From Nesterenkonia muleiensis (GTDB lineage: Bacteria > Actinomycetota > Actinomycetes > Actinomycetales > Micrococcaceae), in assembly GCF_003600155.1 (NCBI RefSeq), contig NZ_QWLD01000048.1, positions 1 to 64,000 on the forward strand: a stretch of DNA of 64,000 nt, read 5' to 3'. The stretch's first letter is position 1; each line of letters begins with the position of its first letter. Shown here in pieces: positions 1 through 64,000 of this stretch. The position numbers were made by a program, and so were the translations under genes. The notes beneath the pieces were generated by a model that saw only the letters and a list, made by a program, of their open reading frames with translations, ran no database searches and was not told where the DNA came from.

Positions 1-157
1 CGCTTCAGGTGTGATGGCCGCGGTCACGCGGCCGAGAGGCGAGCGGGGTTTCCCCGCCGCCGGAACCAGCACAGAAACATATTTCCGCCGGTGACCAGCA
101 ACACGGTAGGTTATCTGATGATGACACCTACGCGTGCTTAATGCATAAGGAGACCAT
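1..157 (+). promoter_or_regulatory. Leader region of citrate synthase gene
   Basis: No gene is visible here. A short perfect hairpin, GCGGGG-TTT-CCCCGC, lies at 43-57 without a T-tract; it may belong to the end of an upstream gene. A weak -10-like TAGGTT occurs near 107-112. A good Shine-Dalgarno AAGGAG at 147-152 is 5 nt before the GTG start at 158. The promoter call is tentative. Confidence 0.3.
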
Positions 158-1438
158 GTGAGCGAGCAAACCCCAGCGAGCCTGGAGTACCAGGGTCAGG
201 AACTTGAGCTACCAGTGGAGTCCGCCGTCGAGGGAAACGACGGGTTGAGCATCGCTCCGCTGCTGAAGAGCACCGGCGCGGTGACCTACGACCCCGGGTT
301 CATGAATACCGCCAATACGAAATCGGCGATCACCTACATCGACGGTGATGAGGGGATCCTGCGCTACCGCGGCTACCCCATCGAGCAGCTGGCGGAGAAG
401 TCGAACTTTCTCGAGGTGTCCTATCTGCTGATCTACGGTGAGCTGCCCACCCCGGCGCAGCTGGAAGAGTTCGACCACATCACTCGGCGGCACACTCTGC
501 TGCACGAGGAGCTGAAGAACTTCTTCTCAGGGTTCCCCAGGGATGCCCACCCCATGCCGGTGCTCTCCTCGGCGGTGTCGGCACTGTCGACCTACTACCC
601 GGACTCGCTGGACCCCTTCGACCCTGAGCATGTGGAGCGCTCAACCTACCGGCTGCTGGCCAAGCTGCCGACCATCGCCGCCTATGCGTACAAGAAATCG
701 GTGGGGCAGCCCATGCTGTACCCGGACAACAGCCTGAGTCTGGGCGAGAACTTCCTGCGCGGCTGCTTCGGGGTGCCCGCTGAGCCCTATGAGGTGGACC
801 CGGATGTGGCCAAGGCGCTAGATGTCCTGCTGATCCTGCATGCTGATCATGAGCAGAACTGCTCCACCTCCACCGTCCGGCTGGTCGGCTCGGCCCAGGC
901 CAACCTGTTCGCCTCCATCTCCGCAGGGGTCAACGCCCTCTACGGCCCGGCCCACGGCGGGGCGAACGAGGCGGTGCTGAAGATGCTGCGGCAGATCCAG
1001 GCCGGCGATGTCAGCCCCGAGGCCTTCATGGAGAAGGTCAAGAACAAGGAGGACGGGGTCCGACTGATGGGCTTCGGGCACCGTGTCTACAAGAACTACG
1101 ATCCGCGGGCGCGTGTGGTCAAGGGCATTGCCGATGACCTGCTGGCCAAGCTCGGCGGCGACGACGAGCTCTTCGACATCGCCCAGCGCCTCGAGCAGAA
1201 GGCTCTGGAGGATGATTACTTCATCGAGCGCAAGCTCTACCCGAATGTGGACTTCTACACCGGACTGATCTACAAGGCCATGGGCTTCCCGGAGAAGATG
1301 TTCACCGTGCTCTTCGCCCTAGGGCGGCTGCCCGGCTGGATCGCCCAGTGGCGGGAGATGATGGGGGATCGCACCACCAAGATCGGCCGCCCCCGGCAGA
1401 TCTACACCGGCTACCCCCAGCGCGACTACCCCGCCTGA
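158..1438 (+). CDS. gltA: Citrate synthase (type II)
   Basis: Condenses oxaloacetate and acetyl-CoA to citrate, the entry step of the TCA cycle, in the cytosol. The 426-residue product has the normal length of the hexameric-type bacterial enzyme. Visible active-site landmarks are the HADHEQN segment near residue 228, GPAHGGANE near residue 265 (catalytic His), GFGHRVYKNYDPR near residue 306, and NVDFYTG near residue 364 with the catalytic Asp. The GTG start is chosen because AAGGAG lies 5 nt upstream and the MSEQ N-terminus suits the family. It stands alone, with a palindromic repeat 98 nt after its stop. A methylcitrate synthase role is possible but no prp genes are nearby. Confidence 0.95.
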   Translation: MSEQTPASLEYQGQELELPVESAVEGNDGLSIAPLLKSTGAVTYDPGFMNTANTKSAITYIDGDEGILRYRGYPIEQLAEKSNFLEVSYLLIYGELPTPAQLEEFDHITRRHTLLHEELKNFFSGFPRDAHPMPVLSSAVSALSTYYPDSLDPFDPEHVERSTYRLLAKLPTIAAYAYKKSVGQPMLYPDNSLSLGENFLRGCFGVPAEPYEVDPDVAKALDVLLILHADHEQNCSTSTVRLVGSAQANLFASISAGVNALYGPAHGGANEAVLKMLRQIQAGDVSPEAFMEKVKNKEDGVRLMGFGHRVYKNYDPRARVVKGIADDLLAKLGGDDELFDIAQRLEQKALEDDYFIERKLYPNVDFYTGLIYKAMGFPEKMFTVLFALGRLPGWIAQWREMMGDRTTKIGRPRQIYTGYPQRDYPA

Positions 1439-1535
1439 GCCGCGAGCCCGGTTCTTGAGCCGCCGAGCCGCCGTCGTCCTGCCTGCGGTAGTCCCGGCCG
1501 CACGATGAAGGTCCGTCCTCGCCCTCCACAACAAT

Positions 1536-1602
1536 CGAGTGGCCGTTTCTGTCGCTAATTCATGCCTTTGAAGGCCGAATTAGCGACAGAACCGGCCACT
1601 CG
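1536..1602. repeat. Large palindromic element, copy 1
   Basis: A 26-nt arm at 1536-1561 pairs with 1577-1602 with one mismatch, around a 15-nt loop at 1562-1576. The loop holds a nested palindrome, GCCTT-TG-AAGGC. Arm ends carry GAGTGGCC and the inner part carries CGCTAATTC. A second copy with the same architecture lies at 3499-3563. The right arm ends only 18 nt before the deaminase start codon and immediately before its ribosome binding site, so as RNA it could influence translation. No T-tract follows, so it is not a standard terminator. Confidence 0.9.
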
Positions 1603-1620
1603 GCGAAGGAGGTGGCCCGA

Positions 1621-2339
1621 ATGATGCCGAACGGAATCGAGCAGCGGGTCATCGAGGCCGCCGAGGAACTGGCCCGTGCCCTTGGCGCCGACCCCAATCA
1701 CACGGTGGCCGCGGCCGCGCTGGACACTCAAGGACGGCTGCACACGGCGGTGAACGTCTACCATTTCACCGGCGGCCCCTGCGCAGAGCTCGTGACGTTA
1801 GGCGTGGCTGCTACTGCAGGCGCTGGACCACTGGTGGCCATTGCCGCTGCCGGGGATGAGGGCCGCGGACTCATCCCGCCCTGCGGGCGCTGCCGCCAGG
1901 CGCTGCTGGACCTGCACCCGGACGTTCTGGTCGCAGTGCCCACAGAGAACGGACCACAGATGCGGCCCATCCGCAAGCTGCTGCCTGATACGTACTTCTT
2001 CCCGGACGCCCAGGCGCAGCGCATACTTCGGTTTAACAAGCGTTACTACGATGCCGTGGCTTCAGACGCGAAGACCGTCACCATCCGCTACGACGAACTG
2101 GTGGCCGTCGGTCCGGCCATTTTCTATTTCGAGGACGACGACGCCCACGGGCCACTGCGCGGAACAGTCACTTCGGTGACTCCATACCCCCTGAATAGCC
2201 TCACCGTGGAGCAGGCACATCTGACTCCCGGCACCGCTTGGAGTCGCTCAAGGCGGGGCTCCGTGGGCATTACCCGGAGATGTCCGATGACGCCGTGGTT
2301 GATGTGGTCACTTTCATCGTTGAGCCGACGCAGCCCTGA
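1621..2339 (+). pseudogene. Cytidine deaminase-like protein fused to ASCH domain, frameshifted
   Basis: The first part reads as a zinc-dependent cytidine/blasticidin-type deaminase: GGPCAELV supplies the CAE motif near residue 55 and PPCGRCRQ the PCxxC motif near residue 90. From about residue 145 it resembles an ASCH domain (VTIRYDELVAVGPAIFYFED onwards). The frame is lost near 2220-2240: the expected C-terminus (ESLKAGLRGHYPEM ... FIVEP) continues in another frame and ends at TGA 2337-2339. This is a one-event lesion or a sequencing error. ATG 1621 is preferred over GTG 1612 because GAAGGAGG at 1605-1612 would otherwise abut the start codon. The gene converges on the nuclease-like gene at 2412. 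Substrate unknown, probably a (modified) cytidine or related base. Confidence 0.75.
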
Positions 2340-2411
2340 CGTTTCACCGGTTGATCGGTATGCCCGGGGTTCCTGGATTCGCGGCCGCCCCGCACTGAGC
2401 TGGAGTTCCGC

Positions 2412-3368
2412 TTATGGGCTCCAACCTTGGTGCAGCAGGGCGCGCCTGATCTTGGCGATGGCTCCGGTCCCGCCATTGCGCATATGCTCCCGGGTGATTC
2501 GTACCTCGGTCCAACCCAGCGCCTCAGTGCGCTCCTGACGGCGGATATCCTTGACCATCTGCTCCGGATCGCTGTGGTACTCCCAGCCCTCGTATTGGAT
2601 GGCGATCCGGTATTGCGGGATGCTCAGATCGGGTTGTACAACCCGCTTGCCCTGTTCATCGCGGATCCATGCATTGACCTCGGCCCGGGGGAATCCGGCC
2701 TTACCCATGTAGAAGCGCAGTCTGGTCTCCTGCGGTGAGTCGACGCCCTCCCGGCTGAGCTCCAAGGCCAGACGCGCGCCGACGATGCCCCGAGCGCTCC
2801 CGCGCCGATGAAGCGCCGCTTCGAGTTCTCGGCCGGATACCAGAGGCTGAGGGTCTTCACCGTACTCCGGCCGTCCGAGCCGTCGGCAGTGGTCGGCGTA
2901 GATCAAGGCTTCAAGCACAGTGCAGGAAAGGGCAACATCCACCCAGGTTCTCGCAGGGCTGGTGATCGGCAAGCCCTTGACCACCAGCTGGTCGGCTTCC
3001 GAGACGTGGCTTCGGTGCGCTGTGACCAGACCGGGACGCTTGATGCGTGAGCCAGCGGCTGGTGTGGTCACGTGAAACGGCGGTGCCAGTTCCTCCTGGA
3101 TGATTCCCCAGAGTGAGGCAGCCGTGTGATGGCTGACGAGGTGAGGTGTCCCACGGCACAGCGCCTCCAAAGTGGTCAGGTGCTGCTCCGCAGTGGTATC
3201 CCGTCGCGGAGCGTAGAGGCCACGAGCTGCTGAAAGGAGTTCTCCGGCGCGCCTGGCATGCCGGATCTCTCGCTGCATGAGCGTATCGCTGAGTTCCTTG
3301 TGCTGCATACCGCGGATCGGCAGTGGGTAGTCGCGCGGGCGTCGTCGTTGGAAGCGATACTGTGCCAT
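2412..3368 (-). CDS. DUF559 endonuclease-like protein with AbiEi-like N-terminal region
   Basis: A 318-residue protein of a family common in Actinobacteria. The N-terminal two thirds, with LLSAARGLYAPRR, LVSHHTAASLWGI and LPITSPARTWVDVA, resembles AbiEi-type antitoxin or transcription-regulator folds. The C-terminal ~110 residues form a Vsr-like PD-(D/E)xK nuclease domain (DUF559): SPQETRLRF gives a conserved Glu, VVQPDLSI the catalytic Asp, and YRIAIQYEGWEYH the following strand and acidic residue. No membrane segment is present. It converges on the deaminase pseudogene and is bounded upstream by the second palindrome (3499-3563). An internal start at the later Met (MQHKELSD) is possible. 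The nuclease fold is established family knowledge; activity and role are unproven. Confidence 0.8.
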   Translation of the reverse strand: MAQYRFQRRRPRDYPLPIRGMQHKELSDTLMQREIRHARRAGELLSAARGLYAPRRDTTAEQHLTTLEALCRGTPHLVSHHTAASLWGIIQEELAPPFHVTTPAAGSRIKRPGLVTAHRSHVSEADQLVVKGLPITSPARTWVDVALSCTVLEALIYADHCRRLGRPEYGEDPQPLVSGRELEAALHRRGSARGIVGARLALELSREGVDSPQETRLRFYMGKAGFPRAEVNAWIRDEQGKRVVQPDLSIPQYRIAIQYEGWEYHSDPEQMVKDIRRQERTEALGWTEVRITREHMRNGGTGAIAKIRRALLHQGWSP

Positions 3369-3498
3369 GTATCTGTGATCTCACGATTCAGCTGGGAGCA
3401 GGAGTGCTGGAGAGATATCTGTGGAGAACCCGGCGCGTCGTGATGCTCAACGGTGAGCTTGTGGAGAAGGTTGCGCGGCTTCTAGGACGCACCTCGTT

Positions 3499-3563
3499 GA
3501 CTGGCCGCGTGGGACGCTAATTCATCTCTTTTCGGCGCGAATTAGCGTCCCACGCGGCCAGTC
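3499..3563. repeat. Large palindromic element, copy 2
   Basis: Perfect 25-nt arms at 3499-3523 and 3539-3563 enclose a 15-nt loop (3524-3538), the same loop size as copy 1 at 1536-1602. The outer TGGCCG and inner CGCTAATTC blocks match copy 1. The 7 nt between them differ (CGTGGGA against TTTCTGT), and the other arm changes in step to preserve pairing. It lies about 130 nt upstream of the DUF559 gene start, so the two copies bracket the deaminase/nuclease pair. Confidence 0.92.
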
Positions 3564-3606
3564 GATGGGAGGGAAAGGGGAGGGTGGCGCTGGTGTGATG
3601 CCCCGC

Positions 3607-4704
3607 TCAGCTCTCGCGGGTGAAGCCGATCAGGACAGTGCCGCTGGGGGTCGCTGCCCCAGCCTCTTCATCAAGGCGGTTCCAGCGCGCGGAGTCACGG
3701 TCCCACCGGTAGGGGGCCGAGGTCACGGACTGAATGCCATAGTCCCGGGCGGCGGTAATAGCCCAGTGGGCGAGCATCCACTGGTAGTCGGAGGCGCCGT
3801 CGGACTCTGGCAGCGCCACGTAGACCAGAGGCTCTCCGTCCGCCTCGGTGACCTCGATGATCCCTTCAAGAATGGGTTCGGGGACGAATTCCTCGCCGTC
3901 CTCATCGTCTCCGTTCTCCCCGTCCTCCTCGGGTGCGGTGAACGGGATGTCAAGGGCGCGGGGCAGCACACTGGCCAGCTCATCGGCTACGCCGCTGGGA
4001 TCCGGCCCGGGAACCTCCAGCTGAGAGATGTAGCACGTCATGTCCGGCCCTCCGGTCTGCCCGGTCAGCGGCCATGCGAAAGCCTGAGCCATAGAGCTGT
4101 GGCGGGGGTAGAACTGTGGGTTGTGCGGGCGCTGCAGGATCTCGGCCGTCTCATCCAGCGGCATGTCCGGATTCCAGAAAGTCTCCTCCTCCGACTCGGA
4201 GTCCTCACCGCTGTCCTCATCATCCTCTTCCTCATGGCCTGCGTTCCAGGAGTCCTCCAAGACGTCGAAGAATCCGTCGACGGTCACCGCCACCTGCTGC
4301 ACCTCGGAGCCGGAGCTCCAGTCGGGGGCTCCCCGGGCGAAGAGCACGTGCTCCCCGGGGGCCTCGCCGGCCTCGCGGAGGGCCAGCTCAGTCTCCTGCA
4401 GCGAGATGGCCAGGGCGTGCACGGCAGCCTCTGGAGGAAGGCCGCGGTCCACCGATGAGGCCGCGAGCACCGCGGCGTGATGCGCCCGGTTCGGGGGCAG
4501 CTCGTGAACGTCCTCGCCGACGGCCACCTCGCAGCGTTCGTCGAGAAGAAACTCGTTCTCCTCGATGTACTGCCAGGTGCCGTAGGAGGCTCCTGCCACC
4601 AGCGCTGTGGTCACACCGAGGGCGACCAACGCCCGGCGTCGCCTCTTGCGCCGGGCCACAGGCCGGGTGGTCACCGTATTCCGGCTTGTGCGGAAGGGGG
4701 TCAT
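3607..4704 (-). CDS. Membrane-anchored extracytoplasmic protein, unknown function
   Basis: The 365-residue product begins with a basic stretch (RRKRRRR near residue 20) followed by one hydrophobic segment (ALVALGVTTALVAGASYGTW, about residues 25-45). This predicts a type II anchored protein with the bulk outside the cell. The outer part is acidic, with a DEEDDEDSGEDSESEEE-like tract near residue 185. The segment ASSVDRGLPPEAAVHALAIS resembles what is seen in related hypothetical proteins of Micrococcaceae, sometimes labelled heavy metal transporter without support. It starts 8 nt after the dapD stop on the same strand, so the two are probably cotranscribed. No catalytic motif is recognised. 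Confidence 0.75.
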   Translation of the reverse strand: MTPFRTSRNTVTTRPVARRKRRRRALVALGVTTALVAGASYGTWQYIEENEFLLDERCEVAVGEDVHELPPNRAHHAAVLAASSVDRGLPPEAAVHALAISLQETELALREAGEAPGEHVLFARGAPDWSSGSEVQQVAVTVDGFFDVLEDSWNAGHEEEDDEDSGEDSESEEETFWNPDMPLDETAEILQRPHNPQFYPRHSSMAQAFAWPLTGQTGGPDMTCYISQLEVPGPDPSGVADELASVLPRALDIPFTAPEEDGENGDDEDGEEFVPEPILEGIIEVTEADGEPLVYVALPESDGASDYQWMLAHWAITAARDYGIQSVTSAPYRWDRDSARWNRLDEEAGAATPSGTVLIGFTRES

Positions 4705-4712
4705 GGTCAGCC

Positions 4713-5675
4713 TCAGTTGACGTGCAGAATGGTGTTGAGCTCGACTTTCTGACCTGTGCTCGGGTCAAGGTTACGGGGGCGTGCCTGCACCCGGCCGGTC
4801 ACTGAGTCGCGCAGGAACAGCAGCCCTGCTGACCCGGAGAGCTCTGAGCCCTTGGCTGTGCCGCGAACGCTGCCGTCCTCATTGAGCACCGTGACCTTGG
4901 TCCCGGCGGTGACGTAGAGGCCGGCTTCGACCACGCAGTCATCACCCAGGGAGATGCCCACCCCGGAGTTGGCACCCAGCAGAACACGCTCACCCAGCGA
5001 GATCCGTTCCTTGCCGCCTCCTGAGAGAGTGCCCATGATGGAGGCGCTGCCGCCGATATCGGTCCCATCACCGACGACGACGCCGGCAGAGATCCTTCCC
5101 TCGACCATTGAGGCACCCAGCGTTCCTGCGTTGAAGTTGACGAAGCCCTCGTGCATGACGGTGGTGCCCTCCGCCAGATGAGCACCCAGGCGGACTCTGT
5201 CTGCATCAGCGATCCGCACCCCTTGGGGAGTCACATAGTCCACCAGGCGGGGGAACTTGTCGATGGCTTGCACAGTGACCTGCCCCCGGGTGCGCAGGCG
5301 CAGCCTGGTCTGCTCGAAGCCGTCCAGCGGGCAGGGGCCGAAGTTGGTCCAGACCACATTGGCCAGATGTCCGAAGATGCCGTCCAGGTTGATGCTGTTG
5401 GGTTCGGCAAGCCGGTGCGATAGCAGGTGCAGACGCAGCCACACATCAGAGGTCCCGGCGGCCTCTGCGTCCAGATCGGTCTCCACGGAGACAGCTTGCA
5501 GTGTGACCCCCCGTTCAGCGTCCTCGCCCTCAGCTGCGGTGAGCTGGGACGTCAGTTCTTCATCCTCCCGCAGCGGGGAGAGCGCGGGGGAGGGGAACCA
5601 GGTGTCAAGAACTGTGCCGTCTGCGGCGATGGTGGCGAGTCCGTGGCCTGAAGCGATACGAGCGGTAGAAGTCAT
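4713..5675 (-). CDS. dapD: 2,3,4,5-tetrahydropyridine-2,6-dicarboxylate N-succinyltransferase
   Basis: Catalyses succinyl transfer from succinyl-CoA to tetrahydrodipicolinate in the succinylase branch of lysine/diaminopimelate synthesis, supplying cell-wall precursor. The 320 residues match the long actinobacterial DapD form. The C-terminal half shows left-handed beta-helix repeats typical of hexapeptide transferases ([50 protein letters not shown]). The N-terminal part ([12 protein letters not shown]) is the usual start of this subfamily. Its stop lies 8 nt before the next gene on the same strand. dapE, often divergent from dapD in relatives, is not present within the next kilobases. Confidence 0.93.
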
Positions 5676-6054
5676 GATCCCATCCTACGTATGACAGTGG
5701 GATGACATGCAGGAGAAAAAACTCAGGCTCGCACAGGTGAGGGGCATCCAGTGCCGTTTGAGGGTCCCCCGACCTCCAGGCTGCGCCTCCGGTGAACCGG
5801 AGCTCAGCAGAGGGTACTCCTGGTCGAGCGTCTGACCGATGTGCCGTGAGCCCATCACGGCCCGGCGATGATCGGATGCCAGGGCCAAGGTTACGTTTTC
5901 GTTTCAGTGCACTGATGGGGTGGCCGAACTGCCGTGCTCTAGTTTAGGGTAAACCCGACAGGGGTGGCTGGGGGATATTCTTGTCAACGGCTTGTGTTGA
6001 GGGGCGAACCGAGCCAGTCGCACCTGAAGGATCACTCGATCAGGAGGAACAACA
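5676..6054. other. Intergenic region between dapD and TRAP transporter
   Basis: About 380 nt without a convincing gene; short ORFs here lack family character. A perfect inverted repeat CTCCGGT-GA-ACCGGAG lies at 5787-5802 and could be an operator or a small hairpin. An AGGAGG-type ribosome binding site about 10 nt before 6055 belongs to the transporter gene. Promoters for dapD (leftward) and the TRAP operon (rightward) must lie here, but no strong match was identified. Confidence 0.5.
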
Positions 6055-7071
6055 ATGACGATTCGCCGAACTGCCGCAGCGATGACTGCTGTGGCCGCTA
6101 TGACCGCACTTGCCGCATGTGGCGGAGACGACAATGGGGATGCCAACGGGGACGAGGACGAGGATCTCGACGTCGAAGTCGGCAGCGAAGATGACTTCAT
6201 CACCGACCTGGAGTTCACCACCGGTGGCACCGGTGGCACCTACTACCCGCTAGGCGGTGAGTTGGCCGAGATCTTCTCGTCCGAGACTGATGCCTCGGTC
6301 AACTACGTGGAGTCCGGAGGCTCCGGTGAGAACCTGGGCCGGATCTACAACGAACAGTCGCAGCTGGGCCTGACCCAGAACGATACCGCCGCCGAGGCCT
6401 TCACCGGTGAGCTGGAGGATCTGGACGGCATCGAGATCGACAACGTGGGATGGATCGCCAACCTCTATCCCGAGGCCATGCACATTGTGGTCCGGGAGGA
6501 CTCCGGCATCGAATCCATCGATGACCTGGATGGCGCCACCATCGCAGTGGGAGACGTGGGGTCCGGAACCCGCATCATCTCCGATGCGATCCTCGAGTAC
6601 TACGAGACTGACTTCACCCCTGAGGTGACCGACTTCGGCGCCTCCACCGAGATGCTCGCCGACGGCCAGATCGATGCTTCTATGTTCGTGGCCGGGCCAC
6701 CGGTGGCTGCACTGACCCAGCTGGCCGCCACCACTGATGTGACCCTGCTGACGCTGGACGAGGCCGACGCCGAGGAGATCGCCGGGGACGCTCTCTACGA
6801 CCCCTACAGCATCTCCGCCGACAGCTACGACTTCCTGGATGAGGACGTCACCACTCTCTCGGTGTTCGCCGTGCTGGCTGCCTCCACCACTCAGGTGAGC
6901 GAGGATCTGGCATACGACATCACTGCGGCTCTGTTCGACAACGCCGAGCAGATCACTTTGGATGTGGGCGAGAACATCGATGTCGAGGAAGCCCTCTACG
7001 GCATCGGTGATCTGCCGCTGCACCCCGGTGCTGAGCGCTACTTCGAAGAGCAGGGCATCGACCGGCCGTGA
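6055..7071 (+). CDS. TAXI-family TRAP transporter solute-binding lipoprotein
   Basis: Extracytoplasmic receptor of a tripartite ATP-independent transporter of the TAXI type; family members often bind glutamate or other carboxylates. It has a lipoprotein signal with lipobox LAAC (Cys22) and an acidic linker (about residues 25-50). The mature domain begins with FTTGGTGGTYYPLGGELAE, typical of TAXI receptors, and contains GDVGSGTR, the ligand-binding region, near residue 165. The 338-residue length is normal. AGGAGG lies just before the ATG. The stop overlaps the permease start by 4 nt (GTGA), showing translational coupling. The ligand cannot be read from the sequence; the neighbouring racemase/OSBS genes hint at an amino acid or a related acid. 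Confidence 0.92.
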   Translation: MTIRRTAAAMTAVAAMTALAACGGDDNGDANGDEDEDLDVEVGSEDDFITDLEFTTGGTGGTYYPLGGELAEIFSSETDASVNYVESGGSGENLGRIYNEQSQLGLTQNDTAAEAFTGELEDLDGIEIDNVGWIANLYPEAMHIVVREDSGIESIDDLDGATIAVGDVGSGTRIISDAILEYYETDFTPEVTDFGASTEMLADGQIDASMFVAGPPVAALTQLAATTDVTLLTLDEADAEEIAGDALYDPYSISADSYDFLDEDVTTLSVFAVLAASTTQVSEDLAYDITAALFDNAEQITLDVGENIDVEEALYGIGDLPLHPGAERYFEEQGIDRP

Positions 7072-9251
7072 GCCGCACCTCCCCAGCCGACCAGTCCCGG
7101 GCGTCGGCATTTCCAGAAGACGCCGTCCCCGGGGCTGGGGCTGAGGAGAAGGCTGAGGAGGTCCTCCGTGAGCATGACATCTCCAGCCGGTTTCGCACGG
7201 AGCTGGGTTGGTGGGGCTGGCTCGTGGGAGCCATCTCGATCGCCTTCACCCTCTATCATCTCTATGCGGCGTTCTTCCGTCCCTACAACGCATGGATGCA
7301 CGGGTCCCTGCACGTGGCCGGCGCCCTGGCGCTGATCTTCCTGCTCTACCCGGCCTCCAAGCGGCTTTTGCGTCCCGACCCGAACGGGAACATGTGGGTC
7401 AACCTGCTCATCGGCAGGCACCGAGGCATCCCATGGTACGACGTGCTGCTGGCTGCAGCCGCTACCACCTGCAGCCTCTACATCTTCTTCCGCTACGAGT
7501 ATCTGGTCTCCAACCAGGTGGCCATCCTCGGCTACAGTGACATTGACATCCTGATCGCCAGCCTCGGCGTGGTACTGGTGCTGGAGGCCACCCGGCGCTG
7601 CGTGGGCATCCCGATTGTGGTAGTGGCCGGGGTGGCCATTCTCTACGCACTGTTCGCCACCGGTGATCGGATGCCCGGTGACTGGGGCCACCGCGGTCAG
7701 GACTGGAGCGAGTTCGCCACCAATATGTTCCTGTCGGCCGGACAGGGCATCTTCGGCACCCCCATCCGGGTCTCCTCCGAATTCATCTTCCTCTTTTTGT
7801 TCTTCGCCGTGGTGCTGCTGCGGACTAACATCGGCCAGTTCTTCAACGACCTCGCCTTCCGTGCTGCTGGACGGTTCAGCGGCGGGCCCGCCAAGGCCGC
7901 GGTGGCCGCCTCAGGCCTGCAGGGCATGGTCTCCGGGTCATCAGTGGCCAACACCGTGGCTTCGGGCTCCTTCACCATCCCGATTATGAAACGGGCCGGG
8001 TTCAAGCCTCACGTGGCCGCAGCTACTGAGGCTACCGCCTCCACCGGTGGACAGTTAGTGCCACCGATCATGGGTGCTGCGGCGTTCATCATGGCGCAGA
8101 ATGTCGAAGGGATCGAATACAACGATCTGATCGTCATAGCGATCATCCCTGCCCTCCTGTACTTCACCGGTGCATTCCTGTCGGTGCACTTCGAGGCCAA
8201 GCGCAATGAGCTCAAAGGCATCGCCCCGGAGCTGCTGCCCAGCTGGAAGTCCATCGTCACCCGCATCGACATGCTTTTGCCGCTGGTGGTCATCATCGGC
8301 ACCCTGCTCGGTGGGGCGAGCCCCATGCGCGCAGCCTTGTTCGGGATCGGCACCGCCTTAGGCATCAGCCTGCTGCGTGCCCTTGTGGAGCACCTGCTCC
8401 CGGTCATCAGCGAGGCCACCACACAGGGCAAGAGTCCGGTGGCCGAGACCGGCAAGATGGCCCTGGCCCTGGTCTATGTGGTGATGCAGATGCTCATCGC
8501 CGGCGCTCGCACCGCCCTGCCGGTGATCGCCGCCTGCGCCTCCGCCGGCCTGGTGGCCGGAACTGTCACCTCCACCGGACTGGGTGGCCAGCTGGGTCGC
8601 GGACTGGTGGACCTGGCCGGTGGGAACTTCATGTTGGTGCTGGTGATGGTGATGGTCGCCTGCATCATCTTGGGTATGGGCCTGCCGACCACCGCCAACT
8701 ACGTGGTCACCGCCACCGTGGCCGCACCGATCCTGATCAACCACTTCGACGTGCCGCATATTGCTGCGCATATGTTCGTGTTCTTCTTCGGCATCCTGGC
8801 CGATGTCACCCCCCCAGTGTGTCTGGCCGCTTTTGCTGGTGCCGGCATTGCGGGAGCCAATCCGATGCGGGCCGGGGTCACCGCCACCCGGATCGCCATT
8901 GCAGGCTTCCTCATCCCTTATGCCTTCATTCTGGAGCCAGCTCTGCTGCTGCAGGGCACTTTCGCTGAAACGCTCATTCCGCTGCTGACGGTTATCCTGG
9001 GCATGATCTGTGTGGCATCCGGCTTGGCCGGCTATCTGATCGCCCGAGGCACAGTGACTGACCGTATCCTGCTGGTGGTCGGAGGCATAATGCTGATCTA
9101 CCCCGACGTCGTGATCTCCGGCATCGGACTGGCCGTAGTCGCCGTGGGTGTGGTCATCCAGGCTGTGCTGCGTGCCCGGGGCCACAAGGCCAACACAGAC
9201 GCCGGCGAAAGCCTGGACATGGATATTCCCACAGCCTCCGCCACCAGGTGA
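7068..9251 (+). CDS. TRAP transporter permease, fused DctQM type
   Basis: A 727-residue polytopic membrane protein combining the small (DctQ-like) and large (DctM-like) TRAP subunits, the usual arrangement for TAXI transporters. The first ~200 residues contain about four to six hydrophobic segments. The rest carries DctM features such as GGPAKAAVAASGLQGMVSGS near residue 275, ASTGGQLVPPIMGAAAFIMA near residue 325 and LGMGLPTTANYVV near residue 535. It works with the lipoprotein encoded immediately upstream to import substrate with a cation gradient. Translation starts at a GTG overlapping the upstream stop. It converges with the racemase gene at 9260, leaving only 8 nt between stops. Confidence 0.93.
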   Translation: MSRTSPADQSRASAFPEDAVPGAGAEEKAEEVLREHDISSRFRTELGWWGWLVGAISIAFTLYHLYAAFFRPYNAWMHGSLHVAGALALIFLLYPASKRLLRPDPNGNMWVNLLIGRHRGIPWYDVLLAAAATTCSLYIFFRYEYLVSNQVAILGYSDIDILIASLGVVLVLEATRRCVGIPIVVVAGVAILYALFATGDRMPGDWGHRGQDWSEFATNMFLSAGQGIFGTPIRVSSEFIFLFLFFAVVLLRTNIGQFFNDLAFRAAGRFSGGPAKAAVAASGLQGMVSGSSVANTVASGSFTIPIMKRAGFKPHVAAATEATASTGGQLVPPIMGAAAFIMAQNVEGIEYNDLIVIAIIPALLYFTGAFLSVHFEAKRNELKGIAPELLPSWKSIVTRIDMLLPLVVIIGTLLGGASPMRAALFGIGTALGISLLRALVEHLLPVISEATTQGKSPVAETGKMALALVYVVMQMLIAGARTALPVIAACASAGLVAGTVTSTGLGGQLGRGLVDLAGGNFMLVLVMVMVACIILGMGLPTTANYVVTATVAAPILINHFDVPHIAAHMFVFFFGILADVTPPVCLAAFAGAGIAGANPMRAGVTATRIAIAGFLIPYAFILEPALLLQGTFAETLIPLLTVILGMICVASGLAGYLIARGTVTDRILLVVGGIMLIYPDVVISGIGLAVVAVGVVIQAVLRARGHKANTDAGESLDMDIPTASATR

Positions 9252-9259
9252 GGGCCACC

Positions 9260-10393
9260 TTATGCGGTGAACTGCTTGATCTGGGTGGCGTGTTCGGCGA
9301 TAAGCTCGGTGCGCACCTGTGCCCCCAGACCAGGTGCGCCCGGAACAGCGACGACGCCGGCCTCGGCAGTCACCGCGGGATCGATGATGTCTGCGGCGTA
9401 GTACTTCTCACTGGCAGAGACGTCACTGGGCAGGGTGAAGCCCGGCAGTGAGGAGATCGCCACATTGGCCAGCCGGCCGATGCCGAATTCGTGCATCCCT
9501 CCGCACCACACCGGCCATCCTGCAGCCTGGGCAAGGTCATGGGCAGCCCGTGCCGCGCTGAGTCCGCCCATGCGGGACACTTTAATGTTCAGCACGCCAC
9601 CGGCCTTCAGCTCGATCGCGGTGCGCAGATCGTCCAGGGTCTCGACGGACTCGTCCAGACAGACCGGAGTCTCCAGCTGCGCGTGCAGCGTGGCAGAGTC
9701 CAGGAGGTTCCTCGGAGCAAAGGGCTGTTCGATCATGGTCAGCCCATAGGGGTCCAGGGCGCGCAGGGCATCAAAGGCTTCTGGGGTTCCCGGATAGGCG
9801 CCGTTGGCATCCACATGCACATCGAGATCCGGGTAGGCCGAGCGAACAGCCCTGACCGGCTCAAGATCCCAGCTTCGCCCACCCGGACCTGCCGGGGCGA
9901 TCTTCAGCTTCACCCGCGGATATCCGGACTCCACATGCATGGCCACCTGTGCCAGCAGGTCATCGATGCTCGGCTCGATGCCCAGGGAGACCCCTGCCAC
10001 CACCGTGCTGCGGGTACCGCCCAGTGCTTGGGCCAGGGACTGTCCTGCGGTCTCGGCAAAGAGCGTCCAGGCCGCCATCTCCACCCCTGCTTTGGCGAAC
10101 CAGTGCCCCCGAACTTTGCCGAAGAGCTCGGAGAGCTGGTCGGGGTGCTCCCATTCCGCGCCCAGCACCGCAGGGATGAGGTACTCGGCGGCAGTGTGCC
10201 AGGCGATGGAAGTGGTCTCTGCTGCATAGAACGGTCCGGCAGGAGTGGCGATCTCACCCCAGCCGGTGGCGCCGCTGGCGTCAGTCAGCTCCACCAGCAG
10301 ATGCCGCAGTGAGGACTTCCGGTGGCTGGACGTCTCAAAGGAGTGGACCAGGGGAAGCTCCACATCGTGGAGAGTGGCGTCAGTGATGCGCAT
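9260..10393 (-). CDS. o-Succinylbenzoate synthase / N-succinylamino acid racemase family
   Basis: Enolase-superfamily enzyme of the MLE subgroup, 377 residues. The first strand (MRITDATLHDVELPLVHSFE) matches MenC/NSAR proteins. VKLKIAPAGPG near residue 163 carries the catalytic KxK lysine. VDANGAY, IEQPF and CLDE supply the metal-binding Asp/Glu/Asp set near residues 193, 219 and 245, and LNIKVSRMGG near residue 270 gives the second catalytic lysine. Sequence alone does not separate OSBS from N-succinylamino acid racemase. No other menaquinone gene is near, and the gene follows a COG3375 acetyltransferase by 23 nt, an arrangement known from the D- to L-amino acid pathway of Geobacillus. I therefore favour racemase function; menC remains possible. 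Confidence 0.8.
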   Translation of the reverse strand: MRITDATLHDVELPLVHSFETSSHRKSSLRHLLVELTDASGATGWGEIATPAGPFYAAETTSIAWHTAAEYLIPAVLGAEWEHPDQLSELFGKVRGHWFAKAGVEMAAWTLFAETAGQSLAQALGGTRSTVVAGVSLGIEPSIDDLLAQVAMHVESGYPRVKLKIAPAGPGGRSWDLEPVRAVRSAYPDLDVHVDANGAYPGTPEAFDALRALDPYGLTMIEQPFAPRNLLDSATLHAQLETPVCLDESVETLDDLRTAIELKAGGVLNIKVSRMGGLSAARAAHDLAQAAGWPVWCGGMHEFGIGRLANVAISSLPGFTLPSDVSASEKYYAADIIDPAVTAEAGVVAVPGAPGLGAQVRTELIAEHATQIKQFTA

Positions 10394-10416
10394 AGAGAGT
10401 CAGGTCTTCTTTCTGT

Positions 10417-11214
10417 TCAGTCCTTCGTAAAGGTGTACACGGCAGTGTGCGGGTCGGTGCGCAGGCAGGAGATGGCAGCGTATCCCTGATCGAACAGCCC
10501 GCTGATCTGGTTGCGCAGACCGGCAGCGAGGTCCGGATCCACCGGCTTCGCGGCAGGCAGCCCCAGGTGTGCGCCGTCGTCGTCCTGCCGGAGCTCACCG
10601 ACTGTCAGTGACGGGGGCGGGAAGGCAGCGGGTGCCTGGGCGGCGCCGTCGCCTTCGGGCGCCGGGGCCTGGGAGTCCGCGGCACCGCCGAAAGTCCATT
10701 CAACGGTGATCCGGTCGGTGCCGGGCAGGCCCTGGGCGTCTGGGGTGTACCACCGGCCGTTGGCTCCGAGCACATCTAGGTTGAAGTGGGCATTGCGGGC
10801 CAGCAGCGGATCATAGGTCCAGCGCATCCGCTCCGCGCCGGAGCGGGAGGCCATGGCAGCCTGCACACGCTTCAGGGACCGGCCCACGCCCTGGCCCTGA
10901 AGGACGGAGGAGACCACCGCGGCCTGCGAGAAATGGTAGATATGTGCCTCCTCGCCGACCTCCGCTGCAGTCCAGCCGTAGGCGAAGGCCAGCACCGTAC
11001 CGGAAGGGTCCACCGCGCCGACCACCGAGCCGGAGTGCTTCAGCAGGGAGCTGAGCATCCTCGGGTTGAGCGATTCGTCCTCGCCTGCATATCCGAAGAC
11101 ACCGCGGTAGAGCTGGCATGCCTGCTTGAGTTCGCCGTAGTTGCTGAGTTCGCGCACCATGAGCCCGGAGCTGAGGACCACCCGCTCAACGGGGGAGTGG
11201 GAAGCAGAAGACAT
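10417..11214 (-). CDS. COG3375-type GNAT acyltransferase, probable amino acid N-succinyltransferase
   Basis: The start is set at ATG 11214, preceded by a GGGAG ribosome binding site; the reading frame upstream of it has no family character. The 265-residue product has a GNAT fold with an acyl-CoA loop (VLQGQGVGRSLKRVQ near residue 105) and the WTYDPLLARNAHFN signature of COG3375 near residue 130. Members beside N-succinylamino acid racemase genes transfer succinyl from succinyl-CoA to D-amino acids in Geobacillus. Here it lies upstream of the racemase on the same strand, so both are likely one transcript. A segment rich in Ala and Pro near residue 195 is probably a linker. Confidence 0.78.
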   Translation of the reverse strand: MSSASHSPVERVVLSSGLMVRELSNYGELKQACQLYRGVFGYAGEDESLNPRMLSSLLKHSGSVVGAVDPSGTVLAFAYGWTAAEVGEEAHIYHFSQAAVVSSVLQGQGVGRSLKRVQAAMASRSGAERMRWTYDPLLARNAHFNLDVLGANGRWYTPDAQGLPGTDRITVEWTFGGAADSQAPAPEGDGAAQAPAAFPPPSLTVGELRQDDDGAHLGLPAAKPVDPDLAAGLRNQISGLFDQGYAAISCLRTDPHTAVYTFTKD

Positions 11215-11247
11215 GTCTCCCAGCTTAGTCCTGCCGGTCCCCGGCTG

Positions 11248-11253
11248 TATGGT
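11248..11253 (+). promoter_or_regulatory. -10 element of leaderless SDR promoter
   Basis: TATGGT ends 6 nt before the ATG at 11260, and no Shine-Dalgarno sequence lies in that space. This spacing places the transcription start at or next to the start codon, as in leaderless actinobacterial mRNAs. No clear -35 element. Confidence 0.45.
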
Positions 11254-11259
11254 GGATCC

Positions 11260-11952
11260 ATGGCTGAGAAGGTTGCATTGATCACAGGTGGCTCGCGCGG
11301 GATCGGCAAGGCGATCGCTGCGGAACTCGGCACTGACCATCACGTGCTGGTCGGCGGCACTGACCCGGACCGGGTCCACGGGGTGGTCAGTTCGCTGCGC
11401 AGCGCAGAGCCTTTTCTCGCGGACCTGAGCGACGCCGATGCTGTGGCCCGGGCCTGGGGAGCGATTGGGCTGGAGCGGTTGGATGTGTTGGTCCACTCCG
11501 CGGGCCTGGCCTGGATGCGTCCGGTGGGCGAGGCCCCGCTGGATCAGTGGCGGCAGATGTTCGAGGTCAATGTCTTCGCCGTGGCCGAGCTGACCCGGCT
11601 CACCCTGCCGGCGCTGCGTGCAGCCGGCGGTCAGGTGATCACCATCAACTCTGGCTCCGGCTACCGGTCCGGCGCAGGCAGCGCCCTGTACTCCGGGACC
11701 AAGTTCGCCCTGCGAGCCTTCTCCGATGCCCTGCGCGAGGAGGAACGCGGAAAGGTGCGGGTGACCTCGCTGCATCCCGGCCGTGTGGATACCGAGATGC
11801 AGGTGGCCCTGCAGGCCTCCTACGGGAACACCGAGTACGACGGCGCCCGGTACATTTCACCGGAGGCGGTGGCCAAGACCGCCCGGCTGGCTGTCGACAA
11901 TGAGGCGGGCTCGGTGATTGAGGAGCTCACCATCCGTCCCGTCGGCGCGTGA
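11260..11952 (+). CDS. Short-chain dehydrogenase/reductase
   Basis: A classical SDR of 230 residues. The cofactor motif GGSRGIG sits at residues 10-16. An NSGSGYRSGAGSALYSGTKF segment near residue 130 gives the catalytic Ser and the YxxxK pair (Tyr in ALYSGTK). HPGRVDTEM follows the active site as usual. Substrate is unknown; such short cytosolic SDRs reduce carbonyls with NAD(P)H. It is divergent from the acyltransferase gene with only 45 nt between starts. The ATG is selected because the TATGGT -10 lies 6 nt upstream and the N-terminus MAEKVALITGG fits the family; the frame extends further upstream without homology. Confidence 0.85.
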   Translation: MAEKVALITGGSRGIGKAIAAELGTDHHVLVGGTDPDRVHGVVSSLRSAEPFLADLSDADAVARAWGAIGLERLDVLVHSAGLAWMRPVGEAPLDQWRQMFEVNVFAVAELTRLTLPALRAAGGQVITINSGSGYRSGAGSALYSGTKFALRAFSDALREEERGKVRVTSLHPGRVDTEMQVALQASYGNTEYDGARYISPEAVAKTARLAVDNEAGSVIEELTIRPVGA

Positions 11953-11960
11953 ACAGCTGA

Positions 11961-12229
11961 TCAGAGGTCCCGGGCCGACGGCTGCCAGGCCCGCAGCTGG
12001 GCAACCTCACGCTCCACCAGGATCTCCAGGGTCACCCCACCACCTGCCCGCCGGCCTCCAGGGCGGAGTCGGAGACCTGCCCCATGAGCCCGACTTTGCC
12101 GCCGCCGTAGACGAGTCCGATGCCAGCCCACCCCAGCTCTGCGCCCAGGGTGCGGGCATCCTGCTGATAGGCAAGATCGTGACCGGATGTTCCTCCGGTG
12201 AAGACCGTGATGCGGCTCAGTTCAGTCAC
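11961..12229 (-). pseudogene. LOG-family (TIGR00730) nucleotide hydrolase remnant
   Basis: The first 65 codons from GTG 12229 read as the start of a LOG-type protein (cytokinin riboside 5'-monophosphate phosphoribohydrolase-like): SRITVFTGGTSG, then GIGLVYGGGKVGLMGQV. The frame stops right after GGQVVG, and the PGGxGTxxE active-site motif is absent. Beyond that stop another frame gives a C-terminal-like tail (LEILVEREVAQLRAWQP) ending near 11961. This suggests loss of roughly the central 100 codons. It lies between the SDR gene and tRNA-Asn. The product would be inactive. Confidence 0.65.
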
Positions 12230-12310
12230 TCGACCATCTTATGAGTGGCGCGGCTCGGAGCCGGCGATTTCTCATCGGCACGGACCTCCTGCTAAGATTT
12301 CTAGGTCCAT

Positions 12311-12382
12311 TCCTCCGTAGCTCAATGGCAGAGCACTCGACTGTTAATCGAGTGGTTGCTGGTTCGAGTCCAGCCGGGGGAG
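12311..12382 (+). tRNA. tRNA-Asn (GTT)
   Basis: A full cloverleaf: acceptor TCCTCCG (12311-12317) pairs with CGGGGGA (12375-12381) with one G-T pair. The anticodon stem CTCGA/TCGAG encloses loop CTGTTAA with anticodon GTT at 12343-12345, and the T arm is GCTGG-TTCGAGT-CCAGC. CCA is not encoded. A -10-like TAAGAT lies near 12293. An intrinsic terminator follows at 12391. Confidence 0.96.
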
Positions 12383-12390
12383 CGAATCCG

Positions 12391-12421
12391 CCCTCACCCA
12401 CACGGGTGGGGGTGTTTTTTT
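12391..12421 (+). terminator. Intrinsic terminator after tRNA-Asn
   Basis: CACCC-ACAC-GGGTG, extendable to a 9-bp stem (12391-12399 with 12404-12412), is followed by a run of seven T at 12415-12421. It separates tRNA-Asn from purU. Confidence 0.85.
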
Positions 12422-12446
12422 GACCGCACTGCCGACTCGGAGCCCC

Positions 12447-13316
12447 ATGAACACTGAGCAGCGTCCCGATATCGCCCGTCTGATCATCTCCTGCCCGGAC
12501 CAGCACGGGATCGTCGCTGCCGTCTCCGAGCTCATCGCGGAGCTTGACGGCAACATCATCTCCCTGGACCAGTACTCCACCGGGGTGGAGGGCGGTCAGT
12601 TCTTCCAGCGCACGGTGTTCCACCTGCCCGGGCTGCACCAGCGGCGCCAAGAGGTTGAGCAGAGGATCCAGTCCCACCTCGCCCAGCGGTTCTCCATGGA
12701 GTTCCGCCTCTCCGAGGCCGCCCAGCCCAAACGGGTGGCGATCTTCGCCTCCAGGACTGATCATTGTCTGCTCGACCTCTTATGGCGTCACCGGCGGGGC
12801 GATCTTCCCATGCAGATTCCGCTGGTGATCTCCAACCATGCGGATCTGGAGGAGGATGTCCGCCGCTTCGGCATAGACTTCCACCACATCCCGGTGGACC
12901 GCAGCAAAAAGTCTGCCGCCGAGAAACAGCATCTTGACCTGTTGGCCGACTCTGTCGACCTCATTGTGCTGGCCCGGTACATGCAGATCCTGTCCCCGCA
13001 GTTCCTGGAGCGCGTCGGGGTGCCGATCATCAACATCCACCACAGCTTCCTCCCGGCGTTCATCGGCGCGGGTCCATATCAGAAGGCCAAGGACCGTGGG
13101 GTCAAGCTGATCGGTGCGACTGCGCACTACGTCACCGAGGATCTGGATGAAGGGCCGATCATCGAGCAGGACGTCATCCGCGTCTCCCACGCCGACGACG
13201 TCGCCCAGCTCACTCGCTTCGGGGCGGATGTGGAGCGTGCGGTGCTCTCCCGGGCGGTCAAATGGCACTGTGAGGACCGGGTGCTCCGCCACGGCAACAC
13301 CACCATCGTCTTCTGA
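12447..13316 (+). CDS. purU: Formyltetrahydrofolate deformylase
   Basis: Hydrolyses 10-formyl-THF to formate and THF, balancing one-carbon pools and feeding formate-dependent purine synthesis. The 289-residue product has an N-terminal ACT domain (LIISCPDQHGIVAAVSELI, residues ~10-85) and a formyltransferase-like catalytic domain. Catalytic Asn and His appear in NIHHSFLPAF near residue 195, and the catalytic Asp in TAHYVTEDLDEGPII near residue 230. ATG 12447 is chosen over the upstream TTG because the latter lies inside the terminator T-tract. The coding region is followed by a strong hairpin shared with hsp20. Confidence 0.93.
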   Translation: MNTEQRPDIARLIISCPDQHGIVAAVSELIAELDGNIISLDQYSTGVEGGQFFQRTVFHLPGLHQRRQEVEQRIQSHLAQRFSMEFRLSEAAQPKRVAIFASRTDHCLLDLLWRHRRGDLPMQIPLVISNHADLEEDVRRFGIDFHHIPVDRSKKSAAEKQHLDLLADSVDLIVLARYMQILSPQFLERVGVPIINIHHSFLPAFIGAGPYQKAKDRGVKLIGATAHYVTEDLDEGPIIEQDVIRVSHADDVAQLTRFGADVERAVLSRAVKWHCEDRVLRHGNTTIVF

Positions 13317-13329
13317 GCCCAGAGAAAAA

Positions 13330-13351
13330 GGGGCCGCCAGATGGCGGCCCC
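13330..13351 (-). terminator. Strong hairpin, terminator for hsp20 (and possibly purU)
   Basis: A perfect 9-bp stem GGGGCCGCC-AGAT-GGCGGCCCC. On the minus strand it is followed by TTTTTCTCT, a proper T-tract for the leftward hsp20 transcript. On the plus strand there is no T-run, so termination of purU there is less certain. Confidence 0.85.
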
Positions 13352-13369
13352 TACGAATGCCTGAGCGAG

Positions 13370-13858
13370 TCAGGCGTCGATCTCCTTCTGGCTGTCAGCC
13401 TCGGAGGTGCTCACCTGGGTGGCTGAGGAGCCAGAGGTGATCCGGATCTTCTGCGGCTGCTCCGCGGCGTAGACTCCGGCCACGCGCACCGTCAGCACCC
13501 CGGCGTCATAGTCGGCGGAGATGCTGTCCTGCTGCACAGCCTCAGGCAGATGGAGGGTGCGGGAGAAGCTGCCGTAGCGGACCTCCCGAAACCCTTCAGC
13601 CTCATTGCGGACTTTTCGCTCGCCGGAGATGGTCAGGGTCCTGCCCCCGTTGGACAGCTCAACAGAGACGTCATTGACGGGATCCACTCCGGGAAGATCC
13701 ACCGCCGCGACCAGGTCTTCGTTCTCCCGGCGAGCGTCCACTGCGGGGAGGAACCCGGAGCTGCGCTGTTCGGAGTTGACCTGTGCCGGACGGGCTTGGC
13801 GGAAGAAGTCCTCGACCAGGGCGAAGGGATCGAGGCGGGTAATCGGTGAGTTGATCAT
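13370..13858 (-). CDS. Small heat-shock protein, Hsp20/alpha-crystallin family
   Basis: A 162-residue holdase chaperone that binds unfolding proteins in the cytosol. It has an N-terminal region with FALVEDFFRQARP, an alpha-crystallin domain from about residue 45 (VAAVDLPGVDPVNDVSVELS, LTISGERKVRNEAEGFREVR, then YGSFSRTLHLPEAV), and the conserved strand DYDAGVLTVRVAG before the C-terminal tail. Its promoter region contains a near-perfect HAIR operator at 13970-13990, so control by the repressor HspR is likely. No hspR gene is in this window. Confidence 0.93.
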   Translation of the reverse strand: MINSPITRLDPFALVEDFFRQARPAQVNSEQRSSGFLPAVDARRENEDLVAAVDLPGVDPVNDVSVELSNGGRTLTISGERKVRNEAEGFREVRYGSFSRTLHLPEAVQQDSISADYDAGVLTVRVAGVYAAEQPQKIRITSGSSATQVSTSEADSQKEIDA

Positions 13859-13969
13859 GAGCGATCAGCTCCTTTCGTCGAAAGCAACTCATCACCTACA
13901 ACGGTGGACAGCACCACGGCGGCGCTGTCATTGAAGAAGAACACCGTTGCGGACAGTCATATTCCCAAA

Positions 13970-13990
13970 CTTGAGTCAACGTCACTAAAG
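13970..13990 (-). promoter_or_regulatory. HAIR element (HspR operator) upstream of hsp20
   Basis: CTTGAGT-N7-ACTAAAG differs from the HspR-binding inverted repeat CTTGAGT-N7-ACTCAAG by one base. It lies about 112 nt upstream of the hsp20 start codon. HspR control of hsp20-type genes through HAIR is established in Streptomyces and relatives; here it is inferred from the match. Confidence 0.8.
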
Positions 13991-14114
13991 TTTTTGCGCG
14001 TCTTGCTGTGGATGGTGGCTCTGGCGGGCGGTGCGTCCTGTCCGGGCGGTTCGGGCGTCGTCGTGCCCTGCGCTTTTAGTTACATTCGTCTTGCGTAGTG
14101 AAACTGCGAAGTGC

Positions 14115-14133
14115 TTAGGGTCACCTATCTTGT
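14115..14133 (+). promoter_or_regulatory. Possible DtxR/IdeR iron box
   Basis: TTAGGGTCACCTATCTTGT matches 13 of 19 positions of the TTAGGTTAGCCTAACCTAA iron-box consensus by hand alignment. It ends 12 nt before the ATG of the siderophore-interacting protein. Iron-dependent repression would suit the gene. The match is partial. Confidence 0.4.
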
Positions 14134-14145
14134 AGGCTGGTGGCT

Positions 14146-15015
14146 ATGTCAACTCAGTCCGCCCCCGCCGCACCGCCCACCGCCCAGCCAGCTCGCCCCC
14201 GCAAGCCCAGGGTGCAGCGCCTCCTGGAGGTGGTGGGCACTGAGCAGCTGACCCCCCATCTGATCCGGGTGGTGCTCGGTGGTGAGCAGTTCGATCAGAT
14301 CGAGTTCAAGACTGATACCGACCAGTACATCAAGCTGCTCTTCGCGGACCCGGCGCTGGGGCTCACCCGCCCCTATGATCTGGAGGCTCTCCGGCAGGAG
14401 CTGTCTCCGGAACAGCTGCCGGTGACCCGCACGTACACCATCCGGCGCATCGATCGTGAGCAGAAGCAGATCTGGGTGGACTTCGTCATCCACGGGGACC
14501 ACGGGGTCGCCGGTCCCTGGGCAGCCCAGGCGCAGCCAGGGGATACGATCAGTTTCTTCGGTCCCGGCTCCGGGTACGCACCGCGGGCAGACGCTGACTT
14601 TCATCTGATGGCCGGGGATGAGACTGCTCTGCCGGCCATCGCGGCAGCTGTGGAGAGCCTGGACGCTGGGGCGCGTGGCCTCGTGGTGTTGGATGTCGCC
14701 AATGCGCACGAGCACATCCCGCTTTCGGCGCCGGAGGATGTAGAGGTGCGCTGGCTGCACCGCGGCGGGGACTTTACCCCGGAGAACGCCCGGCTCGCTG
14801 AGCACCTGCAGAGCATCGAGCTGCCCGCAGGTGATGTGCAGGTCTTTATCCACGGGGAGCGTGAGCAGATGAAGCTCATTCGGCGGCTGCTGGTGAACGA
14901 GCGGGGCCTTGAGCGCCGCGGCATGTCGCTCTCTGCCTACTGGGCATACGGCCGGGCAGAAGATGCGTTCCAGGCCGAGAAGCGGACGCCCATCGGCAAA
15001 ATCGATCCAGAGTAG
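14146..15015 (+). CDS. Siderophore-interacting protein (ferric-siderophore reductase)
   Basis: A 289-residue flavoprotein of the SIP/ViuB family that reduces Fe(III) from siderophores in the cytosol using NAD(P)H. The N-terminal FAD-binding barrel has LTPHLIRVVLGGEQ near residue 40 and the flavin-binding RTYTIRR near residue 95. The C-terminal NAD(P)H-binding part has LMAGDETALPAIAAA near residue 160 and the terminal motif SLSAYWAYGRAEDAFQ. ATG 14146 is preferred; GTG 14140 is two codons upstream. A candidate iron box lies just before the start. No siderophore biosynthesis or uptake gene is adjacent. Confidence 0.92.
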   Translation: MSTQSAPAAPPTAQPARPRKPRVQRLLEVVGTEQLTPHLIRVVLGGEQFDQIEFKTDTDQYIKLLFADPALGLTRPYDLEALRQELSPEQLPVTRTYTIRRIDREQKQIWVDFVIHGDHGVAGPWAAQAQPGDTISFFGPGSGYAPRADADFHLMAGDETALPAIAAAVESLDAGARGLVVLDVANAHEHIPLSAPEDVEVRWLHRGGDFTPENARLAEHLQSIELPAGDVQVFIHGEREQMKLIRRLLVNERGLERRGMSLSAYWAYGRAEDAFQAEKRTPIGKIDPE

Positions 15016-15046
15016 TGATGGCCAGTCCCGGCGGCGGGCTGAGGCT

Positions 15047-15496
15047 TCAGCCGGAGACCCCGGCGCTGGTGCCGATGATCAGCGCAACGATCATCCAGCC
15101 GACCAGCACCAGCACGGTGACAGCAGAACAGATGCCGCCGAAGCGGGTGTGGCCCTGAAGCCGGTGGTCGGCACGGTCACGCATGGTGCCCGAGATCAGC
15201 AGGAACAGATCGATGACGGTCCACGCGCCGACGACACCGAGCATAGACAGCCCGATCATGGACATCTCGAGAACCAACAGCACCGCACCTGCGATGAACA
15301 TTGATGTCTTCAGCACCGCGGTGGGGAAGTAACCCAAGTAGTAGCGCTGGGCACCGATGGGTCCCAGGAACAGGGCAAGGGCCCAGGCGAGAAGAAACTT
15401 CTTCTCCGACAGCGGCTGATTCTCGAAGGCCAACCGGTCCTGATCGGTGTACGTGTTCGCGTAAAGCTCGTCAAAATCATAGTCACCGGACATCAT
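15047..15496 (-). CDS. TM2 domain-containing membrane protein
   Basis: A 149-residue protein with an N-terminal acidic cytosolic tail, then the TM2 module: KKFLLAWALALFLGPIGAQR followed by YYLGYFPTAVLKT, with the typical GxxGxxRFY-like turn. Further membrane spans are GAVLLVLEMSMIGLSMLGVV, WTVIDLFLLISGTMRDR and a C-terminal VTVLVLVGWMIVALIIG. TM2 proteins are of unknown biochemical role. It faces the siderophore-interacting gene tail to tail, with a 31-nt gap. Confidence 0.88.
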   Translation of the reverse strand: MMSGDYDFDELYANTYTDQDRLAFENQPLSEKKFLLAWALALFLGPIGAQRYYLGYFPTAVLKTSMFIAGAVLLVLEMSMIGLSMLGVVGAWTVIDLFLLISGTMRDRADHRLQGHTRFGGICSAVTVLVLVGWMIVALIIGTSAGVSG

Positions 15497-15604
15497 GGAT
15501 GATTCTACTCCCCGCCCCGACTGTAGGATCAGCCGCCCGCACGGGGCCCAGGTGGTAGTTTGGAAGTGATTATCCGCTTATCAACTATGGATGGAGGCGC
15601 TGTC

Positions 15605-16420
15605 TTGGCGCAGCACACCAAGAGCCCGGCCTCGAAGCCTTCGCTGATCGAGATGGTGAAAGTTCTGGCACGCCTGGGGCCCAAGCAGATCAACGATGAG
15701 ATCACCTTGGCTGTGGCTCAGCTGAAGGCCAAGGGTGTGGCCGCCGGTATCGCGGCGGCGCTGATGGTGGTCGGTCTGGTATTCGTCACCTTCCTGGTGG
15801 TGGCCCTGATCGTGGCGGCCATCGCCGGCTTCTACGCTGCTGGATTTCGCCTCTGGGCGGCTGCGCTCATTGTGGCTGGGGCGTTCTTGCTGATCGCGCT
15901 GCTGTTCGCACTGATCGGTTTGGTGAAGCTGAAGCGGGCCATGCCCCTGGCACCGGAGGACGCTATCCGCGGCTTCCGCCTCGATCTCGGTGCAGCCCGG
16001 GAAGGCACCAGCTTCGATCCCAAGTCCTTGGACCGGGCAGACGAGGAGCGCCGTCAAGCCAAAGAGCGGGCCAAGCGCGAGCGGGCTGAGCAGAAGAAGC
16101 GTGACGCCAAGACTCCCGGGGCCGGTGATCCGAAACAGCCCAGCTACTCAGAGCTGCTGCGCCGCACCGCACTGCGCCGTGATCATATTGCCGGGCTGCA
16201 GGACCAGATCCGGACCCGGTTTCCGAAGAAGAAGCCGGCGGACGATGAGCTGGCCAGCTCCCCGATAGCACAGGCGGCGCCGTCGCCTTCCCACGGTGCA
16301 GCTGAGGAGCAGGCATCCGGCGCCAAGGAGTTCTTGGCTCAGCGGTGGAAGCCGCTCACCGTGGCCGCCGGATCGGCTGCCGCTGCCGGGGCATTCCTGC
16401 GTGAGCTGATCAGGAAATAG
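15605..16420 (+). CDS. Phage-holin-family (DUF1469-like) membrane protein
   Basis: Despite the family name this is a chromosomal actinobacterial protein, not a lysis gene. About 271 residues: a short cytosolic start, two long hydrophobic helices at roughly residues 45-105 (GIAAALMVVGLVFVTFLVVA and AAALIVAGAFLLIALLFALI), then a highly charged coiled-coil-like region (ERAKRERAEQKKRDA). A final hydrophobic patch (AAGSAAAAGAFLRELI) resembles a DUF3618-type tail. TTG 15605 is favoured because GGAGG at 15593-15597 lies 7 nt before it; ATG 15587 in the same frame is the alternative. It precedes the phosphatidyltransferase gene by 10 nt, so the two may be cotranscribed. Confidence 0.72.
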   Translation: MAQHTKSPASKPSLIEMVKVLARLGPKQINDEITLAVAQLKAKGVAAGIAAALMVVGLVFVTFLVVALIVAAIAGFYAAGFRLWAAALIVAGAFLLIALLFALIGLVKLKRAMPLAPEDAIRGFRLDLGAAREGTSFDPKSLDRADEERRQAKERAKRERAEQKKRDAKTPGAGDPKQPSYSELLRRTALRRDHIAGLQDQIRTRFPKKKPADDELASSPIAQAAPSPSHGAAEEQASGAKEFLAQRWKPLTVAAGSAAAAGAFLRELIRK

Positions 16421-16430
16421 ACTTAGCCCC

Positions 16431-17213
16431 GTGAGAATCATTGGTGCCGGGACCCGCGAGGGTTTCGAGTACACCGTCAGAGAGACGTTCTGGACTGTGC
16501 CGAACGTCATCACGGTTCTGCGGTTCCTGCTGGTTCCGGTGTTTGTGCACTTCGTGAGTCAGGTCGAGTACATGACGGCGTTCTGGGTGCTGGTCGCACT
16601 GGCCGCCACCGACTGGATCGACGGGTTCATCGCCCGGTTCTTCGACCAGATGTCCACTGTAGGCCGTTGGCTCGACCCGTTGGCCGACCGGCTGGCTATG
16701 GTGATTGTGACCCTGACCCTGGTCTACTTCGAGATTGCCCCGGAATGGCTGATCTGGGCGATCCTCATTCCGGATTTGGTGCTTTTTGCGAACTCTGCCC
16801 TGCTGTTCGCCGGAAGCCCGCATCTTCCCGTCTCCGGAATGGGGAAGGTGCGCACCGCCTGCCTGATGATCAGCCTGCCGATGCTGCTGCTGGCTGAGCT
16901 GCCGGAGTTCTCCGGATGGCTCGGCGGGCTCTTCCCGCTGGTCGCCGACTCCCTGCTGGTTGCCGGGGCAGTCATGCATGTCATCGCCTCCATCGACTAC
17001 TTCATCCAGGCCCATGCCAAGTTCCGCCGGTTGCGCACAGCCGGCATCAATACCTGGCGCCGCAGCAGCTGGGCGAAGCTTGGGGTGCGTGTGTCTCCGC
17101 GCGATCCGTTGCTGTACCCGGACCAAGAAGGCCGGGCACCCGCAGCGTCGGCGGCCCCTGAGCAGCCGCAGGACAGCGCGGAGCGGCAGGGAGGACGCAG
17201 CGTCAGTGAGTGA
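16431..17213 (+). CDS. CDP-alcohol phosphatidyltransferase (PgsA-like)
   Basis: Integral membrane enzyme that transfers a phosphatidyl group from CDP-diacylglycerol to an alcohol such as glycerol 3-phosphate or an inositol phosphate. The family signature D-G-x2-A-R-x8-G-x3-D-x3-D is complete in DGFIARFFDQMSTVGRWLD followed by PLADR (residues ~64-86). Several hydrophobic spans follow. The C-terminal ~50 residues are basic, then rich in Ala and Gln, and probably cytosolic. The start is GTG 16431. Its end overlaps the glycosyltransferase start by 8 nt, suggesting the pair builds one glycolipid or polar lipid. The acceptor cannot be read from the sequence. Confidence 0.85.
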   Translation: MRIIGAGTREGFEYTVRETFWTVPNVITVLRFLLVPVFVHFVSQVEYMTAFWVLVALAATDWIDGFIARFFDQMSTVGRWLDPLADRLAMVIVTLTLVYFEIAPEWLIWAILIPDLVLFANSALLFAGSPHLPVSGMGKVRTACLMISLPMLLLAELPEFSGWLGGLFPLVADSLLVAGAVMHVIASIDYFIQAHAKFRRLRTAGINTWRRSSWAKLGVRVSPRDPLLYPDQEGRAPAASAAPEQPQDSAERQGGRSVSE

Positions 17214-18402
17214 CCGTCCACCCCTGAGGATACTCATCGCCGCTGATACCTACCCTCCTGATATCAACGGCGCTGCTGTGTTCGGCCACCGGCTGGCCAA
17301 GCATATGGCCGCCCGCGGCCATCAGGTGCATATTGCCGCGGCCAGGACCGGCCCCGGGCCGGATACGGTGGAGCAGCGCGACGAGGCGACAGTCCACCGG
17401 TTCCGGTCCTTCAAAGCGCCCACTCACGAGTACTACCGTCTGTGCCTGCCTTGGCTGGTGGAGCCTGCCATGCACCGGCTGGTGCAGACAATCCAGCCCG
17501 ATGTGGTCCACGTGCAGTGCCACTACATGATCGGCAAGGCAGCGATTCTCGCCGCCGAGGCTGCCCGGGTGCGCACCGTGGCGACCAACCACTTCATGCC
17601 CGAGAACTTGGACCCTTTCCTGCCGTTCCCCCAGTGGTTCAAACGGATTGTGGCCAAGAACTCCTGGAAAGACATGAGACGGCTCATGGGCAAAGCAGCC
17701 GTGGTGACCACCCCCACCCCGCTGGCGGCCGAGACGATGCGGGTCAAAGGCGGGTTCGACCATGTGCTGCCGCTGTCCAACGGGATCGATGTGGACTACT
17801 ACAGTCTCCGGCCCGGCGAGAGGATCCCGAAGCGGGACAGGCCGACGGTGCTGTTCGTGGGACGGCTCGCGGTGGAGAAGAACGTGGATGTGCTGCTGGA
17901 GGCAGTGGCCAAGACTGACCCGTCTCTAGAGATCACTGCGGAGATCGTCGGTGACGGTGAACAGCGCGACGCGCTGCGCGAGCAGGCTGCCGCGCTCGGC
18001 ATCCAGGAGCGGGTGGTCTTCCGAGGCTTCCTGGACGAGGCCCCTCTGCGTGAGGCCTACATCGCAGCAGATGTCTTCTGCCAACCCGGCACCGCGGAGC
18101 TGCAGTCATTGGTCTCGCTGGAGGCGATGAGCGCGGCCAATCCGGTGGTGCTGGCTGATGCACTGGCCTTGCCGCACCTGGTGGCCGAGGGGGAGAACGG
18201 CTATCTGTTCGAGCCGTTCAACAGCGACCAGCTGGCGCAGCAGCTCAACCGAGTCTTCCGCAAGACGCCGCAGCAGAGGGCGGCAATGGGCGCGCTGAGC
18301 CGCGAGAAGGCCGGCCAGCACGCCATCGGCAAGACCATGGCAGCGTATGAGGCGCTCTACTACGGCTCTGATTGGGTCGACACCTACCAGTTCGAGTACT
18401 AG
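17206..18402 (+). CDS. Glycosyltransferase, GT4 family (GT-B fold)
   Basis: A 398-residue cytosolic or membrane-associated transferase. The N-terminal domain shows LRILIAADTYPPDINGAAVF and the donor domain shows VLFVGRLAVEKNVDVLLEAV near residue 215, typical of GT4 enzymes such as mannosyltransferases. The E-x7-E-like segment in GTAELQSLVSLEAM near residue 298 marks the nucleotide-sugar site. GTG 17206, with GGGAGG 11 nt upstream, overlaps the upstream CDP-alcohol phosphatidyltransferase gene; a lipid acceptor made by that enzyme is a reasonable inference. Its stop TAG overlaps the stop of the opposite glycosyltransferase within one CTAG. Confidence 0.88.
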   Translation: MSDRPPLRILIAADTYPPDINGAAVFGHRLAKHMAARGHQVHIAAARTGPGPDTVEQRDEATVHRFRSFKAPTHEYYRLCLPWLVEPAMHRLVQTIQPDVVHVQCHYMIGKAAILAAEAARVRTVATNHFMPENLDPFLPFPQWFKRIVAKNSWKDMRRLMGKAAVVTTPTPLAAETMRVKGGFDHVLPLSNGIDVDYYSLRPGERIPKRDRPTVLFVGRLAVEKNVDVLLEAVAKTDPSLEITAEIVGDGEQRDALREQAAALGIQERVVFRGFLDEAPLREAYIAADVFCQPGTAELQSLVSLEAMSAANPVVLADALALPHLVAEGENGYLFEPFNSDQLAQQLNRVFRKTPQQRAAMGALSREKAGQHAIGKTMAAYEALYYGSDWVDTYQFEY

Positions 18403-19493
18403 GGCGCGGCCGGCTGTGCCAGCTGCGTGGCTAGTGCGATGAGCCGGTCGGCGGACGCCGCCCAGGAATAGTCCTGGCTGCGCTCTCTGGCCGCACGGCT
18501 GGCCGCAGCAAAGGTGCGGGGGTCCTCCAGAGCGTGTACGGCGGCAGCGAAGGCCGCGTCGTCGTCCCTCACTACCTGCGCTCCGTAGTGGTTTCTGGCG
18601 TTCCCGGTCACCTCGGTGAAGATCGGCAGGTTGGAGGTGATCACCGGTGTACCGTGGCTGAGCGCCTCCACCACCGGCAGGCAGAACCCCTCGGCCCGGG
18701 ACCGGGTGACCAGGGCTGTGGCCCGCCGCAGCAGCTGGTGGTAGTCGGCCTCAGCGATTCCGTCGTGGAAGACCAGTTGGCCGGGCCGTTCTGCCAGCGC
18801 GCTCAGCTGTGCCCGCTGCGCAGGGCTGACGGGAGAACACAGGTGCAGCCGGTAGCAGGGAAGCCGGTTCAGGCCGGCAATGAGTGCAGGAACGTTCTTG
18901 TACCCCATGAAGGACCCCATGTAGACCAGGTCTCTCTCCGGGCGCTGATCCGGATCCCGCGGGGTCTGCACCGGTGGGGGAGCATTGGGGATCAGGTGCA
19001 CCGGGCGAGCCGTCAGCCGGTGCTGGGCGATCAGCTGCGCTGTGGTCTCTGAGACAGTGGCCACCGCATCGGCTCGGTTCAGCGTCAACCGCTGCGGGGC
19101 ATAGCTGACGTGGTAGAGCCGCCAGCCCAGCCGGACTGGGCCGGGAAGGTTCCCAGGGGGTGTGCGGTGTTGGTAGTAGATGAGGTCGTGCAGGGTCAGG
19201 ATCAGCCGGTAGCGCCGCCCTAAGCTGCCCATGGTCTGCATGGGTGAGAACACCACATCGGGGCGGTGGGGGTTGATCTGCCGGGCGACGAAGGGTTCGC
19301 GCGCCGAGGTGGGTGAGCTGATGCGCAGATGGGGAAGATCCGGCAGCAGAGCCAACTGATCAGGATCGTGGATCAGCATGGTGACCTCTGTTCGCTCGGC
19401 CGCGGTCTGCGTCAGTGAGGCGGTGTAGCGGGAGATGCCGTCGTGCACACGCGTGCGGACATACCGGCAGTCGATGAAGAGCCTCATAGCCAT
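18399..19493 (-). CDS. Glycosyltransferase, GT4-like
   Basis: A 364-residue GT-B enzyme. The start MAMRLFIDCRYVRTRVHDGI shows the usual nucleotide-sugar transferase beginning. The donor domain has DLVYMGSFMGYKNVPALIAG near residue 203 and the E-x7-E motif in RAEGFCLPVVEAL near residue 285. LHDLIYYQHRTPPG near residue 110 resembles proteins found in a conserved actinobacterial cluster with an MDR dehydrogenase and a PTPS homologue, which are divergently encoded 52 nt away here. ATG 19493 is chosen; a second Met two codons later is equally possible. Acceptor and sugar are unknown. Confidence 0.85.
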   Translation of the reverse strand: MAMRLFIDCRYVRTRVHDGISRYTASLTQTAAERTEVTMLIHDPDQLALLPDLPHLRISSPTSAREPFVARQINPHRPDVVFSPMQTMGSLGRRYRLILTLHDLIYYQHRTPPGNLPGPVRLGWRLYHVSYAPQRLTLNRADAVATVSETTAQLIAQHRLTARPVHLIPNAPPPVQTPRDPDQRPERDLVYMGSFMGYKNVPALIAGLNRLPCYRLHLCSPVSPAQRAQLSALAERPGQLVFHDGIAEADYHQLLRRATALVTRSRAEGFCLPVVEALSHGTPVITSNLPIFTEVTGNARNHYGAQVVRDDDAAFAAAVHALEDPRTFAAASRAARERSQDYSWAASADRLIALATQLAQPAAP

Positions 19494-19545
19494 AAGTCTC
19501 GCATTCGTAGAATTCTTATGGCCTGACATGGGACGATGAACTGTG

Positions 19546-20559
19546 ATGACGTCACCGAACCCCATCGCGCGCGAGCTTTGGATCGACGCTGCCTTCTCCG
19601 CCCGGGTGCGCCGGAGGGCAGTGCCCGAACCCGGGCCCGGCGAGGTGCTGCTGGAGACTGAGATCTCCGGCATCTCCCCCGGCACGGAGTCTCTAGTCTA
19701 CCGGGGAGAGGTTCCGGCGGCGGTGGCACCGCTGATGGCCGCCCCGCACCAGCTCGGCAGCCTGCCCTATCCGGTCTCCCACGGATACCTCAATGTCGCA
19801 GTGGTGCGCCAGGGGCCGCCGGAGCTGGTCGGACGGCGCGTCTTCACCCTGGGTGGGCACCGCAGCCACCTCGTCGTCCCCGTCTCTGCCTGCCATCGGC
19901 TGCCCGAGGACATGCCGAGCCAGCGTGCACTGCTGACCGGGATCGCCGAGGTCGGGCTCAACGCGGTCTGGGAGGCCCAGGCCACCCTCGGCGACCGGGT
20001 GGCAGTGGTCGGTGCCGGGCTGGTCGGACTGAGCACCGCGCTGCTGCTCTCCGGTCTGAGCCCCAGCAGGTTGCAGGTGGTCGAACTCGATGCCGCCCGC
20101 CGAGCCTATGCCGCTGAGCTCGGTCTTGAGGCGGTGGCTCCTGGGCAGGCTGCAGGGGACAACGATGCGGTGTTCCACACCTCCGCGACCGAATCGGGAC
20201 TTTCGCGGGCACTGGAGATCACCGGCGACGACGGCGCACTGATTGAGATGTCCTGGTACGGCAGCAATGCGCCCTCTGTTCCGCTCGGTGCGGATTTCCA
20301 TGCCCGCAGGCTCAAGGTGCTGGCCTCTCAGGTCGGCGAGGTGGCCGGGCCCAAACGGCTGCGCCGCACCCGGAAGCAGCGCCTTGCCTGTGCGCTGAGC
20401 ATGCTGGATGCCAGGTTCGACGCTCTGGTGACCGGGTCCTCGCCTCTGGAGGAGCTTCCGGGGGTGCTGGATGCTTTCGCGCATGGGGCAGACTGGACCC
20501 GTGATGAGTTGCTGCATGTGGTGACCTATCGCCCCACCGATACCCAAGGAGAGCCATGA
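19546..20559 (+). CDS. MDR-superfamily (zinc-type alcohol dehydrogenase-like) oxidoreductase
   Basis: A 337-residue medium-chain dehydrogenase/reductase-like protein. The GroES-like N-terminus has PEPGPGEVLLETEISGISPG, but the catalytic-zinc Cys and the four structural Cys of true alcohol dehydrogenases are missing. The Rossmann domain has VAVVGAGLVGLSTALLLSG near residue 145. Homologues in Actinobacteria are named zinc-binding alcohol dehydrogenase, yet zinc binding is doubtful here. The stop overlaps the PTPS-like gene by 4 nt (ATGA), so the two are translated together. Its partner set, PTPS-like protein plus glycosyltransferase, recurs in Actinobacteria and has no established function known to me. 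Confidence 0.78.
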   Translation: MTSPNPIARELWIDAAFSARVRRRAVPEPGPGEVLLETEISGISPGTESLVYRGEVPAAVAPLMAAPHQLGSLPYPVSHGYLNVAVVRQGPPELVGRRVFTLGGHRSHLVVPVSACHRLPEDMPSQRALLTGIAEVGLNAVWEAQATLGDRVAVVGAGLVGLSTALLLSGLSPSRLQVVELDAARRAYAAELGLEAVAPGQAAGDNDAVFHTSATESGLSRALEITGDDGALIEMSWYGSNAPSVPLGADFHARRLKVLASQVGEVAGPKRLRRTRKQRLACALSMLDARFDALVTGSSPLEELPGVLDAFAHGADWTRDELLHVVTYRPTDTQGEP

Positions 20560-20960
20560 TGTTCCAGCAGACGCCCATCTTCCGGGTCAGTGTTGACGAT
20601 CACGTGATGATTGCGCACTCGCTTCCCGGGGAGTTCTTCGGCCCGGCACAGCAGCTCCACGGTGCCACCCTGGCCATCACCGCCACCTTTGAGCGCGTAG
20701 GGCTCGATGAACATGGTGTGGTGATCGACATCGGACTGGCCTCCGAACTGCTCTCCACGGTGCTGGACCGGTTTCGGTACCAAAACCTGGATGAGCACCC
20801 GGACTTTTTGGAGAAGATCTCCACCACAGAGGTGGTCTGCCACTATGTGATCACTCAACTGGCTCAAACACTGCCGGCCGGTCACGGGCTGCGTGGCTTG
20901 GAGGTTTCCGCTGATGAGCACCCCCGGGCGCGTGCTTCAGCGAGGGTTGAGCTCGGCTGA
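20556..20960 (+). CDS. 6-pyruvoyl-tetrahydropterin synthase / QueD-like protein, divergent
   Basis: A 134-residue T-fold protein. IAHSLPGEFFGP near residue 18 holds the first zinc His, and QQLHGATLAITATFE near residue 32 corresponds to the canonical HGH segment, but its second His is Ala (HGA). Canonical enzymes use both as zinc ligands, so catalysis or metal binding may differ. NLDEHPDF and TTEVVCHYVI, near residues 78 and 90, match PTPS segments. The start codon overlaps the MDR gene stop. Classical roles are pterin or queuosine-precursor synthesis, but no other queuosine gene is near; with an MDR enzyme and glycosyltransferases a modified or glycosylated product is a guess. Confidence 0.75.
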   Translation: MMFQQTPIFRVSVDDHVMIAHSLPGEFFGPAQQLHGATLAITATFERVGLDEHGVVIDIGLASELLSTVLDRFRYQNLDEHPDFLEKISTTEVVCHYVITQLAQTLPAGHGLRGLEVSADEHPRARASARVELG

Positions 20961-21112
20961 TGCGCAGCCCGGGCATGATGCTCTCAGCAGCGCAGAGGAG
21001 ACCGGCCGGTGGAATAACTCCGCGCTGTGCCGAATCCCGCAGCGTCGCAGCCCAGGTTTTCCCGACCTCAGATAGGATGGAGCGGCTGCCGATGCGATGC
21101 AGAGGCGGCCGG

Positions 21113-21186
21113 GGGGAGTTAGCTCAGTTGGTTAGAGCAGACGACTCATAATCGTTTGGTCGCGGGTTCAAGTCCCGCACTCCCTA
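21113..21186 (+). tRNA. tRNA-Met (CAT), elongator type
   Basis: Acceptor GGGGAGT (21113-21119) pairs with ACTCCCT (21179-21185) with one wobble. The D arm is GCTCAGTTGGTTAGAGC. The anticodon stem/loop GACGA-CTCATAA-TCGTT has anticodon CAT at 21147-21149, and the T arm is GCGGG-TTCAAGT-CCCGC. The D and anticodon arms resemble elongator Met tRNAs of Actinobacteria rather than initiator; tRNA-Ile2 is less likely. A -10-like TAGGAT lies at 21073-21078, 35 nt upstream. Confidence 0.93.
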
Positions 21187-21200
21187 CTCTGAGGTTCTGG

Positions 21201-22406
21201 TCAGGGCCGTTTCGTCCGGGTGAATGCGGACATGCCGGTAATGTCGCGGCCGACAATCAGTGCCTGCATGGAGTCGGTGCCTTCGTAGGTGGAGACCACT
21301 TCCATGTCCGTCAGGTGGCGGGCGATGTGGTTCTCCAGCAGCAGTCCGTTGCCGGCAAGCATGTCACGTGCTGTTCTGCACATCTCCAGGGCCTTGCGCG
21401 AGGTGGTCATCTTCACCAACGAGGCCATCGCGGTGGTCAGCTCTTCGCGCTCCTGCAGCTCAGCCATACGAGTGCACATCAGCTGCATCGCTGTCAGGTC
21501 AGAGAGCATGGTGGCAAGCTTCTCCTGCACCAGTTGGTAGCTGCCGATGGGGCCGCCGAACTGTTCACGGAACAGTGCGTATTTGGCAGCGATCTCGAAA
21601 GCTGCCATACCATGGCCCACCGCTTCCCAGGAGGCGCCGCCGCGTGTGGCGCGCAGCACACGGTTCACCCCGGAGAAGGATTCGCAGTGTTCCAGCCGAT
21701 TCTCCTCGCCAAGCCGCAGGTTGTCGATGACGATGTCGGCCTGGTTGATGGCCCGTTTCCCGACCTTGCCGGTGATCACCGTGGGGGAGTAGCCGCCGGG
21801 GTAGGTGCCGTCCTGCCGCTTCTCCACCACGAAGGCTTTGACGTCTCCGTCGGCCTCGTCCCGGGCGAAGAGCACGATGACGTCTGCGGCGTGTCCGTTG
21901 CCGATCCAACGCTTGTGGCCGTTGAGCACCCAGCCGCCTGTCTCGCGCCGAGCCGAAGTCTCCAGGGACACCGAGTCAGATCCGTGCGTGGGCTCGGTCA
22001 GGGCGAATGCGCCGGTCTTCTCGATCGCGGCCAGAGCCGGCAGCCACCGTTGGCGCTGTTCCTCGTTGCCGAGCATGTAGATCGACCCCATGCACAGGTT
22101 GGAGTGCACACCCAGGAATGTATTGACCGATCCGTCAATACGGCCCATCTCCCGGGCAACCAGTCCGGCCTCCTGGCGGGACAGGCCGGGACATCCGTAG
22201 CCGGGGATGAAGGTGCCGATGATGCCCAGTTCGGCCAAGCCCGGCAGGACTGCCTCAGGGAACCGGGCCTTCTCCCAGGCCTCGTTGATGATCGGCTCCA
22301 CATGGGTGCGGCCGAAATCACGGACCCGGTCGCGCAGGGCACGGGCAGCATCGGAGAGATCGTTGTCCAGCAGGAAGTAGTCGGGGTCCTCGATCATATG
22401 GGTCAT
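21201..22406 (-). CDS. Acyl-CoA dehydrogenase (glutaryl-CoA dehydrogenase/ACX4-like)
   Basis: A 401-residue FAD enzyme that introduces a 2,3-double bond into an acyl-CoA. FALTEPTHGSDS near residue 135 is the flavin/substrate loop, and VVSTYEGTDSMQALIVGRDI near residue 370 holds the catalytic Glu of the GCDH/ACX4 group. At the position of the glutarate-binding Arg-Ser of human GCDH (YRSAMSV) this protein has VNTFLGV, as in short-chain plant ACX4, so a glutaryl substrate is doubtful. Last gene of the leftward monooxygenase cluster, 81 nt after the CoA transferase. The substrate is likely a short or medium acyl-CoA. Confidence 0.88.
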   Translation of the reverse strand: MTHMIEDPDYFLLDNDLSDAARALRDRVRDFGRTHVEPIINEAWEKARFPEAVLPGLAELGIIGTFIPGYGCPGLSRQEAGLVAREMGRIDGSVNTFLGVHSNLCMGSIYMLGNEEQRQRWLPALAAIEKTGAFALTEPTHGSDSVSLETSARRETGGWVLNGHKRWIGNGHAADVIVLFARDEADGDVKAFVVEKRQDGTYPGGYSPTVITGKVGKRAINQADIVIDNLRLGEENRLEHCESFSGVNRVLRATRGGASWEAVGHGMAAFEIAAKYALFREQFGGPIGSYQLVQEKLATMLSDLTAMQLMCTRMAELQEREELTTAMASLVKMTTSRKALEMCRTARDMLAGNGLLLENHIARHLTDMEVVSTYEGTDSMQALIVGRDITGMSAFTRTKRP

Positions 22407-22487
22407 GGCGCTGTCTTTCGGATGAGATATCGGTTGGTTCTGCGGGGCTGACGCCCGTCTCGAGCCACGAGTTCGGCTCTACGAAGG

Positions 22488-23708
22488 TCAATGCGGGAGA
22501 TGCTCAAGAGCGCGCTCGGCAGCAGTTTGCACAGGCTCCTGGTCCAGCCAGGCCAGCACGTCCTCGTGATCGGCGCCCAGCAGCGGAGGGGCCTTGTCGT
22601 AGCGGGCAGGGGTTCGGCTGAAGCTCACCGGATGCTTGATGGCCGGCACCGAGGTGGTGCCGGAGCCGGCCTCGACCACCGGTTTGAGTCCAAGGCTTTG
22701 GGCGAACTGGATGCCCTCGTCGATACGCAGGATCGGTGAGCAGGGTATGCCAGCCTCCTGGAGCAGCCCGAACCACTCGTCGGCAGTGCGCGATGAGAGT
22801 GCCCGGACCAGCAGCCTGCGCAGCTCTCCTCTGTTCTCGTTGCGGTCAGCCATGGTCTGGAACCGGGAGTCCTCTGACAGCTCGGGTGCGCCCAGGCAGG
22901 TGACCAGCCGGGTGAACTGGCGGTCGTTGCCGCAGCAGATGATGATGTTCCGGTCTGCTGCGGGGAATGGACCGTAGGGATAGAGGCTGGGGTGATCGTT
23001 GCCCATCCGTGAGGGAACGTTGCCTGCTGCGGCGAAGCCTCCGGTCTGGTTGACCAGGCCCGAGAGAGCCGAGGACAGCAGATCCAGCTCAAGATGCTGA
23101 CCCTGTCCCGACCGGTCGCGTTCGTAAAGTGCTCCTAGGATGCCCACTGCAGCGTGCAGACCGGTCATCACGTCGAATATGGCAACACCGGCTCGCTGGG
23201 GTTCGCCGTCGGGCTCTCCAGTGATGGACATGGCACCGGAGACCGCTTGGGCCAGCAGATCATAGCCCGGCATCGTCCTGCCCTCAGCGGTCCCGAAGCC
23301 GGTGATGCTGGCGTGGACGATCTGCGGCCACCGAAGTCCGACGCTCTGGGGGTCCAGCCCGAAACGGTCCAGGCTGCCCGGTTTGAAGTTCTCCACGAAG
23401 ACATCTGCCCGGTCGATCACCCGGTAGGCGGTCTCCAGATCGGACTCGTCGTTGAGGTCGAGCACTATGGAGCTCTTGTTCCGGTTCACCGACTGGTAGT
23501 AGGTGCTCACCCCGTCACGGTGCGGGGGGAGCCACTGACGCGTGTCATCACCTCCGGGCCCTTCAATCTTGATCACGGTGGCCCCCATGTCCGCCAGCAG
23601 CATGGTGCAGTACGGGCCAGCGAGCACCCGTGAGAGATCTGCCACCACGACCCCCTCCAAAGGGCGGCTCGCTGCGGTGTGGCTGTGTGTGGGGTTGGGT
23701 ATGGTCAT
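22488..23708 (-). CDS. Family III CoA transferase (CaiB/BaiF)
   Basis: A 406-residue transferase that moves CoA between acids, activating a carboxylate to its thioester. The N-terminus LEGVVVADLSRVLAGPYCTM is typical, as are VENFKPGSLDRFGL near residue 108 and GYDLLAQAVSGAMSITGEPD near residue 150, whose Asp is the expected catalytic acyl carrier. It is encoded between the 3-hydroxyacyl-CoA dehydrogenase and the acyl-CoA dehydrogenase, so it probably activates the acid released by the aldehyde dehydrogenase of the same cluster. The 186-nt gap to the upstream gene leaves room for an internal promoter. Confidence 0.9.
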   Translation of the reverse strand: MTIPNPTHSHTAASRPLEGVVVADLSRVLAGPYCTMLLADMGATVIKIEGPGGDDTRQWLPPHRDGVSTYYQSVNRNKSSIVLDLNDESDLETAYRVIDRADVFVENFKPGSLDRFGLDPQSVGLRWPQIVHASITGFGTAEGRTMPGYDLLAQAVSGAMSITGEPDGEPQRAGVAIFDVMTGLHAAVGILGALYERDRSGQGQHLELDLLSSALSGLVNQTGGFAAAGNVPSRMGNDHPSLYPYGPFPAADRNIIICCGNDRQFTRLVTCLGAPELSEDSRFQTMADRNENRGELRRLLVRALSSRTADEWFGLLQEAGIPCSPILRIDEGIQFAQSLGLKPVVEAGSGTTSVPAIKHPVSFSRTPARYDKAPPLLGADHEDVLAWLDQEPVQTAAERALEHLPH

Positions 23709-23894
23709 CGTCTTCCTTCGTCGGTCTGAGCTGGCTGGTCAGAGACCGGCCCCATGCGGTCGCTCGCAAGCGCCAGTGGCAGGCGAGTGCCTCTTACCAA
23801 ACCACGCGCATTCTGAGCGGTCCAATACTTCTTGTCGCCTCGTTATTGCGGCCCGGGCACCAATCGCCTGCGAGGGAAGACAGGCGTTGTCAGC

Positions 23895-24806
23895 TCACGT
23901 GCTGTAGGTGTACCAGCCCTCGCCCGTCTTCCGCCCATATTTGCCCTTCTCATACAAGCGTGTGACGGACTCAGCAGGCAGGCTGCCGGGGTCGCCGGTC
24001 TGCTCGTATTCGGCCATACGGATCAGATAGACCACGTCAATGCCCACCAGATCCATCAGCTCGAAGGGCCCCATCGGGTGCCTCAGCGCGGTGCGGGCCG
24101 CTCGGTCGATGTCTTCAACATCGGCAATGCCCTCATCGTGCAGACTCAGGGCCTCACGCCGAATGGCGTTGAGAAGGCGGTTCGCCACGAATCCTGGGAT
24201 CTCTCGCCGCAGCCGCACCACCGACTTGCCGAATGCTTCTGCCAGGGCGGTGACAGTATCCACCGTCTCTGCCGACGTCTCCGGATGGGGTACGACCTCA
24301 ACACACTCCATGATCAGTGCGGGATTGAAGAAGTGCATGTTGCACACCTTCTCCGGACGACCGGTGGCATCTGCGATGCGGGAAGAGACGATGTTGGAGG
24401 AGTTGGTGACCAAGACAGTGCGTTCCGGCGCCACCGCGTCCAGGCTGGTGAAGAGGCTTCGCTTCACCGCGAGGTCCTCTACCGCGGCCTCGATCACGAG
24501 GTCCGTGCTGGCCACCGCCGCGTCCCGGTCGGTGGTGAAGGTCAGCCGATTCTTCGCCGCGGTCACATCGCCGCCGTCCCGGCGTCCCTTCTCCACATCC
24601 CGATCGACCCTCTTCCACAGCTGGTCCTTGGCGAGCTCCAAGGGATCCTGGGCGATGTCCACCAGGGCCGTCTCGAATCCGGCCAGGGCGGAGACCATCG
24701 CGATCTGCGATCCCATAGTGCCTGAGCCGATCACTGTGACGTGGCGAACGTTCGTCAACGACGCCGCCCCGTGGGCGGCTCCTGCGCTGTTTTCGGAACC
24801 GCTCAT
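23895..24806 (-). CDS. 3-Hydroxyacyl-CoA dehydrogenase
   Basis: NAD-dependent oxidation of 3-hydroxyacyl-CoA to 3-oxoacyl-CoA. About 303 residues, the single-domain length of 3-hydroxybutyryl-CoA dehydrogenases. The N-terminal Rossmann motif is VIGSGTMGSQIA near residue 25. LVTNSSNIVSSRIADATG precedes NMHFFNPALIMECVEV, containing the catalytic His, near residue 150, and PGFVANRLLNAIRREALSL begins the C-terminal helical domain. An N-terminal extension of about 20 residues rich in Ser, Gly and Ala is unusual, so a later start is possible. Its start overlaps the aldehyde dehydrogenase stop by 4 nt (ATGA), showing operon membership. Confidence 0.92.
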   Translation of the reverse strand: MSGSENSAGAAHGAASLTNVRHVTVIGSGTMGSQIAMVSALAGFETALVDIAQDPLELAKDQLWKRVDRDVEKGRRDGGDVTAAKNRLTFTTDRDAAVASTDLVIEAAVEDLAVKRSLFTSLDAVAPERTVLVTNSSNIVSSRIADATGRPEKVCNMHFFNPALIMECVEVVPHPETSAETVDTVTALAEAFGKSVVRLRREIPGFVANRLLNAIRREALSLHDEGIADVEDIDRAARTALRHPMGPFELMDLVGIDVVYLIRMAEYEQTGDPGSLPAESVTRLYEKGKYGRKTGEGWYTYST

Positions 24807-26197
24807 CGTGTTGCCGCCTCTGGTGCTTCAACGTCGCGGACCAGCTTCTGGTTGGCGAAGGCGACAAAGCCATCCCTGGCCAGCTCGCGCCCCACCCCCG
24901 AGCGCTTCACGCCTCCGAACGGCAGATCCGGTGCCGAGCGGATCAGGCTGTTGATCCCCACCATGCCTGTTTCAATCCGGTCTGCCACCGCCCTGGCGCG
25001 CGCACGGTCGCCCGAGAAGACGGTGCCGGCGAGACCGAACACCGAGTCATTGGCCATCTGGACGGCAGCCTCCTCACCGTCCACGGAATGAACTACCGCC
25101 ACCGGACCGAAGAGCTCCTCGTGGTAGGCGCGGGCCGATTCGGGTACGTCCACCAGGATGGTGGGCGGATAGAACGCGCTCTCGTCGCCCTCCTTGCGTC
25201 CGCCTACGACGATTCGCGCACCGTGGGACACCGCCTCCTGGACGTAGTCGTCAAGCTCCCGGGCACCATCGGCAGAAGACAGCGGACCCATGGTGCACTC
25301 ATCTGTGGCCGGGTCGGCCGGGACGTAGGATTTCATCGCGTCCGCGAAGTGAGTGAGGAACTCCTCGTACACCGACTCGTCCACAATGAAGCGCTTCGAG
25401 GCTGTGCATGCCTGGCCTGCGTTGTAGACACGGCCTGCGGCGGCCACTGTGGCGGCCTTGGCCACGTCGGCGTCGTCAAGGACCAGGAACGGGTCGGAGC
25501 CGCCCAGCTCCAGCACACAGCGCTTGAGGGCCCGGCCTGCGGCGGCTCCGATGGCCTCACCGGCGCGTTCGGATCCCGTGAGGGAGACTCCTGCGATGCG
25601 GTGGTCGCCGATCACGCCCGCCACCTGGCCTGAGGAGATGAAGGCATTGGCGTAGCCCCCCTCGGGGACACCGGCTTCACGCAGTACCTCCTCGATGGCC
25701 AGTGCCGACTGGGGGCAGTTCCTGGAGTGCTTGACGATCACAGTGTTTCCCAGCGCCAAGTTCGGCGCGGCGAATCTGGCCACCTGGTAGTAGGGGAAGT
25801 TCCACGGCATCACGCCCAGCAGCGCTCCGATCGGCTCGGAGCGGACGACGGCGGTGCCCTCACCGGTGATCGGCAGCGGATGGTCTGCGAGGAACGCTTC
25901 CAGATGATCGGCGTAATACTCATAGATCGAGGCCACCAGCTTGACCTCATTGCGTGATTGGGTGATGGGCTTGCCCATCTCCACTGTCAGCAGCCAAGCC
26001 AGTTCGTCCACTCGCTCACGGTGGATCTCCGCGGCTCGGCGCAACGCGGCGCTGCGCTGCTGAGCAGGTGTCGCTGCCCACCGCCGCTGCGTGGCGGCAG
26101 CGCGCTGCACCAGCGTATCGACCCCGTCGTCGTCGATCTCTGGATAGGTCGCGAGGACCTCCCCGGTGGCTGGGTTCATCGAGGTGTATACACCCAT
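24803..26197 (-). CDS. NAD(P)-dependent aldehyde dehydrogenase (succinate-semialdehyde dehydrogenase-like)
   Basis: Oxidises an aldehyde, probably an omega-semialdehyde, to the acid. 464 residues, typical of the Sad/GabD group. PWNFPYYQVARFAAPNLALG near residue 130 is the cofactor region; SLTGSERAGEAIG, LELGGSDPFLVL (general-base Glu near residue 237) and YNAGQACTASKRFIV (catalytic Cys near residue 271) are all present. ELFGPVAVVHSV near residue 370 is canonical. It follows the monooxygenase gene by 52 nt, which suits oxidation of a hydroxy-acid-derived semialdehyde. Glutarate or adipate semialdehyde are candidate substrates by context only. Confidence 0.92.
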   Translation of the reverse strand: MGVYTSMNPATGEVLATYPEIDDDGVDTLVQRAAATQRRWAATPAQQRSAALRRAAEIHRERVDELAWLLTVEMGKPITQSRNEVKLVASIYEYYADHLEAFLADHPLPITGEGTAVVRSEPIGALLGVMPWNFPYYQVARFAAPNLALGNTVIVKHSRNCPQSALAIEEVLREAGVPEGGYANAFISSGQVAGVIGDHRIAGVSLTGSERAGEAIGAAAGRALKRCVLELGGSDPFLVLDDADVAKAATVAAAGRVYNAGQACTASKRFIVDESVYEEFLTHFADAMKSYVPADPATDECTMGPLSSADGARELDDYVQEAVSHGARIVVGGRKEGDESAFYPPTILVDVPESARAYHEELFGPVAVVHSVDGEEAAVQMANDSVFGLAGTVFSGDRARARAVADRIETGMVGINSLIRSAPDLPFGGVKRSGVGRELARDGFVAFANQKLVRDVEAPEAATR

Positions 26198-26249
26198 GTG
26201 GTTTCCTCTTCTCAGTGGGGTCGTCTGTCGGGGCGTATGCGGCTTGGCG

Positions 26250-27890
26250 TCACACAGCGGATGAGGTGAGCTCCTGCTTGTGGGCCGATCCGTCCGAGGA
26301 CTGGATCAGGTGGGGGTAGCCGGCCTTCTTCTCTTCGGCCAGCAGCTCCCGCATGCTGGCCAACCCGCCCAGGTAGAACAGCACGCTGGGCTTCTTGCCG
26401 GGAATGTTGGCGCCGAAGATCCAGGAGTCCACCCGGCCGAAGAGCGAGTCCTTGGCCAGCTCCTGGCAGTGCTCACTCCAGTCGGCTTCTGCCTCAGCGG
26501 TGGGCTCGATGGTCGCAATACCGTTTTGGCGCGCATGAGCGATGAGATCCGAGATCCACCCCACCTGCACTTCGATGGCTGAGGGCAGGTTGCAGAACGG
26601 ACCCTTCGGGCCCAAGACCATGAACCAATTCGGAAAGCCCGGAGTGGTCATGCCTAAGTAGCTGGTCGGGTTGTCCTTCCATGCCTCATTGATGTGCACA
26701 CCGTTGCGGCCGGTGAGATCCATCCGGCGATAGTTGCCGTCCACGGCGTCGAAGCCGGTGGCGAAGACGATCACATCGTACTCGCGATGGGTGCCGTCGG
26801 AGGTGCGGATGCCGGTGGGGGTGATCTCCTCGATCGGCGTGTCTGAAATATTGACAGCTTCCACATGCGGCAGGTTGAAGGTGTTGTAGTAGCCGTTGTC
26901 GCACAGCGGCCGGCGGGCGTGCAGGCCCGAGGGCATCACTTTCTTAGCGGTCTCCGGATCCTTGATGATCTCGTTGACTCGGTCCTGCACGAATTTTCCC
27001 GCCACCTTGTTCGCCTCCTCGTCGGTGGCGAGGTCACCGAAGGTGGAGAACATGAAGCGGAATCCTCCGCCTTCGTTCCATGCCTCGGTGAAGATCTGCT
27101 CCCGCTGCTCTTCGGTGTGGTCCCACAGGGAGCGGCTTACCTCGTCGATGCCAAAACCCAGGGCCGAACCGAAGACCTCGTCACGGATCGCCTCGAAGTT
27201 CGCGTGCTGCTCCTGGACCTCGCCTTCGCGCACGGGGCGAAGGCCCACCGGCACCGAGTGCTGCGGGGTGCGCACGTGCACGCCGAGGCTTGCCACCTGC
27301 GGACCCAGTGCGGTGACCACCTGCTGGCCGGTGGAGCCGGTGCCGATGACTGCCACACGCTTGCCGGTGACGTCCAGCTCTTCCGGCCATTGGGCAGTGT
27401 GCACCAGATCGCCCTCAAAGGTATCGCGGCCGGGGATCTCTGGAAGGTTCACGGCGGCGAGCAGTCCCACGGCGTTGATGACATAGGTGGCCCGTATCAC
27501 CTCGTTGCTGTCTGTGGTCAGCTCCCACTGATTCGTCGCGTCGTCGTAGTGCGAAGCGGTGATTCCTGTGCCGAAGTGAAAGTGCTGGCGCAGGGCGAAC
27601 CGATCGACGACTCCTTCCAAGTAGGCGAGGATCTCCGGTTGGGTCAGGTAGTTGTTCTCCCAGGTGGTGTCCTGGTACAGCTCCTTGTCGAAGAAGTACT
27701 GGTACACGTAGCTCTCAGAGTCCGACAGCGCTCCTGGGTAGCGGTTCCAGTACCACGTGCCGCCGGGACCGTGGGCGCGGTCAAAGCCGATGACATTGAG
27801 TCCTTGCTCGTTGGCGAGCTTGTGCATGGCGTAGATGCCGCCGAAACCGGCTCCGATGACGACGGCGTCGACTTTCTTGTGCGTGTCCAT
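26250..27890 (-). CDS. Baeyer-Villiger monooxygenase (cyclohexanone monooxygenase-like)
   Basis: FAD/NADPH enzyme inserting oxygen beside a ketone to give an ester or lactone. 546 residues, the normal BVMO length. VVIGAGFGGIY (residues 11-20) binds FAD. The type I BVMO fingerprint FxGxxxHTxxWP is exact in FEGDLVHTAQWP near residue 160. A second Rossmann motif, VAVIGTGSTGQQ, follows near residue 180 for NADPH. GGTWYWNRYPGALSDSESYV near residue 45 resembles cyclohexanone monooxygenases. First gene of a leftward five-gene cluster, divergent from an AcoR-like regulator; the gap contains an inverted-repeat operator candidate at 27986-28002. Substrate range is unknown. Confidence 0.95.
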   Translation of the reverse strand: MDTHKKVDAVVIGAGFGGIYAMHKLANEQGLNVIGFDRAHGPGGTWYWNRYPGALSDSESYVYQYFFDKELYQDTTWENNYLTQPEILAYLEGVVDRFALRQHFHFGTGITASHYDDATNQWELTTDSNEVIRATYVINAVGLLAAVNLPEIPGRDTFEGDLVHTAQWPEELDVTGKRVAVIGTGSTGQQVVTALGPQVASLGVHVRTPQHSVPVGLRPVREGEVQEQHANFEAIRDEVFGSALGFGIDEVSRSLWDHTEEQREQIFTEAWNEGGGFRFMFSTFGDLATDEEANKVAGKFVQDRVNEIIKDPETAKKVMPSGLHARRPLCDNGYYNTFNLPHVEAVNISDTPIEEITPTGIRTSDGTHREYDVIVFATGFDAVDGNYRRMDLTGRNGVHINEAWKDNPTSYLGMTTPGFPNWFMVLGPKGPFCNLPSAIEVQVGWISDLIAHARQNGIATIEPTAEAEADWSEHCQELAKDSLFGRVDSWIFGANIPGKKPSVLFYLGGLASMRELLAEEKKAGYPHLIQSSDGSAHKQELTSSAV

Positions 27891-27985
27891 GGAGTTCCTC
27901 CTGTGATTCTGTGACTGCGGCCGCAGATCCCTGTGATCCGCACCACCTTGATGAACTACGGTAGGAAGTGATTCACGTCACCGGG

Positions 27986-28002
27986 TGTTCCACTTTGGTA
28001 CA
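27986..28002. promoter_or_regulatory. Inverted-repeat operator candidate, monooxygenase/regulator intergenic
   Basis: TGTTCC-N5-GGTACA lies 96 nt upstream of the monooxygenase start and 132 nt upstream of the divergent regulator start. A closely related TGTTCC-N5-GAAACA occurs at 34415-34431, upstream of the alcohol dehydrogenase gene. The shared half-site and identical spacer suggest one regulator, probably the adjacent AcoR-like protein. Confidence 0.5.
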
Positions 28003-28133
28003 GAGCCACCACTTCTGGGGACTGTTTCATATTCGGCATCAGCCGCAGCTATTGCCGGCAACAATGCCGGAGAAGGGAAGACATCGGTGCATCGGAACGC
28101 CATCATGGATGAGACGAGGAAGTGAGGAGAGTC

Positions 28134-29759
28134 ATGGTGAGCCGAGGCGGTCACTCAGACCCTGTGCGTGCTGCGCTGCGCAGGCTCATAGACCATGGTT
28201 TGACCGCTGATCTGGACATCGACCAGGTGGTGCCCGCGGAGATTCAGAGCAGTTGGCGGCGTTCCATAGCCTCCAAGGTCGATCCAGCCGGGGAGCCCAG
28301 GGTGGAGGACTTCGGCGCCAGAGAAGAGCTGATAAGCCAGGTTGCCGCTCGAGTGATGGACCGCTGGTACAGTTCATTGACCAACACCAGGGCCACTTTG
28401 CTGCTGGGCAATGCTGAGGGGCGGATAGTCTGGCGAAGGACCATCGACGCCCGTGATCACCTGACCCTTGATCGCGTGGGAGCGGTTGAAGGAGGTGACT
28501 TCTCCGAGTCTGCTTCAGGAACCAACGGGCTGGGAACCTCCATAGAGGCGCGGTCGCCCATCTTGGTTCGCGGCGGTCAGCATTTCCTGGAGTCGCTGCG
28601 CAATGTGGCCTGCGCAGCTGCCCCGGTCATTCACCCGCTGACCGGACGGATAGTGGGCTCAGTGTCACTGACTGTCGCCGCAGAGCAGGCCAATGACTAT
28701 ATGGTCGCTGTGGCCCGCCAGGCCAGCCGCGAGATCGCCGATGTTCTGCTCCACGGCTCTGACAGTGAGGATATGGCCCTTGCGCTAGCTTTCAGGAAGG
28801 CCCGGTCGCATCGACGCGGCGTGCTGGTCATGAACCGAGACGCCATCATGTCCGACCTACCTGCCCTTTCGCGGATCGACACCGAGACCCATGCCCAGAT
28901 TTGGGATCAGCTGGTGGGACGTCTGGGGGGTGGTGAGCAGCGTCGCATCAACCTTCCCGAAGTGGGGCTGGCCGGATTGGTCACCAACATCGGAACGAAC
29001 TCCGAGCCGGTGCTTGAACTCCGCACCACGGCTGTGGAGACCCCACCGCAACAGCGCACAGCAGCTTCGAAGGATCGCGTCGAGGCGGGGACAGCGCGGG
29101 GGACGCCGGCGCCGCCACAGGATGCCGATGATGCCGTCCGTTCTTGGTGGGAAGCGATGAATCAGGTGGCGCAGCAGGTGCCTCAGCCCCTGGCTGTGGG
29201 GGTGCCGCCAGGGTCCGACGGGCAACAGTGGGTCAGGAGGTGGTCGCAGGCGTCGGGACAGCCTGGACGGGCGGTTGTCACCGCAGCCTCTCCTCGGGAA
29301 GGGGCCCCGCACGAGGCGCGTGGCGCTCCGGCTTTCCCGCCGTTGCGTCGGCGGCGTTCAGGTCTGGCAACTCTGGTCAAGTCCTGCTACCAGGGTAAGG
29401 GTCCGGCGCCCCGATTCAGCTCTGAGGCCTTCCGCGCATTGCTCGCCTGGAGCTGGCCCGGCGACGTGGCAGAGCTGGCAGAGTTGGTCAACGGCCTTTC
29501 CCGCCGCAGCACGGGGGCGTGGCTGGTCGAGGCCACTGACCTGCCCCCGCATTTCCTGGCCCTGCCGAGGCGGGAGCTGACTCGCTGGGAACAGGCGGAG
29601 CGTGACTCGATGCTGGAGGCGCTGGCCGAAGCCGAAGGCAACAAATCAGATGCCGCCGCGCTTCTGGGAATCGGCCGGACCACCTTGTACCGAAAGCTCC
29701 GATCGTTGTCCATCGACCAGGATCAGATCGATGCCCTGGTGAAGAGACCGCTTGGTTAG
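28134..29759 (+). CDS. AcoR-like transcriptional regulator with GAF-like and Fis-type HTH domains
   Basis: A 541-residue regulator, divergent from the monooxygenase operon it likely controls. The N-terminal half (residues ~55-205) contains a GAF-like sensor with SASGTNGLGTSIEARSPILV and GRIVGSVSLTVAAEQANDY, both typical of AcoR. The C-terminus (ALAEAEGNKSDAAALLGIG and TTLYRKLRSL) is a Fis-type DNA-binding domain. The central AAA+ region is degenerate: no Walker A or GAFTGA motif is visible, so it cannot work as a classical sigma-54 activator, in line with actinobacterial relatives. ATG 28134 with GAGGAG at 28124-28129 is preferred; GTG 28137 is an alternative. Confidence 0.85.
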   Translation: MVSRGGHSDPVRAALRRLIDHGLTADLDIDQVVPAEIQSSWRRSIASKVDPAGEPRVEDFGAREELISQVAARVMDRWYSSLTNTRATLLLGNAEGRIVWRRTIDARDHLTLDRVGAVEGGDFSESASGTNGLGTSIEARSPILVRGGQHFLESLRNVACAAAPVIHPLTGRIVGSVSLTVAAEQANDYMVAVARQASREIADVLLHGSDSEDMALALAFRKARSHRRGVLVMNRDAIMSDLPALSRIDTETHAQIWDQLVGRLGGGEQRRINLPEVGLAGLVTNIGTNSEPVLELRTTAVETPPQQRTAASKDRVEAGTARGTPAPPQDADDAVRSWWEAMNQVAQQVPQPLAVGVPPGSDGQQWVRRWSQASGQPGRAVVTAASPREGAPHEARGAPAFPPLRRRRSGLATLVKSCYQGKGPAPRFSSEAFRALLAWSWPGDVAELAELVNGLSRRSTGAWLVEATDLPPHFLALPRRELTRWEQAERDSMLEALAEAEGNKSDAAALLGIGRTTLYRKLRSLSIDQDQIDALVKRPLG

Positions 29760-29850
29760 ACGCGTTCGTTGTGCGCGCCGGTGCCCTCCCGATAGCATCC
29801 TCGGTAATGGGCCTTACTAGGGTCCGTCATCTCTGGGCGAGGAGTTTCAG

Positions 29851-30846
29851 GTGCAAGGACGCAAAGGCCTGGTGCACGTGGCCCAAGCCGAGGCCTTCCT
29901 GGCAGTGGCCGAAGAGCTTCATTTCGGGCGTGCCGCAGCTCGGCTCCATATCGGTCAGCCGCCCTTGAGCAGGCTCATCAAACAGCTGGAGAAGGATGTG
30001 GGTGCCGAACTGTTCGAGCGCAGCACACGGCACGTCGAACTCACGCACGCTGGCCGGGCCCTGGTGGAGCCGGCGCAGGGGCTTCTTCGCGCAGCGGAAC
30101 AGGCGCATCAGGCAGTGCTGGATGCGCAGTCCGGCGAACGGGGGCGGGTGCGTATCGGTTTCGCCGGTACTTCTGTGCACCGCGCAATGGGCGAGCTTGC
30201 CCGGCAGGTCCGGCTCAGCAGCCCGGATCTTCGCCTGGACTTCCATGGGTCACAGTTCTCCCATCTGGGGATGGAGCGGGTACTTGACGGATCGTTGGAC
30301 CTGGCCATCGGGCGCTGGGACTTCATTCCCCATGAGATGGATTCGAGAGTCCTCCGGCTCGAGGAGGTTCTTGTCGCTATGCCTGCCGGTCACCGACTCG
30401 CCACCCAGGACTCTGTCCGTATGCATGATCTGGCTGCTGACCCCTGGATCTCCCTGCCCAGCGGGTTCGGCTCCGCCTTGCCCAACCGGCTCACCCAGCT
30501 GGCCATGCAGGCTGGATTCGTTCCGCGCATCACCCAGACCGCCCCTGACTCATGGACGTTGGTTGTCCTGGTGGGCGCGGGCATGGGATGTGCCATCACC
30601 CTGGATTCAGTCCGGGACAATGTGACAGCCGACGGTGCCATCTTTAAGCCCGTTGACGGCCACAATCCGCCTTTGGAGGTCCGAGCTATCTGGCATCGGA
30701 GCAATCGCAATCCCGGACTAGAGACCGTCATCAGGGCTGCGGGAATGGTGCTGCGCGAACCCAGTCCGGAAAGCGCGGAGTCCGGCGAAGGCAGGAGGCG
30801 CCGTAGTGCATCGGCGGACAGAGAGTCCAGGGGAGCGACTCGCTGA
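29851..30846 (+). CDS. LysR-family transcriptional regulator
   Basis: A 331-residue regulator. The N-terminal winged helix (AFLAVAEELHFGRAAARLHI, then GQPPLSRLIKQLEKD, residues ~13-50) is characteristic. The effector domain begins near residue 95 with GRVRIGFAGTSVHRAMGEL. The last 30 residues are Arg/Ser rich and probably disordered. GTG 29851 is used, with GAGGAG about 8 nt upstream. It sits between the AcoR-like regulator and the thiolase gene, all on the plus strand. Inverted repeats in the next intergenic region (30870-30886 and 30905-30923) suggest it regulates the thiolase/hydratase pair. Confidence 0.9.
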   Translation: MQGRKGLVHVAQAEAFLAVAEELHFGRAAARLHIGQPPLSRLIKQLEKDVGAELFERSTRHVELTHAGRALVEPAQGLLRAAEQAHQAVLDAQSGERGRVRIGFAGTSVHRAMGELARQVRLSSPDLRLDFHGSQFSHLGMERVLDGSLDLAIGRWDFIPHEMDSRVLRLEEVLVAMPAGHRLATQDSVRMHDLAADPWISLPSGFGSALPNRLTQLAMQAGFVPRITQTAPDSWTLVVLVGAGMGCAITLDSVRDNVTADGAIFKPVDGHNPPLEVRAIWHRSNRNPGLETVIRAAGMVLREPSPESAESGEGRRRRSASADRESRGATR

Positions 30847-30869
30847 CCCCCGATTTATGCCCATGAATC

Positions 30870-30886
30870 ATCAATAGGGGGTTGAT
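30870..30886. promoter_or_regulatory. LysR-type inverted repeat upstream of thiolase gene
   Basis: ATCAA-N7-TTGAT fits the T-N11-A pattern of LysR operators. A second inverted repeat, TCATG-N9-CATGA, follows at 30905-30923. Both lie between the LysR gene and the thiolase gene start at 30983. Assignment to that LysR protein is inference. Confidence 0.35.
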
Positions 30887-30982
30887 TGGTATTGGACCAG
30901 CCTGTCATGAGTTGGCACCATGATGATTGTCGCCTCATTCCGGCGATGACCCTCAGTCTGTAATCTGGAGGTTGGACAGCTC

Positions 30983-32194
30983 ATGAGTGAATCGTTCCTC
31001 GTCGGAGGCACACGCACCCCGGTCGGACGCTACGGTGGGGCCCTTTCCGCTATGCGCCCCGACGATTTGGCCGCCCTGGTGGTCAAACAGGTGGTGACTG
31101 ATGCCGGACTCGACCCGTCCGTTGTCGATGAGGTGATTCTGGGCAATGCCAACGGCGCCGGTGAGGAGAACCGCAACGTTGCCCGTATGGCCTGGATGCT
31201 GGCCGGTTTCCCGGAGACCGTGCCGGGTGTAACCGTGAACCGTCTGTGCGCCTCGGGCATGAGTGCGGTGGCGATGGCATCCCATATGGTCAAGGCCGGC
31301 GCTGCGGACATCGTGGTGGCCGGCGGCGTGGAGTCTATGTCACGGGCTCCATGGGCAATGGAGAAGCCCGCATCCGCTTTCTCCCGTCCCGGTGAGGTCT
31401 TCGACACCTCGATCGGGTGGCGCTTCGTCAACCCCGCATTCCGAGACGCCGAGCACTTCGGCGACAAATTCCTGTTCTCGATGCCCGAGACGGCCGAAGA
31501 GCTTGCAGAGGTCCACGGAATCAGCCGTGAAGACGCCGATGCGTTTGCCGTGGCCTCTCACGAGCGAGCGCTGGGTGCGATGCGAAACGGGCGGTTTTCC
31601 GAGGAGATCACTCCGGTCACTGTGCACGGCCGCAAGGGCGCTACAACAGTGGTGGATACCGATGAGGGCCCCCGCGAGGGGACGACCGCAGAGGTGCTGG
31701 ACCAGTTGCGGTCTGTCGTCAAGCCCGAGGGAGTGGTCACGGCAGGCAACTCCTCGTCCCTGAACGACGGAGCCTCCGCGGTACTGGTGGTCTCAGAGGC
31801 CGCGGCAGAGAAGTATGGCCTGAGCGTTCGTGCTCGCATCGCCGGCACTGCCACCGCCGGTGTTGCACCGCACATCATGGGCATCGGCCCGGTGCCTGCC
31901 ACCCAGAAGGTGCTGGAGCGGGCCCGTTGGTCGCTCAGTGACCTGGGCGCCGTCGAGCTCAATGAGGCCTTCGCCACTCAGTCGCTGGCCTGCATCCGCG
32001 GCCTCGGGCTGGACAGCGGGACCGTCAACAATGATGGTGGCGCCATTGCTCTGGGTCATCCGCTCGGGTCCACCGGCTCGCGAATCATCGTCACTCTGCT
32101 GGGCCGGATGGAGCGAGAGGGCGCGGACCGGGGCCTGGCCACCATGTGCGTCGGGGTGGGCCAGGGTATGTCTACGCTGCTGGAGAGGGTCTGA
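30983..32194 (+). CDS. Thiolase (acetyl-CoA acetyltransferase / 3-ketoacyl-CoA thiolase)
   Basis: Cleaves 3-oxoacyl-CoA with CoA to acetyl-CoA plus a shortened acyl-CoA. 403 residues. The nucleophilic Cys is in VNRLCASGMSAVAMA near residue 89. NEAFATQSLACIRGLGL near residue 330, IALGHPLGSTGSRI near residue 355 with the catalytic His, and ATMCVGVGQGM near residue 388 with the second Cys are all intact. The sequence could equally act on acetoacetyl-CoA or 3-oxoadipyl-CoA. Its TGA shares a base with the next gene's ATG (TGATG), so the pair is cotranscribed. Confidence 0.93.
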   Translation: MSESFLVGGTRTPVGRYGGALSAMRPDDLAALVVKQVVTDAGLDPSVVDEVILGNANGAGEENRNVARMAWMLAGFPETVPGVTVNRLCASGMSAVAMASHMVKAGAADIVVAGGVESMSRAPWAMEKPASAFSRPGEVFDTSIGWRFVNPAFRDAEHFGDKFLFSMPETAEELAEVHGISREDADAFAVASHERALGAMRNGRFSEEITPVTVHGRKGATTVVDTDEGPREGTTAEVLDQLRSVVKPEGVVTAGNSSSLNDGASAVLVVSEAAAEKYGLSVRARIAGTATAGVAPHIMGIGPVPATQKVLERARWSLSDLGAVELNEAFATQSLACIRGLGLDSGTVNNDGGAIALGHPLGSTGSRIIVTLLGRMEREGADRGLATMCVGVGQGMSTLLERV

Positions 32195-33048
32195 TGGTGG
32201 AGAGAGGTCCTGAGACGACTGCCGATGAAGAGCACTTCCCGGGGCTGAGTGAGGTGACCGAAGGGTTCATCGCTCTTCGCGTGACCACCGACGCTGATCG
32301 GCCAGACCGGGTATGCGCCCTGATGAACCGGCCGGAGGTGCGTAATGCCATCGACCAGACAATGGTCTCTGAGTTCCACGACCTGTGTGGCTGGCTGGAG
32401 CACCATCCCCGCCTGCTGATCATGACCGGCACTGAGGTGGAGAATCCGAAGACCGGCAAGAGGCAGGGAATCTTCGCCTCTGGTGCCGATATTGAGCAAC
32501 TTCGTGAGCGTCGTCGCGACGACGCGCTTCGTGGAGTCAACTCGCAGGCCTTCGATCGCATCCACCGCCTCCCGATGCCGGTGATTGCCGCGATTGACGG
32601 TTACGCCTTGGGTGGCGGGGCCGAACTGGCCTATGCCGCCGATTTTCGCCTGGCCACCACGAAGCTGAAGCTTGGTCAGCCTGAAACGGGCTTGGGGATC
32701 ACCGCTGCCGCGGGTGCGATGTGGCGACTCAAGGAGCTCGTCGGAGAGCCGGTAGCACTGGAGCTACTGCTGGCTGGACGCATCCTGGACGCTGAGGAGG
32801 CATTGCAACTGCGTCTGGTCACCGAGCTGCACGAGCCGGAGGACCTGCTGACCGCGGCCCATGCGCTGGCCGATCGAATCGCGGAGCAGGACCCGCTGGC
32901 TGTACGCCTCACTAAGCAGGTCTTCCATATGCCGCGCGAGGCCCACCCCCACGTGGAGGGTCTGGCGCAGGCAATTCTCTTTGAGTCTGAGGCCAAGTTC
33001 GACCGCATGCAAGCCTTCCTCGACCGAAGGAACGCTGCCAAGAGATGA
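32194..33048 (+). CDS. Enoyl-CoA hydratase/isomerase family protein
   Basis: Crotonase-fold enzyme of 284 residues, adding water to 2-enoyl-CoA. GIFASGADIEQL near residue 92 and AAIDGYALGGGAELAYAADF near residue 132 form the oxyanion hole, with a catalytic-position Glu in GGAEL. LGQPETGLGITAAAGAMWRL near residue 162 carries the second. An N-terminal stretch of about 25 acidic residues precedes the fold. It starts in the TGATG overlap with the thiolase stop. With the leftward operon it completes a beta-oxidation set. An 11-bp stem hairpin follows the stop. Confidence 0.9.
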   Translation: MVERGPETTADEEHFPGLSEVTEGFIALRVTTDADRPDRVCALMNRPEVRNAIDQTMVSEFHDLCGWLEHHPRLLIMTGTEVENPKTGKRQGIFASGADIEQLRERRRDDALRGVNSQAFDRIHRLPMPVIAAIDGYALGGGAELAYAADFRLATTKLKLGQPETGLGITAAAGAMWRLKELVGEPVALELLLAGRILDAEEALQLRLVTELHEPEDLLTAAHALADRIAEQDPLAVRLTKQVFHMPREAHPHVEGLAQAILFESEAKFDRMQAFLDRRNAAKR

Positions 33049-33059
33049 GCGGTTTTTCT

Positions 33060-33102
33060 GGGTGCCGAGGAGTCTCTTTGTCCAGGTGCGGCCTCGGCAC
33101 CC
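33060..33102 (+). terminator. Inverted repeat after enoyl-CoA hydratase gene
   Basis: Perfect 11-bp arms GGGTGCCGAGG (33060-33070) and CCTCGGCACCC (33092-33102) with a 21-nt loop. No T-run follows, so it is a weak terminator candidate or an mRNA 3' stabiliser. It also lies directly beside the SDR remnant. Confidence 0.5.
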
Positions 33103-33116
33103 ACTCCCATGGGTGC

Positions 33117-33191
33117 TCAGACCAGAACCATGCCGCTGCCTGCTCCGATGATGAGGATCCGTTGACCGTAGACCCGTCCTTGTGCTGCCAT
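33117..33191 (-). pseudogene. N-terminal remnant of a Rossmann/SDR dehydrogenase
   Basis: A 24-codon ORF starting at ATG 33191 with a good AAGGAGG ribosome binding site. It reads MAAQGRVYGQRILIIGAGSG followed by MVLV and stop, a dinucleotide-binding SDR start cut off just after the glycine motif. It follows the alcohol dehydrogenase gene by 48 nt on the same strand. It is probably the first exon-length scrap of a deleted SDR gene that once formed an operon with the alcohol dehydrogenase; no further homologous sequence is seen downstream. Confidence 0.55.
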
Positions 33192-33239
33192 AGTCCCTCC
33201 TTCTGGGATGCCGTCTGCTCTTCTGCTGGACGGTGACGG

Positions 33240-34289
33240 TCAGCGAGCTGGGTCTAACAGGAGCTTCATCTTCTGCCCTGCTCGCAGCGGTTCGAATCCG
33301 TCCTGCACGACGGTGCTGAGGGGGATGTCTTCCACCCAGCCGTCGGTCTTGTAGTGCCCCTGGGCCATCAGCTCGATCACCGCGGCATAGTCCTCTGCGG
33401 TATAGCAGATGGTGCCCTGGATGCGCCGTTCCCGGAGAACCAGGTTGATCAATGGGGTGGACAGAGGTTTCTCATAGATTGCCACGCTGACCAGGGTTCT
33501 CCGCTCGCCGAGACTTTCCAGAGCGGATTCGATCGCGGGAGCGACCCCTGCGGCGTCGAAGGCGGCATCAGCGCCGCGGCCGGAGGTTTGCTCGGCAATC
33601 ACTTCTGGGACGTTCACCGCCGTTGGGTCCAAAGTCCTGGCACCAAGGGCCTCGATGGAGGCCCGGCGTGCCGCAGAGGGCTCAACCACGTCGATCTCGG
33701 TGAGACCCATCCCCCGCAGCGCGAACCACAAGCCGATGCCTATCGGCCCGGCGCCGTAGATCACCGCTGAACCCTGGTCAGTGATGCCGCTGAGGGTGGC
33801 TGCGTGGTAGGCCACGGCCATGGGTTCCACTAGTGCTCCCATCTCCAGCGGGACACTGTCAGGAAGCGGGTGCAGCTGTGACTGCGGCACCACGGTGTAC
33901 TCGGCCATGGCGCCGTCAGCCATGAGGCCGTGGAAGCCGATGTCATTGCAGAGGTTGTAGTTGCCGGTGGTACACGGACGGCAGTGCCCGCAGCGGTAGA
34001 TGGGCTCGATGGCCACGCGGTCACCCTCCTGCACAGCAGTCACTCCTGAGCCGAGCTCGACGACCGTGCCGGAGAACTCATGGCCCAGCACCAGCGGCAT
34101 GCTCCTGCCGGTCAGCGGATGCTGCCCTTTGGACGGAATGAAGATTGGGCCGTCGAAGTACTCGTGCAGGTCGGTGCCGCAGATCCCGTTGCGACTGACC
34201 TTGATCTTCACCTCGCCGGCCCCAGGGCTGGGCTCGGGCAGATCTTCGATCCTGACTGTTTCTCGGTCGTGGTACACGGCAGCGCGCAT
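33240..34289 (-). CDS. Zinc-dependent alcohol dehydrogenase (2,3-butanediol dehydrogenase-like)
   Basis: A 349-residue NAD(P)-dependent medium-chain dehydrogenase acting on secondary alcohols or diols. NGICGTDLHEY near residue 35 gives the catalytic-zinc Cys, LVLGHEFSGTVVE near residue 66 the His and Glu, and YRCGHCRPCTTGNYNLC near residue 97 the four structural-zinc Cys. The cofactor motif YGAGPIGIG is near residue 174. In this island it could oxidise the alcohol precursor of the monooxygenase's ketone. An operator-like repeat at 34415-34431 shares its half-site with one before the monooxygenase gene. Confidence 0.92.
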   Translation of the reverse strand: MRAAVYHDRETVRIEDLPEPSPGAGEVKIKVSRNGICGTDLHEYFDGPIFIPSKGQHPLTGRSMPLVLGHEFSGTVVELGSGVTAVQEGDRVAIEPIYRCGHCRPCTTGNYNLCNDIGFHGLMADGAMAEYTVVPQSQLHPLPDSVPLEMGALVEPMAVAYHAATLSGITDQGSAVIYGAGPIGIGLWFALRGMGLTEIDVVEPSAARRASIEALGARTLDPTAVNVPEVIAEQTSGRGADAAFDAAGVAPAIESALESLGERRTLVSVAIYEKPLSTPLINLVLRERRIQGTICYTAEDYAAVIELMAQGHYKTDGWVEDIPLSTVVQDGFEPLRAGQKMKLLLDPAR

Positions 34290-34414
34290 GGTGCCTCCTG
34301 GTTATCTCCACAGCAGTGGGCCGGACCGGCAGTGCCAGACTGAGCCATCCCGCCAGCTGCTTGTGAGGTGAATCACTGACATGTCCCAGTCTGGATGAGA
34401 TGGGGAGCAGTGCC

Positions 34415-34431
34415 TGTTCCGATCTGAAACA
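34415..34431. promoter_or_regulatory. Inverted-repeat operator candidate before alcohol dehydrogenase gene
   Basis: TGTTCC-N5-GAAACA, 126 nt upstream of the start at 34289. It has the same left half-site and spacer as the site at 27986-28002. Probably a target of the AcoR-like regulator encoded at 28134. Confidence 0.5.
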
Positions 34432-34552
34432 CCCTGCCGGACGTCTCGGTCACGCGCTGCACTGATTCTGCTCGGGCCTAGATGCCCCGAATGATGTGTG
34501 ATCTGGGATCCGTCGGCTGATCGGCTGGTCCATCATGCTGGGTGCTGTGGTG

Positions 34553-35461
34553 TCATGCGCATCTTCCTGCTGGATTTCTACGGCTCAAGATGATCCCGGC
34601 GATCACTACTGCTGCTCCTACGGGATGATTCCAAGCGACCCTTTCCCCAAGAATGACGGCGCCGAGGGCTACGCCGATGACTGGACTCAGATAGGTGACA
34701 CTCGATGCCACAGTGGCCCCCCATCCGGCGACGATATTGGTATTCCAGATGTACGCCAGTCCTGTTCCGAAGATGCCCAACGCCATCATGCTGGCGACCA
34801 CGGATGGGGACAGGGTGACACCACCCCAGTTCATGAAGGGAGCAGCGAAGAGCAGAAGCGCTGCCCCGATGGTGACCTGGATCGCCGCCACTGAGACGGC
34901 ATCGACTCCCAGGGGAGAGACGAATTTTCTGAGGTATACGAACGCGACTCCGTAGCTCGCGGTAGCCAACAGGCACGCGAGCTGAGCAACCAGACTCGGA
35001 CTGTTGAGGCTGTTCTCCAGCTGCCACGGAGCAAGGACCGTCATGAGCCCTGTGAGCCCGACTCCTATGCCCAGAAGTTGGAAGCGATGTGGACGCTCTG
35101 ACCGGAGGGCTGCCAGCGTGATGAGCAGAGTCATGAGCGGAGTCGTCGCGTTGTAGATGCTGGCGAGTCCGGAAGGTATGTACTGCGTGGCCCATGCGAA
35201 AAGCGAGAACGGAATCACACACAAGAAGACGGACACCACGGAGATGTGAGCCCAAGTTCTTGGCTCCCTCGGGAGTCGCACCCTCAGGGCCAGGCAGAGG
35301 GCTAAGAGAGTTGCTGAGCCTAGTGTCATACGTACCACGACGACTTGTATGGGGGACAAACCATCGAGGCCGATCCTCATGAAGAGGAAACTTGATCCCC
35401 ATGCCAAAGCCAAGGCGGCGAATTGAAAGGGCAACAAACGGGGGATGGTTCCGGTGGGCAC
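34553..35461 (-). CDS. DMT-superfamily (EamA) transporter
   Basis: A 302-residue membrane protein with about ten hydrophobic segments in two EamA repeats. The first repeat begins FAALALAWGSSFLFMRIG; the second begins near residue 150 (LVAQLACLLATASYGVAFVY) and ends with VIGVALGAVILGERV, the conserved GE-containing loop. EamA proteins export amino acids and related metabolites or drugs; the substrate is unknown. It lies beyond the alcohol dehydrogenase gene on the same strand with a 263-nt gap, so it is probably an independent transcript. It neighbours the HipA remnant. Confidence 0.88.
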   Translation of the reverse strand: MPTGTIPRLLPFQFAALALAWGSSFLFMRIGLDGLSPIQVVVVRMTLGSATLLALCLALRVRLPREPRTWAHISVVSVFLCVIPFSLFAWATQYIPSGLASIYNATTPLMTLLITLAALRSERPHRFQLLGIGVGLTGLMTVLAPWQLENSLNSPSLVAQLACLLATASYGVAFVYLRKFVSPLGVDAVSVAAIQVTIGAALLLFAAPFMNWGGVTLSPSVVASMMALGIFGTGLAYIWNTNIVAGWGATVASSVTYLSPVIGVALGAVILGERVAWNHPVGAAVVIAGIILSRRNPAGRCA

Positions 35462-35845
35462 TGAACGGATACTCCTGAATCATGGAGGATGGCGGCTGTG
35501 TCCTCGTTAGCCCATCGCATTCGGCGGAGAATCTCTGGCGGTTTTCAGACTTGTCCCTGAAACTGTCCATCACGTCAGGAACCACCCGGTCTTGTCGCAC
35601 CGTTCCCCGCCTCCAATGCGCGAGGAGGCGATTACTCATCGAGGAGTAGGTCGTGCTGCCGCCCCTTCCAGCACCACCAAGTATTCGGAGATTCTGGATG
35701 CCGCCACGGCTGGTGATGGCCACCCACGGGCACATCTCACTGGCCGTTGACAGACGACGACGCCGGAGAGGCTCTCCACTCCATCCGCTGAGGGAACGGA
35801 TCTCACCACCAGCGGGAACAGCAAGATCCGCGCCTCGGTGGCCTA

Positions 35846-36553
35846 CCCCGAGCGGGCCTGTCGGTCGCCGAGACGGACTTCAGAGAGTTCGAGGACCAGT
35901 CCGCTCTGATTGTGAAGCAACACGATCGTGGCACGACGCCCAAGGGGCGACTGGTGCGCATCCATCAGGAAGACGTGTGTCAGGCGCTATCGGTTTTTCC
36001 CAAGGACAAGTACGAGTCCAGTGGGGGGCCTCGGGCAGCTGACATTGTCCGTCTGCTGCGCGAAACCTCCGGAGATCGTGGGGATCGCAATATCAAGCAC
36101 TTCACGGACGGCCTGATTGCGAACTATCTCCTGGGTGCCCTCGATGCTCATGCGAAGAACTACGGGGTGATGCTCTCCGGTGATCAGGCGAGGCTGGCAC
36201 CGCTCTACGACGTCGCCTCCGGTTATCCCTATGACTCATCGACGCAAACAGGGCTGAGGTTCGCGGCGATGAGGATCGGCAAAGAGTCACAGTTCGGAAA
36301 GATCGAACCTCGGCATTGGGAACGTTTCGCTGCTGAGACTGGTCTCGATCCGAAGGCGCTCTGCGCTCGGGTCTATGAGCTGGCCACGATTCTCCCTGAC
36401 GCGGTCAGTGACACGATCCGAGCCGAGGCGCCTGCAGCCGATGAGTTGGGTCGGCGACTGCTCGACAAGCTTGCTTGGATGTGTGAGGTTGCGCAGAACT
36501 ACTATCGGGACTTCGACGCGATTCTTCCTGCCAGCCCTGCAGTCGGCACGTAA
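35846..36553 (+). pseudogene. HipA-family kinase, N-terminally truncated
   Basis: The ORF gives the C-terminal half of a HipA-type Ser/Thr kinase: AGLSVAETDFREFEDQSALI, then QHDRG, DRNIKHFTDGLIANYLLGAL, the catalytic DAHAKNYGV and the metal-binding LAPLYDVASGYPYD. Homologous reading begins near 35846, upstream of the first possible start GTG 35912. The N-terminal subdomain and phosphate-binding loop are absent; the 35470-35845 stretch contains no intact frame and only vaguely HipA-like fragments. No hipB antitoxin is present. A decayed toxin-antitoxin locus, or a gene damaged by deletion, is the best reading. Confidence 0.75.
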
Positions 36554-36629
36554 GTGCCCGTCCCCTCCGCGGGAACCATCCTCTCCTGATGGATCAGGCA
36601 CATGAACCCTGCGGCCTGAGTCGTCACGC

Positions 36630-37220
36630 TCACGGGTCACGCAGTGGCAGCAGTACTGAGGGTTCGAGTTCGCCGAGGAGCAGCAGGGGGTTGATGTAAT
36701 CGCCGTGGAGGCGGACGCCCCAGTGGAGGCAGGGCTGGGCTGTGGCATTCTCGGCTGTGCAGTGGGGGCTGCCGTCGTCGTAGCTGCTCAGGGATGCGAC
36801 GGTCTGGCCAGTACTGACCTGATCGCCGACCTCCATTTCGGATTCCACCGGTTCGAAGGAGCTGATGTAGCCTGCTCCGTGATCGATGGAGAGGACTTCA
36901 CGGTCGACGACGACGCCGGAGAAGCTCACCACTCCATCAGCAGGGGAGCGAATGTCGCCGCCGGCCGGAGCCGCCAGGTCTATTCCGCGGTGACCTGGTG
37001 CCCACGGTGCCGGCGGAGCGGCGAAATCCTCCACCACTTGTCCCTCCGCCGGTCTCGCCCACACCGGGTGCCCGGCCCCAGCAGAGGCCGGAGGGACCCC
37101 GAACAGTGTCATCATCACCAGCAGCACCATCAGCAGCTGTCCCGGCCGCGGCCACCACAGCACAGGCTGTCCGGAGGCCGGAAAGGGTGTCGGCGCCGTC
37201 GTCATCTCTGCAGTGTCCAT
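36630..37220 (-). CDS. M23-family metallopeptidase, secreted
   Basis: Peptidoglycan endopeptidase of the LytM type, acting in the cell wall. ATG 37220 gives 196 residues with a signal peptide (LLMVLLVMMTLFGVPPASAG near residue 30). The zinc motif HRGIDLAAPAG gives His and Asp near residue 75, and HWGVRLHGDYINP near residue 168 gives the HxH-type ligand, with Val-Arg after Gly. An acidic loop containing SPHCTAEN precedes it. The frame extends upstream without homology, so the longer version is rejected. Divergent placement before rpsB is typical of Actinobacteria. Confidence 0.85.
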   Translation of the reverse strand: MDTAEMTTAPTPFPASGQPVLWWPRPGQLLMVLLVMMTLFGVPPASAGAGHPVWARPAEGQVVEDFAAPPAPWAPGHRGIDLAAPAGGDIRSPADGVVSFSGVVVDREVLSIDHGAGYISSFEPVESEMEVGDQVSTGQTVASLSSYDDGSPHCTAENATAQPCLHWGVRLHGDYINPLLLLGELEPSVLLPLRDP

Positions 37221-37309
37221 AGCACCAGGCTGGATGGCTCTGCCAGGACTTTGAGCAAACAGGCCCGGAATTGGGGAGTGCCCGGCGCGCCGCCGTGGTG
37301 GGCACTCAG

Positions 37310-37339
37310 TTGGGGAAAACTCTGCTCCCGCGCTAGACT
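37310..37339 (+). promoter_or_regulatory. Candidate promoter of the rpsB operon
   Basis: TTGGGG (37310-37315), an 18-nt spacer and TAGACT (37334-37339). The same TAGACT -10 recurs before several other genes in the window. Transcription would start near 37346, giving a leader of about 360 nt before rpsB. Confidence 0.5.
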
Positions 37340-37345
37340 GACCGA

Positions 37346-37709
37346 AGCAGTTTGACTGCGCGCGCCTTGAGGTGCCCGCAGAAAGGCTGACTACGCGCGT
37401 GGAAAGCTCGCCTGAGGTTGAGGCGGGGTGTTCCCTTCGGTCCATTCCAATCTGCTCTGACCAGCAGTGCTGTGTGTACGGGAACACCGGGCGAAAGCCT
37501 CTGCCCACGCTAGGAGCCCGGGAGAACCGGGCACGATGAAGGAGCGGACAAAGAGGCTCCGGCTTGCGCAGGCACGCTGGCGCCGGCTCCTTCAACGACT
37601 GCAACCGACAAAACAACACAGCCGGTGCTGCACAGTGTCAGATGGCCTCGCCTTCACGGGCGAAGCGACCTGACAGCTCGTGTTCAAAGCCCGGCACTGA
37701 AAGGACATC
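37346..37709 (+). promoter_or_regulatory. Long rpsB 5' leader with hairpins
   Basis: About 360 nt without a convincing gene. A clear hairpin GCCCGG-GAGAA-CCGGGC lies near 37508-37534, followed by GC-rich repeats around 37555-37595. A leader of this size before a ribosomal protein gene could carry an autoregulatory S2 site, but I see no match to a known motif. GAAAGGA precedes the ATG at 37710. Confidence 0.35.
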
Positions 37710-38648
37710 ATGCCTGTCGTCACCATGCGCCAGCTGCTCGACTCCGGTGTGCACTTCGGTCACCAGACCCGCCGCTGGAACCCCAAGATGAAGCGCTACA
37801 TCTTCACTGAGCGCAACGGCATCTACATCGTCGACCTTCAGCAGTCGCTGAGCTACATCGACCGTGCCTACGAGTTCATCAAGCAGACGGTCGCCCACGG
37901 CGGCTCGATTCTGTTCGTCGGCACCAAGAAGCAGGCCCAGGAGGCCATCTCCGAGCAGGCCACCCGCGTGGGCCAGCCCTATGTGAACCACCGCTGGCTC
38001 GGCGGCATGCTGACCAACTTCCAGACCGTCTCCAAGCGCGTGCAGCGCATGAAGGAGCTGGAAGAGATCGACTACGAGGACGTCGCAGGGTCCGGCCACA
38101 CCAAGAAGGAACTGCTGCTGCTGCAGCGGGAGCTGGAGAAGCTCCAGGCCAACCTGGGCGGCATCCGCAATATGAACAAGACTCCTTCGGCAGTCTGGGT
38201 GGTGGATACCAACAAGGAGCACCTCGCTGTCGATGAGGCCCGCAAACTGGGCATTCCGATCATCGCCATCCTCGACACCAACTGCGACCCTGATGAGGTC
38301 AGCTACCCGATCCCTGGCAACGACGACGCCATCCGCTCGGTGGACCTGCTCACCCGCGTGGTCGCAGACGCCGTGGCTGACGGTCTGATCGCCCGCGAGG
38401 AGAAGCGCGGCGGTGGCTCCGGATCCGCTGCAGAGCCGATGGCCGAGTGGGAGCGCGAACTGCTGGAGAAGCACGCCGCCGAGCAGAACAGCGCAGCACA
38501 AGACAGTGCAGCGCAGAAGGTCGACGAGCAGCCGGCTCAGGCCTCGCCGAGCACTGAGAACGACGCCGCAGCCGAGTCAGAGACCGGCGAAGACGAGGTT
38601 CCCGTCAACGCTGACGCCGGCGAAGCGGTCGAGACCACCGACAGTTGA
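37710..38648 (+). CDS. rpsB: 30S ribosomal protein S2
   Basis: Structural protein of the small ribosomal subunit. The start [20 protein letters not shown] is canonical, as are [12 protein letters not shown] and [15 protein letters not shown] near residue 92. The core ends near residue 235; a further ~75 residues form an acidic Ala/Glu/Asp/Gln-rich tail ([17 protein letters not shown] end), common in high-GC Actinobacteria. It heads the core block with tsf, pyrH and frr. Confidence 0.98.
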
Positions 38649-38750
38649 GCCAGCAGGGCCCCGCAAGATCCTGAGGATGTTGCGGGAAGCTCGTGAACGC
38701 TGATCCTAAAACATCCGACTGATCCTTAACTGAGAGGACACCAGACACCC

Positions 38751-39596
38751 ATGGCGAATTACACCGCTGCCGACATCAAGGCGCTGCGTGAAAAGACCGG
38801 CGCCGGCATGATGGACGTGAAGAAGGCCCTCGACGAAGCCGACGGCAACGTCGAGAAGGCCATTGAGGCTATCCGCATCAAGGGCCTGAAGGGGGCCGCC
38901 AAGCGCGAAGGCCGCTCTGCTGCAGAGGGCATCGTGCTGGCGAAGGTGGTCGACGGCACCGCCGGCTACCTGCTCGAGGTCAACGCCGAGACCGACTTCG
39001 TCGCCAAGTCCGACAAGTTCGTCGGCCTGGCCGAGAGGATCATCGACGTGGCCGTGGCCAACCAGCTCGACTCGGTCGAGGCGCTGCTGGAGGCCGAGGT
39101 CGAAGGCAAGAAGGTCTCCGATTACGTGACTGAGGAAGGTGGTGCCATCCTCGGAGAGAAGATCGTGGTGCGTCGCCTGGCCAAGGTCACCGGCTCCTAC
39201 GTGGACGCCTACCTGCACAAGACCTCCAAGGACCTGCCGGCTCAGGTCGGTGTGCTGGTGGCAGTCGACGCCGACACCGAAGAGGCCAAGACCGCAGCCC
39301 ACGACGTGGCTGTTCACGCCGCTGCCTTCGCCCCGGCCTACCTCACCCGGGACGAGGTGCCGGCTGACACGGTGGCCAATGAGCGTCGCATCGCCGAGGA
39401 GACCGCACGGGCTGAGAACAAGCCCGAGCAGGCAATGCCGAAGATTGTGGAAGGCCGCACCAACGCGTACTTCAAGGAGCATGTCCTGGTGGACCAGCCC
39501 TTCGCCAAGGACCCCAAGCAGTCGGTGGCCAAGGTCCTGGAGACTGCCGGCACCACTGCGGTGGCCTTCGCCCGCTTCCGTGTGGGCAATCCCTGA
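38751..39596 (+). CDS. tsf: Elongation factor Ts
   Basis: Nucleotide exchange factor for EF-Tu. 281 residues. The N-terminal UBA-like domain has LREKTGAGMMDVKKALDEAD and the core has the TDFVAKSDKF segment near residue 80 that contacts EF-Tu. YLHKTSKDLPAQVG near residue 157 and VVEGRTNAYFKEHVLVDQPF near residue 230 are standard. It follows rpsB by 102 nt. A promoter-terminator unit follows its stop before pyrH. Confidence 0.98.
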   Translation: MANYTAADIKALREKTGAGMMDVKKALDEADGNVEKAIEAIRIKGLKGAAKREGRSAAEGIVLAKVVDGTAGYLLEVNAETDFVAKSDKFVGLAERIIDVAVANQLDSVEALLEAEVEGKKVSDYVTEEGGAILGEKIVVRRLAKVTGSYVDAYLHKTSKDLPAQVGVLVAVDADTEEAKTAAHDVAVHAAAFAPAYLTRDEVPADTVANERRIAEETARAENKPEQAMPKIVEGRTNAYFKEHVLVDQPFAKDPKQSVAKVLETAGTTAVAFARFRVGNP

Positions 39597-39653
39597 CCTG
39601 ACCTGTCCAGCCGGCTCACGGCTCAACGGGCCTCAGAGTCAGCTGCAAAGGGT

Positions 39654-39659
39654 TAGACT
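39654..39659 (+). promoter_or_regulatory. TAGACT -10 element in the tsf-pyrH gap
   Basis: TAGACT at 39654-39659, the same hexamer seen at other promoters in this window. The -35 region is weak. Transcription would begin near 39666 and run into the structured segment and terminator ending at 39792. Confidence 0.45.
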
Positions 39660-39665
39660 TACCCC

Positions 39666-39792
39666 TAGCGTCTGACCGACAGCTTGAGGTGTGAAGGTCA
39701 GCGGAAGTTGACCGAGGGCCGGGGCGGCTTTGCCGTCCGGCTGAACGAGCGCAGAGGGGGTGACCATCCGGTTGAGATGGTCACCCCCTTTT
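39666..39792 (+). ncRNA. Candidate structured small RNA or attenuator leader upstream of pyrH
   Basis: Three consecutive hairpins lie between a -10 element and pyrH: GGTCA-8 nt-TGACC (39696-39713), a GC-rich hairpin at 39718-39741 with one bulge, and the perfect 13-bp terminator stem at 39756-39788. The segment is about 127 nt. Either it is an independent small RNA or it attenuates pyrH, whose start is 105 nt beyond the terminator. No known riboswitch was recognised. Confidence 0.45.
39756..39792 (+). terminator. Strong intrinsic terminator between tsf and pyrH
   Basis: A perfect 13-bp stem GGGGGTGACCATC/GATGGTCACCCCC with a 7-nt loop CGGTTGA, followed by TTTT at 39789-39792. It should end rpsB-tsf transcripts, or the short leader transcript described at 39666. 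Confidence 0.92.
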
Positions 39793-39896
39793 CGTCTGCC
39801 TGCCACAGGCTGCATACTCTTGTTGGCCCGGCGCAGCGCTGCAGCGCTGCGCGAGACCTACAACGCTATGCCGCAGAGCACCGAGGAGAACATCTG

Positions 39897-40616
39897 ATGA
39901 CAGAGACAACACCCAGCAGGCGCCGTGTGCTGCTCAAGCTCTCCGGTGAGGTTTTCGGAGGGGGCGCGGTGGGCGTGGATCCTGCCACTGTGCGCGGAAT
40001 CGCTGAGCAGATTGCTGCGGTGCGCGACCAGGTGGAGGTCTCCGTCGTCGTCGGCGGCGGCAACTTCTTCCGCGGCGCAGAACTGTCCAAGGCCGGTATG
40101 GACCGTGCCCGGGCCGACTATATCGGTATGCTCGGCACGGTGATGAATGCCCTGGCTCTTCAGGACTTCCTGGAACAGTCCGGGCAGCCGACTCGCGTTC
40201 AAACAGCGATCGGCATGGCGCAGGTGGCCGAGCCCTATATTCCTCTGCGGGCCATCAGGCACATGGAGAAGGGCCGGGTAGTGATCTTCGGCGCCGGGGC
40301 GGGTATGCCGTATTTCTCCACTGATACCGTCTGCGCCCAGCGGGCGCTGGAAGTTGGCGCAGACATGGTGCTGATGGGGAAGTCGGGGGTCGACGGGGTC
40401 TACTCCGCTGATCCGCGGAAGGACTCCAACGCCCAGAAGCTGGACCGGCTCACCTACACTGATGCCCTGCTGCGTAACATCCGGGTCATGGACCAGACCG
40501 CGATGACCATGTGCAACGACAACGGCTTGGATATGAGAGTCTTCGGCATGGAGGTCCAGGGCAACGTCACCCGTGCTCTTCTGGGGGAGGACATCGGCAC
40601 CCTGGTCACGCCGTGA
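39897..40616 (+). CDS. pyrH: UMP kinase
   Basis: Phosphorylates UMP to UDP in pyrimidine nucleotide synthesis. 239 residues from ATG 39897, with GAGGAG about 9 nt upstream; the frame runs further upstream through the terminator, which cannot be coding. The amino acid kinase fold shows [14 protein letters not shown] near residue 10, [11 protein letters not shown] near residue 50, [20 protein letters not shown] near residue 130 and [15 protein letters not shown] near residue 160. Bacterial UMP kinase is usually GTP-activated and UTP-inhibited. Confidence 0.97.
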
Positions 40617-40770
40617 GCTGGTCCTGCACCTACTCGGTGTTTCTTCCAGGGAACCCCGATCTTAGGGTCCTCGCAGTCCGCTGGCCCTCACGCCTGAAAG
40701 CGAGTTCTCGGCGTCGTGCTTAACCGCCCGATAGACTGTGGGCCAAGACCCTAACGCGCAAGGAGAGACC

Positions 40771-41328
40771 GTGACTGAAGAGACCCTGCTCGAGGCTGAG
40801 GAGCAGATGCAGAAGACCGTGGAGGCCACGTCTGAGGACTTCGCCACTGTGCGCACCGGACGGGCCAACCCTTCCCTGTACTCCAAGGTGCTGGTGGACT
40901 ACTACGGTGCCCCCACGCCCCTGCAGCAGTTGGCCTCCTTCAACACCCCGGACGCCCGCACCATCCTTATCACCCCCTACGACGTCTCCGCCATGCGGGA
41001 CATCGAAAAGGCTCTCTCGGACTCAGAGGTCGGCGCCAACCCGTCGAATGACGGCAAGCAGATCCGCATCACCATGCCGGACCTGACTGAGGAGCGGCGC
41101 AAGGAGTACGTCAAGCTGGTCAAGTCCAAGGCTGAGGACCACAAAGTGTCGGTGCGCAATGCCCGTCGCAAGGCCAAGGACGCCATCGACAAGGCAGTCA
41201 AGGACGGCGAGATCGGCGAGGACGACGGCGATCGGGCGCTCAAAGAGCTCGACGGCCTGACCAAACAGCACACCGAGCGCATTGATGAGATGGCCAAGCG
41301 CAAAGAGGCAGAGCTGCTCGACGTCTGA
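40771..41328 (+). CDS. frr: Ribosome recycling factor
   Basis: Splits post-termination ribosomes together with EF-G. 185 residues, exactly the family length, from GTG 40771 with AAGGAG 5 nt upstream. Signature segments are FATVRTGRANPSLYSKVLVD near residue 24, YGAPTPLQQLAS near residue 45 and TEERRKEYVKLVKSKAEDHK near residue 105. The frame upstream of the GTG lacks homology. A TAGACT near 40732 may provide its own promoter. Confidence 0.97.
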   Translation: MTEETLLEAEEQMQKTVEATSEDFATVRTGRANPSLYSKVLVDYYGAPTPLQQLASFNTPDARTILITPYDVSAMRDIEKALSDSEVGANPSNDGKQIRITMPDLTEERRKEYVKLVKSKAEDHKVSVRNARRKAKDAIDKAVKDGEIGEDDGDRALKELDGLTKQHTERIDEMAKRKEAELLDV

Positions 41329-41332
41329 GCTG

Positions 41333-42301
41333 ATGATGACTTCCCAAGAGAGCGATCCAGCGCCCTCAGGCACCGGGACATCGGCGAGGGAAGAGCGCGA
41401 GCGCCTGTTGTCCGGCGTCGAACCCAGGGTTGACCCTGAGCCGAAGCAGCAGAGCAAGGCCGGGCGAAATCTGCCTGCGGCCATTGCCACTGGTGCGGTG
41501 CTGCTGGTTCCGGCTGTCTTCGGTATCTTCTGGTTCCAGCCCCTGCTGATCGCCGTGTGGATCGTGGTGCTGTGTATGGGGGTCTGGGAGGTGGCACGGG
41601 CCCTGGAAGCCCACCACACTGAGGATTCTCCGCGGCTGAGAATCCCCAAGATCCCGCTGTACTTGGGGGCTGCGGCGATGCCGGTGGCCGCTTACTGGGG
41701 TGGTGTGGAGGCGCTGACCCTGGCGCTGATGATCACCGGAGTCGCAGTGCTGATCGGTGCAGCGGCCTGGCGAGTGCCGGACCCTGGTCGCAGCATTGTC
41801 GCCTCACTTTTCGTGGCCTGCTGGGTGCCCTTTCTCATCTCCTTCGCGCTGCTTCTGCTCCAGGTGGATCAGGGCGAATGGCGCCTGGTCGTCGTCGTGC
41901 TGCTGGTGGTCTCCAATGACACCTTCGGGTACATCGCCGGTGTGCTCTTCGGCAAGCACCCGATGGCGCCCCAGATTTCGCCGAAGAAGTCCTGGGAAGG
42001 TTTCGCAGGGTCGCTGGCCGGTGCCGTTCTGGTCGGTGTGCTGGCCTCATGGCTGATCTTCGACGAGGAGTTCTACATCGGTGCTCTGTTGGCAGTTGCG
42101 GTGGTGATCAGCTCCACGGCCGGTGACTTCAGCGAGTCCATGGTCAAACGTGAGCTCGGCATCAAGGACATGTCCCGTGTGCTGCCCGGCCACGGCGGAG
42201 TGATGGACCGGCTTGACTCCCTGGTCTTCGCCATGCCTGCTGCCTATTTCTTGATCGTGGCGTTGACCGGTGACGTGGCAGGACTGCCGTTAGGCTTATA
42301 G
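41333..42301 (+). CDS. cdsA: Phosphatidate cytidylyltransferase
   Basis: Makes CDP-diacylglycerol, the precursor for all phospholipids, including the substrate of the CDP-alcohol phosphatidyltransferase encoded at 16431. 322 residues from ATG 41333. A charged N-terminal tail of ~45 residues precedes about eight membrane spans. The signature appears as SKDF-like GDFSESMVKRELGIKDMS and then LPGHGGVMDRLDSL near residue 285, containing the catalytic Asp residues. It follows frr by 4 nt. Confidence 0.95.
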   Translation: MMTSQESDPAPSGTGTSAREERERLLSGVEPRVDPEPKQQSKAGRNLPAAIATGAVLLVPAVFGIFWFQPLLIAVWIVVLCMGVWEVARALEAHHTEDSPRLRIPKIPLYLGAAAMPVAAYWGGVEALTLALMITGVAVLIGAAAWRVPDPGRSIVASLFVACWVPFLISFALLLLQVDQGEWRLVVVVLLVVSNDTFGYIAGVLFGKHPMAPQISPKKSWEGFAGSLAGAVLVGVLASWLIFDEEFYIGALLAVAVVISSTAGDFSESMVKRELGIKDMSRVLPGHGGVMDRLDSLVFAMPAAYFLIVALTGDVAGLPLGL

Positions 42302-42303
42302 CC

Positions 42304-42864
42304 ATGGCTACCACTTCCGCACCGCTGTTCACTCTGCTGGAGGACAACCACCACGGCTATGACCGTGCCGAGGTTGACCACTTCATGGCCCGGGCTCGTG
42401 AGGCCTATGATTCCGGCCGCGGCATGCCACTGTCTGAGATTCGCGGGGCCAGCTTCTCGATGGGCCCGGGCGGATACGACCCCGCAGAGGTCGACTCGGC
42501 GCTGGACCGGCTTGAGGACGCCTTCGCCGGGGCGGAGCGGGACCGGTACATCGAACAGTACGGCGAGGACGCCTGGTATGAGCAGCTGCACCTGCGATCC
42601 CAGCCGCTGCGCAGCCGTATGGAGCGGCCCGATGCCCAGCGCTTCCGGGAGCCTGCGGGCGAGAGCAGCACCGGCTACCGCAAGAACGAGGTGGATCAGC
42701 TTTGCCGTCAGCTGGAGAAGTACCTTGACGGCGAGAACCCGATGAGCGTGGACGAGATACGGACGATCACCTTCTCCACCGGCACGAACTCCGAGGCCTA
42801 CGACGAAGCCCAGGTCGACGCGTTCCTTGACAGGATGACTGAGATCATGGCCTCAGTGGGCTGA
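42304..42864 (+). CDS. DivIVA-domain protein with four repeats
   Basis: A 186-residue cytosolic protein with four short DivIVA-like repeats: GYDRAEVDHFMARA near residue 18, GYDPAEVDSALDRL near residue 57, GYRKNEVDQLCRQL near residue 122 and AYDEAQVDAFLDRM near residue 165. Repeats occur as two longer units, each containing an EIR segment (PLSEIRGASFS and SVDEIRTITFS). It follows cdsA by 2 nt, the usual actinobacterial position. A role in pole or septum organisation is inferred from the family. Its end overlaps a convergent monooxygenase gene by 12 nt. Confidence 0.85.
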   Translation: MATTSAPLFTLLEDNHHGYDRAEVDHFMARAREAYDSGRGMPLSEIRGASFSMGPGGYDPAEVDSALDRLEDAFAGAERDRYIEQYGEDAWYEQLHLRSQPLRSRMERPDAQRFREPAGESSTGYRKNEVDQLCRQLEKYLDGENPMSVDEIRTITFSTGTNSEAYDEAQVDAFLDRMTEIMASVG

Positions 42865-43185
42865 GGCTCCCTGGCCCTGTGCCTCATCGCGCAGCGGTGA
42901 ACCGGAGATGTCGAACTGGAACCCGCCCAGCTCCCCGGAGAGCAGGGGCATCGCCTCAGCGATCGCTTCACGTACGCTGGGCAGCTGGAGTGATGACTTG
43001 TGTGCCTCAGCGGATTCCCACAGCTCTGTGATGAAGACGGTGTTGGGCTGATCCTCGTTGGTGCCCACCTCGTAAAGGAGACATCCGGCCGAAGTGAGTG
43101 CGAGATTCGGCCGGGTCAAGATAGCGACGACGGCGTCCCGCTGGCCTGGCTGTACACCCAATGTCCCGACATTCGCGAAAGTCAT
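42853..43185 (-). CDS. Antibiotic-biosynthesis-monooxygenase (ABM) family protein, putative quinol monooxygenase
   Basis: A 110-residue ferredoxin-like dimeric barrel protein. VGTLGVQPGQRDAVVAIL, CLLYEVGTNEDQPNTVFI and TELWESAEAHKSSLQLPSVR match the ABM/YgiN family. Members oxidise quinols or bind heme-like or aromatic ligands; the substrate here is unknown. The C-terminus (GQGASAH) overlaps the DivIVA gene by 12 nt on the opposite strand. It marks the left edge of an accessory segment rich in broken genes. Confidence 0.85.
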   Translation of the reverse strand: MTFANVGTLGVQPGQRDAVVAILTRPNLALTSAGCLLYEVGTNEDQPNTVFITELWESAEAHKSSLQLPSVREAIAEAMPLLSGELGGFQFDISGSPLRDEAQGQGASAH

Positions 43186-43306
43186 GAGTTCACGTTAACC
43201 CTCATTGGCAGTCTTGGAAAGTGCCCGGTTATCGGTCCGCAGAAGTCGATGATCTGCGTGTTCCAGACGGTGAGGAGCAACCCCAGCTCACGTGTTGAGT
43301 TCTGGG

Positions 43307-44525
43307 TCAAGGACTGTGGTGCCGGGACTCCTCTGCGGCCCTGGCCGCCGAGCCAGGGCCCAGCAGAGTCAGGGCGAGCACCGCGCCGATCGCGGCAACC
43401 CCGGCGACAACGATGAAAGCGACCCCGAATCCTTCGGTTAGCATTGCAGCCGAGGGTGCAACGGCTGCTTGCGCAGCGTAGCCGACCGCCACTGCTGCTG
43501 CCATTGCCGAACCCAGAGTGGTTCCCACGGCGAAGGAAGTCTCCTCAAGGCCAACGGCAAGCAAGCCCTGCGTGCATTTCGGCAACGCCGGTCAGCGCTG
43601 CGATCTGGCCCGCAACGAAGGCCGCGCCCATACCGACTCCGAAGATCAGCAAGCCCGTCAACAGAGCCTCCGTCATGGTGCCTCCGGGGGATACGCGGCT
43701 TAATAGCATGCAGGCGATCACCAATAGAATCAGGCCCCCGCTGGCAATAAGCCTGAATCCTGAGCGGCTGACCAGATGTTGTCCAGCCATCACTCCCAGG
43801 ACAACGGCACCAGTCCCCTAAGATCAGTGCGCGAGAATCCATTCCACGTTCGGCGATGGGGAAAGTGCCAGCAGAAGCATGATCAGACCCCCGGTTGCGG
43901 AAGCCGCTCCGGGTAGGTCGAGCCGCCGCCTGCTCCGGGAACCTTCGGGCAGCAGGACCGGGCACAGGAACAGCACCAAATAAACAGGCCGGAACGTTGG
44001 TGAAGAAGATCCAGGCCCACCCGGCCCAGTCGGTGAGCACGCCACCCGGCAGTCCGACCGACGCTCCGGTCCCACCCAGTCCGCCCCAAATGCCCAGGGC
44101 CTTATTCCGATCCGGTCCATCGGGGAAGACGCTCATCAGAATCGAGAGACCCGCGGGGGTCATGACCGCAGCACCGAGCCCTTGCAGAACCCTGGCTGCG
44201 ATCAGCATCCCGCTGGAGGGGCCAAGCCGCAGGCCAACGATGCAGCTGCGAACACCCCGACCGCTGCCATGAACACCCGGCGGCGTCCCAGGTGATCCGC
44301 CAGCCGCCCGCCCAGGAGGAGCAGGCCGCCGATCGCCACACCGTAGGCGGTGACCACCCACTGCACCTCAGCCGGGGCGAAGCCAAGATCGACGGCGATC
44401 ACCGGCAGCGCGGCATACACGCTCGTAGAATCCAGCACCCCCATGAACATCGCCATGCACACCACGGCCAGGCACCACCACCGTCGCCGCTGCACTCCCG
44501 CATCAGTGTCTTCCCTGCCCGCCAT
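43307..44525 (-). pseudogene. MFS drug-efflux transporter (DHA2-like), multiple frameshifts
   Basis: Starting at ATG 44525, the first ~110 codons encode a good MFS N-terminus: LAVVCMAMFMGVLDSTSVYA, then WVVTAYGVAIGGLLLLGGRL and ADHLGRRRVF. Homology then jumps to a second frame (RVLQGLGAAVMTPAGLSILM, GGVLTDWAGWAWIFFTNVPA), a third (LIMLLLALSPSPNVEWILAH then stop), a fourth (EALLTGLLIFGVGMGAAFVA) and a final piece (TLGSAMAAAVAVGYAAQAAV). At least four frameshifts are needed, so it is a true pseudogene, not one sequencing error. Its ATG overlaps the stop of the SRPBCC fragment (TGATG). Confidence 0.88.
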
Positions 44526-44666
44526 CAGTCCCGGCGTCTTGAGCCGGCGAACCAGCGGGCCTTTTCGGCAGGATCCGACCAAGCGGCGAAGACGCGTTCG
44601 GGTCTCAGCGGGTTAGTCCTATTCAACGGTGAATGCCGCATGTGCGGGGGAGGTGGCGGTCTGCAT
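44525..44666 (-). pseudogene. SRPBCC (AHSA1-like) domain gene fragment
   Basis: From ATG 44666, with GAAGGAG 7 nt upstream, it reads MQTATSPAHAAFTVE then TAG. In another frame the sequence goes on as PERVFAAWSDPAEKARWF, a classic AHSA1/SRPBCC N-terminus, and ends at TGA 44527-44525 after only ~45 codons of a ~150-codon family. So both a frameshift and a large deletion occurred. It lies between the HxlR-type regulator and the MFS gene; regulator-SRPBCC pairs are common in Actinobacteria. Confidence 0.7.
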
Positions 44667-44783
44667 GGGTTGGCTCCTTCGGGGTGGGGCGGGTCTCAGC
44701 GGTCTGTGGGGTGCGCCATGGTGGGTCAGGTGATGCGTGGGGTGTTCATCGTTGCCTCCCATTGACGACTGCTCCTTCACGCT

Positions 44784-44844
44784 GATTGCATTGTGCAATC
44801 GGTAAGCTTATCGAATCACAACTGGATGTAAACTGCAAGCAGTT
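44784..44844. promoter_or_regulatory. Two perfect inverted repeats before the HxlR-type gene
   Basis: GATTGCA-TTG-TGCAATC at 44784-44800 and AACTGC-AA-GCAGTT at 44831-44844. Both lie in the divergent gap between the SRPBCC/MFS genes and the HxlR-type regulator and are likely operators of that regulator, which is itself broken. Confidence 0.55.
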
Positions 44845-44870
44845 TCTGTGGGATCGTCGAGAGGAGTTCT

Positions 44871-45386
44871 GTGATCGCGACGGATCAGCACCGTTCAGGC
44901 TGTCCCAGCAACCTTTCGCTGGAAGTGCTCGGTGACAGCTAGTCGTTGATCGTCATCCGAGACATCATGTTCGGAGACCGTAGGTATTACCGGCAGCTGC
45001 TCGGCGAATCAGAGGAAGGCATCGCCTCCAACATGCTCAGCGACCGCCTGAAACGGTTGGCCGAACGGGGACTGGTGACTAAACAGCAGGCCCCTACGCA
45101 TCGGCAGTGGCAGCTCTACAGTCTCACCGAGCAGTCCATCCACCTGGTCCCGGTGATTGTGCAGTTGGGCACCTGGGGGCGGAAATTCCTTCCGGTGGGT
45201 CCTGAACTCAGCATCCGGGCCAAGATCCTGGAAGACGGCGGCCCGCAGCTCTGGGAGGACTTCATGGATGAGCTGCGCATCATTCACCTGGGTGCTGAGT
45301 GCGGCCCTGACCAGGAGTCGGTCATGGGCTGTCCGGAGCCGGCCTACAGGGAAGTGCGCGCCGAAAAGATCTCCTCGCCAGGGTAG
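44871..45386 (+). pseudogene. HxlR-family regulator with in-frame amber codon
   Basis: From GTG 44871 (GAGGAG at 44861-44866) the frame reads CPSNLSLEVLGDS, then TAG at 44940-44942, then SLIVIRDIMFGDRRYYRQLL, MLSDRLKRLAERGLV and a normal HxlR C-terminal part to 45386. HxlR proteins have a conserved Trp (TGG) at the TAG position (GDxWSLLILRD). A single G-to-A change accounts for the lesion; everything else is intact. Reinitiation after the stop would lose the first helix. It faces the broken SRPBCC/MFS genes, so the module seems to have decayed together. Its last 43 nt overlap the convergent oxidoreductase gene. Confidence 0.85.
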
Positions 45387-46359
45387 ACGACGCCTATCTG
45401 GCGGCGGATCTCATCCAAAGTGCCCATGATCTCCACCGAATCGTCCAGGGTGAGTAGCTCGCCGGAGAAGTTCCCTGCACTCACGTACTGTTCGGCGGCA
45501 ATGGCCTGGAGATGCATGCCGCGGCCCTCGGCGTCTGCATTGTGCCGCTCCACGACGTCGCCGGCTGAGCTGTAGTGGGTGAACCCGGCGGAGGTGTACC
45601 AGATCCGGTCGATGTCGATCCGCCCTTCGGAGCCCACAATATGCGCAGTATTCGGGCCCGTTGCGCGGGAGGAGGCCAGGCTGGTGGAGACCGCTCCGGA
45701 GGCATGGGTCATCACCACGCCCACCTCGGTGTCCGCTCCGGTGCTGCCCAGCCGCCCGGAGGCCTTGACGTCCACCGGTCTGCCGAGGATGTCCCAGGCG
45801 AAGGAGACGGGGTACACACCCAGATCCAGCAACGCCCCTCCGCCGAGCTGCAGGGCATTGATCCGATGAGCGGGGTCCTCCCCGAACAGCTGCGTATGGT
45901 CCGCGAACAGGGCACGAACCTCACCGATGGCACCGGAGGCGATGATCTCGCGGATCCTTACCATATGCGGCAGGTACCGGGTCCACATCGCCTCAGTCAC
46001 CAGCAGACCTTTGGCCATCGCCGTCTCACGCAGTATTTCGGCCTGGGCCCTGTTGAGGGTGAACGGCTTCTCCACCAGCGCATGCTTGCCGGCCTCCAAC
46101 GCCATCAGGGTGTTCTCACAGTGCATGGGTGCGGAGTGGCGACATAGACGATGTCCACGGCGTCGTCGTTGACCAGTTCCTCATATGAGCCGTGGGCCTG
46201 GGGAATCCCGAACGTCTCAGCGAACTTCCTAGCAGAATCGGCTGAGCGGGATCCCACCGCGGTGACGTGGAGCCCGGCCAGCTGGGCGTCAGCGGTGAAC
46301 TGCCGGGCTATCCAGCCGGTGGCCAGAATGCCCCAGCCCAACGGTCTGTGTTCTGTCAT
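45344..46359 (-). pseudogene. Gfo/Idh/MocA-family oxidoreductase, one frameshift
   Basis: The N-terminal 84 codons from 46359 (LGWGILATGWIARQFTADAQ, VTAVGSRSADSARKFAE, VDIVYVATPHP) and the remainder from 46126 (MHCENTLMALEAGKHALVEK, the usual EKP motif, then VTEAMWTRYLPHMVRIREII) are two frames of one dehydrogenase. They join at VATPHP-MHCENTL. One C is missing in the short C-run at 46127-46129. A sequencing error is quite possible; otherwise the enzyme is inactive. The substrate is unknown: the family includes glucose-fructose oxidoreductase and trans-dihydrodiol dehydrogenase-like proteins. Confidence 0.85.
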
Positions 46360-46466
46360 GCAGAGGAATCTATCAGGACGCAGCTGCGCAGGGCAGGCGG
46401 GGGTCTGTGCTCCCTGCCTGCCCTGCGCCAGGGGGCAGGTGCCCCATGGTCAGGCGGCGTGTCTGA

Positions 46467-48101
46467 TCAGTGCCGGGTCGGTTCCTCCGCGCCCACACCG
46501 GTCAACGAGCGGATCTCCATCTCCGCCTGTTTGACCGGGTCCTCCGCGGTCTTGGCGGTCACCGAGCCCAGCCAACCCAGGAAGAACGCCAGCGGGATCG
46601 AGATCAGCCCTGGGTTGGTCAGCGGATAGATGTCCAGAGCGATGTTCGGGAAGAAGCTGGTGTCGCGCCCCCAGACCACCGGGGAGAAGGCGATCAGCAC
46701 TATGGCAGAGCTCAGTCCGCCGTACATGGACCACAGCGCGCCACGGGTGGTGAAGCCCCTCCAGAACAAGGAGTAGAGGATCGTGGGCAGGTTGGCGCTG
46801 GCCGCGACGGCGAAAGCCAGCGCGACCAGGAAGGCGACGTTCTGCCCCTGGGCGCCGATGCCGCCGAGGATGGCGAGCACTCCGACCACGACCACGGTGA
46901 TCTTGCCGGCTCGCATCTCGCCCTGAGAGTCGATGTTGCCCTTCTTGATGACCTGTCCCCAGATGTCGTGTGCGAAGCTGGCTGAGGCGGTGATGGTCAG
47001 CCCCGCCACCACGGCCAGGATCGTGGCGAATGCGACGGCGGCGATGACACCCAGCAGCAGAGTTCCGCCGAGTTCGTAGGCCAGCAGTGGGGCTGCCGCG
47101 TTCTGCCCGCCGGGTGCGGCCAGGATTGCGTCGTGGTCCAACAGTGCGGCGGCACCGTAGCCCAGCACCAGGGTGAACAGGTAAAAGGCGCCGATCAGAC
47201 CGATCGCCACCACCACGGACTTCCGTGCGTCGCGGGCGGTGGGCACCGTGTAGAAGCGGATCAGCACATGGGGCAGCGCAGCAGTGCCCAGCACCAGCGC
47301 CACACCCAGAGAGATGAAGTCCAGCTGGGTCAGCAGACTGGCGCCGTACTGCATGCCGGGGGCCAGGACGGCCTCACCGTCAGGATGGTTGGCGGCGGCG
47401 GAGCCCAGCAGCTCGGAGAAGTTGAACCCGGAGAGGGCCAGCACCCACACCGACATCAGCAGGGAGCCGGCAATTAGCAGGGTGGCCTTGATGATCTGCA
47501 CCCAGGTGGTGCCCTTCATGCCGCCGATGAAGACGTAGACGATCATCAGGGCGCCGACGACGGTGATCACCAGTGCCTGCCCGACCCGGCTGTCCACGCC
47601 GATCAGCAGTGAGACCAGTCCGCCTGCGCCGGCCATCTGCGCGAGCAGGTAGAACACGCAGACGAACAGTGTGGAGGTCGCGGCTGCGATGCGCACCGGC
47701 CGCTGCTTCAGCCGGAAGCTGAGCACGTCGGCCATGGTGAACTTTCCGGTGTTGCGCATCAGCTCCGCGACCAGCAGCAGGGCGATCAGCCATGCCACCA
47801 GGAAGCCGATGGAGTACAGGAAGCCGTCGTATCCGTAGATGGCGATGGCGCCGACCACACCCAGGAAAGACGCCGCGGAGAGATAGTCGCCGGCGATCGC
47901 TGTGCCGTTCTGGCCTCCGGAGAAGGAGCGGCCGCCGGCGTAGAAGTCGGCAGCGGTTTTGGTGTTGCGGGAGGCACGGATCACAAAGAACAGCGTCACC
48001 ACCACGAACATCAAGAAGATGGCGATATTCGCCCAGGGGTTGCCGACGTCAGTGGTGAGGGTCTCCTGGTCGCCGGCCAGAATCGTTGCGTGGGTGCTCA
48101 T
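46467..48101 (-). CDS. actP: Cation/acetate symporter (sodium:solute symporter family)
   Basis: A 544-residue SSS-family transporter with about thirteen membrane helices, importing acetate or related monocarboxylates. TAADFYAGGRSFSGGQNGTA near residue 50, AIAGDYLSAASFLGVVGAIA near residue 68 and ALPHVLIRFYTVPTARDARK near residue 275 are ActP/MctC signatures. It follows a DUF485 gene with a 4-nt ATGA overlap, the classical yjcH-actP arrangement. Divergent from it is a LytS/LytTR pair with a second symporter, pointing to a regulated monocarboxylate-uptake locus. The exact substrate (acetate, propionate, pyruvate) is not settled by sequence. Confidence 0.9.
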   Translation of the reverse strand: MSTHATILAGDQETLTTDVGNPWANIAIFLMFVVVTLFFVIRASRNTKTAADFYAGGRSFSGGQNGTAIAGDYLSAASFLGVVGAIAIYGYDGFLYSIGFLVAWLIALLLVAELMRNTGKFTMADVLSFRLKQRPVRIAAATSTLFVCVFYLLAQMAGAGGLVSLLIGVDSRVGQALVITVVGALMIVYVFIGGMKGTTWVQIIKATLLIAGSLLMSVWVLALSGFNFSELLGSAAANHPDGEAVLAPGMQYGASLLTQLDFISLGVALVLGTAALPHVLIRFYTVPTARDARKSVVVAIGLIGAFYLFTLVLGYGAAALLDHDAILAAPGGQNAAAPLLAYELGGTLLLGVIAAVAFATILAVVAGLTITASASFAHDIWGQVIKKGNIDSQGEMRAGKITVVVVGVLAILGGIGAQGQNVAFLVALAFAVAASANLPTILYSLFWRGFTTRGALWSMYGGLSSAIVLIAFSPVVWGRDTSFFPNIALDIYPLTNPGLISIPLAFFLGWLGSVTAKTAEDPVKQAEMEIRSLTGVGAEEPTRH

Positions 48102-48502
48102 CGTGTCGCCTCCTTTGCGGCGGGTGCCGCACCGGCGGGTGCCTGTGCGGTGTCCTGGGGGAGGCCGACGCCCTTGGCCTCCAGCTCATGGCGGATCACC
48201 GATGACTTCGGGTCCAGCCTCTTGTTGGTGAACCAGACATACAGGCCGGTGATGATGAAGGTGGTGACGAATTGAGAGAGCCCCAGCAGCAGTCCGACGT
48301 TGACGTTGCCGAAGACGCTGATCGCCATCAGGTCCGGCTGGAAGGCTGCGAAGAGCACGTAGGCCAGGTACCACAGCAGGAACAGCGCGGTCATGGGGAA
48401 GACGAAACTGCGGTGCGTGCGGCGCAGCTCTGCGAATTCAGGGCGCTGCTGCACCTGAACGTAGTCCACTGTGCCCCCTGCGGGGGCTGAGACATTGGTC
48501 AT
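48098..48502 (-). CDS. DUF485 membrane protein, symporter partner
   Basis: A 134-residue protein with two hydrophobic helices: FVFPMTALFLLWYLAYVLFA near residue 35 and VGLLLGLSQFVTTFIITGLY near residue 70. The preceding RPEFAELRRTHRSFVFP is the DUF485 signature, and the C-terminal tail is Ala/Pro rich. It is encoded with the acetate symporter (start of that gene overlaps its stop), as in enteric yjcH-actP. It is thought to assist the transporter, but no biochemical role is established. Confidence 0.9.
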   Translation of the reverse strand: MTNVSAPAGGTVDYVQVQQRPEFAELRRTHRSFVFPMTALFLLWYLAYVLFAAFQPDLMAISVFGNVNVGLLLGLSQFVTTFIITGLYVWFTNKRLDPKSSVIRHELEAKGVGLPQDTAQAPAGAAPAAKEATR

Positions 48503-48664
48503 TGGTCCTCCTGCTGAATATCGGTGTGTTGCCGGTCACATCTATAGAGTCCAGAGTGGCTCAGCCGCTGGATGCTGGGAAGCGGTTTGGTGCAGGGCGT
48601 CGGTGGGCGGCGGCTAATCTGCGCTGAACGGACCAACTGTGACACCGGCGACACATTCCGGCCC

Positions 48665-48670
48665 TAGACT
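48665..48670 (+). promoter_or_regulatory. TAGACT -10 of leaderless histidine kinase gene
   Basis: TAGACT is followed by exactly 7 nt and ATG 48678, with no Shine-Dalgarno. The same TAGACT-N7-ATG arrangement occurs before ispG and the sigma factor gene. A TGTGAC about 21 nt upstream could be the -35. Confidence 0.55.
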
Positions 48671-48677
48671 TCCTTAC

Positions 48678-49373
48678 ATGCCGCGCAGAAGAACTGTCAG
48701 TCCCGAGGTGCGTCGGGAGCTCAACCAGGAGGTTGACGCGGCTGCTCAGGTCATTGCCGCTGAACTGCGCACGCTGCGTGCCCAGATTTCGCCGCATTTC
48801 CTCTACAACGCGCTCAACGCCGTGGCCGGAATCATCCCTCAGGACCCGCCCCGGGCCAGAGACCTGCTCCTGGACTTCGCTGACTTCACCCGCTATACCC
48901 TGCAGGCGGATGCGGAGCTGGTGCCGCTGGCTGAGGAGCTGACCGCGGTGGAGCGTTACATTGAGCTGGAGCGGGCTCGCTTCGGACAACGGTTCAGTAT
49001 CGAGCTGGGGATCGCCCCGGAGGCGCTCAGCGCGCCGATACCGCATCTGAGCCTGCAGCCCTTGGTGGAGAACGCTGTGCAGCACGGCGTGGGGTCGGAG
49101 CGTGGGAAGACTCATGTAGCGATCGACGCCTATGACGAGGGCACGCACATCGTGGTGGTGGTCGACGACGACGGCCCAGGCGCCGACCCCGGCGCCATCG
49201 AAGAGATCCTCGCCGGCACTGCAGAGGGCAGCCACCTGGGGCTTCGCAATGTGGATCTGCGGCTTCGGCACATCTACGGCGGCGCTCATGGCCTGCGGTG
49301 CGAGACGGCTGCCGGTGCGGGGATGCGCGTGTGGTTCCGGGTGCCCAAGTTCAACCAGGAGCTGCACGGATGA
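48678..49373 (+). CDS. LytS/YehU-type sensor histidine kinase without membrane domain
   Basis: A 231-residue protein. The phosphoacceptor His is in QISPHFLYNALNAVAGII near residue 42, the N-box is LQPLVENAVQHGV near residue 130 and the ATP lid is GLRNVDLRLRHIYG near residue 192. No transmembrane or sensor domain precedes the kinase core, unlike usual LytS proteins; the N-terminus is basic (MPRRRTVSPEVRREL). ATG 48678 is chosen because a TAGACT -10 lies 7 nt before it; a GTG further upstream would fall inside the promoter. Its stop overlaps the response regulator start. A membrane partner, perhaps the downstream symporter or the small membrane protein, may supply sensing. Confidence 0.85.
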   Translation: MPRRRTVSPEVRRELNQEVDAAAQVIAAELRTLRAQISPHFLYNALNAVAGIIPQDPPRARDLLLDFADFTRYTLQADAELVPLAEELTAVERYIELERARFGQRFSIELGIAPEALSAPIPHLSLQPLVENAVQHGVGSERGKTHVAIDAYDEGTHIVVVVDDDGPGADPGAIEEILAGTAEGSHLGLRNVDLRLRHIYGGAHGLRCETAAGAGMRVWFRVPKFNQELHG

Positions 49374-50065
49374 TGCCGCTGAATGTTCTGGTGGTCGACG
49401 ATGAGCCGTTGGCAGTTTCTCAGATGCGCTGGCTGCTGGAGGCAGACCCCCAGGCAGCAGAGGTCCTGGCCGCAGACAGTGCCCGTTCGGCGGAGACGAT
49501 CCTGGGGGCAGAGCCCATTGATGTGGTGCTTCTGGACATCCATATGCCCGGCACCAACGGCTTGGACTTCGCCAGAGGGCTGCGGGGTGTGCCGGTGATC
49601 TTCGTGACCGCTGATGCGCGCCCCGCTGTGGAGGCCTTCGAGCTCAATGCCTGTGACTACCTGCTCAAGCCGGTGCGCGCTCGCCGGCTCAGCGAAGCGC
49701 TGCGCCGGGCAGCGGAGACGACGAACACCGCCCCGGGGGAGGAGGCCCGGGTCTCGGTGCTCCAGGGGGACTCCACGATGCTGCTGGAGGTTCAGGACAT
49801 CCGGTGGATACAGGCACAGGGCGATTACGTTCGTCTGTTCACGGCAAAAGGCTCCTATCTGCTGCGGGCTACCCTGGCCGAACTCGATGAGCACTGGGAG
49901 TCCCACGGCTTTCTGCGGGTGCACCGCTCCCATATGGTGAACATCCGCAGAGTCAGGCGGCTGCTGCACCGCGGTGGCCGGCTCGCCCTGGACCTGGGGG
50001 ATGTGCAGCTGGAGGTCAGCAGGCGGCTGACGCCTCAGGTGCGCCGCCGTCTGGAGGCGCAGTGA
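49370..50065 (+). CDS. LytTR-family response regulator
   Basis: A 231-residue regulator with an N-terminal receiver domain (VLVVDDEPLAVSQMRWLLEA; phospho-acceptor Asp in VVLLDIHMPGTNGLDFA near residue 54; KPV motif in DYLLKPVRARRL near residue 100). It has a C-terminal LytTR DNA-binding domain (IRWIQAQGDYVRLFTAKGSY near residue 144 and FLRVHRSHMVNIRRVRRL). ATG 49370 overlaps the kinase stop (ATGATG). In other bacteria LytS/LytTR pairs control carboxylate or pyruvate transporter genes; that role fits its neighbours here, by inference. Confidence 0.92.
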   Translation: MMPLNVLVVDDEPLAVSQMRWLLEADPQAAEVLAADSARSAETILGAEPIDVVLLDIHMPGTNGLDFARGLRGVPVIFVTADARPAVEAFELNACDYLLKPVRARRLSEALRRAAETTNTAPGEEARVSVLQGDSTMLLEVQDIRWIQAQGDYVRLFTAKGSYLLRATLAELDEHWESHGFLRVHRSHMVNIRRVRRLLHRGGRLALDLGDVQLEVSRRLTPQVRRRLEAQ

Positions 50066-50412
50066 CTGCCCGGCCTGCCAGCGATGAGGGGGAGGACGAC
50101 GTCGCCCCGGCAGTCCGCGACCGCAGAGTGTCAGTGCGAGGGCCGCAGACCCCGCCGACGCTGGATGAGGTGCTGGGAGACCCTCGCCGCGGGTTTGTCG
50201 CCGAGCGAGCCCGGGCGGAGCAGGCGAGGTCGCTGCGCCGTCGTCAGCTGCGTCTGAACATCGTCACCGTGGGCCTCTTAGCTGTGCTTCTGGTGGGGAT
50301 GGGGGTGGGTGCCCGCTACGAAGGGATCCTGCTCACCCTGGTGGTGTACCCACTCATGGTGCTGCTGGCGCTGTGGGCACTTCGCAGAGCCCGGGGGATC
50401 GAGACGCTGTGA
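50062..50412 (+). CDS. Small membrane protein upstream of symporter
   Basis: A 116-residue protein with a long charged N-terminal tail (residues 1-70, including LDEVLGDPRRGFVAERAR) and two close hydrophobic helices (NIVTVGLLAVLLVGMGVGAR and ILLTLVVYPLMVLLALWALR). It starts in the stop of the LytTR gene and ends in the start of the symporter gene (GTGA), so it is part of one four-gene operon. It occupies the place that DUF485 proteins hold beside symporters, although the sequence is not clearly DUF485. A helper subunit is a plausible inference. Confidence 0.75.
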   Translation: MTARPASDEGEDDVAPAVRDRRVSVRGPQTPPTLDEVLGDPRRGFVAERARAEQARSLRRRQLRLNIVTVGLLAVLLVGMGVGARYEGILLTLVVYPLMVLLALWALRRARGIETL

Positions 50413-51845
50413 CCAGTGCAGCCATCGCGGTCATCTGCACGGCGACCATCCTGATGGGAGTTTTCGGACTGAGCCTGACCCGCTCGACGGGGGACTTCTA
50501 TGTGGCCTCCCGGAGGATCTCGCCGCTGACGAACGCCTCGGCTATTGCGGGTGAGTATCTTTCAGCAGCGAGCTTCCTGGGCGTGGTGGGTCTGATCTAC
50601 CTCTGGGGGCCCCAGGGGCTGTGGCTGCCCATCGGCTACACAGCGGGTTTCTTGGTCCTGCTGCTCTTCGTCGCTGCGCCTCTTCGTCGCTCCGGGGCCT
50701 ACACGCTGCCGGACTTCATGATTCTGCGTTTCCGCTCGGCAGTTGTCCGGCGGATGACCACTGTGGTGGTGGTGCTCACCGGCTGGTTGTACGTGGTGCC
50801 GCAGCTGCGCGGGGCGGTGATCGTCACCGAGTTCTCCACCGGCCTGCCTGGCTGGGTCGGTGCGGGGCTGGTGGTCGTGGTGGTGCTGGCCGTGGTGCTC
50901 AGCGGAGGGATGCGAACAGTGACCGTCGCCCAGGCGGTCCAGTACTGGGTCAAACTGGCGGCGTTGCTGATACCGGCAGTGTTCATCGTGCTCAGAGCAG
51001 GCGGGGAGGATGCTGGTCAGGCTCTCTCCGAGCCGCTCTGGCGTGTCACGGTGCAGGGCGATCCGCTGATTGCGGCGTCACTGGTGCTGGCGCTCTCGGT
51101 CGGGGCGGTGGGGCTGCCGCATGTGCTGGTGCGCTTTTACACCAACCCCGATGGGCACGCTGCCCGGCGCACTGCTGCTGCGCTTGTCGGCCTGGTGGGG
51201 ATCTTCTACGTGATCGCGGTCCTTCTGGGTCTGACGGCAGTAGGGGCCCTGGGCCCGTCGAATACGGAGGCCGACACCGCCCTGATACAGCTTCCTGCGG
51301 CTGTGCTCAGCGATGCCACCGGCGATGTGCTGGTGGCGGTGCTGGTCGGGGGAGCCTTCGCCGCCTTTCTGTCGACGACGTCGGGACTGGTGGTCTCGGT
51401 CTCTGGTGTGATCAGTCAGGAGCTCTTCGGCGGCAGCGTACGGGGTTTCCGGATAGGTGCATTGGCGGCAGTGGGTGTTCCTGCAGGTTTGACCGCCGCA
51501 GCAACCGACGTGTCGCTGGCGGGTGCGGTGGTCCTGGTGTTCACCTTCGCCGCTTCTACGGTGGCCCCGGTGATGCTGCTGGGCATCTGGTGGTCCCGGA
51601 TCACGGCCGCTGGTGCGGTCTCTGGGATGCTCACCGGGGCTGCCTCTACGGGTCTGGCGGTGGTGGTTTCAGCTGTCAGCGTGCAGGCGCCGGTCCTGCT
51701 GACCTACCCGGGGCTGTGGAGCATTCCGCTGTCCTTTGCCGTGATCATCGCAGTCAGCCTGACCACTGAGCCGCCGGCTTCGACATCGGCGGTGCTCACC
51801 AAACTGCATCTGCCGGAGGAGCACCGAGGGCAGAGCCGCCCGTAG
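50409..51845 (+). CDS. Sodium:solute symporter (monocarboxylate type)
   Basis: A 478-residue SSS transporter with about thirteen helices, related to ActP/MctC. STGDFYVASRRISPLTNASA near residue 27, AIAGEYLSAASFLGVVGLIY near residue 46 and GLPHVLVRFYTNPDGHAARR near residue 235 match the divergent actP product. The start GTG 50409 overlaps the preceding stop. It is the last gene of the kinase-regulator-small protein-symporter operon. Two related symporters on opposite strands imply different affinities or a transporter that also senses; this is inference. Confidence 0.9.
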   Translation: MTSAAIAVICTATILMGVFGLSLTRSTGDFYVASRRISPLTNASAIAGEYLSAASFLGVVGLIYLWGPQGLWLPIGYTAGFLVLLLFVAAPLRRSGAYTLPDFMILRFRSAVVRRMTTVVVVLTGWLYVVPQLRGAVIVTEFSTGLPGWVGAGLVVVVVLAVVLSGGMRTVTVAQAVQYWVKLAALLIPAVFIVLRAGGEDAGQALSEPLWRVTVQGDPLIAASLVLALSVGAVGLPHVLVRFYTNPDGHAARRTAAALVGLVGIFYVIAVLLGLTAVGALGPSNTEADTALIQLPAAVLSDATGDVLVAVLVGGAFAAFLSTTSGLVVSVSGVISQELFGGSVRGFRIGALAAVGVPAGLTAAATDVSLAGAVVLVFTFAASTVAPVMLLGIWWSRITAAGAVSGMLTGAASTGLAVVVSAVSVQAPVLLTYPGLWSIPLSFAVIIAVSLTTEPPASTSAVLTKLHLPEEHRGQSRP

Positions 51846-51857
51846 GGCGCCCGGCTT

Positions 51858-52343
51858 TCAGTGGAGTTCGAAGATCTTCTCGGTGACCACCTGGGCGCGT
51901 GCGTTGGAGAAGACCTGCTCCTCACCGATCTCGGTGAATCCGCGGGACTCAAGAATTCGCAGCGATCCGAGGTTGTCGGTGACCACGCGCGCACGCAGCG
52001 GCCGTTCGCCGAACTCCTTCAGGAACTGGTCGAAGGCAGTGGTGGTGACTCCCTTATCCCAGAACTGCTTGTCGGTCCAGAACATCACCTCGTGCACATC
52101 GCCGTCACGGAACACGGCAATGGAACCGGCGGCCTGACCGTCCACATCGATGGTGCGCACCAGGGACCGCTCATCGTTGAGCAGCTCACCCCAATGGTGG
52201 TCGAAGATACTGCGATCTTTGGGGTTGGTCGGTGCGAATCCGGCCATATGCGCGGCGTCGGCATCCTGTTGGAACCGGAAGAACTCATCGAGGTCGGCCG
52301 ACTCAACATCACGCAGCGTCACATTCATCTCGGGCGTGCTCAT
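51858..52343 (-). CDS. GNAT-family N-acetyltransferase (RimJ/RimL-like)
   Basis: A 161-residue acetyltransferase. The start VTLRDVESADLDEFFRFQQD, the central AAGSIAVFRDGDVHEVMFWT, and NLGSLRILESRGFTEIGEEQ near residue 128 match the acetyltransferase_3 group, which acetylates protein N-termini or small amines. The acetyl-CoA loop (WDKGVTTTAFDQFL near residue 92) is less Gly-rich than usual. It faces the symporter gene tail to tail with a 12-nt gap. Substrate unknown. Confidence 0.82.
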   Translation of the reverse strand: MSTPEMNVTLRDVESADLDEFFRFQQDADAAHMAGFAPTNPKDRSIFDHHWGELLNDERSLVRTIDVDGQAAGSIAVFRDGDVHEVMFWTDKQFWDKGVTTTAFDQFLKEFGERPLRARVVTDNLGSLRILESRGFTEIGEEQVFSNARAQVVTEKIFELH

Positions 52344-52417
52344 GCCTCCAGCGTACTCGACGCTGTCGATCGCACTTGTCCCAGGGGTTCACCGGGGTGA
52401 TGCGCCGACGGAGGCGA

Positions 52418-52708
52418 TCATGCTGGCTTGGTGTCCTTTCCGTCCAGCCGAAGGGTATCGGATTCATCACGGTGTGACCCGGCGGTGCCGACGTGCTTGG
52501 CATCGATCTTCGGCCCCTTCTTGATGACATGCACCAGGGCCATGCCGTGACCACGGCCGAGGTCATAGTCGCTCTTCAGCCACTCGAGGATGACGCCGGC
52601 CTTCACATCCTGAGAGTCGTAGCCGCGTTCCTTGGCTTGGTCGACCAGCTGGCGCGGGGTCAGGCCGGTCTTTTCTTCGACCTTGTCGAGGTATGCCTGA
52701 AATGACAT
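52418..52708 (-). CDS. DUF4287 domain-containing protein
   Basis: A 96-residue cytosolic protein. FQAYLDKVEEKTGLTPRQLV and AGVILEWLKSDYDLGRGHGM are the typical DUF4287 helices. No function is established. ATG 52708 has GGAAGGA 6 nt upstream on its strand; the longer upstream frame is not favoured. It is divergent from a TetR regulator with a perfect palindrome between them, so repression by that regulator is likely. The C-terminal tail (DESDTLRLDGKDTKPA) is charged. Confidence 0.85.
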   Translation of the reverse strand: MSFQAYLDKVEEKTGLTPRQLVDQAKERGYDSQDVKAGVILEWLKSDYDLGRGHGMALVHVIKKGPKIDAKHVGTAGSHRDESDTLRLDGKDTKPA

Positions 52709-52738
52709 GGGAAATCCTTCCAAAGAGGGCGTGTGCCA

Positions 52739-52760
52739 GTGAGTACTGATCAGTACTCAC
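52739..52760. promoter_or_regulatory. Perfect 22-nt palindrome, TetR operator candidate
   Basis: The half-site GTGAGTACTGA is followed immediately by its exact reverse complement. A further palindrome ACGGTACCGT lies at 52766-52775 and an AGTACT at about 52779. The site is 31 nt from the DUF4287 start and 64 nt from the TetR start, ideal for a divergent TetR operator. Confidence 0.8.
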
Positions 52761-52823
52761 AAGGTACGGTACCGTGTAGTACTGAAGTGGTCAAGGCGAG
52801 GAAAGGATGACTGGTCAGTCGCT

Positions 52824-53459
52824 ATGCGGCCCAATCAGGCGAACAAACGAGACGCGATTCTCGAGCTTTCGCTGGGAGTGTTTGTCAAGAACGGCTATGT
52901 CGGTACATCGACCGACCAGTTGGCTGCCGCGGCCTCAGTGTCCAAGCAGACGCTGTATAAGGAGTTCGGGGATAAGGAGGGTGTCTTCGCGGCTCTGATC
53001 GAATTTGCCTGCGATAGAGTCGACGACCCTTTCGCGCCGTTGGTGGAGCGTATGAAGGAGGCCGCTTCTGCGGAGGAGGCCGTAGGACTGATCGCCGAGC
53101 AGTTCACCCGCTCGATCATGAATCCTCAGGTGCAGCAGCTCAGGCGCCTGGTCATCGCCGAAGCGGGCCGTTTTCCGCACTTGGGACAGCTCTACTGGGA
53201 GCGAGGTTTCCTGCGGGTCATCGGCTCCATCAGCAGGTGCCTGGATACGCTCCACGATCGCAGACTGCTGGACGTTGCGGACTCGACGCTGGCCGCTCAC
53301 CACTTCGCGGGCATGATGCTCTGGATTCCAAGCAATCAGACGATGTTCGCCGGAGGGTCCTATCCGGTCACTGAAGCTGAGCTCACCAGAATCATCGAGA
53401 CTGGTGCCGCGGCCTTCCTCCGAGCCTATGGACACTGCGCCCAAGGTGGAGACCGATGA
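52824..53459 (+). CDS. TetR/AcrR-family transcriptional regulator
   Basis: A 211-residue repressor. The N-terminal helix-turn-helix (RDAILELSLGVFVKNGYVGT, then QLAAAASVSKQTLYKEFGDK, residues ~8-50) is standard for TetR. The remaining helices form the ligand and dimer domain (with QLRRLVIAEAGRFPHLGQLY near residue 102), as in the C-terminal TetR_C_7/AefR-like group. The ribosome binding site is weak. It is divergent from the DUF4287 gene with a perfect palindromic operator between them, suggesting autoregulation. The ligand is unknown. Confidence 0.9.
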   Translation: MRPNQANKRDAILELSLGVFVKNGYVGTSTDQLAAAASVSKQTLYKEFGDKEGVFAALIEFACDRVDDPFAPLVERMKEAASAEEAVGLIAEQFTRSIMNPQVQQLRRLVIAEAGRFPHLGQLYWERGFLRVIGSISRCLDTLHDRRLLDVADSTLAAHHFAGMMLWIPSNQTMFAGGSYPVTEAELTRIIETGAAAFLRAYGHCAQGGDR

Positions 53460-53563
53460 TCCGACTCGAGTGGGCCGCGGCAAGGTGCACAGTCGGGTTC
53501 CCGCCCATGGCAGATACCTGCGGCCTGCTGGGAAATCAACTGTGCGATGGTGGTCATAGACGC

Positions 53564-54370
53564 TCACCCGCCCCGGCGCACCGGCTGCTGAAGCTCGGTG
53601 ACCCAGTCAGACTGGTCGGCTGACTCAGCGCGCACATACAGCTCCCGGCAGGGGCCGGAAGGCTGGTACCCGCGGGCGACGATCTCTTCGTGAAGCGACT
53701 GCCAGCTCTAATGAATGGTGCTCATACTGCCCAGATGCACGGTGACGAAGGCCTCATCCTCTGCGGGAAGAGTGACGATCTCGAAGCCTTCGCGGGGCTG
53801 GCCGCTGTACTCGTATCCGGCGGTGACCTCAGTGCCGTCCTCCACCATGCTGTAGGCGGCGATGGGAGTCTCCAGAGCACCACAGAAGTCGCCGATGATC
53901 GCTGCGATGCCGTCGAAAGCGGGTCCGACGACTCCGGCGATCTGAGGCTGCTCCTTGACTGTGGCAGTGCGCGCGGCCAGCCGGACGGCAGGAAGGGACT
54001 TCGTGACGATTTCGATGGTGGACATGTTCTTCTCCTTTTCGATGAGGTGGAGCCTCCGCTCGACATCAGCCAGGCGGGCCTCGGCGATCCGGTGCTCCTG
54101 CTGAACTTCGGTGCGCCGCCGGCCCAGCATGCGGGTCAGCTGATGGGTGTTCACACCGTCGGCCAGCAGCGAGGCGATGTCCTCGATGCCGAAGCCGAGC
54201 TGGCGCAGCGCCATGATCCGGTGCAGCCGGTCCAGCTGGGAGGGGTCGTAGGAGCGGTACCCGGTGAACGGGTCGGTATGAGCGGGGACCAGCAGCCCGG
54301 CGGCGTCCCAGTGCCGCAGCATGCGGTGGGTGACCTGGCCGATCTGGGCGAAAGCTCCAATGGTTAACAC
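53564..54370 (-). pseudogene. MerR-family regulator with GyrI-like effector domain, in-frame amber codon
   Basis: From GTG 54370 the product has a MerR HTH ([39 protein letters not shown], residues 4-70), a coiled coil near residue 85 and a GyrI-like drug-binding domain starting near residue 115. Translation stops after GSMSTIH at TAG 53710-53708. In the same frame the sequence continues SWQSLHEEIVARGYQPSGPC, then RELYVRAESADQSDWVTELQ, to TGA 53566-53564. The TAG replaces an expected Glu codon (GAG). The full protein would have 268 residues; the truncated one keeps the DNA-binding domain but an incomplete effector domain. It could still bind DNA. Confidence 0.82.
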
Positions 54371-54695
54371 GTCTCTACTCCATCGCCTGCCACTGTGTCA
54401 GAGTCAACACGGCCATGTCCTGAGCATAACCAAGGCTCAGGCACCGCGGAGTCTGGCGCTGCTGGCTGAGACGATGTCGAGGATCACTGCAGGGATGTTG
54501 CGGAACTCCTCGGCTTGGCCCTTTCCTGTGTCCTGGCGGTTTGCCGATGCGTTCTTTGCACCTCAGGCGCTTCAGGCCCACCAAGTGCAGAAAACCCGCC
54601 GGCGATTCCTGGGGCCGCGCCGTGTATTCCCCCGGCGGGCGGTTGCTGTCCCCGCTGAGTTTGGTCATGGCAGCGGAGACAGGATAATGGGGCGC
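54371..54695. other. Intergenic region between MerR-type gene and dxr
   Basis: About 325 nt with no convincing gene. On the minus strand, TTGACT (54407-54402) and the imperfect dyad CTGACACAGTGGCAG (54401-54387) form a MerR-like promoter for the MerR-type gene. On the plus strand TTGGTC (54661-54666), 16 nt and GATAAT (54683-54688) form the dxr promoter, 7 nt before ATG 54696, so dxr is probably leaderless. Confidence 0.5.
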
Positions 54696-55934
54696 ATGTC
54701 CCAACCCCGCCGCGTCGCCATCCTGGGCTCCACCGGCTCGATCGGCACTCAGGCCCTTGAGGTGATTGCCGCACACCCGGAGGCCTTCCGCGTCGTCGCC
54801 CTTTGCGCCGGCACCAACGCCGCCCTGCTGGCCGAACAGGTCAAGCAGTTCGCTCCCGAGCTGGTGGGGATGCACGACGACGACGCCGCTGCCAGGTTTC
54901 GCGAGCGGCTGGAAGATGGCCGGGTCGGGCCGGAGATTTTCATCGGAGAGGAGGCTGCCGAGCAGATCGCCGCCAACTCCGGAGCCGACGTGGTGCTCAA
55001 CGCCCTCACCGGCTCCATCGGGCTCAAGCCCACGCTCGCCGCGCTGCGTTCGGGCGCCACGCTCGCCCTGGCGAACAAGGAATCCCTGGTGGTCGGCGGA
55101 ACCCTGGTCCAGGAGGCCCTGCAGCGCCCCGGGCAGGTGGTGCCGGTGGACTCCGAGCACTCAGCCCTGGCCCAGGCGCTAGCCTCGGGCAGACACCAGA
55201 GAGGCCTCTGCGCGCACCCTGAGGTCGGGCAGGCTGGGCTGAGCGGTGAGTCAGAGGTCGCCAAGCTCATCCTCACCGCCTCCGGAGGGCCGTTCCGCGG
55301 CTGGGAGGCACAGGCCCTGGCCGCGGTCACCCCGGATCAGGCACTGGCGCACCCCACCTGGAATATGGGCCGGGTGGTCACCACCAACTCGGCCACCATG
55401 GTGAACAAGGCGCTGGAAGTCATCGAAGCACATCTGCTCTTCGATGTGCCGCTGAGCAGCATCGACGTAGTGGTCCACCCCCAGTCGGTGGTGCATTCGA
55501 TGGTCCAGTACGTGGACGGCTCGATCATCGCCCAGGCCTCCCCGCCGGATATGCGGCTGCCCATCGCCCTGGCTCTGGGCTTCCCGAACCGGGTGCCCGG
55601 CGTGGCCGCAGCCTGCGACTTCAGCATCGCCGCCAGCTGGCAGTTCGAGCCCCTGGACAACTGTGTATTCCCCGCCGTGCAGCTGGCCAAACACACGGCC
55701 GCTGCCTCGGGCACCCATATGGCCGTCTACAACGCTGCCAACGAGCAGGCGGTGGAGGCATTCCACGCCGAACGGCTCGGCTTCGGCCGGATCGTCGGCA
55801 CCGTGGAGGCCGTGCTGGCCGAACACAGTGGGCCCTCTGCAGGGAAAATCACGCTGGAGGATGTGTTGGGGGCGGAGCAGTGGGCGCGTGCACGGGCCGA
55901 TGAGCTCATCGGCCAGGAGCTGGTCGTCAAGTGA
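54696..55934 (+). CDS. dxr: 1-Deoxy-D-xylulose 5-phosphate reductoisomerase
   Basis: Converts DXP to 2-C-methyl-D-erythritol 4-phosphate with NADPH, second step of the MEP isoprenoid pathway. 412 residues from ATG 54696. [20 protein letters not shown] near residue 8 binds [20 protein letters not shown] near residue 150 and [13 protein letters not shown] near residue 190 line the active site. [20 protein letters not shown] near residue 225 and [20 protein letters not shown] near residue 260 are canonical. ATG 54687 is three codons upstream, but lies within the -10 element. It leads a block with the site-2 protease and ispG. Confidence 0.96.
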
Positions 55935-55986
55935 GGGAACACGGAACCCGCTGCGGGTGGATGCACGAAGGGGGAGGTGAGCGAAG

Positions 55987-57471
55987 GTGATCACCGCCCT
56001 GCTGATGGCCGCAGGCGTCCTCATCATGGCGCTGGGCATCATCGTCTCCATCGCCTTGCACGAGGTCGGCCACCTGCTGCCGGCCAAGCTGTTCAAAGTC
56101 CGGGTCACCCAGTACATGGTCGGCTTCGGCCCCACCCTGTGGTCGAAGACCAAGGGGGAGACCGAATACGGGGTCAAAGCGGTGCCGCTGGGCGGGTACG
56201 TGGCGATGATCGGGATGTACCCGCCGCCGGAAGAGCCAGGCCGCGACGAGGCGGCCTCTCAGGGCGATGACGCCGGGCCCACCGACCCCTATCTGCAGCA
56301 GGTGGGTGCCCAGTACGTCGCCCCTCCCATTGAACGCTCCTCTGCTGCCGAACGTGTGCCTGAGGGCAGGAAGACCGTGATGTCGCATTCCACCGGCATC
56401 TTCCAGCAGATGTCCCAGGACGCCCGGGAGGTGGCTGCCGAGGAGCTGCGTCCCGGGGATGAGAACCGCATGTTCTACACCCTGGCCACCTGGAAAAAAG
56501 TCATCGTGATGCTCGGCGGACCGGCAATGAACGGCCTGCTGGCCCTGCTGCTGACCGCTGGGACGGTCTCCCTGCACGGAATGAACACCACTACCACGCA
56601 GGTGGCGGATGTCTTCGAGTGCATCGCCACGGTGGAGGCTGAGGATGCGGCCGAGTCACTGGCCGAGCGTGAGTGCGCCGAGGGCGACCCGCCTGGTCCG
56701 GCCTATGCGGCGGGGCTGGAGCCCGGAGACGAGATCCTCGCCTTCGGCGGCTCCGAGGTCCGCGAGTGGGAGGACCTGACCCCGCTGATCCGCGATGCCG
56801 CCGGTGAGCCCAGCCAGCTGGTTTACCTCCGCGACGGCGAGCAGCAGACCACAGAGGTCACGCCCATTCTTACTGAGCGGCCGGTCGAGGGCCGGTTCGG
56901 CAGAGCTGAGCGTGATTCCGACGGCGCGTTGGTGACCGAGCCGGTCGGCTTCATCGGCGTGGTCAGCCACACCGAGGTACAGACCCAGCCGCCCTGGGAG
57001 GCGGTGCCGATTGTCGCAGAGCAGACTCAGGCCGTGGGCGAGGTGGTCCTGAACCTTCCCCAGCGGATGTACGATGTCGCCGTCTCCACCTTCACGGAGG
57101 CCGAACGCGACCCCGAAGGCCCCATGTCAGTGGTGGGGGTCGGCCGGGTGGCCGGAGAGATCTCCGCCCAGGACCAGATCCCCTGGGAGTCCAGGTTCGC
57201 CACGCTGATGTCGTTGGTGGCCGGGGTCAATATTGCCCTGATGGTCTTCAACCTGATCCCGCTGCTGCCGCTGGACGGCGGCCATGTGGCCGGAGCGCTC
57301 TACGAGGCACTGCGGAGGCGCTGGGCCAAGCTGCGCGGCAAACCCGACCCGGGGCCCTTCGACATCTCCAAGCTGCTGCCGCTGACCTATGTGGTGGCCG
57401 TCCTGCTGATCGGCATGGGTCTGCTGCTGATCTTCGCCGACATCGTGAACCCGATCAGACTGTTCGAATAG
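55987..57471 (+). CDS. Site-2 protease, M50 family (RseP/RasP-like)
   Basis: A membrane metalloprotease that cuts transmembrane substrates such as anti-sigma factors and signal peptides. 494 residues. HEVGH at residues 25-29 in the first helix is the zinc motif. The LDG motif is in LPLLPLDGGHVAGALYEALR near residue 426. A PDZ-like domain lies between (GPAYAAGLEPGDEILAFGGS near residue 237). An acidic insertion near residues 75-105 is typical of Actinobacteria. GTG 55987 has GGGGGAGG about 10 nt upstream. It lies between dxr and ispG, the conserved actinobacterial order. An ECF-like sigma factor is encoded 2.3 kb downstream. Confidence 0.93.
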   Translation: MITALLMAAGVLIMALGIIVSIALHEVGHLLPAKLFKVRVTQYMVGFGPTLWSKTKGETEYGVKAVPLGGYVAMIGMYPPPEEPGRDEAASQGDDAGPTDPYLQQVGAQYVAPPIERSSAAERVPEGRKTVMSHSTGIFQQMSQDAREVAAEELRPGDENRMFYTLATWKKVIVMLGGPAMNGLLALLLTAGTVSLHGMNTTTTQVADVFECIATVEAEDAAESLAERECAEGDPPGPAYAAGLEPGDEILAFGGSEVREWEDLTPLIRDAAGEPSQLVYLRDGEQQTTEVTPILTERPVEGRFGRAERDSDGALVTEPVGFIGVVSHTEVQTQPPWEAVPIVAEQTQAVGEVVLNLPQRMYDVAVSTFTEAERDPEGPMSVVGVGRVAGEISAQDQIPWESRFATLMSLVAGVNIALMVFNLIPLLPLDGGHVAGALYEALRRRWAKLRGKPDPGPFDISKLLPLTYVVAVLLIGMGLLLIFADIVNPIRLFE

Positions 57472-57529
57472 TTCCCGGGGGAGAAGTGTGCCTGATCTCG
57501 AGCGAGTAGGAGGTGTGCGGCGTCGTCGG

Positions 57530-57535
57530 TAGACT
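57530..57535 (+). promoter_or_regulatory. TAGACT -10 of leaderless ispG promoter
   Basis: TAGACT, exactly 7 nt, then ATG 57543; no Shine-Dalgarno in the gap. Same arrangement as at 48665 and 59783. Confidence 0.55.
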
Positions 57536-57542
57536 GAGAACC

Positions 57543-58718
57543 ATGACTGCCATCAATCTCGGCATGCCCACCGTCAAGGAAGAGCCCCCGGTTCTGGCCC
57601 CAAGGCGGAAGACCCGCAACTTCCATGTAGGTGATGTGGGGGTCGGCAGCGACCACCAGATCTCGGTGCAGTCGATGACCACCACCAAGACCCACGACAT
57701 CAACGCCACCCTGCAGCAGATCGCCGAGCTGACCGCCTCCGGCTGCGACATCGTCCGGGTGGCCTGCCCCACCGACAAGGACGCCCAGGCGCTGCCGATC
57801 ATCGCCATGAAGTCCCAGATCCCGGTGATCGCAGACATCCACTTCCAGCCCAAATACGTCTACGCCGCCATCGAGGCCGGCTGCGGCGCAGTCCGGGTCA
57901 ACCCGGGCAATATCCGCAAGTTCGATGACCAGGTCGGCGAGATCGCCAAAGCTGCCAAGGACGCCGGGGTCTCCATCCGGATCGGGGTCAACGCCGGGTC
58001 CCTGGACAAGCGGCTGATGGACAAATACGGCAAGGCCACCCCGGAAGCCCTGGTGGAGTCCGCGGTCTGGGAGGCCAGCCTGTTCGAGGAGCACGACTTC
58101 CACGACTTCAAGATCAGTGTCAAGCACCACGATCCGGTGATCATGGTCCAGGCCTACGAGATGCTCGCCGAGCGCGGCGACTGGCCCCTGCACCTGGGTG
58201 TCACCGAGGCCGGACCGGCCTTCCAGGGCACCATCAAGTCCGCCACCGCCTTCGGCGCACTGCTGGCCAAGGGCATCGGTGACACCATCCGGGTCTCGCT
58301 CTCCGCCCCGCCGGCCGAGGAGGTCAAGGTCGGCAACCAGATCCTGGAGAGCCTGAACCTGCGCCCCCGCAAGCTGGAGATCGTCTCCTGCCCATCCTGC
58401 GGCCGCGCCCAGGTGGACGTCTATACCCTGGCCGATGAAGTCACCGCCGGGCTGGAAGGCATGGAGGTTCCACTGCGGGTGGCTGTGATGGGCTGTGTGG
58501 TCAACGGCCCCGGTGAGGCCCGCGATGCTGACTTAGGTGTCGCCTCCGGCAACGGCAAGGGCCAGATCTTCGTCAAGGGTGAGGTCATCAAGACCGTGCC
58601 GGAGGACCAGATTGTGGAAACCCTGATCGAAGAGGCCAACCGGCTGGCCGAGGAGATGGGCTTGGAGTCCGAGCGAGAGGACGCCACCCCAGGTGCCCCT
58701 GTGGTCTCCGTCAGCTAA
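57543..58718 (+). CDS. ispG: 4-Hydroxy-3-methylbut-2-enyl diphosphate synthase (flavodoxin)
   Basis: [4Fe-4S] enzyme that converts MEcPP to HMBPP late in the MEP pathway. 391 residues from ATG 57543. The TIM-barrel part has [20 protein letters not shown] near residue 35 and [20 protein letters not shown] near residue 97. The cluster ligands are in [15 protein letters not shown] near residue 282 and [20 protein letters not shown] near residue 318 (three Cys). It follows the site-2 protease gene by 71 nt with its own apparent promoter. The C-terminal tail of ~20 residues is acidic and species-specific. Confidence 0.97.
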
Positions 58719-58764
58719 CACCACCAGCTCCAAAATCTCCCGGTCAACCGGGGGACGAGTCCGT

Positions 58765-59604
58765 GTGCTGGACCAGGAGGACACAGCCAAGCTCCACGCT
58801 CTGCTGGACGCCGACCCGGTGGGCAACGCCTCCGTCGCCGCCGCAGTGCGTCAGCGCGGCTCGGCGGCGCCCGGCAAGGGCCGCACCGGAGCCCTGATCC
58901 TAGGAATCGACGACGGCGCCCCGGGCCCGGAGGCGCCCAGACTCGCCTCGGCCTGCTGGCTGGGTTCGAACATCATCCCAGTCTCTGCTGATGCCGCAGC
59001 AGGAGCGCTCTTCGGGCAGGCAGCCAGGGCGCTGCGTCGTCGTGTCTCATCCATCTACGGACGCTCCGACGCCGTCCTGGCCCTGTTTGAGACCACCGGC
59101 TGGTCCAACCACCGCGAGGTGCGGGCCGAACAGCCGCTGATGATGATCACCGAACGTTCCAGCATTGAGCCGCTGCCAGGGGTGCGGCGCTCGCGGCTGG
59201 CGGAATTCGCCGCGGTGGAGCGGGCATGCGCGGCCATGTTCACCGAAGAACTCGGGTTCTCTCCCTATCATCAGGGCGCCGCCCAGTACCGGGAACGGGT
59301 CCGTGGGCTCATCCAGGCTGGTCACTCGCTGATCACAGTCGATCCCGAGTCCCGAAAGATCATCTTCAAAGCCGAGTTCGGCGCCGTCACCGATCACGCG
59401 GTCCAGGTGCAGGGCGTCTGGGTCAATCCGCAGTGGCGTGGTCAGGGTCTGGCAGCTGCCGGTATGGCCGCAGTGGTCGACTACGGGTTAAGGCTCGCGC
59501 CCCGCGTCAGCCTCTACGTCAACGGCTACAACACCCCGGCTGTGCGTGCCTATGAACGAGCCGGGTTCCACCACATCGGCATGTACTCCACAGTGCTGTT
59601 CTGA
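58765..59604 (+). CDS. GNAT acetyltransferase with DUF4081 N-terminal domain
   Basis: A 279-residue protein from GTG 58765, with GGGGGA about 9 nt upstream; an ATG at 58693 in the same frame would overlap ispG and has no homology before the GTG. The N-terminal DUF4081 region starts VLDQEDTAKLHALLDADPVG. The GNAT fold has VQGVWVNPQWRGQGLAAAGM near residue 215 (acetyl-CoA loop) and VSLYVNGYNTPAVRAYERAG near residue 247. The position right after ispG is conserved in Actinobacteria; its substrate is not established. Confidence 0.88.
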   Translation: MLDQEDTAKLHALLDADPVGNASVAAAVRQRGSAAPGKGRTGALILGIDDGAPGPEAPRLASACWLGSNIIPVSADAAAGALFGQAARALRRRVSSIYGRSDAVLALFETTGWSNHREVRAEQPLMMITERSSIEPLPGVRRSRLAEFAAVERACAAMFTEELGFSPYHQGAAQYRERVRGLIQAGHSLITVDPESRKIIFKAEFGAVTDHAVQVQGVWVNPQWRGQGLAAAGMAAVVDYGLRLAPRVSLYVNGYNTPAVRAYERAGFHHIGMYSTVLF

Positions 59605-59748
59605 GGGTTCGGCGGGGCGTGCTCGGCGCAAGAATCCGGTGCGACCTCCCATCGAGTGCTGCCGTGTCTGGCTGAACCGGGCACGATTTTGCCCGTCATC
59701 CATGTGAACAGCCGCACTCGAATCCCTTTTCAACAGAGGAGCCCGCAC

Positions 59749-59799
59749 ATGGCCATAGAGCATCAGCCTCAGGGGGCGTGTATAGACTTTGAGCCATGA
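59749..59799 (+). CDS. Short upstream ORF coupled to sigma factor gene (16 codons)
   Basis: ATG 59749 has AGAGGAG at 59735-59741, 7 nt upstream, a stronger ribosome binding site than the sigma factor itself possesses. It encodes MAIEHQPQGACIDFEP and stops at TGA 59797-59799, overlapping the sigma start ATG 59796. If a transcript begins upstream, translation could be coupled; the TAGACT promoter at 59783 lies inside it and would bypass it. Confidence 0.35.
   Translation: MAIEHQPQGACIDFEP
59783..59788 (+). promoter_or_regulatory. TAGACT -10 of leaderless sigma factor promoter
   Basis: TAGACT followed by exactly 7 nt and ATG 59796, with no Shine-Dalgarno. Preceded by TA, giving TATAGACT. Confidence 0.5.
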
Positions 59800-60431
59800 C
59801 GGGGGATCTGCAGCGAGCTCTGAGCGAAGGGAACATCGCTGCTGCTCGGAGGGCAGCCGCGCAGTTGAACGAGCCCGGCGACGCCGATGACGCCCTGGCT
59901 CTTCTGGCACAGCTCGCGCCTCAGTCACCGCATGCGCTTGAACTTCTGATCGAAACTCTGGATGCCACAGGGGTGGTGCGTCGGTTCGCCAGTGGTGCGT
60001 TGCTGGACAAGAGTGCGGTCGACGACGTCAGCCAGGATGCGCTCATCTCGATCGCTGAGTCGGTCAGGACTTTCGACGGGCGCGGCAAGGTGACCACCTG
60101 GGTGCACAGCATCGTCCGACGCCGGGTGGTGGATCACCTGCGCAGGCAGCGGGACTCTGCCCCGCTGCCTGATGACGCCGCTGCCCCCGCTGCGAGGATG
60201 AGTTCGATGATCGCCACCCGAGCCACAGTCCAGGATGCGCTGGCGGACCTACCTGAGCTCTACCGGAGGCCGGTGACTCTGCGGGACCTCGAGGGGCGGC
60301 CGTACGCAGAGATCGCCGAGACCCTGGGCCGCTCTCTGGGCACAGTGAAGTCCCAGGTCAGCAGGGGCAGGGCAATGGTGGCGGCGCGGCTGCAGGAGTC
60401 CAGCGATGCCGGTGGCTCCGAGGGCGGCTGA
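59796..60431 (+). CDS. RNA polymerase sigma factor, ECF-like (sigma-70 family)
   Basis: A 211-residue sigma factor. An N-terminal ~70-residue helical region (AARRAAAQLNEPGDADDALA) precedes sigma region 2 (VDDVSQDALISIAESVRTFD, GKVTTWVHSIVRRRVVDHLR; residues ~73-118). Region 4 follows at residues ~150-200 (LPELYRRPVTLRDLEGRPYA and IAETLGRSLGTVKSQVSRGR). No anti-sigma gene of usual type is adjacent. Instead its stop overlaps the start of a membrane Ser/Thr kinase (TGATG), so kinase control of the sigma factor, direct or through an unseen partner, is a reasonable inference. Confidence 0.9.
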   Translation: MTGDLQRALSEGNIAAARRAAAQLNEPGDADDALALLAQLAPQSPHALELLIETLDATGVVRRFASGALLDKSAVDDVSQDALISIAESVRTFDGRGKVTTWVHSIVRRRVVDHLRRQRDSAPLPDDAAAPAARMSSMIATRATVQDALADLPELYRRPVTLRDLEGRPYAEIAETLGRSLGTVKSQVSRGRAMVAARLQESSDAGGSEGG

Positions 60432-61711
60432 TGGTGGAGCGTCTGGACAATTTCCGCCTGGAGGGCGTGATCGGGGTCGGGTCCTTCGCCACGGTGTACC
60501 GTGCGGTGGATGAGAGGCTCAACAGCACTGTGGTGGTCAAGGTCCTCGCGGAGAACCACAGCCTGAACCCGGAGATCCGCGAACGCTTCATCGCCGAAGG
60601 CCGGGCACTGCGCCGGGTGCCGGGATCTCATGTGACCACCATTCACGATATCGGGGAATCCGACCGGCAGCAGCCCTACTTGGTGCTCGAGCACGCCGAC
60701 CGAGGCACCGTGCAGGAGCGTGTCGACACGCTGTGGAGACAGGGATGGCGAGCAGGCAGGGAGGACGTGCTGGTCTTCGCCCGGCACTTGGCGGCAGCGG
60801 TGGACTCAGTCCACCGGGTACAGCTGGTCCACCGTGACCTCAGTCCGGGCAACCTGCTGATCGCCAGTAAGCCTCCTGCGCTGAATGACGCTGAACTTAC
60901 CGGCGACGAAGCCTCGGACCTGGATGCCCGGGTGGTCCGCTCTGATGAGCGGCTGCTGATCGCTGATCTGGGCATGTGCAAAGATTTGGCGATGAACTCC
61001 GGGCTCACCGTCTCCGGGGGTACCGCCGGCTTCCGCCCGCCTGAGCAGGACGGCCCCGGCGTCGTCGACATTCGAGCTGATATCTGGGCGATGTCTGCGG
61101 TGCTGCGCTGGCTGGCCCAGGACGCGGACCTGCCGGCGGGGCTGCAGAAGGTGCTCAAGCGGGGTCTGGCGACTAAGCCCACACGCAGGCAGCCCGACGC
61201 CGCGACCTGGCTGGCAGAGCTGGAGGAAGCCCTGGCTCCGCAGCCTGCACCGGATCCGGCTCAAGAACCAATCTCGGTGCATCCTGAGCCTGTGCCGGAG
61301 GACAGCACTGGTGCGACCAGTGCGGGATCCTTGCCGAGGGCGAAGAGCTCCACGGTGTGGAGCAGACTTGTGGTGGCCGGCATCGTGTTCTGTGCCGCTG
61401 CGGTGGGCGTGCTGGTCGGTCTGCTGCTGGAGCGTGGGGGCGAGGACGCCCCGCCCTCTTCAGCCGGTGGTGTGTCGATCTCCATTGCTGGTCCTGACCA
61501 GGTGGAGGTTGGCGAGCCGGCGGTCTTCACCGCCGAAACCGAAGGCGCCGACTCCTGGGTGTGGGTGCTGCCCACTGGAACTTTCATCACCGATGAACCT
61601 GAGGCAGTGCTGACCCCCACCAGCCCGGGCTCTGCAGAGATTGTTCTGCGCACCCGAGCCCCTGACGGCTCGGACCTGGAGGTCCGCCACGCCCTGAGGG
61701 TCACCGAATAA
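60431..61711 (+). CDS. Transmembrane Ser/Thr protein kinase with extracellular PKD-like domain
   Basis: A 426-residue Hanks-type kinase. The glycine loop is GVGSFATVYRA near residue 15, the ATP Lys is in TVVVKVLAEN near residue 37, the catalytic loop is HRDLSPGN near residue 134, and DLG near residue 177 stands where DFG is usual. PPEQD replaces the APE motif. A membrane helix follows (WSRLVVAGIVFCAAAVGVLV, residues ~310-332). The outer part (ISIAGPDQVEVGEPAVFTAE ... GADSWVWVLP) resembles an Ig/PKD-like fold rather than PASTA repeats. It is encoded in overlap with the sigma factor and upstream of a lipoprotein and OmpA-domain genes, suggesting an envelope-sensing role. Confidence 0.9.
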   Translation: MVERLDNFRLEGVIGVGSFATVYRAVDERLNSTVVVKVLAENHSLNPEIRERFIAEGRALRRVPGSHVTTIHDIGESDRQQPYLVLEHADRGTVQERVDTLWRQGWRAGREDVLVFARHLAAAVDSVHRVQLVHRDLSPGNLLIASKPPALNDAELTGDEASDLDARVVRSDERLLIADLGMCKDLAMNSGLTVSGGTAGFRPPEQDGPGVVDIRADIWAMSAVLRWLAQDADLPAGLQKVLKRGLATKPTRRQPDAATWLAELEEALAPQPAPDPAQEPISVHPEPVPEDSTGATSAGSLPRAKSSTVWSRLVVAGIVFCAAAVGVLVGLLLERGGEDAPPSSAGGVSISIAGPDQVEVGEPAVFTAETEGADSWVWVLPTGTFITDEPEAVLTPTSPGSAEIVLRTRAPDGSDLEVRHALRVTE

Positions 61712-61814
61712 AGACATCTTCGACATCATGCAACCGAATCGACTCCCGGACCGACGTATAGGTGACACCACCGCGGTGGCAGCAGAGCCAGAACGGAATT
61801 GAAGGAGACATTTG

Positions 61815-62594
61815 ATGAAGACTCGCAAACCCCTTTGCCAGGCAGTGACGGCTGTAGCGGCGCTCACCGCGCTGGCTCTGACGGCCTGTGCCCCGGATGA
61901 GGACTCTGCCGGATTCGAGGACGGTGAGCAGGCCGGTCAGGCGGAAGAGGAAAACGGCGAGAACGATGCCGAGGAGACGGAGGGTGATGACGGCCCGGAA
62001 GAGAATGAAGCCACCTCAGAGGATGCTGAGGACGTATCCGGGGATGAGGACGAGGAGTCTCCGGCTGAGGAGGACGACACGGGATCATCCGCTGCTCAGA
62101 GCATCGACCGCAGCCACGAGGATGCTCTGGAGACCTACAGCTATGAGATCCCGGACGAGGATATCGACGGTGAGCTTGAGGTCGGCGTCCATCCCATTGA
62201 GGTGGACGGGGAGGTCATGATGCTGACGATGTCCTTCCTCGCGGAGTACGACGAACGGGATACCTACACCTTCAACGAGCTGCACGGCCACGGGGGCGAG
62301 CCGAACATCGCCAACCCGGACGCTCACCTGAACCCTCGGCTGATCGACCGAGTCAACTTCAACGCGTACAGCGTGCTCAACCACGACACCAGCCGGCCAA
62401 CCAGCATCAATTCTTACAGTTGGTGGTCCCAGCCGGTCCACGAGGTGCAGATGCACTCCGGGGAGCCCTTCTTCTACTGGGCCTACTACGCCGTGCCGCA
62501 GGATGATGTGGACTCCATCGACGTGGTGGTCAACAACACCGGGCTCTCTCATCTGGACATTCCCGTATTCCAGGATGTGGAGATCCAGCGATGA
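61815..62594 (+). CDS. Acidic lipoprotein, unknown function
   Basis: A 259-residue exported protein. Signal peptide with lipobox LTAC (Cys25) followed by an extremely acidic linker of about 75 residues rich in Glu and Asp. The C-terminal ~150 residues are a folded domain (SYEIPDEDIDGELEVGVHPI, YSVLNHDTSRPTSINSYSWW, HEVQMHSGEPFFYWAYYAVP) with no recognised family. ATG 61815 has GAAGGAG 7 nt upstream. The stop overlaps the next start (ATGA), so it belongs to the OmpA-domain gene's transcript. The acidic linker is in line with other exported proteins here and could span the cell wall. Confidence 0.82.
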   Translation: MKTRKPLCQAVTAVAALTALALTACAPDEDSAGFEDGEQAGQAEEENGENDAEETEGDDGPEENEATSEDAEDVSGDEDEESPAEEDDTGSSAAQSIDRSHEDALETYSYEIPDEDIDGELEVGVHPIEVDGEVMMLTMSFLAEYDERDTYTFNELHGHGGEPNIANPDAHLNPRLIDRVNFNAYSVLNHDTSRPTSINSYSWWSQPVHEVQMHSGEPFFYWAYYAVPQDDVDSIDVVVNNTGLSHLDIPVFQDVEIQR

Positions 62595-63202
62595 TGTATC
62601 AGCTGGCCATACCCCGCACCGCCAGCTTGGTCGCCGCGGTGCTGACGCTGCCGGTTCTCTCCGCCGCGCCTGGTGCCGCGGAAGGGGCCCCGCCCCCAGA
62701 CCCCGAGGAGGCGCACTTCCAGTACGAGGAGCATCTCAGCGAGAGCTTCCTCAACGACCACGTCTCCTCTCTGGACCCGGAAGAGTTCGTCCACGGGCTG
62801 GACCCGGAGGGTTTCGTGGAGACCTTGGCGGATACTGAGTCCGATGAGGAGGGCGTCATTGTGCTGGAGACTGACATCCTGTTCGACCCCAATGAGTGGG
62901 AGCTTCCCTCCACTGCCGGTTCCAGGCTCGCTGAGCTGGTCGAGGAGGTTCCTGAGGGGGCCTCGGTGGAGGTCAATGGGCATACCGATTCACGGCCGGT
63001 GGATGAGACCGTCTACGACTTCGACAATCAGGCGCTGTCGGAGAACCGTGCCCAGGCGGTGGCTGACGCGCTGGCTGATGAGCGTCCAGACCTGAACCTC
63101 ACGGTTGAAGGCTTCGGCGACTCTGATCCTGCGGTTGATGAAGATGAGGATGACCCGTCCACGTTCGCCGCCAACCGTCGGGTGGAGATCCGCCACGGCT
63201 GA
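62591..63202 (+). CDS. OmpA-domain exported protein
   Basis: A 203-residue protein with a signal peptide (SLVAAVLTLPVLSAAPGAAE, residues ~11-31), an acidic region, and a C-terminal OmpA domain of about 110 residues. ILFDPNEWELPSTAGSRLAE begins it, SVEVNGHTDSRPVDE near residue 127 and NQALSENRAQAVADALADER near residue 145 follow, and AANRRVEIRHG ends it. The conserved Asp and Arg that bind diaminopimelate in peptidoglycan-binding OmpA domains appear in HTDSR-type and SENRAQ positions. The stop TGA at 63200-63202 lies in the same frame as the following OmpA ORF, with 8 codons between it and that ORF's GTG. Confidence 0.88.
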   Translation: MMYQLAIPRTASLVAAVLTLPVLSAAPGAAEGAPPPDPEEAHFQYEEHLSESFLNDHVSSLDPEEFVHGLDPEGFVETLADTESDEEGVIVLETDILFDPNEWELPSTAGSRLAELVEEVPEGASVEVNGHTDSRPVDETVYDFDNQALSENRAQAVADALADERPDLNLTVEGFGDSDPAVDEDEDDPSTFAANRRVEIRHG

Positions 63203-63226
63203 CAAGAGGAGTCCCGCAAAGAAGAC

Positions 63227-63967
63227 GTGCTGGCTGCTGAGGTCGACAAGCCGGTCGAATTTGAAGAGTGCGAGGAGGCCACTGTCACTTGGCTCGATGA
63301 CGTCGTGATCGAGGAAGAAGAGGTTCCCGGTGTTGAAGCTGAGACGGCCGAGATCGACGGTGAGACCGTCTGGAGTGAGACACCCTGGAGCGAGAGCCTC
63401 GAGGGCGGTGATAGTACTCCGACAATGAGCTTGCACACCTACAGCAGTGACACCATGAGGATAGATACGGTTCGTGTGGACACCGAGAGGTTGGATACCT
63501 ACCGCCTGGAGGGCATCGAGCACACCGAACGCTCCGGCGAGGACGAGTCTGTCTCCTGCACCACTGAGGGTGACGTCCTCTTTGGCAGCTTGGAGTTCGA
63601 GCTGCGTTCACACGCGGAGGCTGAGCTGGAGGTCACCGCCGATGAGATCGCAGAGCGCGACGATGATTTCATCATTAAGGTAGAGGGTCACACCGATGAT
63701 GTGCCAGTGGATCCCGATCAGGACTTTTCCGATAATGATGAACTCTCTGAGCTGCGCGCGGAGTCGGTGGCGCAGTGGCTGATCGATAACGCAGGAGTCG
63801 AGGAAGACATCATCACCGCCGAAGGCCTCGGCGAGGACTACCCCCGGGCTGACAACGACACCGATGAGGGTAGGCAGCTCAACCGCCGTGTGGTGATCAC
63901 CGTTCAGCCTGAAGACTACGAATCCAGCCTCGACTATGAGCTGGAGGAAGGCGAGGGTGAAGGCTGA
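63227..63967 (+). CDS. OmpA-domain protein lacking a signal peptide
   Basis: A 246-residue acidic ORF. The first ~110 residues (VEFEECEEATVTWLDDVVIE, TVRVDTERLDTYRLEGIEHT) have no recognised family but include two Cys (the second in SVSCTTEGDV). The C-terminal OmpA domain has FIIKVEGHTDDVPVD near residue 149, ELRAESVAQWLIDNAG near residue 180 and RQLNRRVVITVQPED near residue 217. No signal peptide precedes it. It is in the same frame as the previous gene, separated by one TGA and eight sense codons (QEESRKED). Either it is the second half of a once-continuous two-domain protein, a read-through product, or its own export signal was lost. GTG 63227 lacks a strong ribosome binding site. Confidence 0.75.
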   Translation: MLAAEVDKPVEFEECEEATVTWLDDVVIEEEEVPGVEAETAEIDGETVWSETPWSESLEGGDSTPTMSLHTYSSDTMRIDTVRVDTERLDTYRLEGIEHTERSGEDESVSCTTEGDVLFGSLEFELRSHAEAELEVTADEIAERDDDFIIKVEGHTDDVPVDPDQDFSDNDELSELRAESVAQWLIDNAGVEEDIITAEGLGEDYPRADNDTDEGRQLNRRVVITVQPEDYESSLDYELEEGEGEG

Positions 63968-64000
63968 GCGAAGCAGGGCCGGGGCATCTCCGGTTCGGCA

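Follow-up and report, generated by a model that had tools for sequence, protein, structure and literature searches.

The stretch of DNA analysed here, called the window throughout, comprises the first 64,000 nt of a contig of Nesterenkonia muleiensis and carries near its start two large palindromes and three genes, arranged as follows.

158–1438, + strand: gltA (citrate synthase), the neighbouring gene, used as orthologous anchor and as control gene
1536–1602, + strand: palindrome copy 1, arms 1536–1561 and 1577–1602 (26 nt, one mismatch, 96% complementary), loop of 15 nt
1621–2339, + strand: cytidine-deaminase-like gene, between palindrome 1 and the nuclease gene
2412–3368, – strand: nuclease gene, 318 amino acids, with profile matches and with homologs that are bracketed by palindromes
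residues ~31–158 of the nuclease: AbiEi-like region, from profile models
residues ~210–311 of the nuclease: Vsr-type nuclease region (DUF559/MTES_1575), from profile models
3495–3567, + strand: palindrome copy 2, core arms 3499–3523 and 3539–3563 (25 nt, 100% complementary), loop of 15 nt

The two palindromes had been proposed in a preliminary description of the sequence and are borne out both by an inverted-repeat search, in which copies 1 and 2 rank first and second among the 21 short-range inverted repeats of the window, and by single-strand DNA folding, in which they reach z-scores of –11.3 and –9.9 against 200 shuffles each, none of the shuffles being equally stable. The stem of copy 2 can be extended by two wobble pairs to 3495–3567, which is a weak extension, and its tips read CGTTGAC/GTCGATG. 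Two instances of the pattern CGCTAATTC-N(5-30)-GAATTAGCG are present in the window, where 0.00 would be expected. The same description was right that these are not ordinary terminators: no T-tract follows either hairpin, and a terminator scan of positions 1400–3700 returned a single site, located elsewhere. No Rfam family matches the window palindromes at its gathering score, and related copies gave only sub-threshold matches, to unrelated microRNA families. Copy 2 stands on the 5′ side of the nuclease gene, whose start lies about 130 nt away. Copy 1 is taken as the partner of the nuclease on its 3′ side, pushed away from the gene by the deaminase-like gene, and the latter is read as an accessory insertion because there is no room for such a gene at the same place in three other genomes of the genus (G005, G007 and G024).

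The two regions of the nuclease, a probable DNA-cutting enzyme, are assigned from profile models of differing strength. PF18741 matches the window protein at E 8e-8 and 32.6 bits, which is significant though under the curated cut-off of 38.2, and TIGR00632 at E 0.1; PADLOC AbiEi models match the N-terminal part in the four proteins scanned, with best E-values of 3e-12 to 3e-14, and the Pfam AbiEi_1 match lies under its cut-off. Four residues (D210, E214, D247 and H265) are invariant in all 26 aligned nuclease proteins; they are active-site-like and would be the catalytic ones. A search of solved structures with the nuclease returned no significant match, and prediction from the single nuclease sequence gave no usable model (mean pLDDT 38.5). 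The gene is under purifying selection, with dN/dS of 0.11–0.30 in seven diverged pairs, three of which have dS ≥1, and with five synonymous and zero non-synonymous changes in a near-identical pair (L171/L172). When distant homologs are counted, the nuclease is present in 28 of the 30 genomes of the genus set, which includes the own genome, G000. A profile of it scores in 118 of the 149 genomes searched from the family, where several homologs per genome are frequent (up to 13 matches in one), and in 91 of the 296 searched from the phylum. Plasmids and phages seldom carry a close relative, which was found in 6 of 72,556 plasmid records and in 1 of 50,697 for phages.

In eight genomes of the genus a nuclease lies within 1.5 kb of gltA, with palindrome types that vary; the gltA-linked nucleases of G010 and G014 have no palindrome above threshold. 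Elsewhere in the genus, the gltA locus carries a palindrome and no nuclease in nine sister genomes, and other hairpins or none in the other 13. Hairpins also lie near the other nuclease homologs of this genome (L382–L384), with no matching pairs resolved. A TPP riboswitch (Rfam RF00059; L132, 910–1033, – strand) adjoins the palindrome–nuclease locus of G008.

The window palindromes define a repeat type, R1, whose exact inner motif occurs a third time elsewhere in the genome, with a degenerate fourth copy adjoining. The R1 covariance model was built from four sequences, the two window copies and two from elsewhere in the genome. The preliminary description had proposed such a search and had left room for two chance hairpins, with no further copies and no conservation in relatives; that possibility fails, since a dispersed family with covariation exists. 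With this model, 10 places are found in G000, among them the four from which it was built, at E-values of 2.6e-17 to 2.3e-6 for the better strand; at E ≤0.01 it has matches in 15 of the 30 genus genomes, own included, or 14 of the 29 others, several of them with one weak match only. Because 150 first-look candidates were scored per genome, the counts of distinct places are lower bounds: at least 10 in G000, 9 in G005, 7 in G008, 6 in G025, 5 in G024 and 3 in G007, and 0–2 in each of the remaining 24 genomes. The exact inner motif is found in one of 98 genomes searched, its own, so that the family is visible by the covariance model only; the bare inner motif was tried as a family probe and rejected as too loose, with at least 115 stretches in many phyla, and no evidence was drawn from it.

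Close hairpin pairs in G024, G007 and G008 enclose a gene like the one enclosed by the window pair, and two other pairs enclose other genes. mnmA, with tRNA methyltransferase-type domains, lies between two R1 palindromes at L003 1484–3013 (G000:C50), with no nuclease there, and in G011 a palindrome pair encloses another, non-nuclease gene. Beside some copies (L139, L144, L188 and L199), outer-end pieces of the palindrome are tandemly repeated.

The surroundings of the nuclease were surveyed at 53 loci, 30 from the genus and 23 from the family outside it (L284–L306), which are best matches rather than a random sample and among which sister species are not independent; a palindrome was counted on each side when it measured at least 50 nt and lay within 450 nt of the nuclease. 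Palindromes stand on both sides at 34 loci, on at least one side at 43 and on neither at 10, compared with 2 palindromes in equal-sized control zones 1 kb off, and when the 53 loci were counted again from reading frames, 33 proved two-sided and 43 had a palindrome on at least one side. At 33 of the 34 two-sided loci the left and right palindromes have four or more 8-mers in common, against 132 of 1122 comparisons between loci. The 3′ palindrome starts a median of 3.5 nt past the nuclease stop (n = 38, range –35 to 196), some overlapping the gene end, and the 5′ palindrome ends a median of 52.5 nt before the nuclease start (n = 38, starts being approximate). The window locus is itself one-sided by the 450-nt rule, because palindrome 1 lies 814 nt from the stop of the nuclease, with the deaminase-like gene in the gap. 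Among phylum-level loci, counted under a laxer limit of 40 nt, 5 of 28 have palindromes on both sides, 9 on one side and 14 on neither, with one palindrome in the control zones. Six matches came from the plasmid collection, and five named records were inspected: both sides are occupied in three (Arthrobacter sp. ERGS1:01, Arthrobacter sp. StoSoilB13 plasmid 2 and Tsukamurella tyrosinosolvens plasmid 12), one side is occupied in Arthrobacter sp. StoSoilB13 plasmid 1, and T. tyrosinosolvens plasmid 9 has no matching pair. What is shown is that the nuclease and the palindromes are associated; that the nuclease recognises, cuts and mobilises the palindromes is what we infer.

Single or paired palindromes also stand by some distant homologs in other families (phylum-level loci L356–L375), with arm sequences that are different again. 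Across differing types, the tips CRTYGA/TCRAYG recur among the 77 nuclease-flanking palindromes (left 25, right 28, either 38), compared with 15 of 1060 random 14-nt stretches; they are possibly a recognition or cleavage motif.

The positions of the palindromes can also be read in terms of transcription, the palindromes being terminators or mRNA 3′-end hairpins without a U-tract, by which the nuclease is insulated on both sides by chance and whose arms are conserved via a bound factor or by repeated copying of a good terminator. The hairpins are indeed very stable, one of 30 palindrome copies lies between divergent genes (according to a crude codon-bias gene caller, with 8 of the 30 loci, the divergent one included, flagged for overlap with a reading frame of doubtful value), and what follows orthologous gltA genes varies, being a palindrome in some, a short ordinary hairpin in others and neither in the rest. 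However, a lineage-specific sequence and a two-sided match round one type of gene are not expected of ordinary terminators, the 5′ palindrome stands upstream of the nuclease start, the gltA control has palindromes on one side at 15 of 29 loci and on both sides at none, and the window copies lack a T-tract; we therefore consider this explanation unlikely. Since palindromes often occupy terminator places, as at those 15 gltA loci, their conservation may be due in part to a function for the host; a terminator or 3′-end function of individual copies is likely a by-product, and the terminator role of the palindromes is probably secondary.

The promoters of AbiEi genes contain inverted repeats to which the AbiEi proteins themselves bind, and the N-terminal matches to AbiEi models would suit palindromes that serve the AbiEi-like domain as operator or regulon sites, for autoregulation, with the scattered sites regulatory or decoy and with the nuclease a defence or toxin-like effector. 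This is distinctly unlikely in our view: unlike operators, one palindrome of the pair lies at or just past the stop codon and the scattered copies avoid divergent promoter regions (by the same crude gene calls), and a scan of the window genes with Pfam revealed no AbiEii-type nucleotidyltransferase partner.

The sequence of the palindromes was further compared with the relatedness of the nucleases. Palindromes are alike in 9 of 9 locus pairs with nuclease identity of at least 80% and in 38 of 40 at 60–80%, and in 32 of 143 at 45–60%, 55 of 281 at 35–45% and 48 of 430 below 35%, a comparison in which shared ancestry of loci and species is not separated from co-evolution; the leaf order of the nuclease tree likewise puts like palindrome types together. 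Three palindrome types were searched for dispersed copies and all three are dispersed. R1 is present in at least three places in 6 of the 30 genus genomes, five of which have a nuclease bracketed by R1, the sixth being G025. The CGTTGAGSGGCGGATTCT type, R2 (model from 24 sequences, 150 candidates scored per genome), gives 30–54 strand matches, corresponding to about 15–27 places as lower bounds, in each of nine sister genomes; outside these nine, at most 18 strand matches per genome were found among the candidates scored, and none in 11 of the 30. The third type, searched as TGCTCCGTA-N(14-40)-TACGGAGCA, occurs 1–11 times in 9 of 31 chosen family genomes, the reversed control pattern giving 0 occurrences in the same 31, and in the genomes with this pattern the nuclease is bracketed by the same type in G135, G185, G197, G038 and G112 and by a near-variant in G047, G154 and G105, these eight of the nine being the ones examined. 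Many palindromes are kept without a close intact nuclease in G022 and G023, where the bit scores of the matches listed are capped and, as to palindrome decay after nuclease loss, mixed, and without a matching nuclease at the sister's site in G025.

The preliminary description had noticed that changes in one arm are compensated in the other, and this holds beyond the window: the arm middles of the two window copies differ and the opposite arms follow, and of the 26 pairs of the four-copy R1 set, 6 have changed in both arms, a number that falls to 0–3 if the partner column is slid. For R2, changes on both sides affect 7 of 28 pairs, a count that 153 of 500 shuffles reach, but the covariation score and the cells paired exceed all 500 shuffles. 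Among 21 distinct TGCTCCGTA elements, the pair at position 14 is T-A in 10 and C-G in 10, and at one orthologous site both arms have been swapped together, being GAGCGG...CCGCTC in G011, GAGGGG...CCCCTC in G012 and G018, and mixed in G016. Pairing between the arms is therefore maintained. The preliminary description attributed this to selection on the folded hairpin, which may be the cause; a function as RNA, the copying of palindromes from templates that are intact, or the correction of one arm by the other may explain the pairing equally well.

Palindrome presence differs between sister genomes at all four sites that were aligned, of six queried, G023 being ambiguous at site 1. No clean insertion junction is readable at these four polymorphic sites, because the flanks of the empty alleles have been reworked. 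In G025 a solo palindrome stands where the sister genome G008 has palindrome, nuclease and palindrome; over 78 positions the solo copy, which is oriented alike, agrees with one G008 copy at 73 and with the other at 74, and the unit may have been gained in G008 or lost in G025. A single palindrome with nuclease fragments is found in G022 where its sisters hold the unit, and the nuclease of G019 is disrupted. For target-site duplications, 55 R2-type and 27 TGCTCC-type elements gave no clear excess over swapped flanks at k of 2–7, the largest direct-repeat excess being 3 against 0.6 expected (R2, k = 3). At another place, the R2 pair in L257 (G012:C3) encloses a small gene where L272 (G018:C38) has one palindrome, a cassette-like gain or loss.

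Dispersed, palindromic and present or absent between sister genomes, the palindromes could pass for minimal MITEs moved by a conventional transposase, DDE or Y1, with the nuclease as a passenger, which we find very improbable: there is no clear target-site duplication, the Y1 HUH transposase (PF01797) has no match in this genome and is found in one of the 30 genus genomes, and matching lineage-specific pairs recur round the nuclease at 34 of 53 loci. It is somewhat more conceivable, and still quite unlikely, that the palindromes spread by homologous or template-switch recombination and that genes become trapped between two of them as cassettes, the nuclease among several such genes. Such trapping would accommodate the pairs that enclose mnmA (G000), another gene (G011) and the small gene of G012 that is absent from G018, as well as the solo versus bracketed site of G025 and G008, but the nuclease is bracketed far more regularly than gltA, the one control gene, and a palindrome lies close to its stop.

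The preliminary description had missed the nuclease gene between the two palindromes. At most loci, homologs of this gene have matching palindromes of their own on either side, which points to a RAYT-like system that acts on DNA. We favour, with moderate confidence, a system of this kind built on a different enzyme, in which the nuclease recognises its own palindrome and spreads or maintains it; the hairpins are rather probably REP-like non-autonomous palindromic repeats, whose partner is the nuclease gene between the copies. The unit would consist of a palindrome, a short upstream region with the presumed promoter, the nuclease and a second palindrome, with further solo palindromes scattered between genes. 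The AbiEi-like region would bind the palindrome of its own lineage, as duplex or as extruded hairpin, and the Vsr-type domain would cut at the bound palindrome. Repair or strand transfer would then copy the palindrome into a new intergenic place without target duplication, or would restore damaged copies. Such a chain of binding, cutting and copying would lead each nuclease lineage to co-evolve with its own palindrome, as RAYT/TnpA_REP do with REPs. Several observations stand against this explanation: no palindrome is found on either side at 10 of 53 loci and, at phylum level, at 14 of 28; palindromes persist in G022, G023 and G025 without a close or matching nuclease; some pairs enclose other genes (mnmA in G000 and one in G011); and copy numbers are low for REPs, with a nuclease that is multi-copy, unlike RAYTs.

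Many related bacteria share this arrangement, each with a palindrome sequence of its own, which suggests a selfish repeat that has an enzyme dedicated to it and is of a kind not described before. To our knowledge, such nucleases, which are common in Actinobacteria, have no established function, and the palindrome beside the gene amounts to a direct substrate prediction, lineage by lineage. The wider proposal, which in our estimation could equally turn out right or wrong, is that of a widespread actinobacterial replicator, convergent with RAYT/REPIN, in which an AbiEi-like Vsr-type nuclease recognises, propagates and repairs its own palindrome and the lineages co-diversify; if true, this would be a second, independently evolved way for a chromosomal enzyme to sustain an intragenomic palindrome population. 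It would also offer a testable mechanism by which palindromes could evolve in a compensatory way, with RNA not necessarily involved. No link between DUF559/MTES_1575/AbiEi-Vsr proteins and palindromes was found in the full-text literature searched, a body outside which bioRxiv and most subscription papers lie and within which PMC3733652, PMC3116915, PMC8266576 and PMC3710099 were consulted.

Among known systems, the MITEs of DDE transposons are likewise short, dispersed, palindromic and non-autonomous; unlike them, the repeats described here have no clear target-site duplication, a nuclease as their regular partner gene and no related transposase among those searched for (Y1). Integron attC sites are long imperfect palindromes with a variable middle that lie next to genes, and the likeness to them is one of form, extending to long palindromes, a variable middle and adjoining genes that are present or absent between copies. 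The likeness to the AbiE type IV toxin-antitoxin system lies in matches of the N-terminal half to AbiEi models, that to Pfam AbiEi_1 being under its cut-off; unlike in AbiE, the AbiEi-like region is joined to a nuclease domain and has no AbiEii partner at the window locus. MTES_1575 (PF18741) has been presented as a novel Vsr-type REase domain and placed in a large HEPN fusion protein, palindromes being unmentioned in the part of that source available (PMC3710099). The nuclease belongs to the same domain class as MTES_1575/DUF559 proteins by a weak profile match, with active-site-like residues conserved; unlike the MTES_1575 domain as described there, the domain here is joined to an AbiEi-like region and has repeats on both sides.

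The closest likeness is to the REPtrons formed by REP and TnpA_REP (RAYT) and to REPINs, so far as the accessible portions of PMC3116915 and PMC8266576 describe them. There as here, a gene is bordered by palindromes, and palindromes of the same type, lineage-specific in sequence, are dispersed between genes. The bordering of the enzyme gene by palindromes of its own type is found at 34 of 53 loci, and at the window locus only if the palindrome at 814 nt is counted; many same-type copies lie between genes, in 10 places in G000, about 15–27 in the nine sister genomes and 1–11 in 9 of 31 family genomes. The gene is mainly chromosomal in both, no clear target duplications were found here, and the fixed locus and the scarcity on mobile DNA observed here resemble what they say of RAYTs. 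As to differences from the same partial accounts, the REPtron enzyme is a Y1 HUH transposase, to which the AbiEi-like and Vsr-type nuclease is unrelated; the palindromes here are mostly 50–85 nt with arms of up to about 30 bp, and REPs about 20–60 bp; and copy numbers of about 3–27 (lower bounds) are low for REPs, with a nuclease that is often multi-copy, unlike RAYTs. Since this genome has no Y1 transposase and the outer tips of both window copies, on inspection, carry neither the GTAG nor the CGTC tetranucleotide of REPs, the palindromes and their nuclease are filed apart from REPtrons, as a separate system working like one, and they provide a non-HUH comparison for how REP sequences spread and why they persist.
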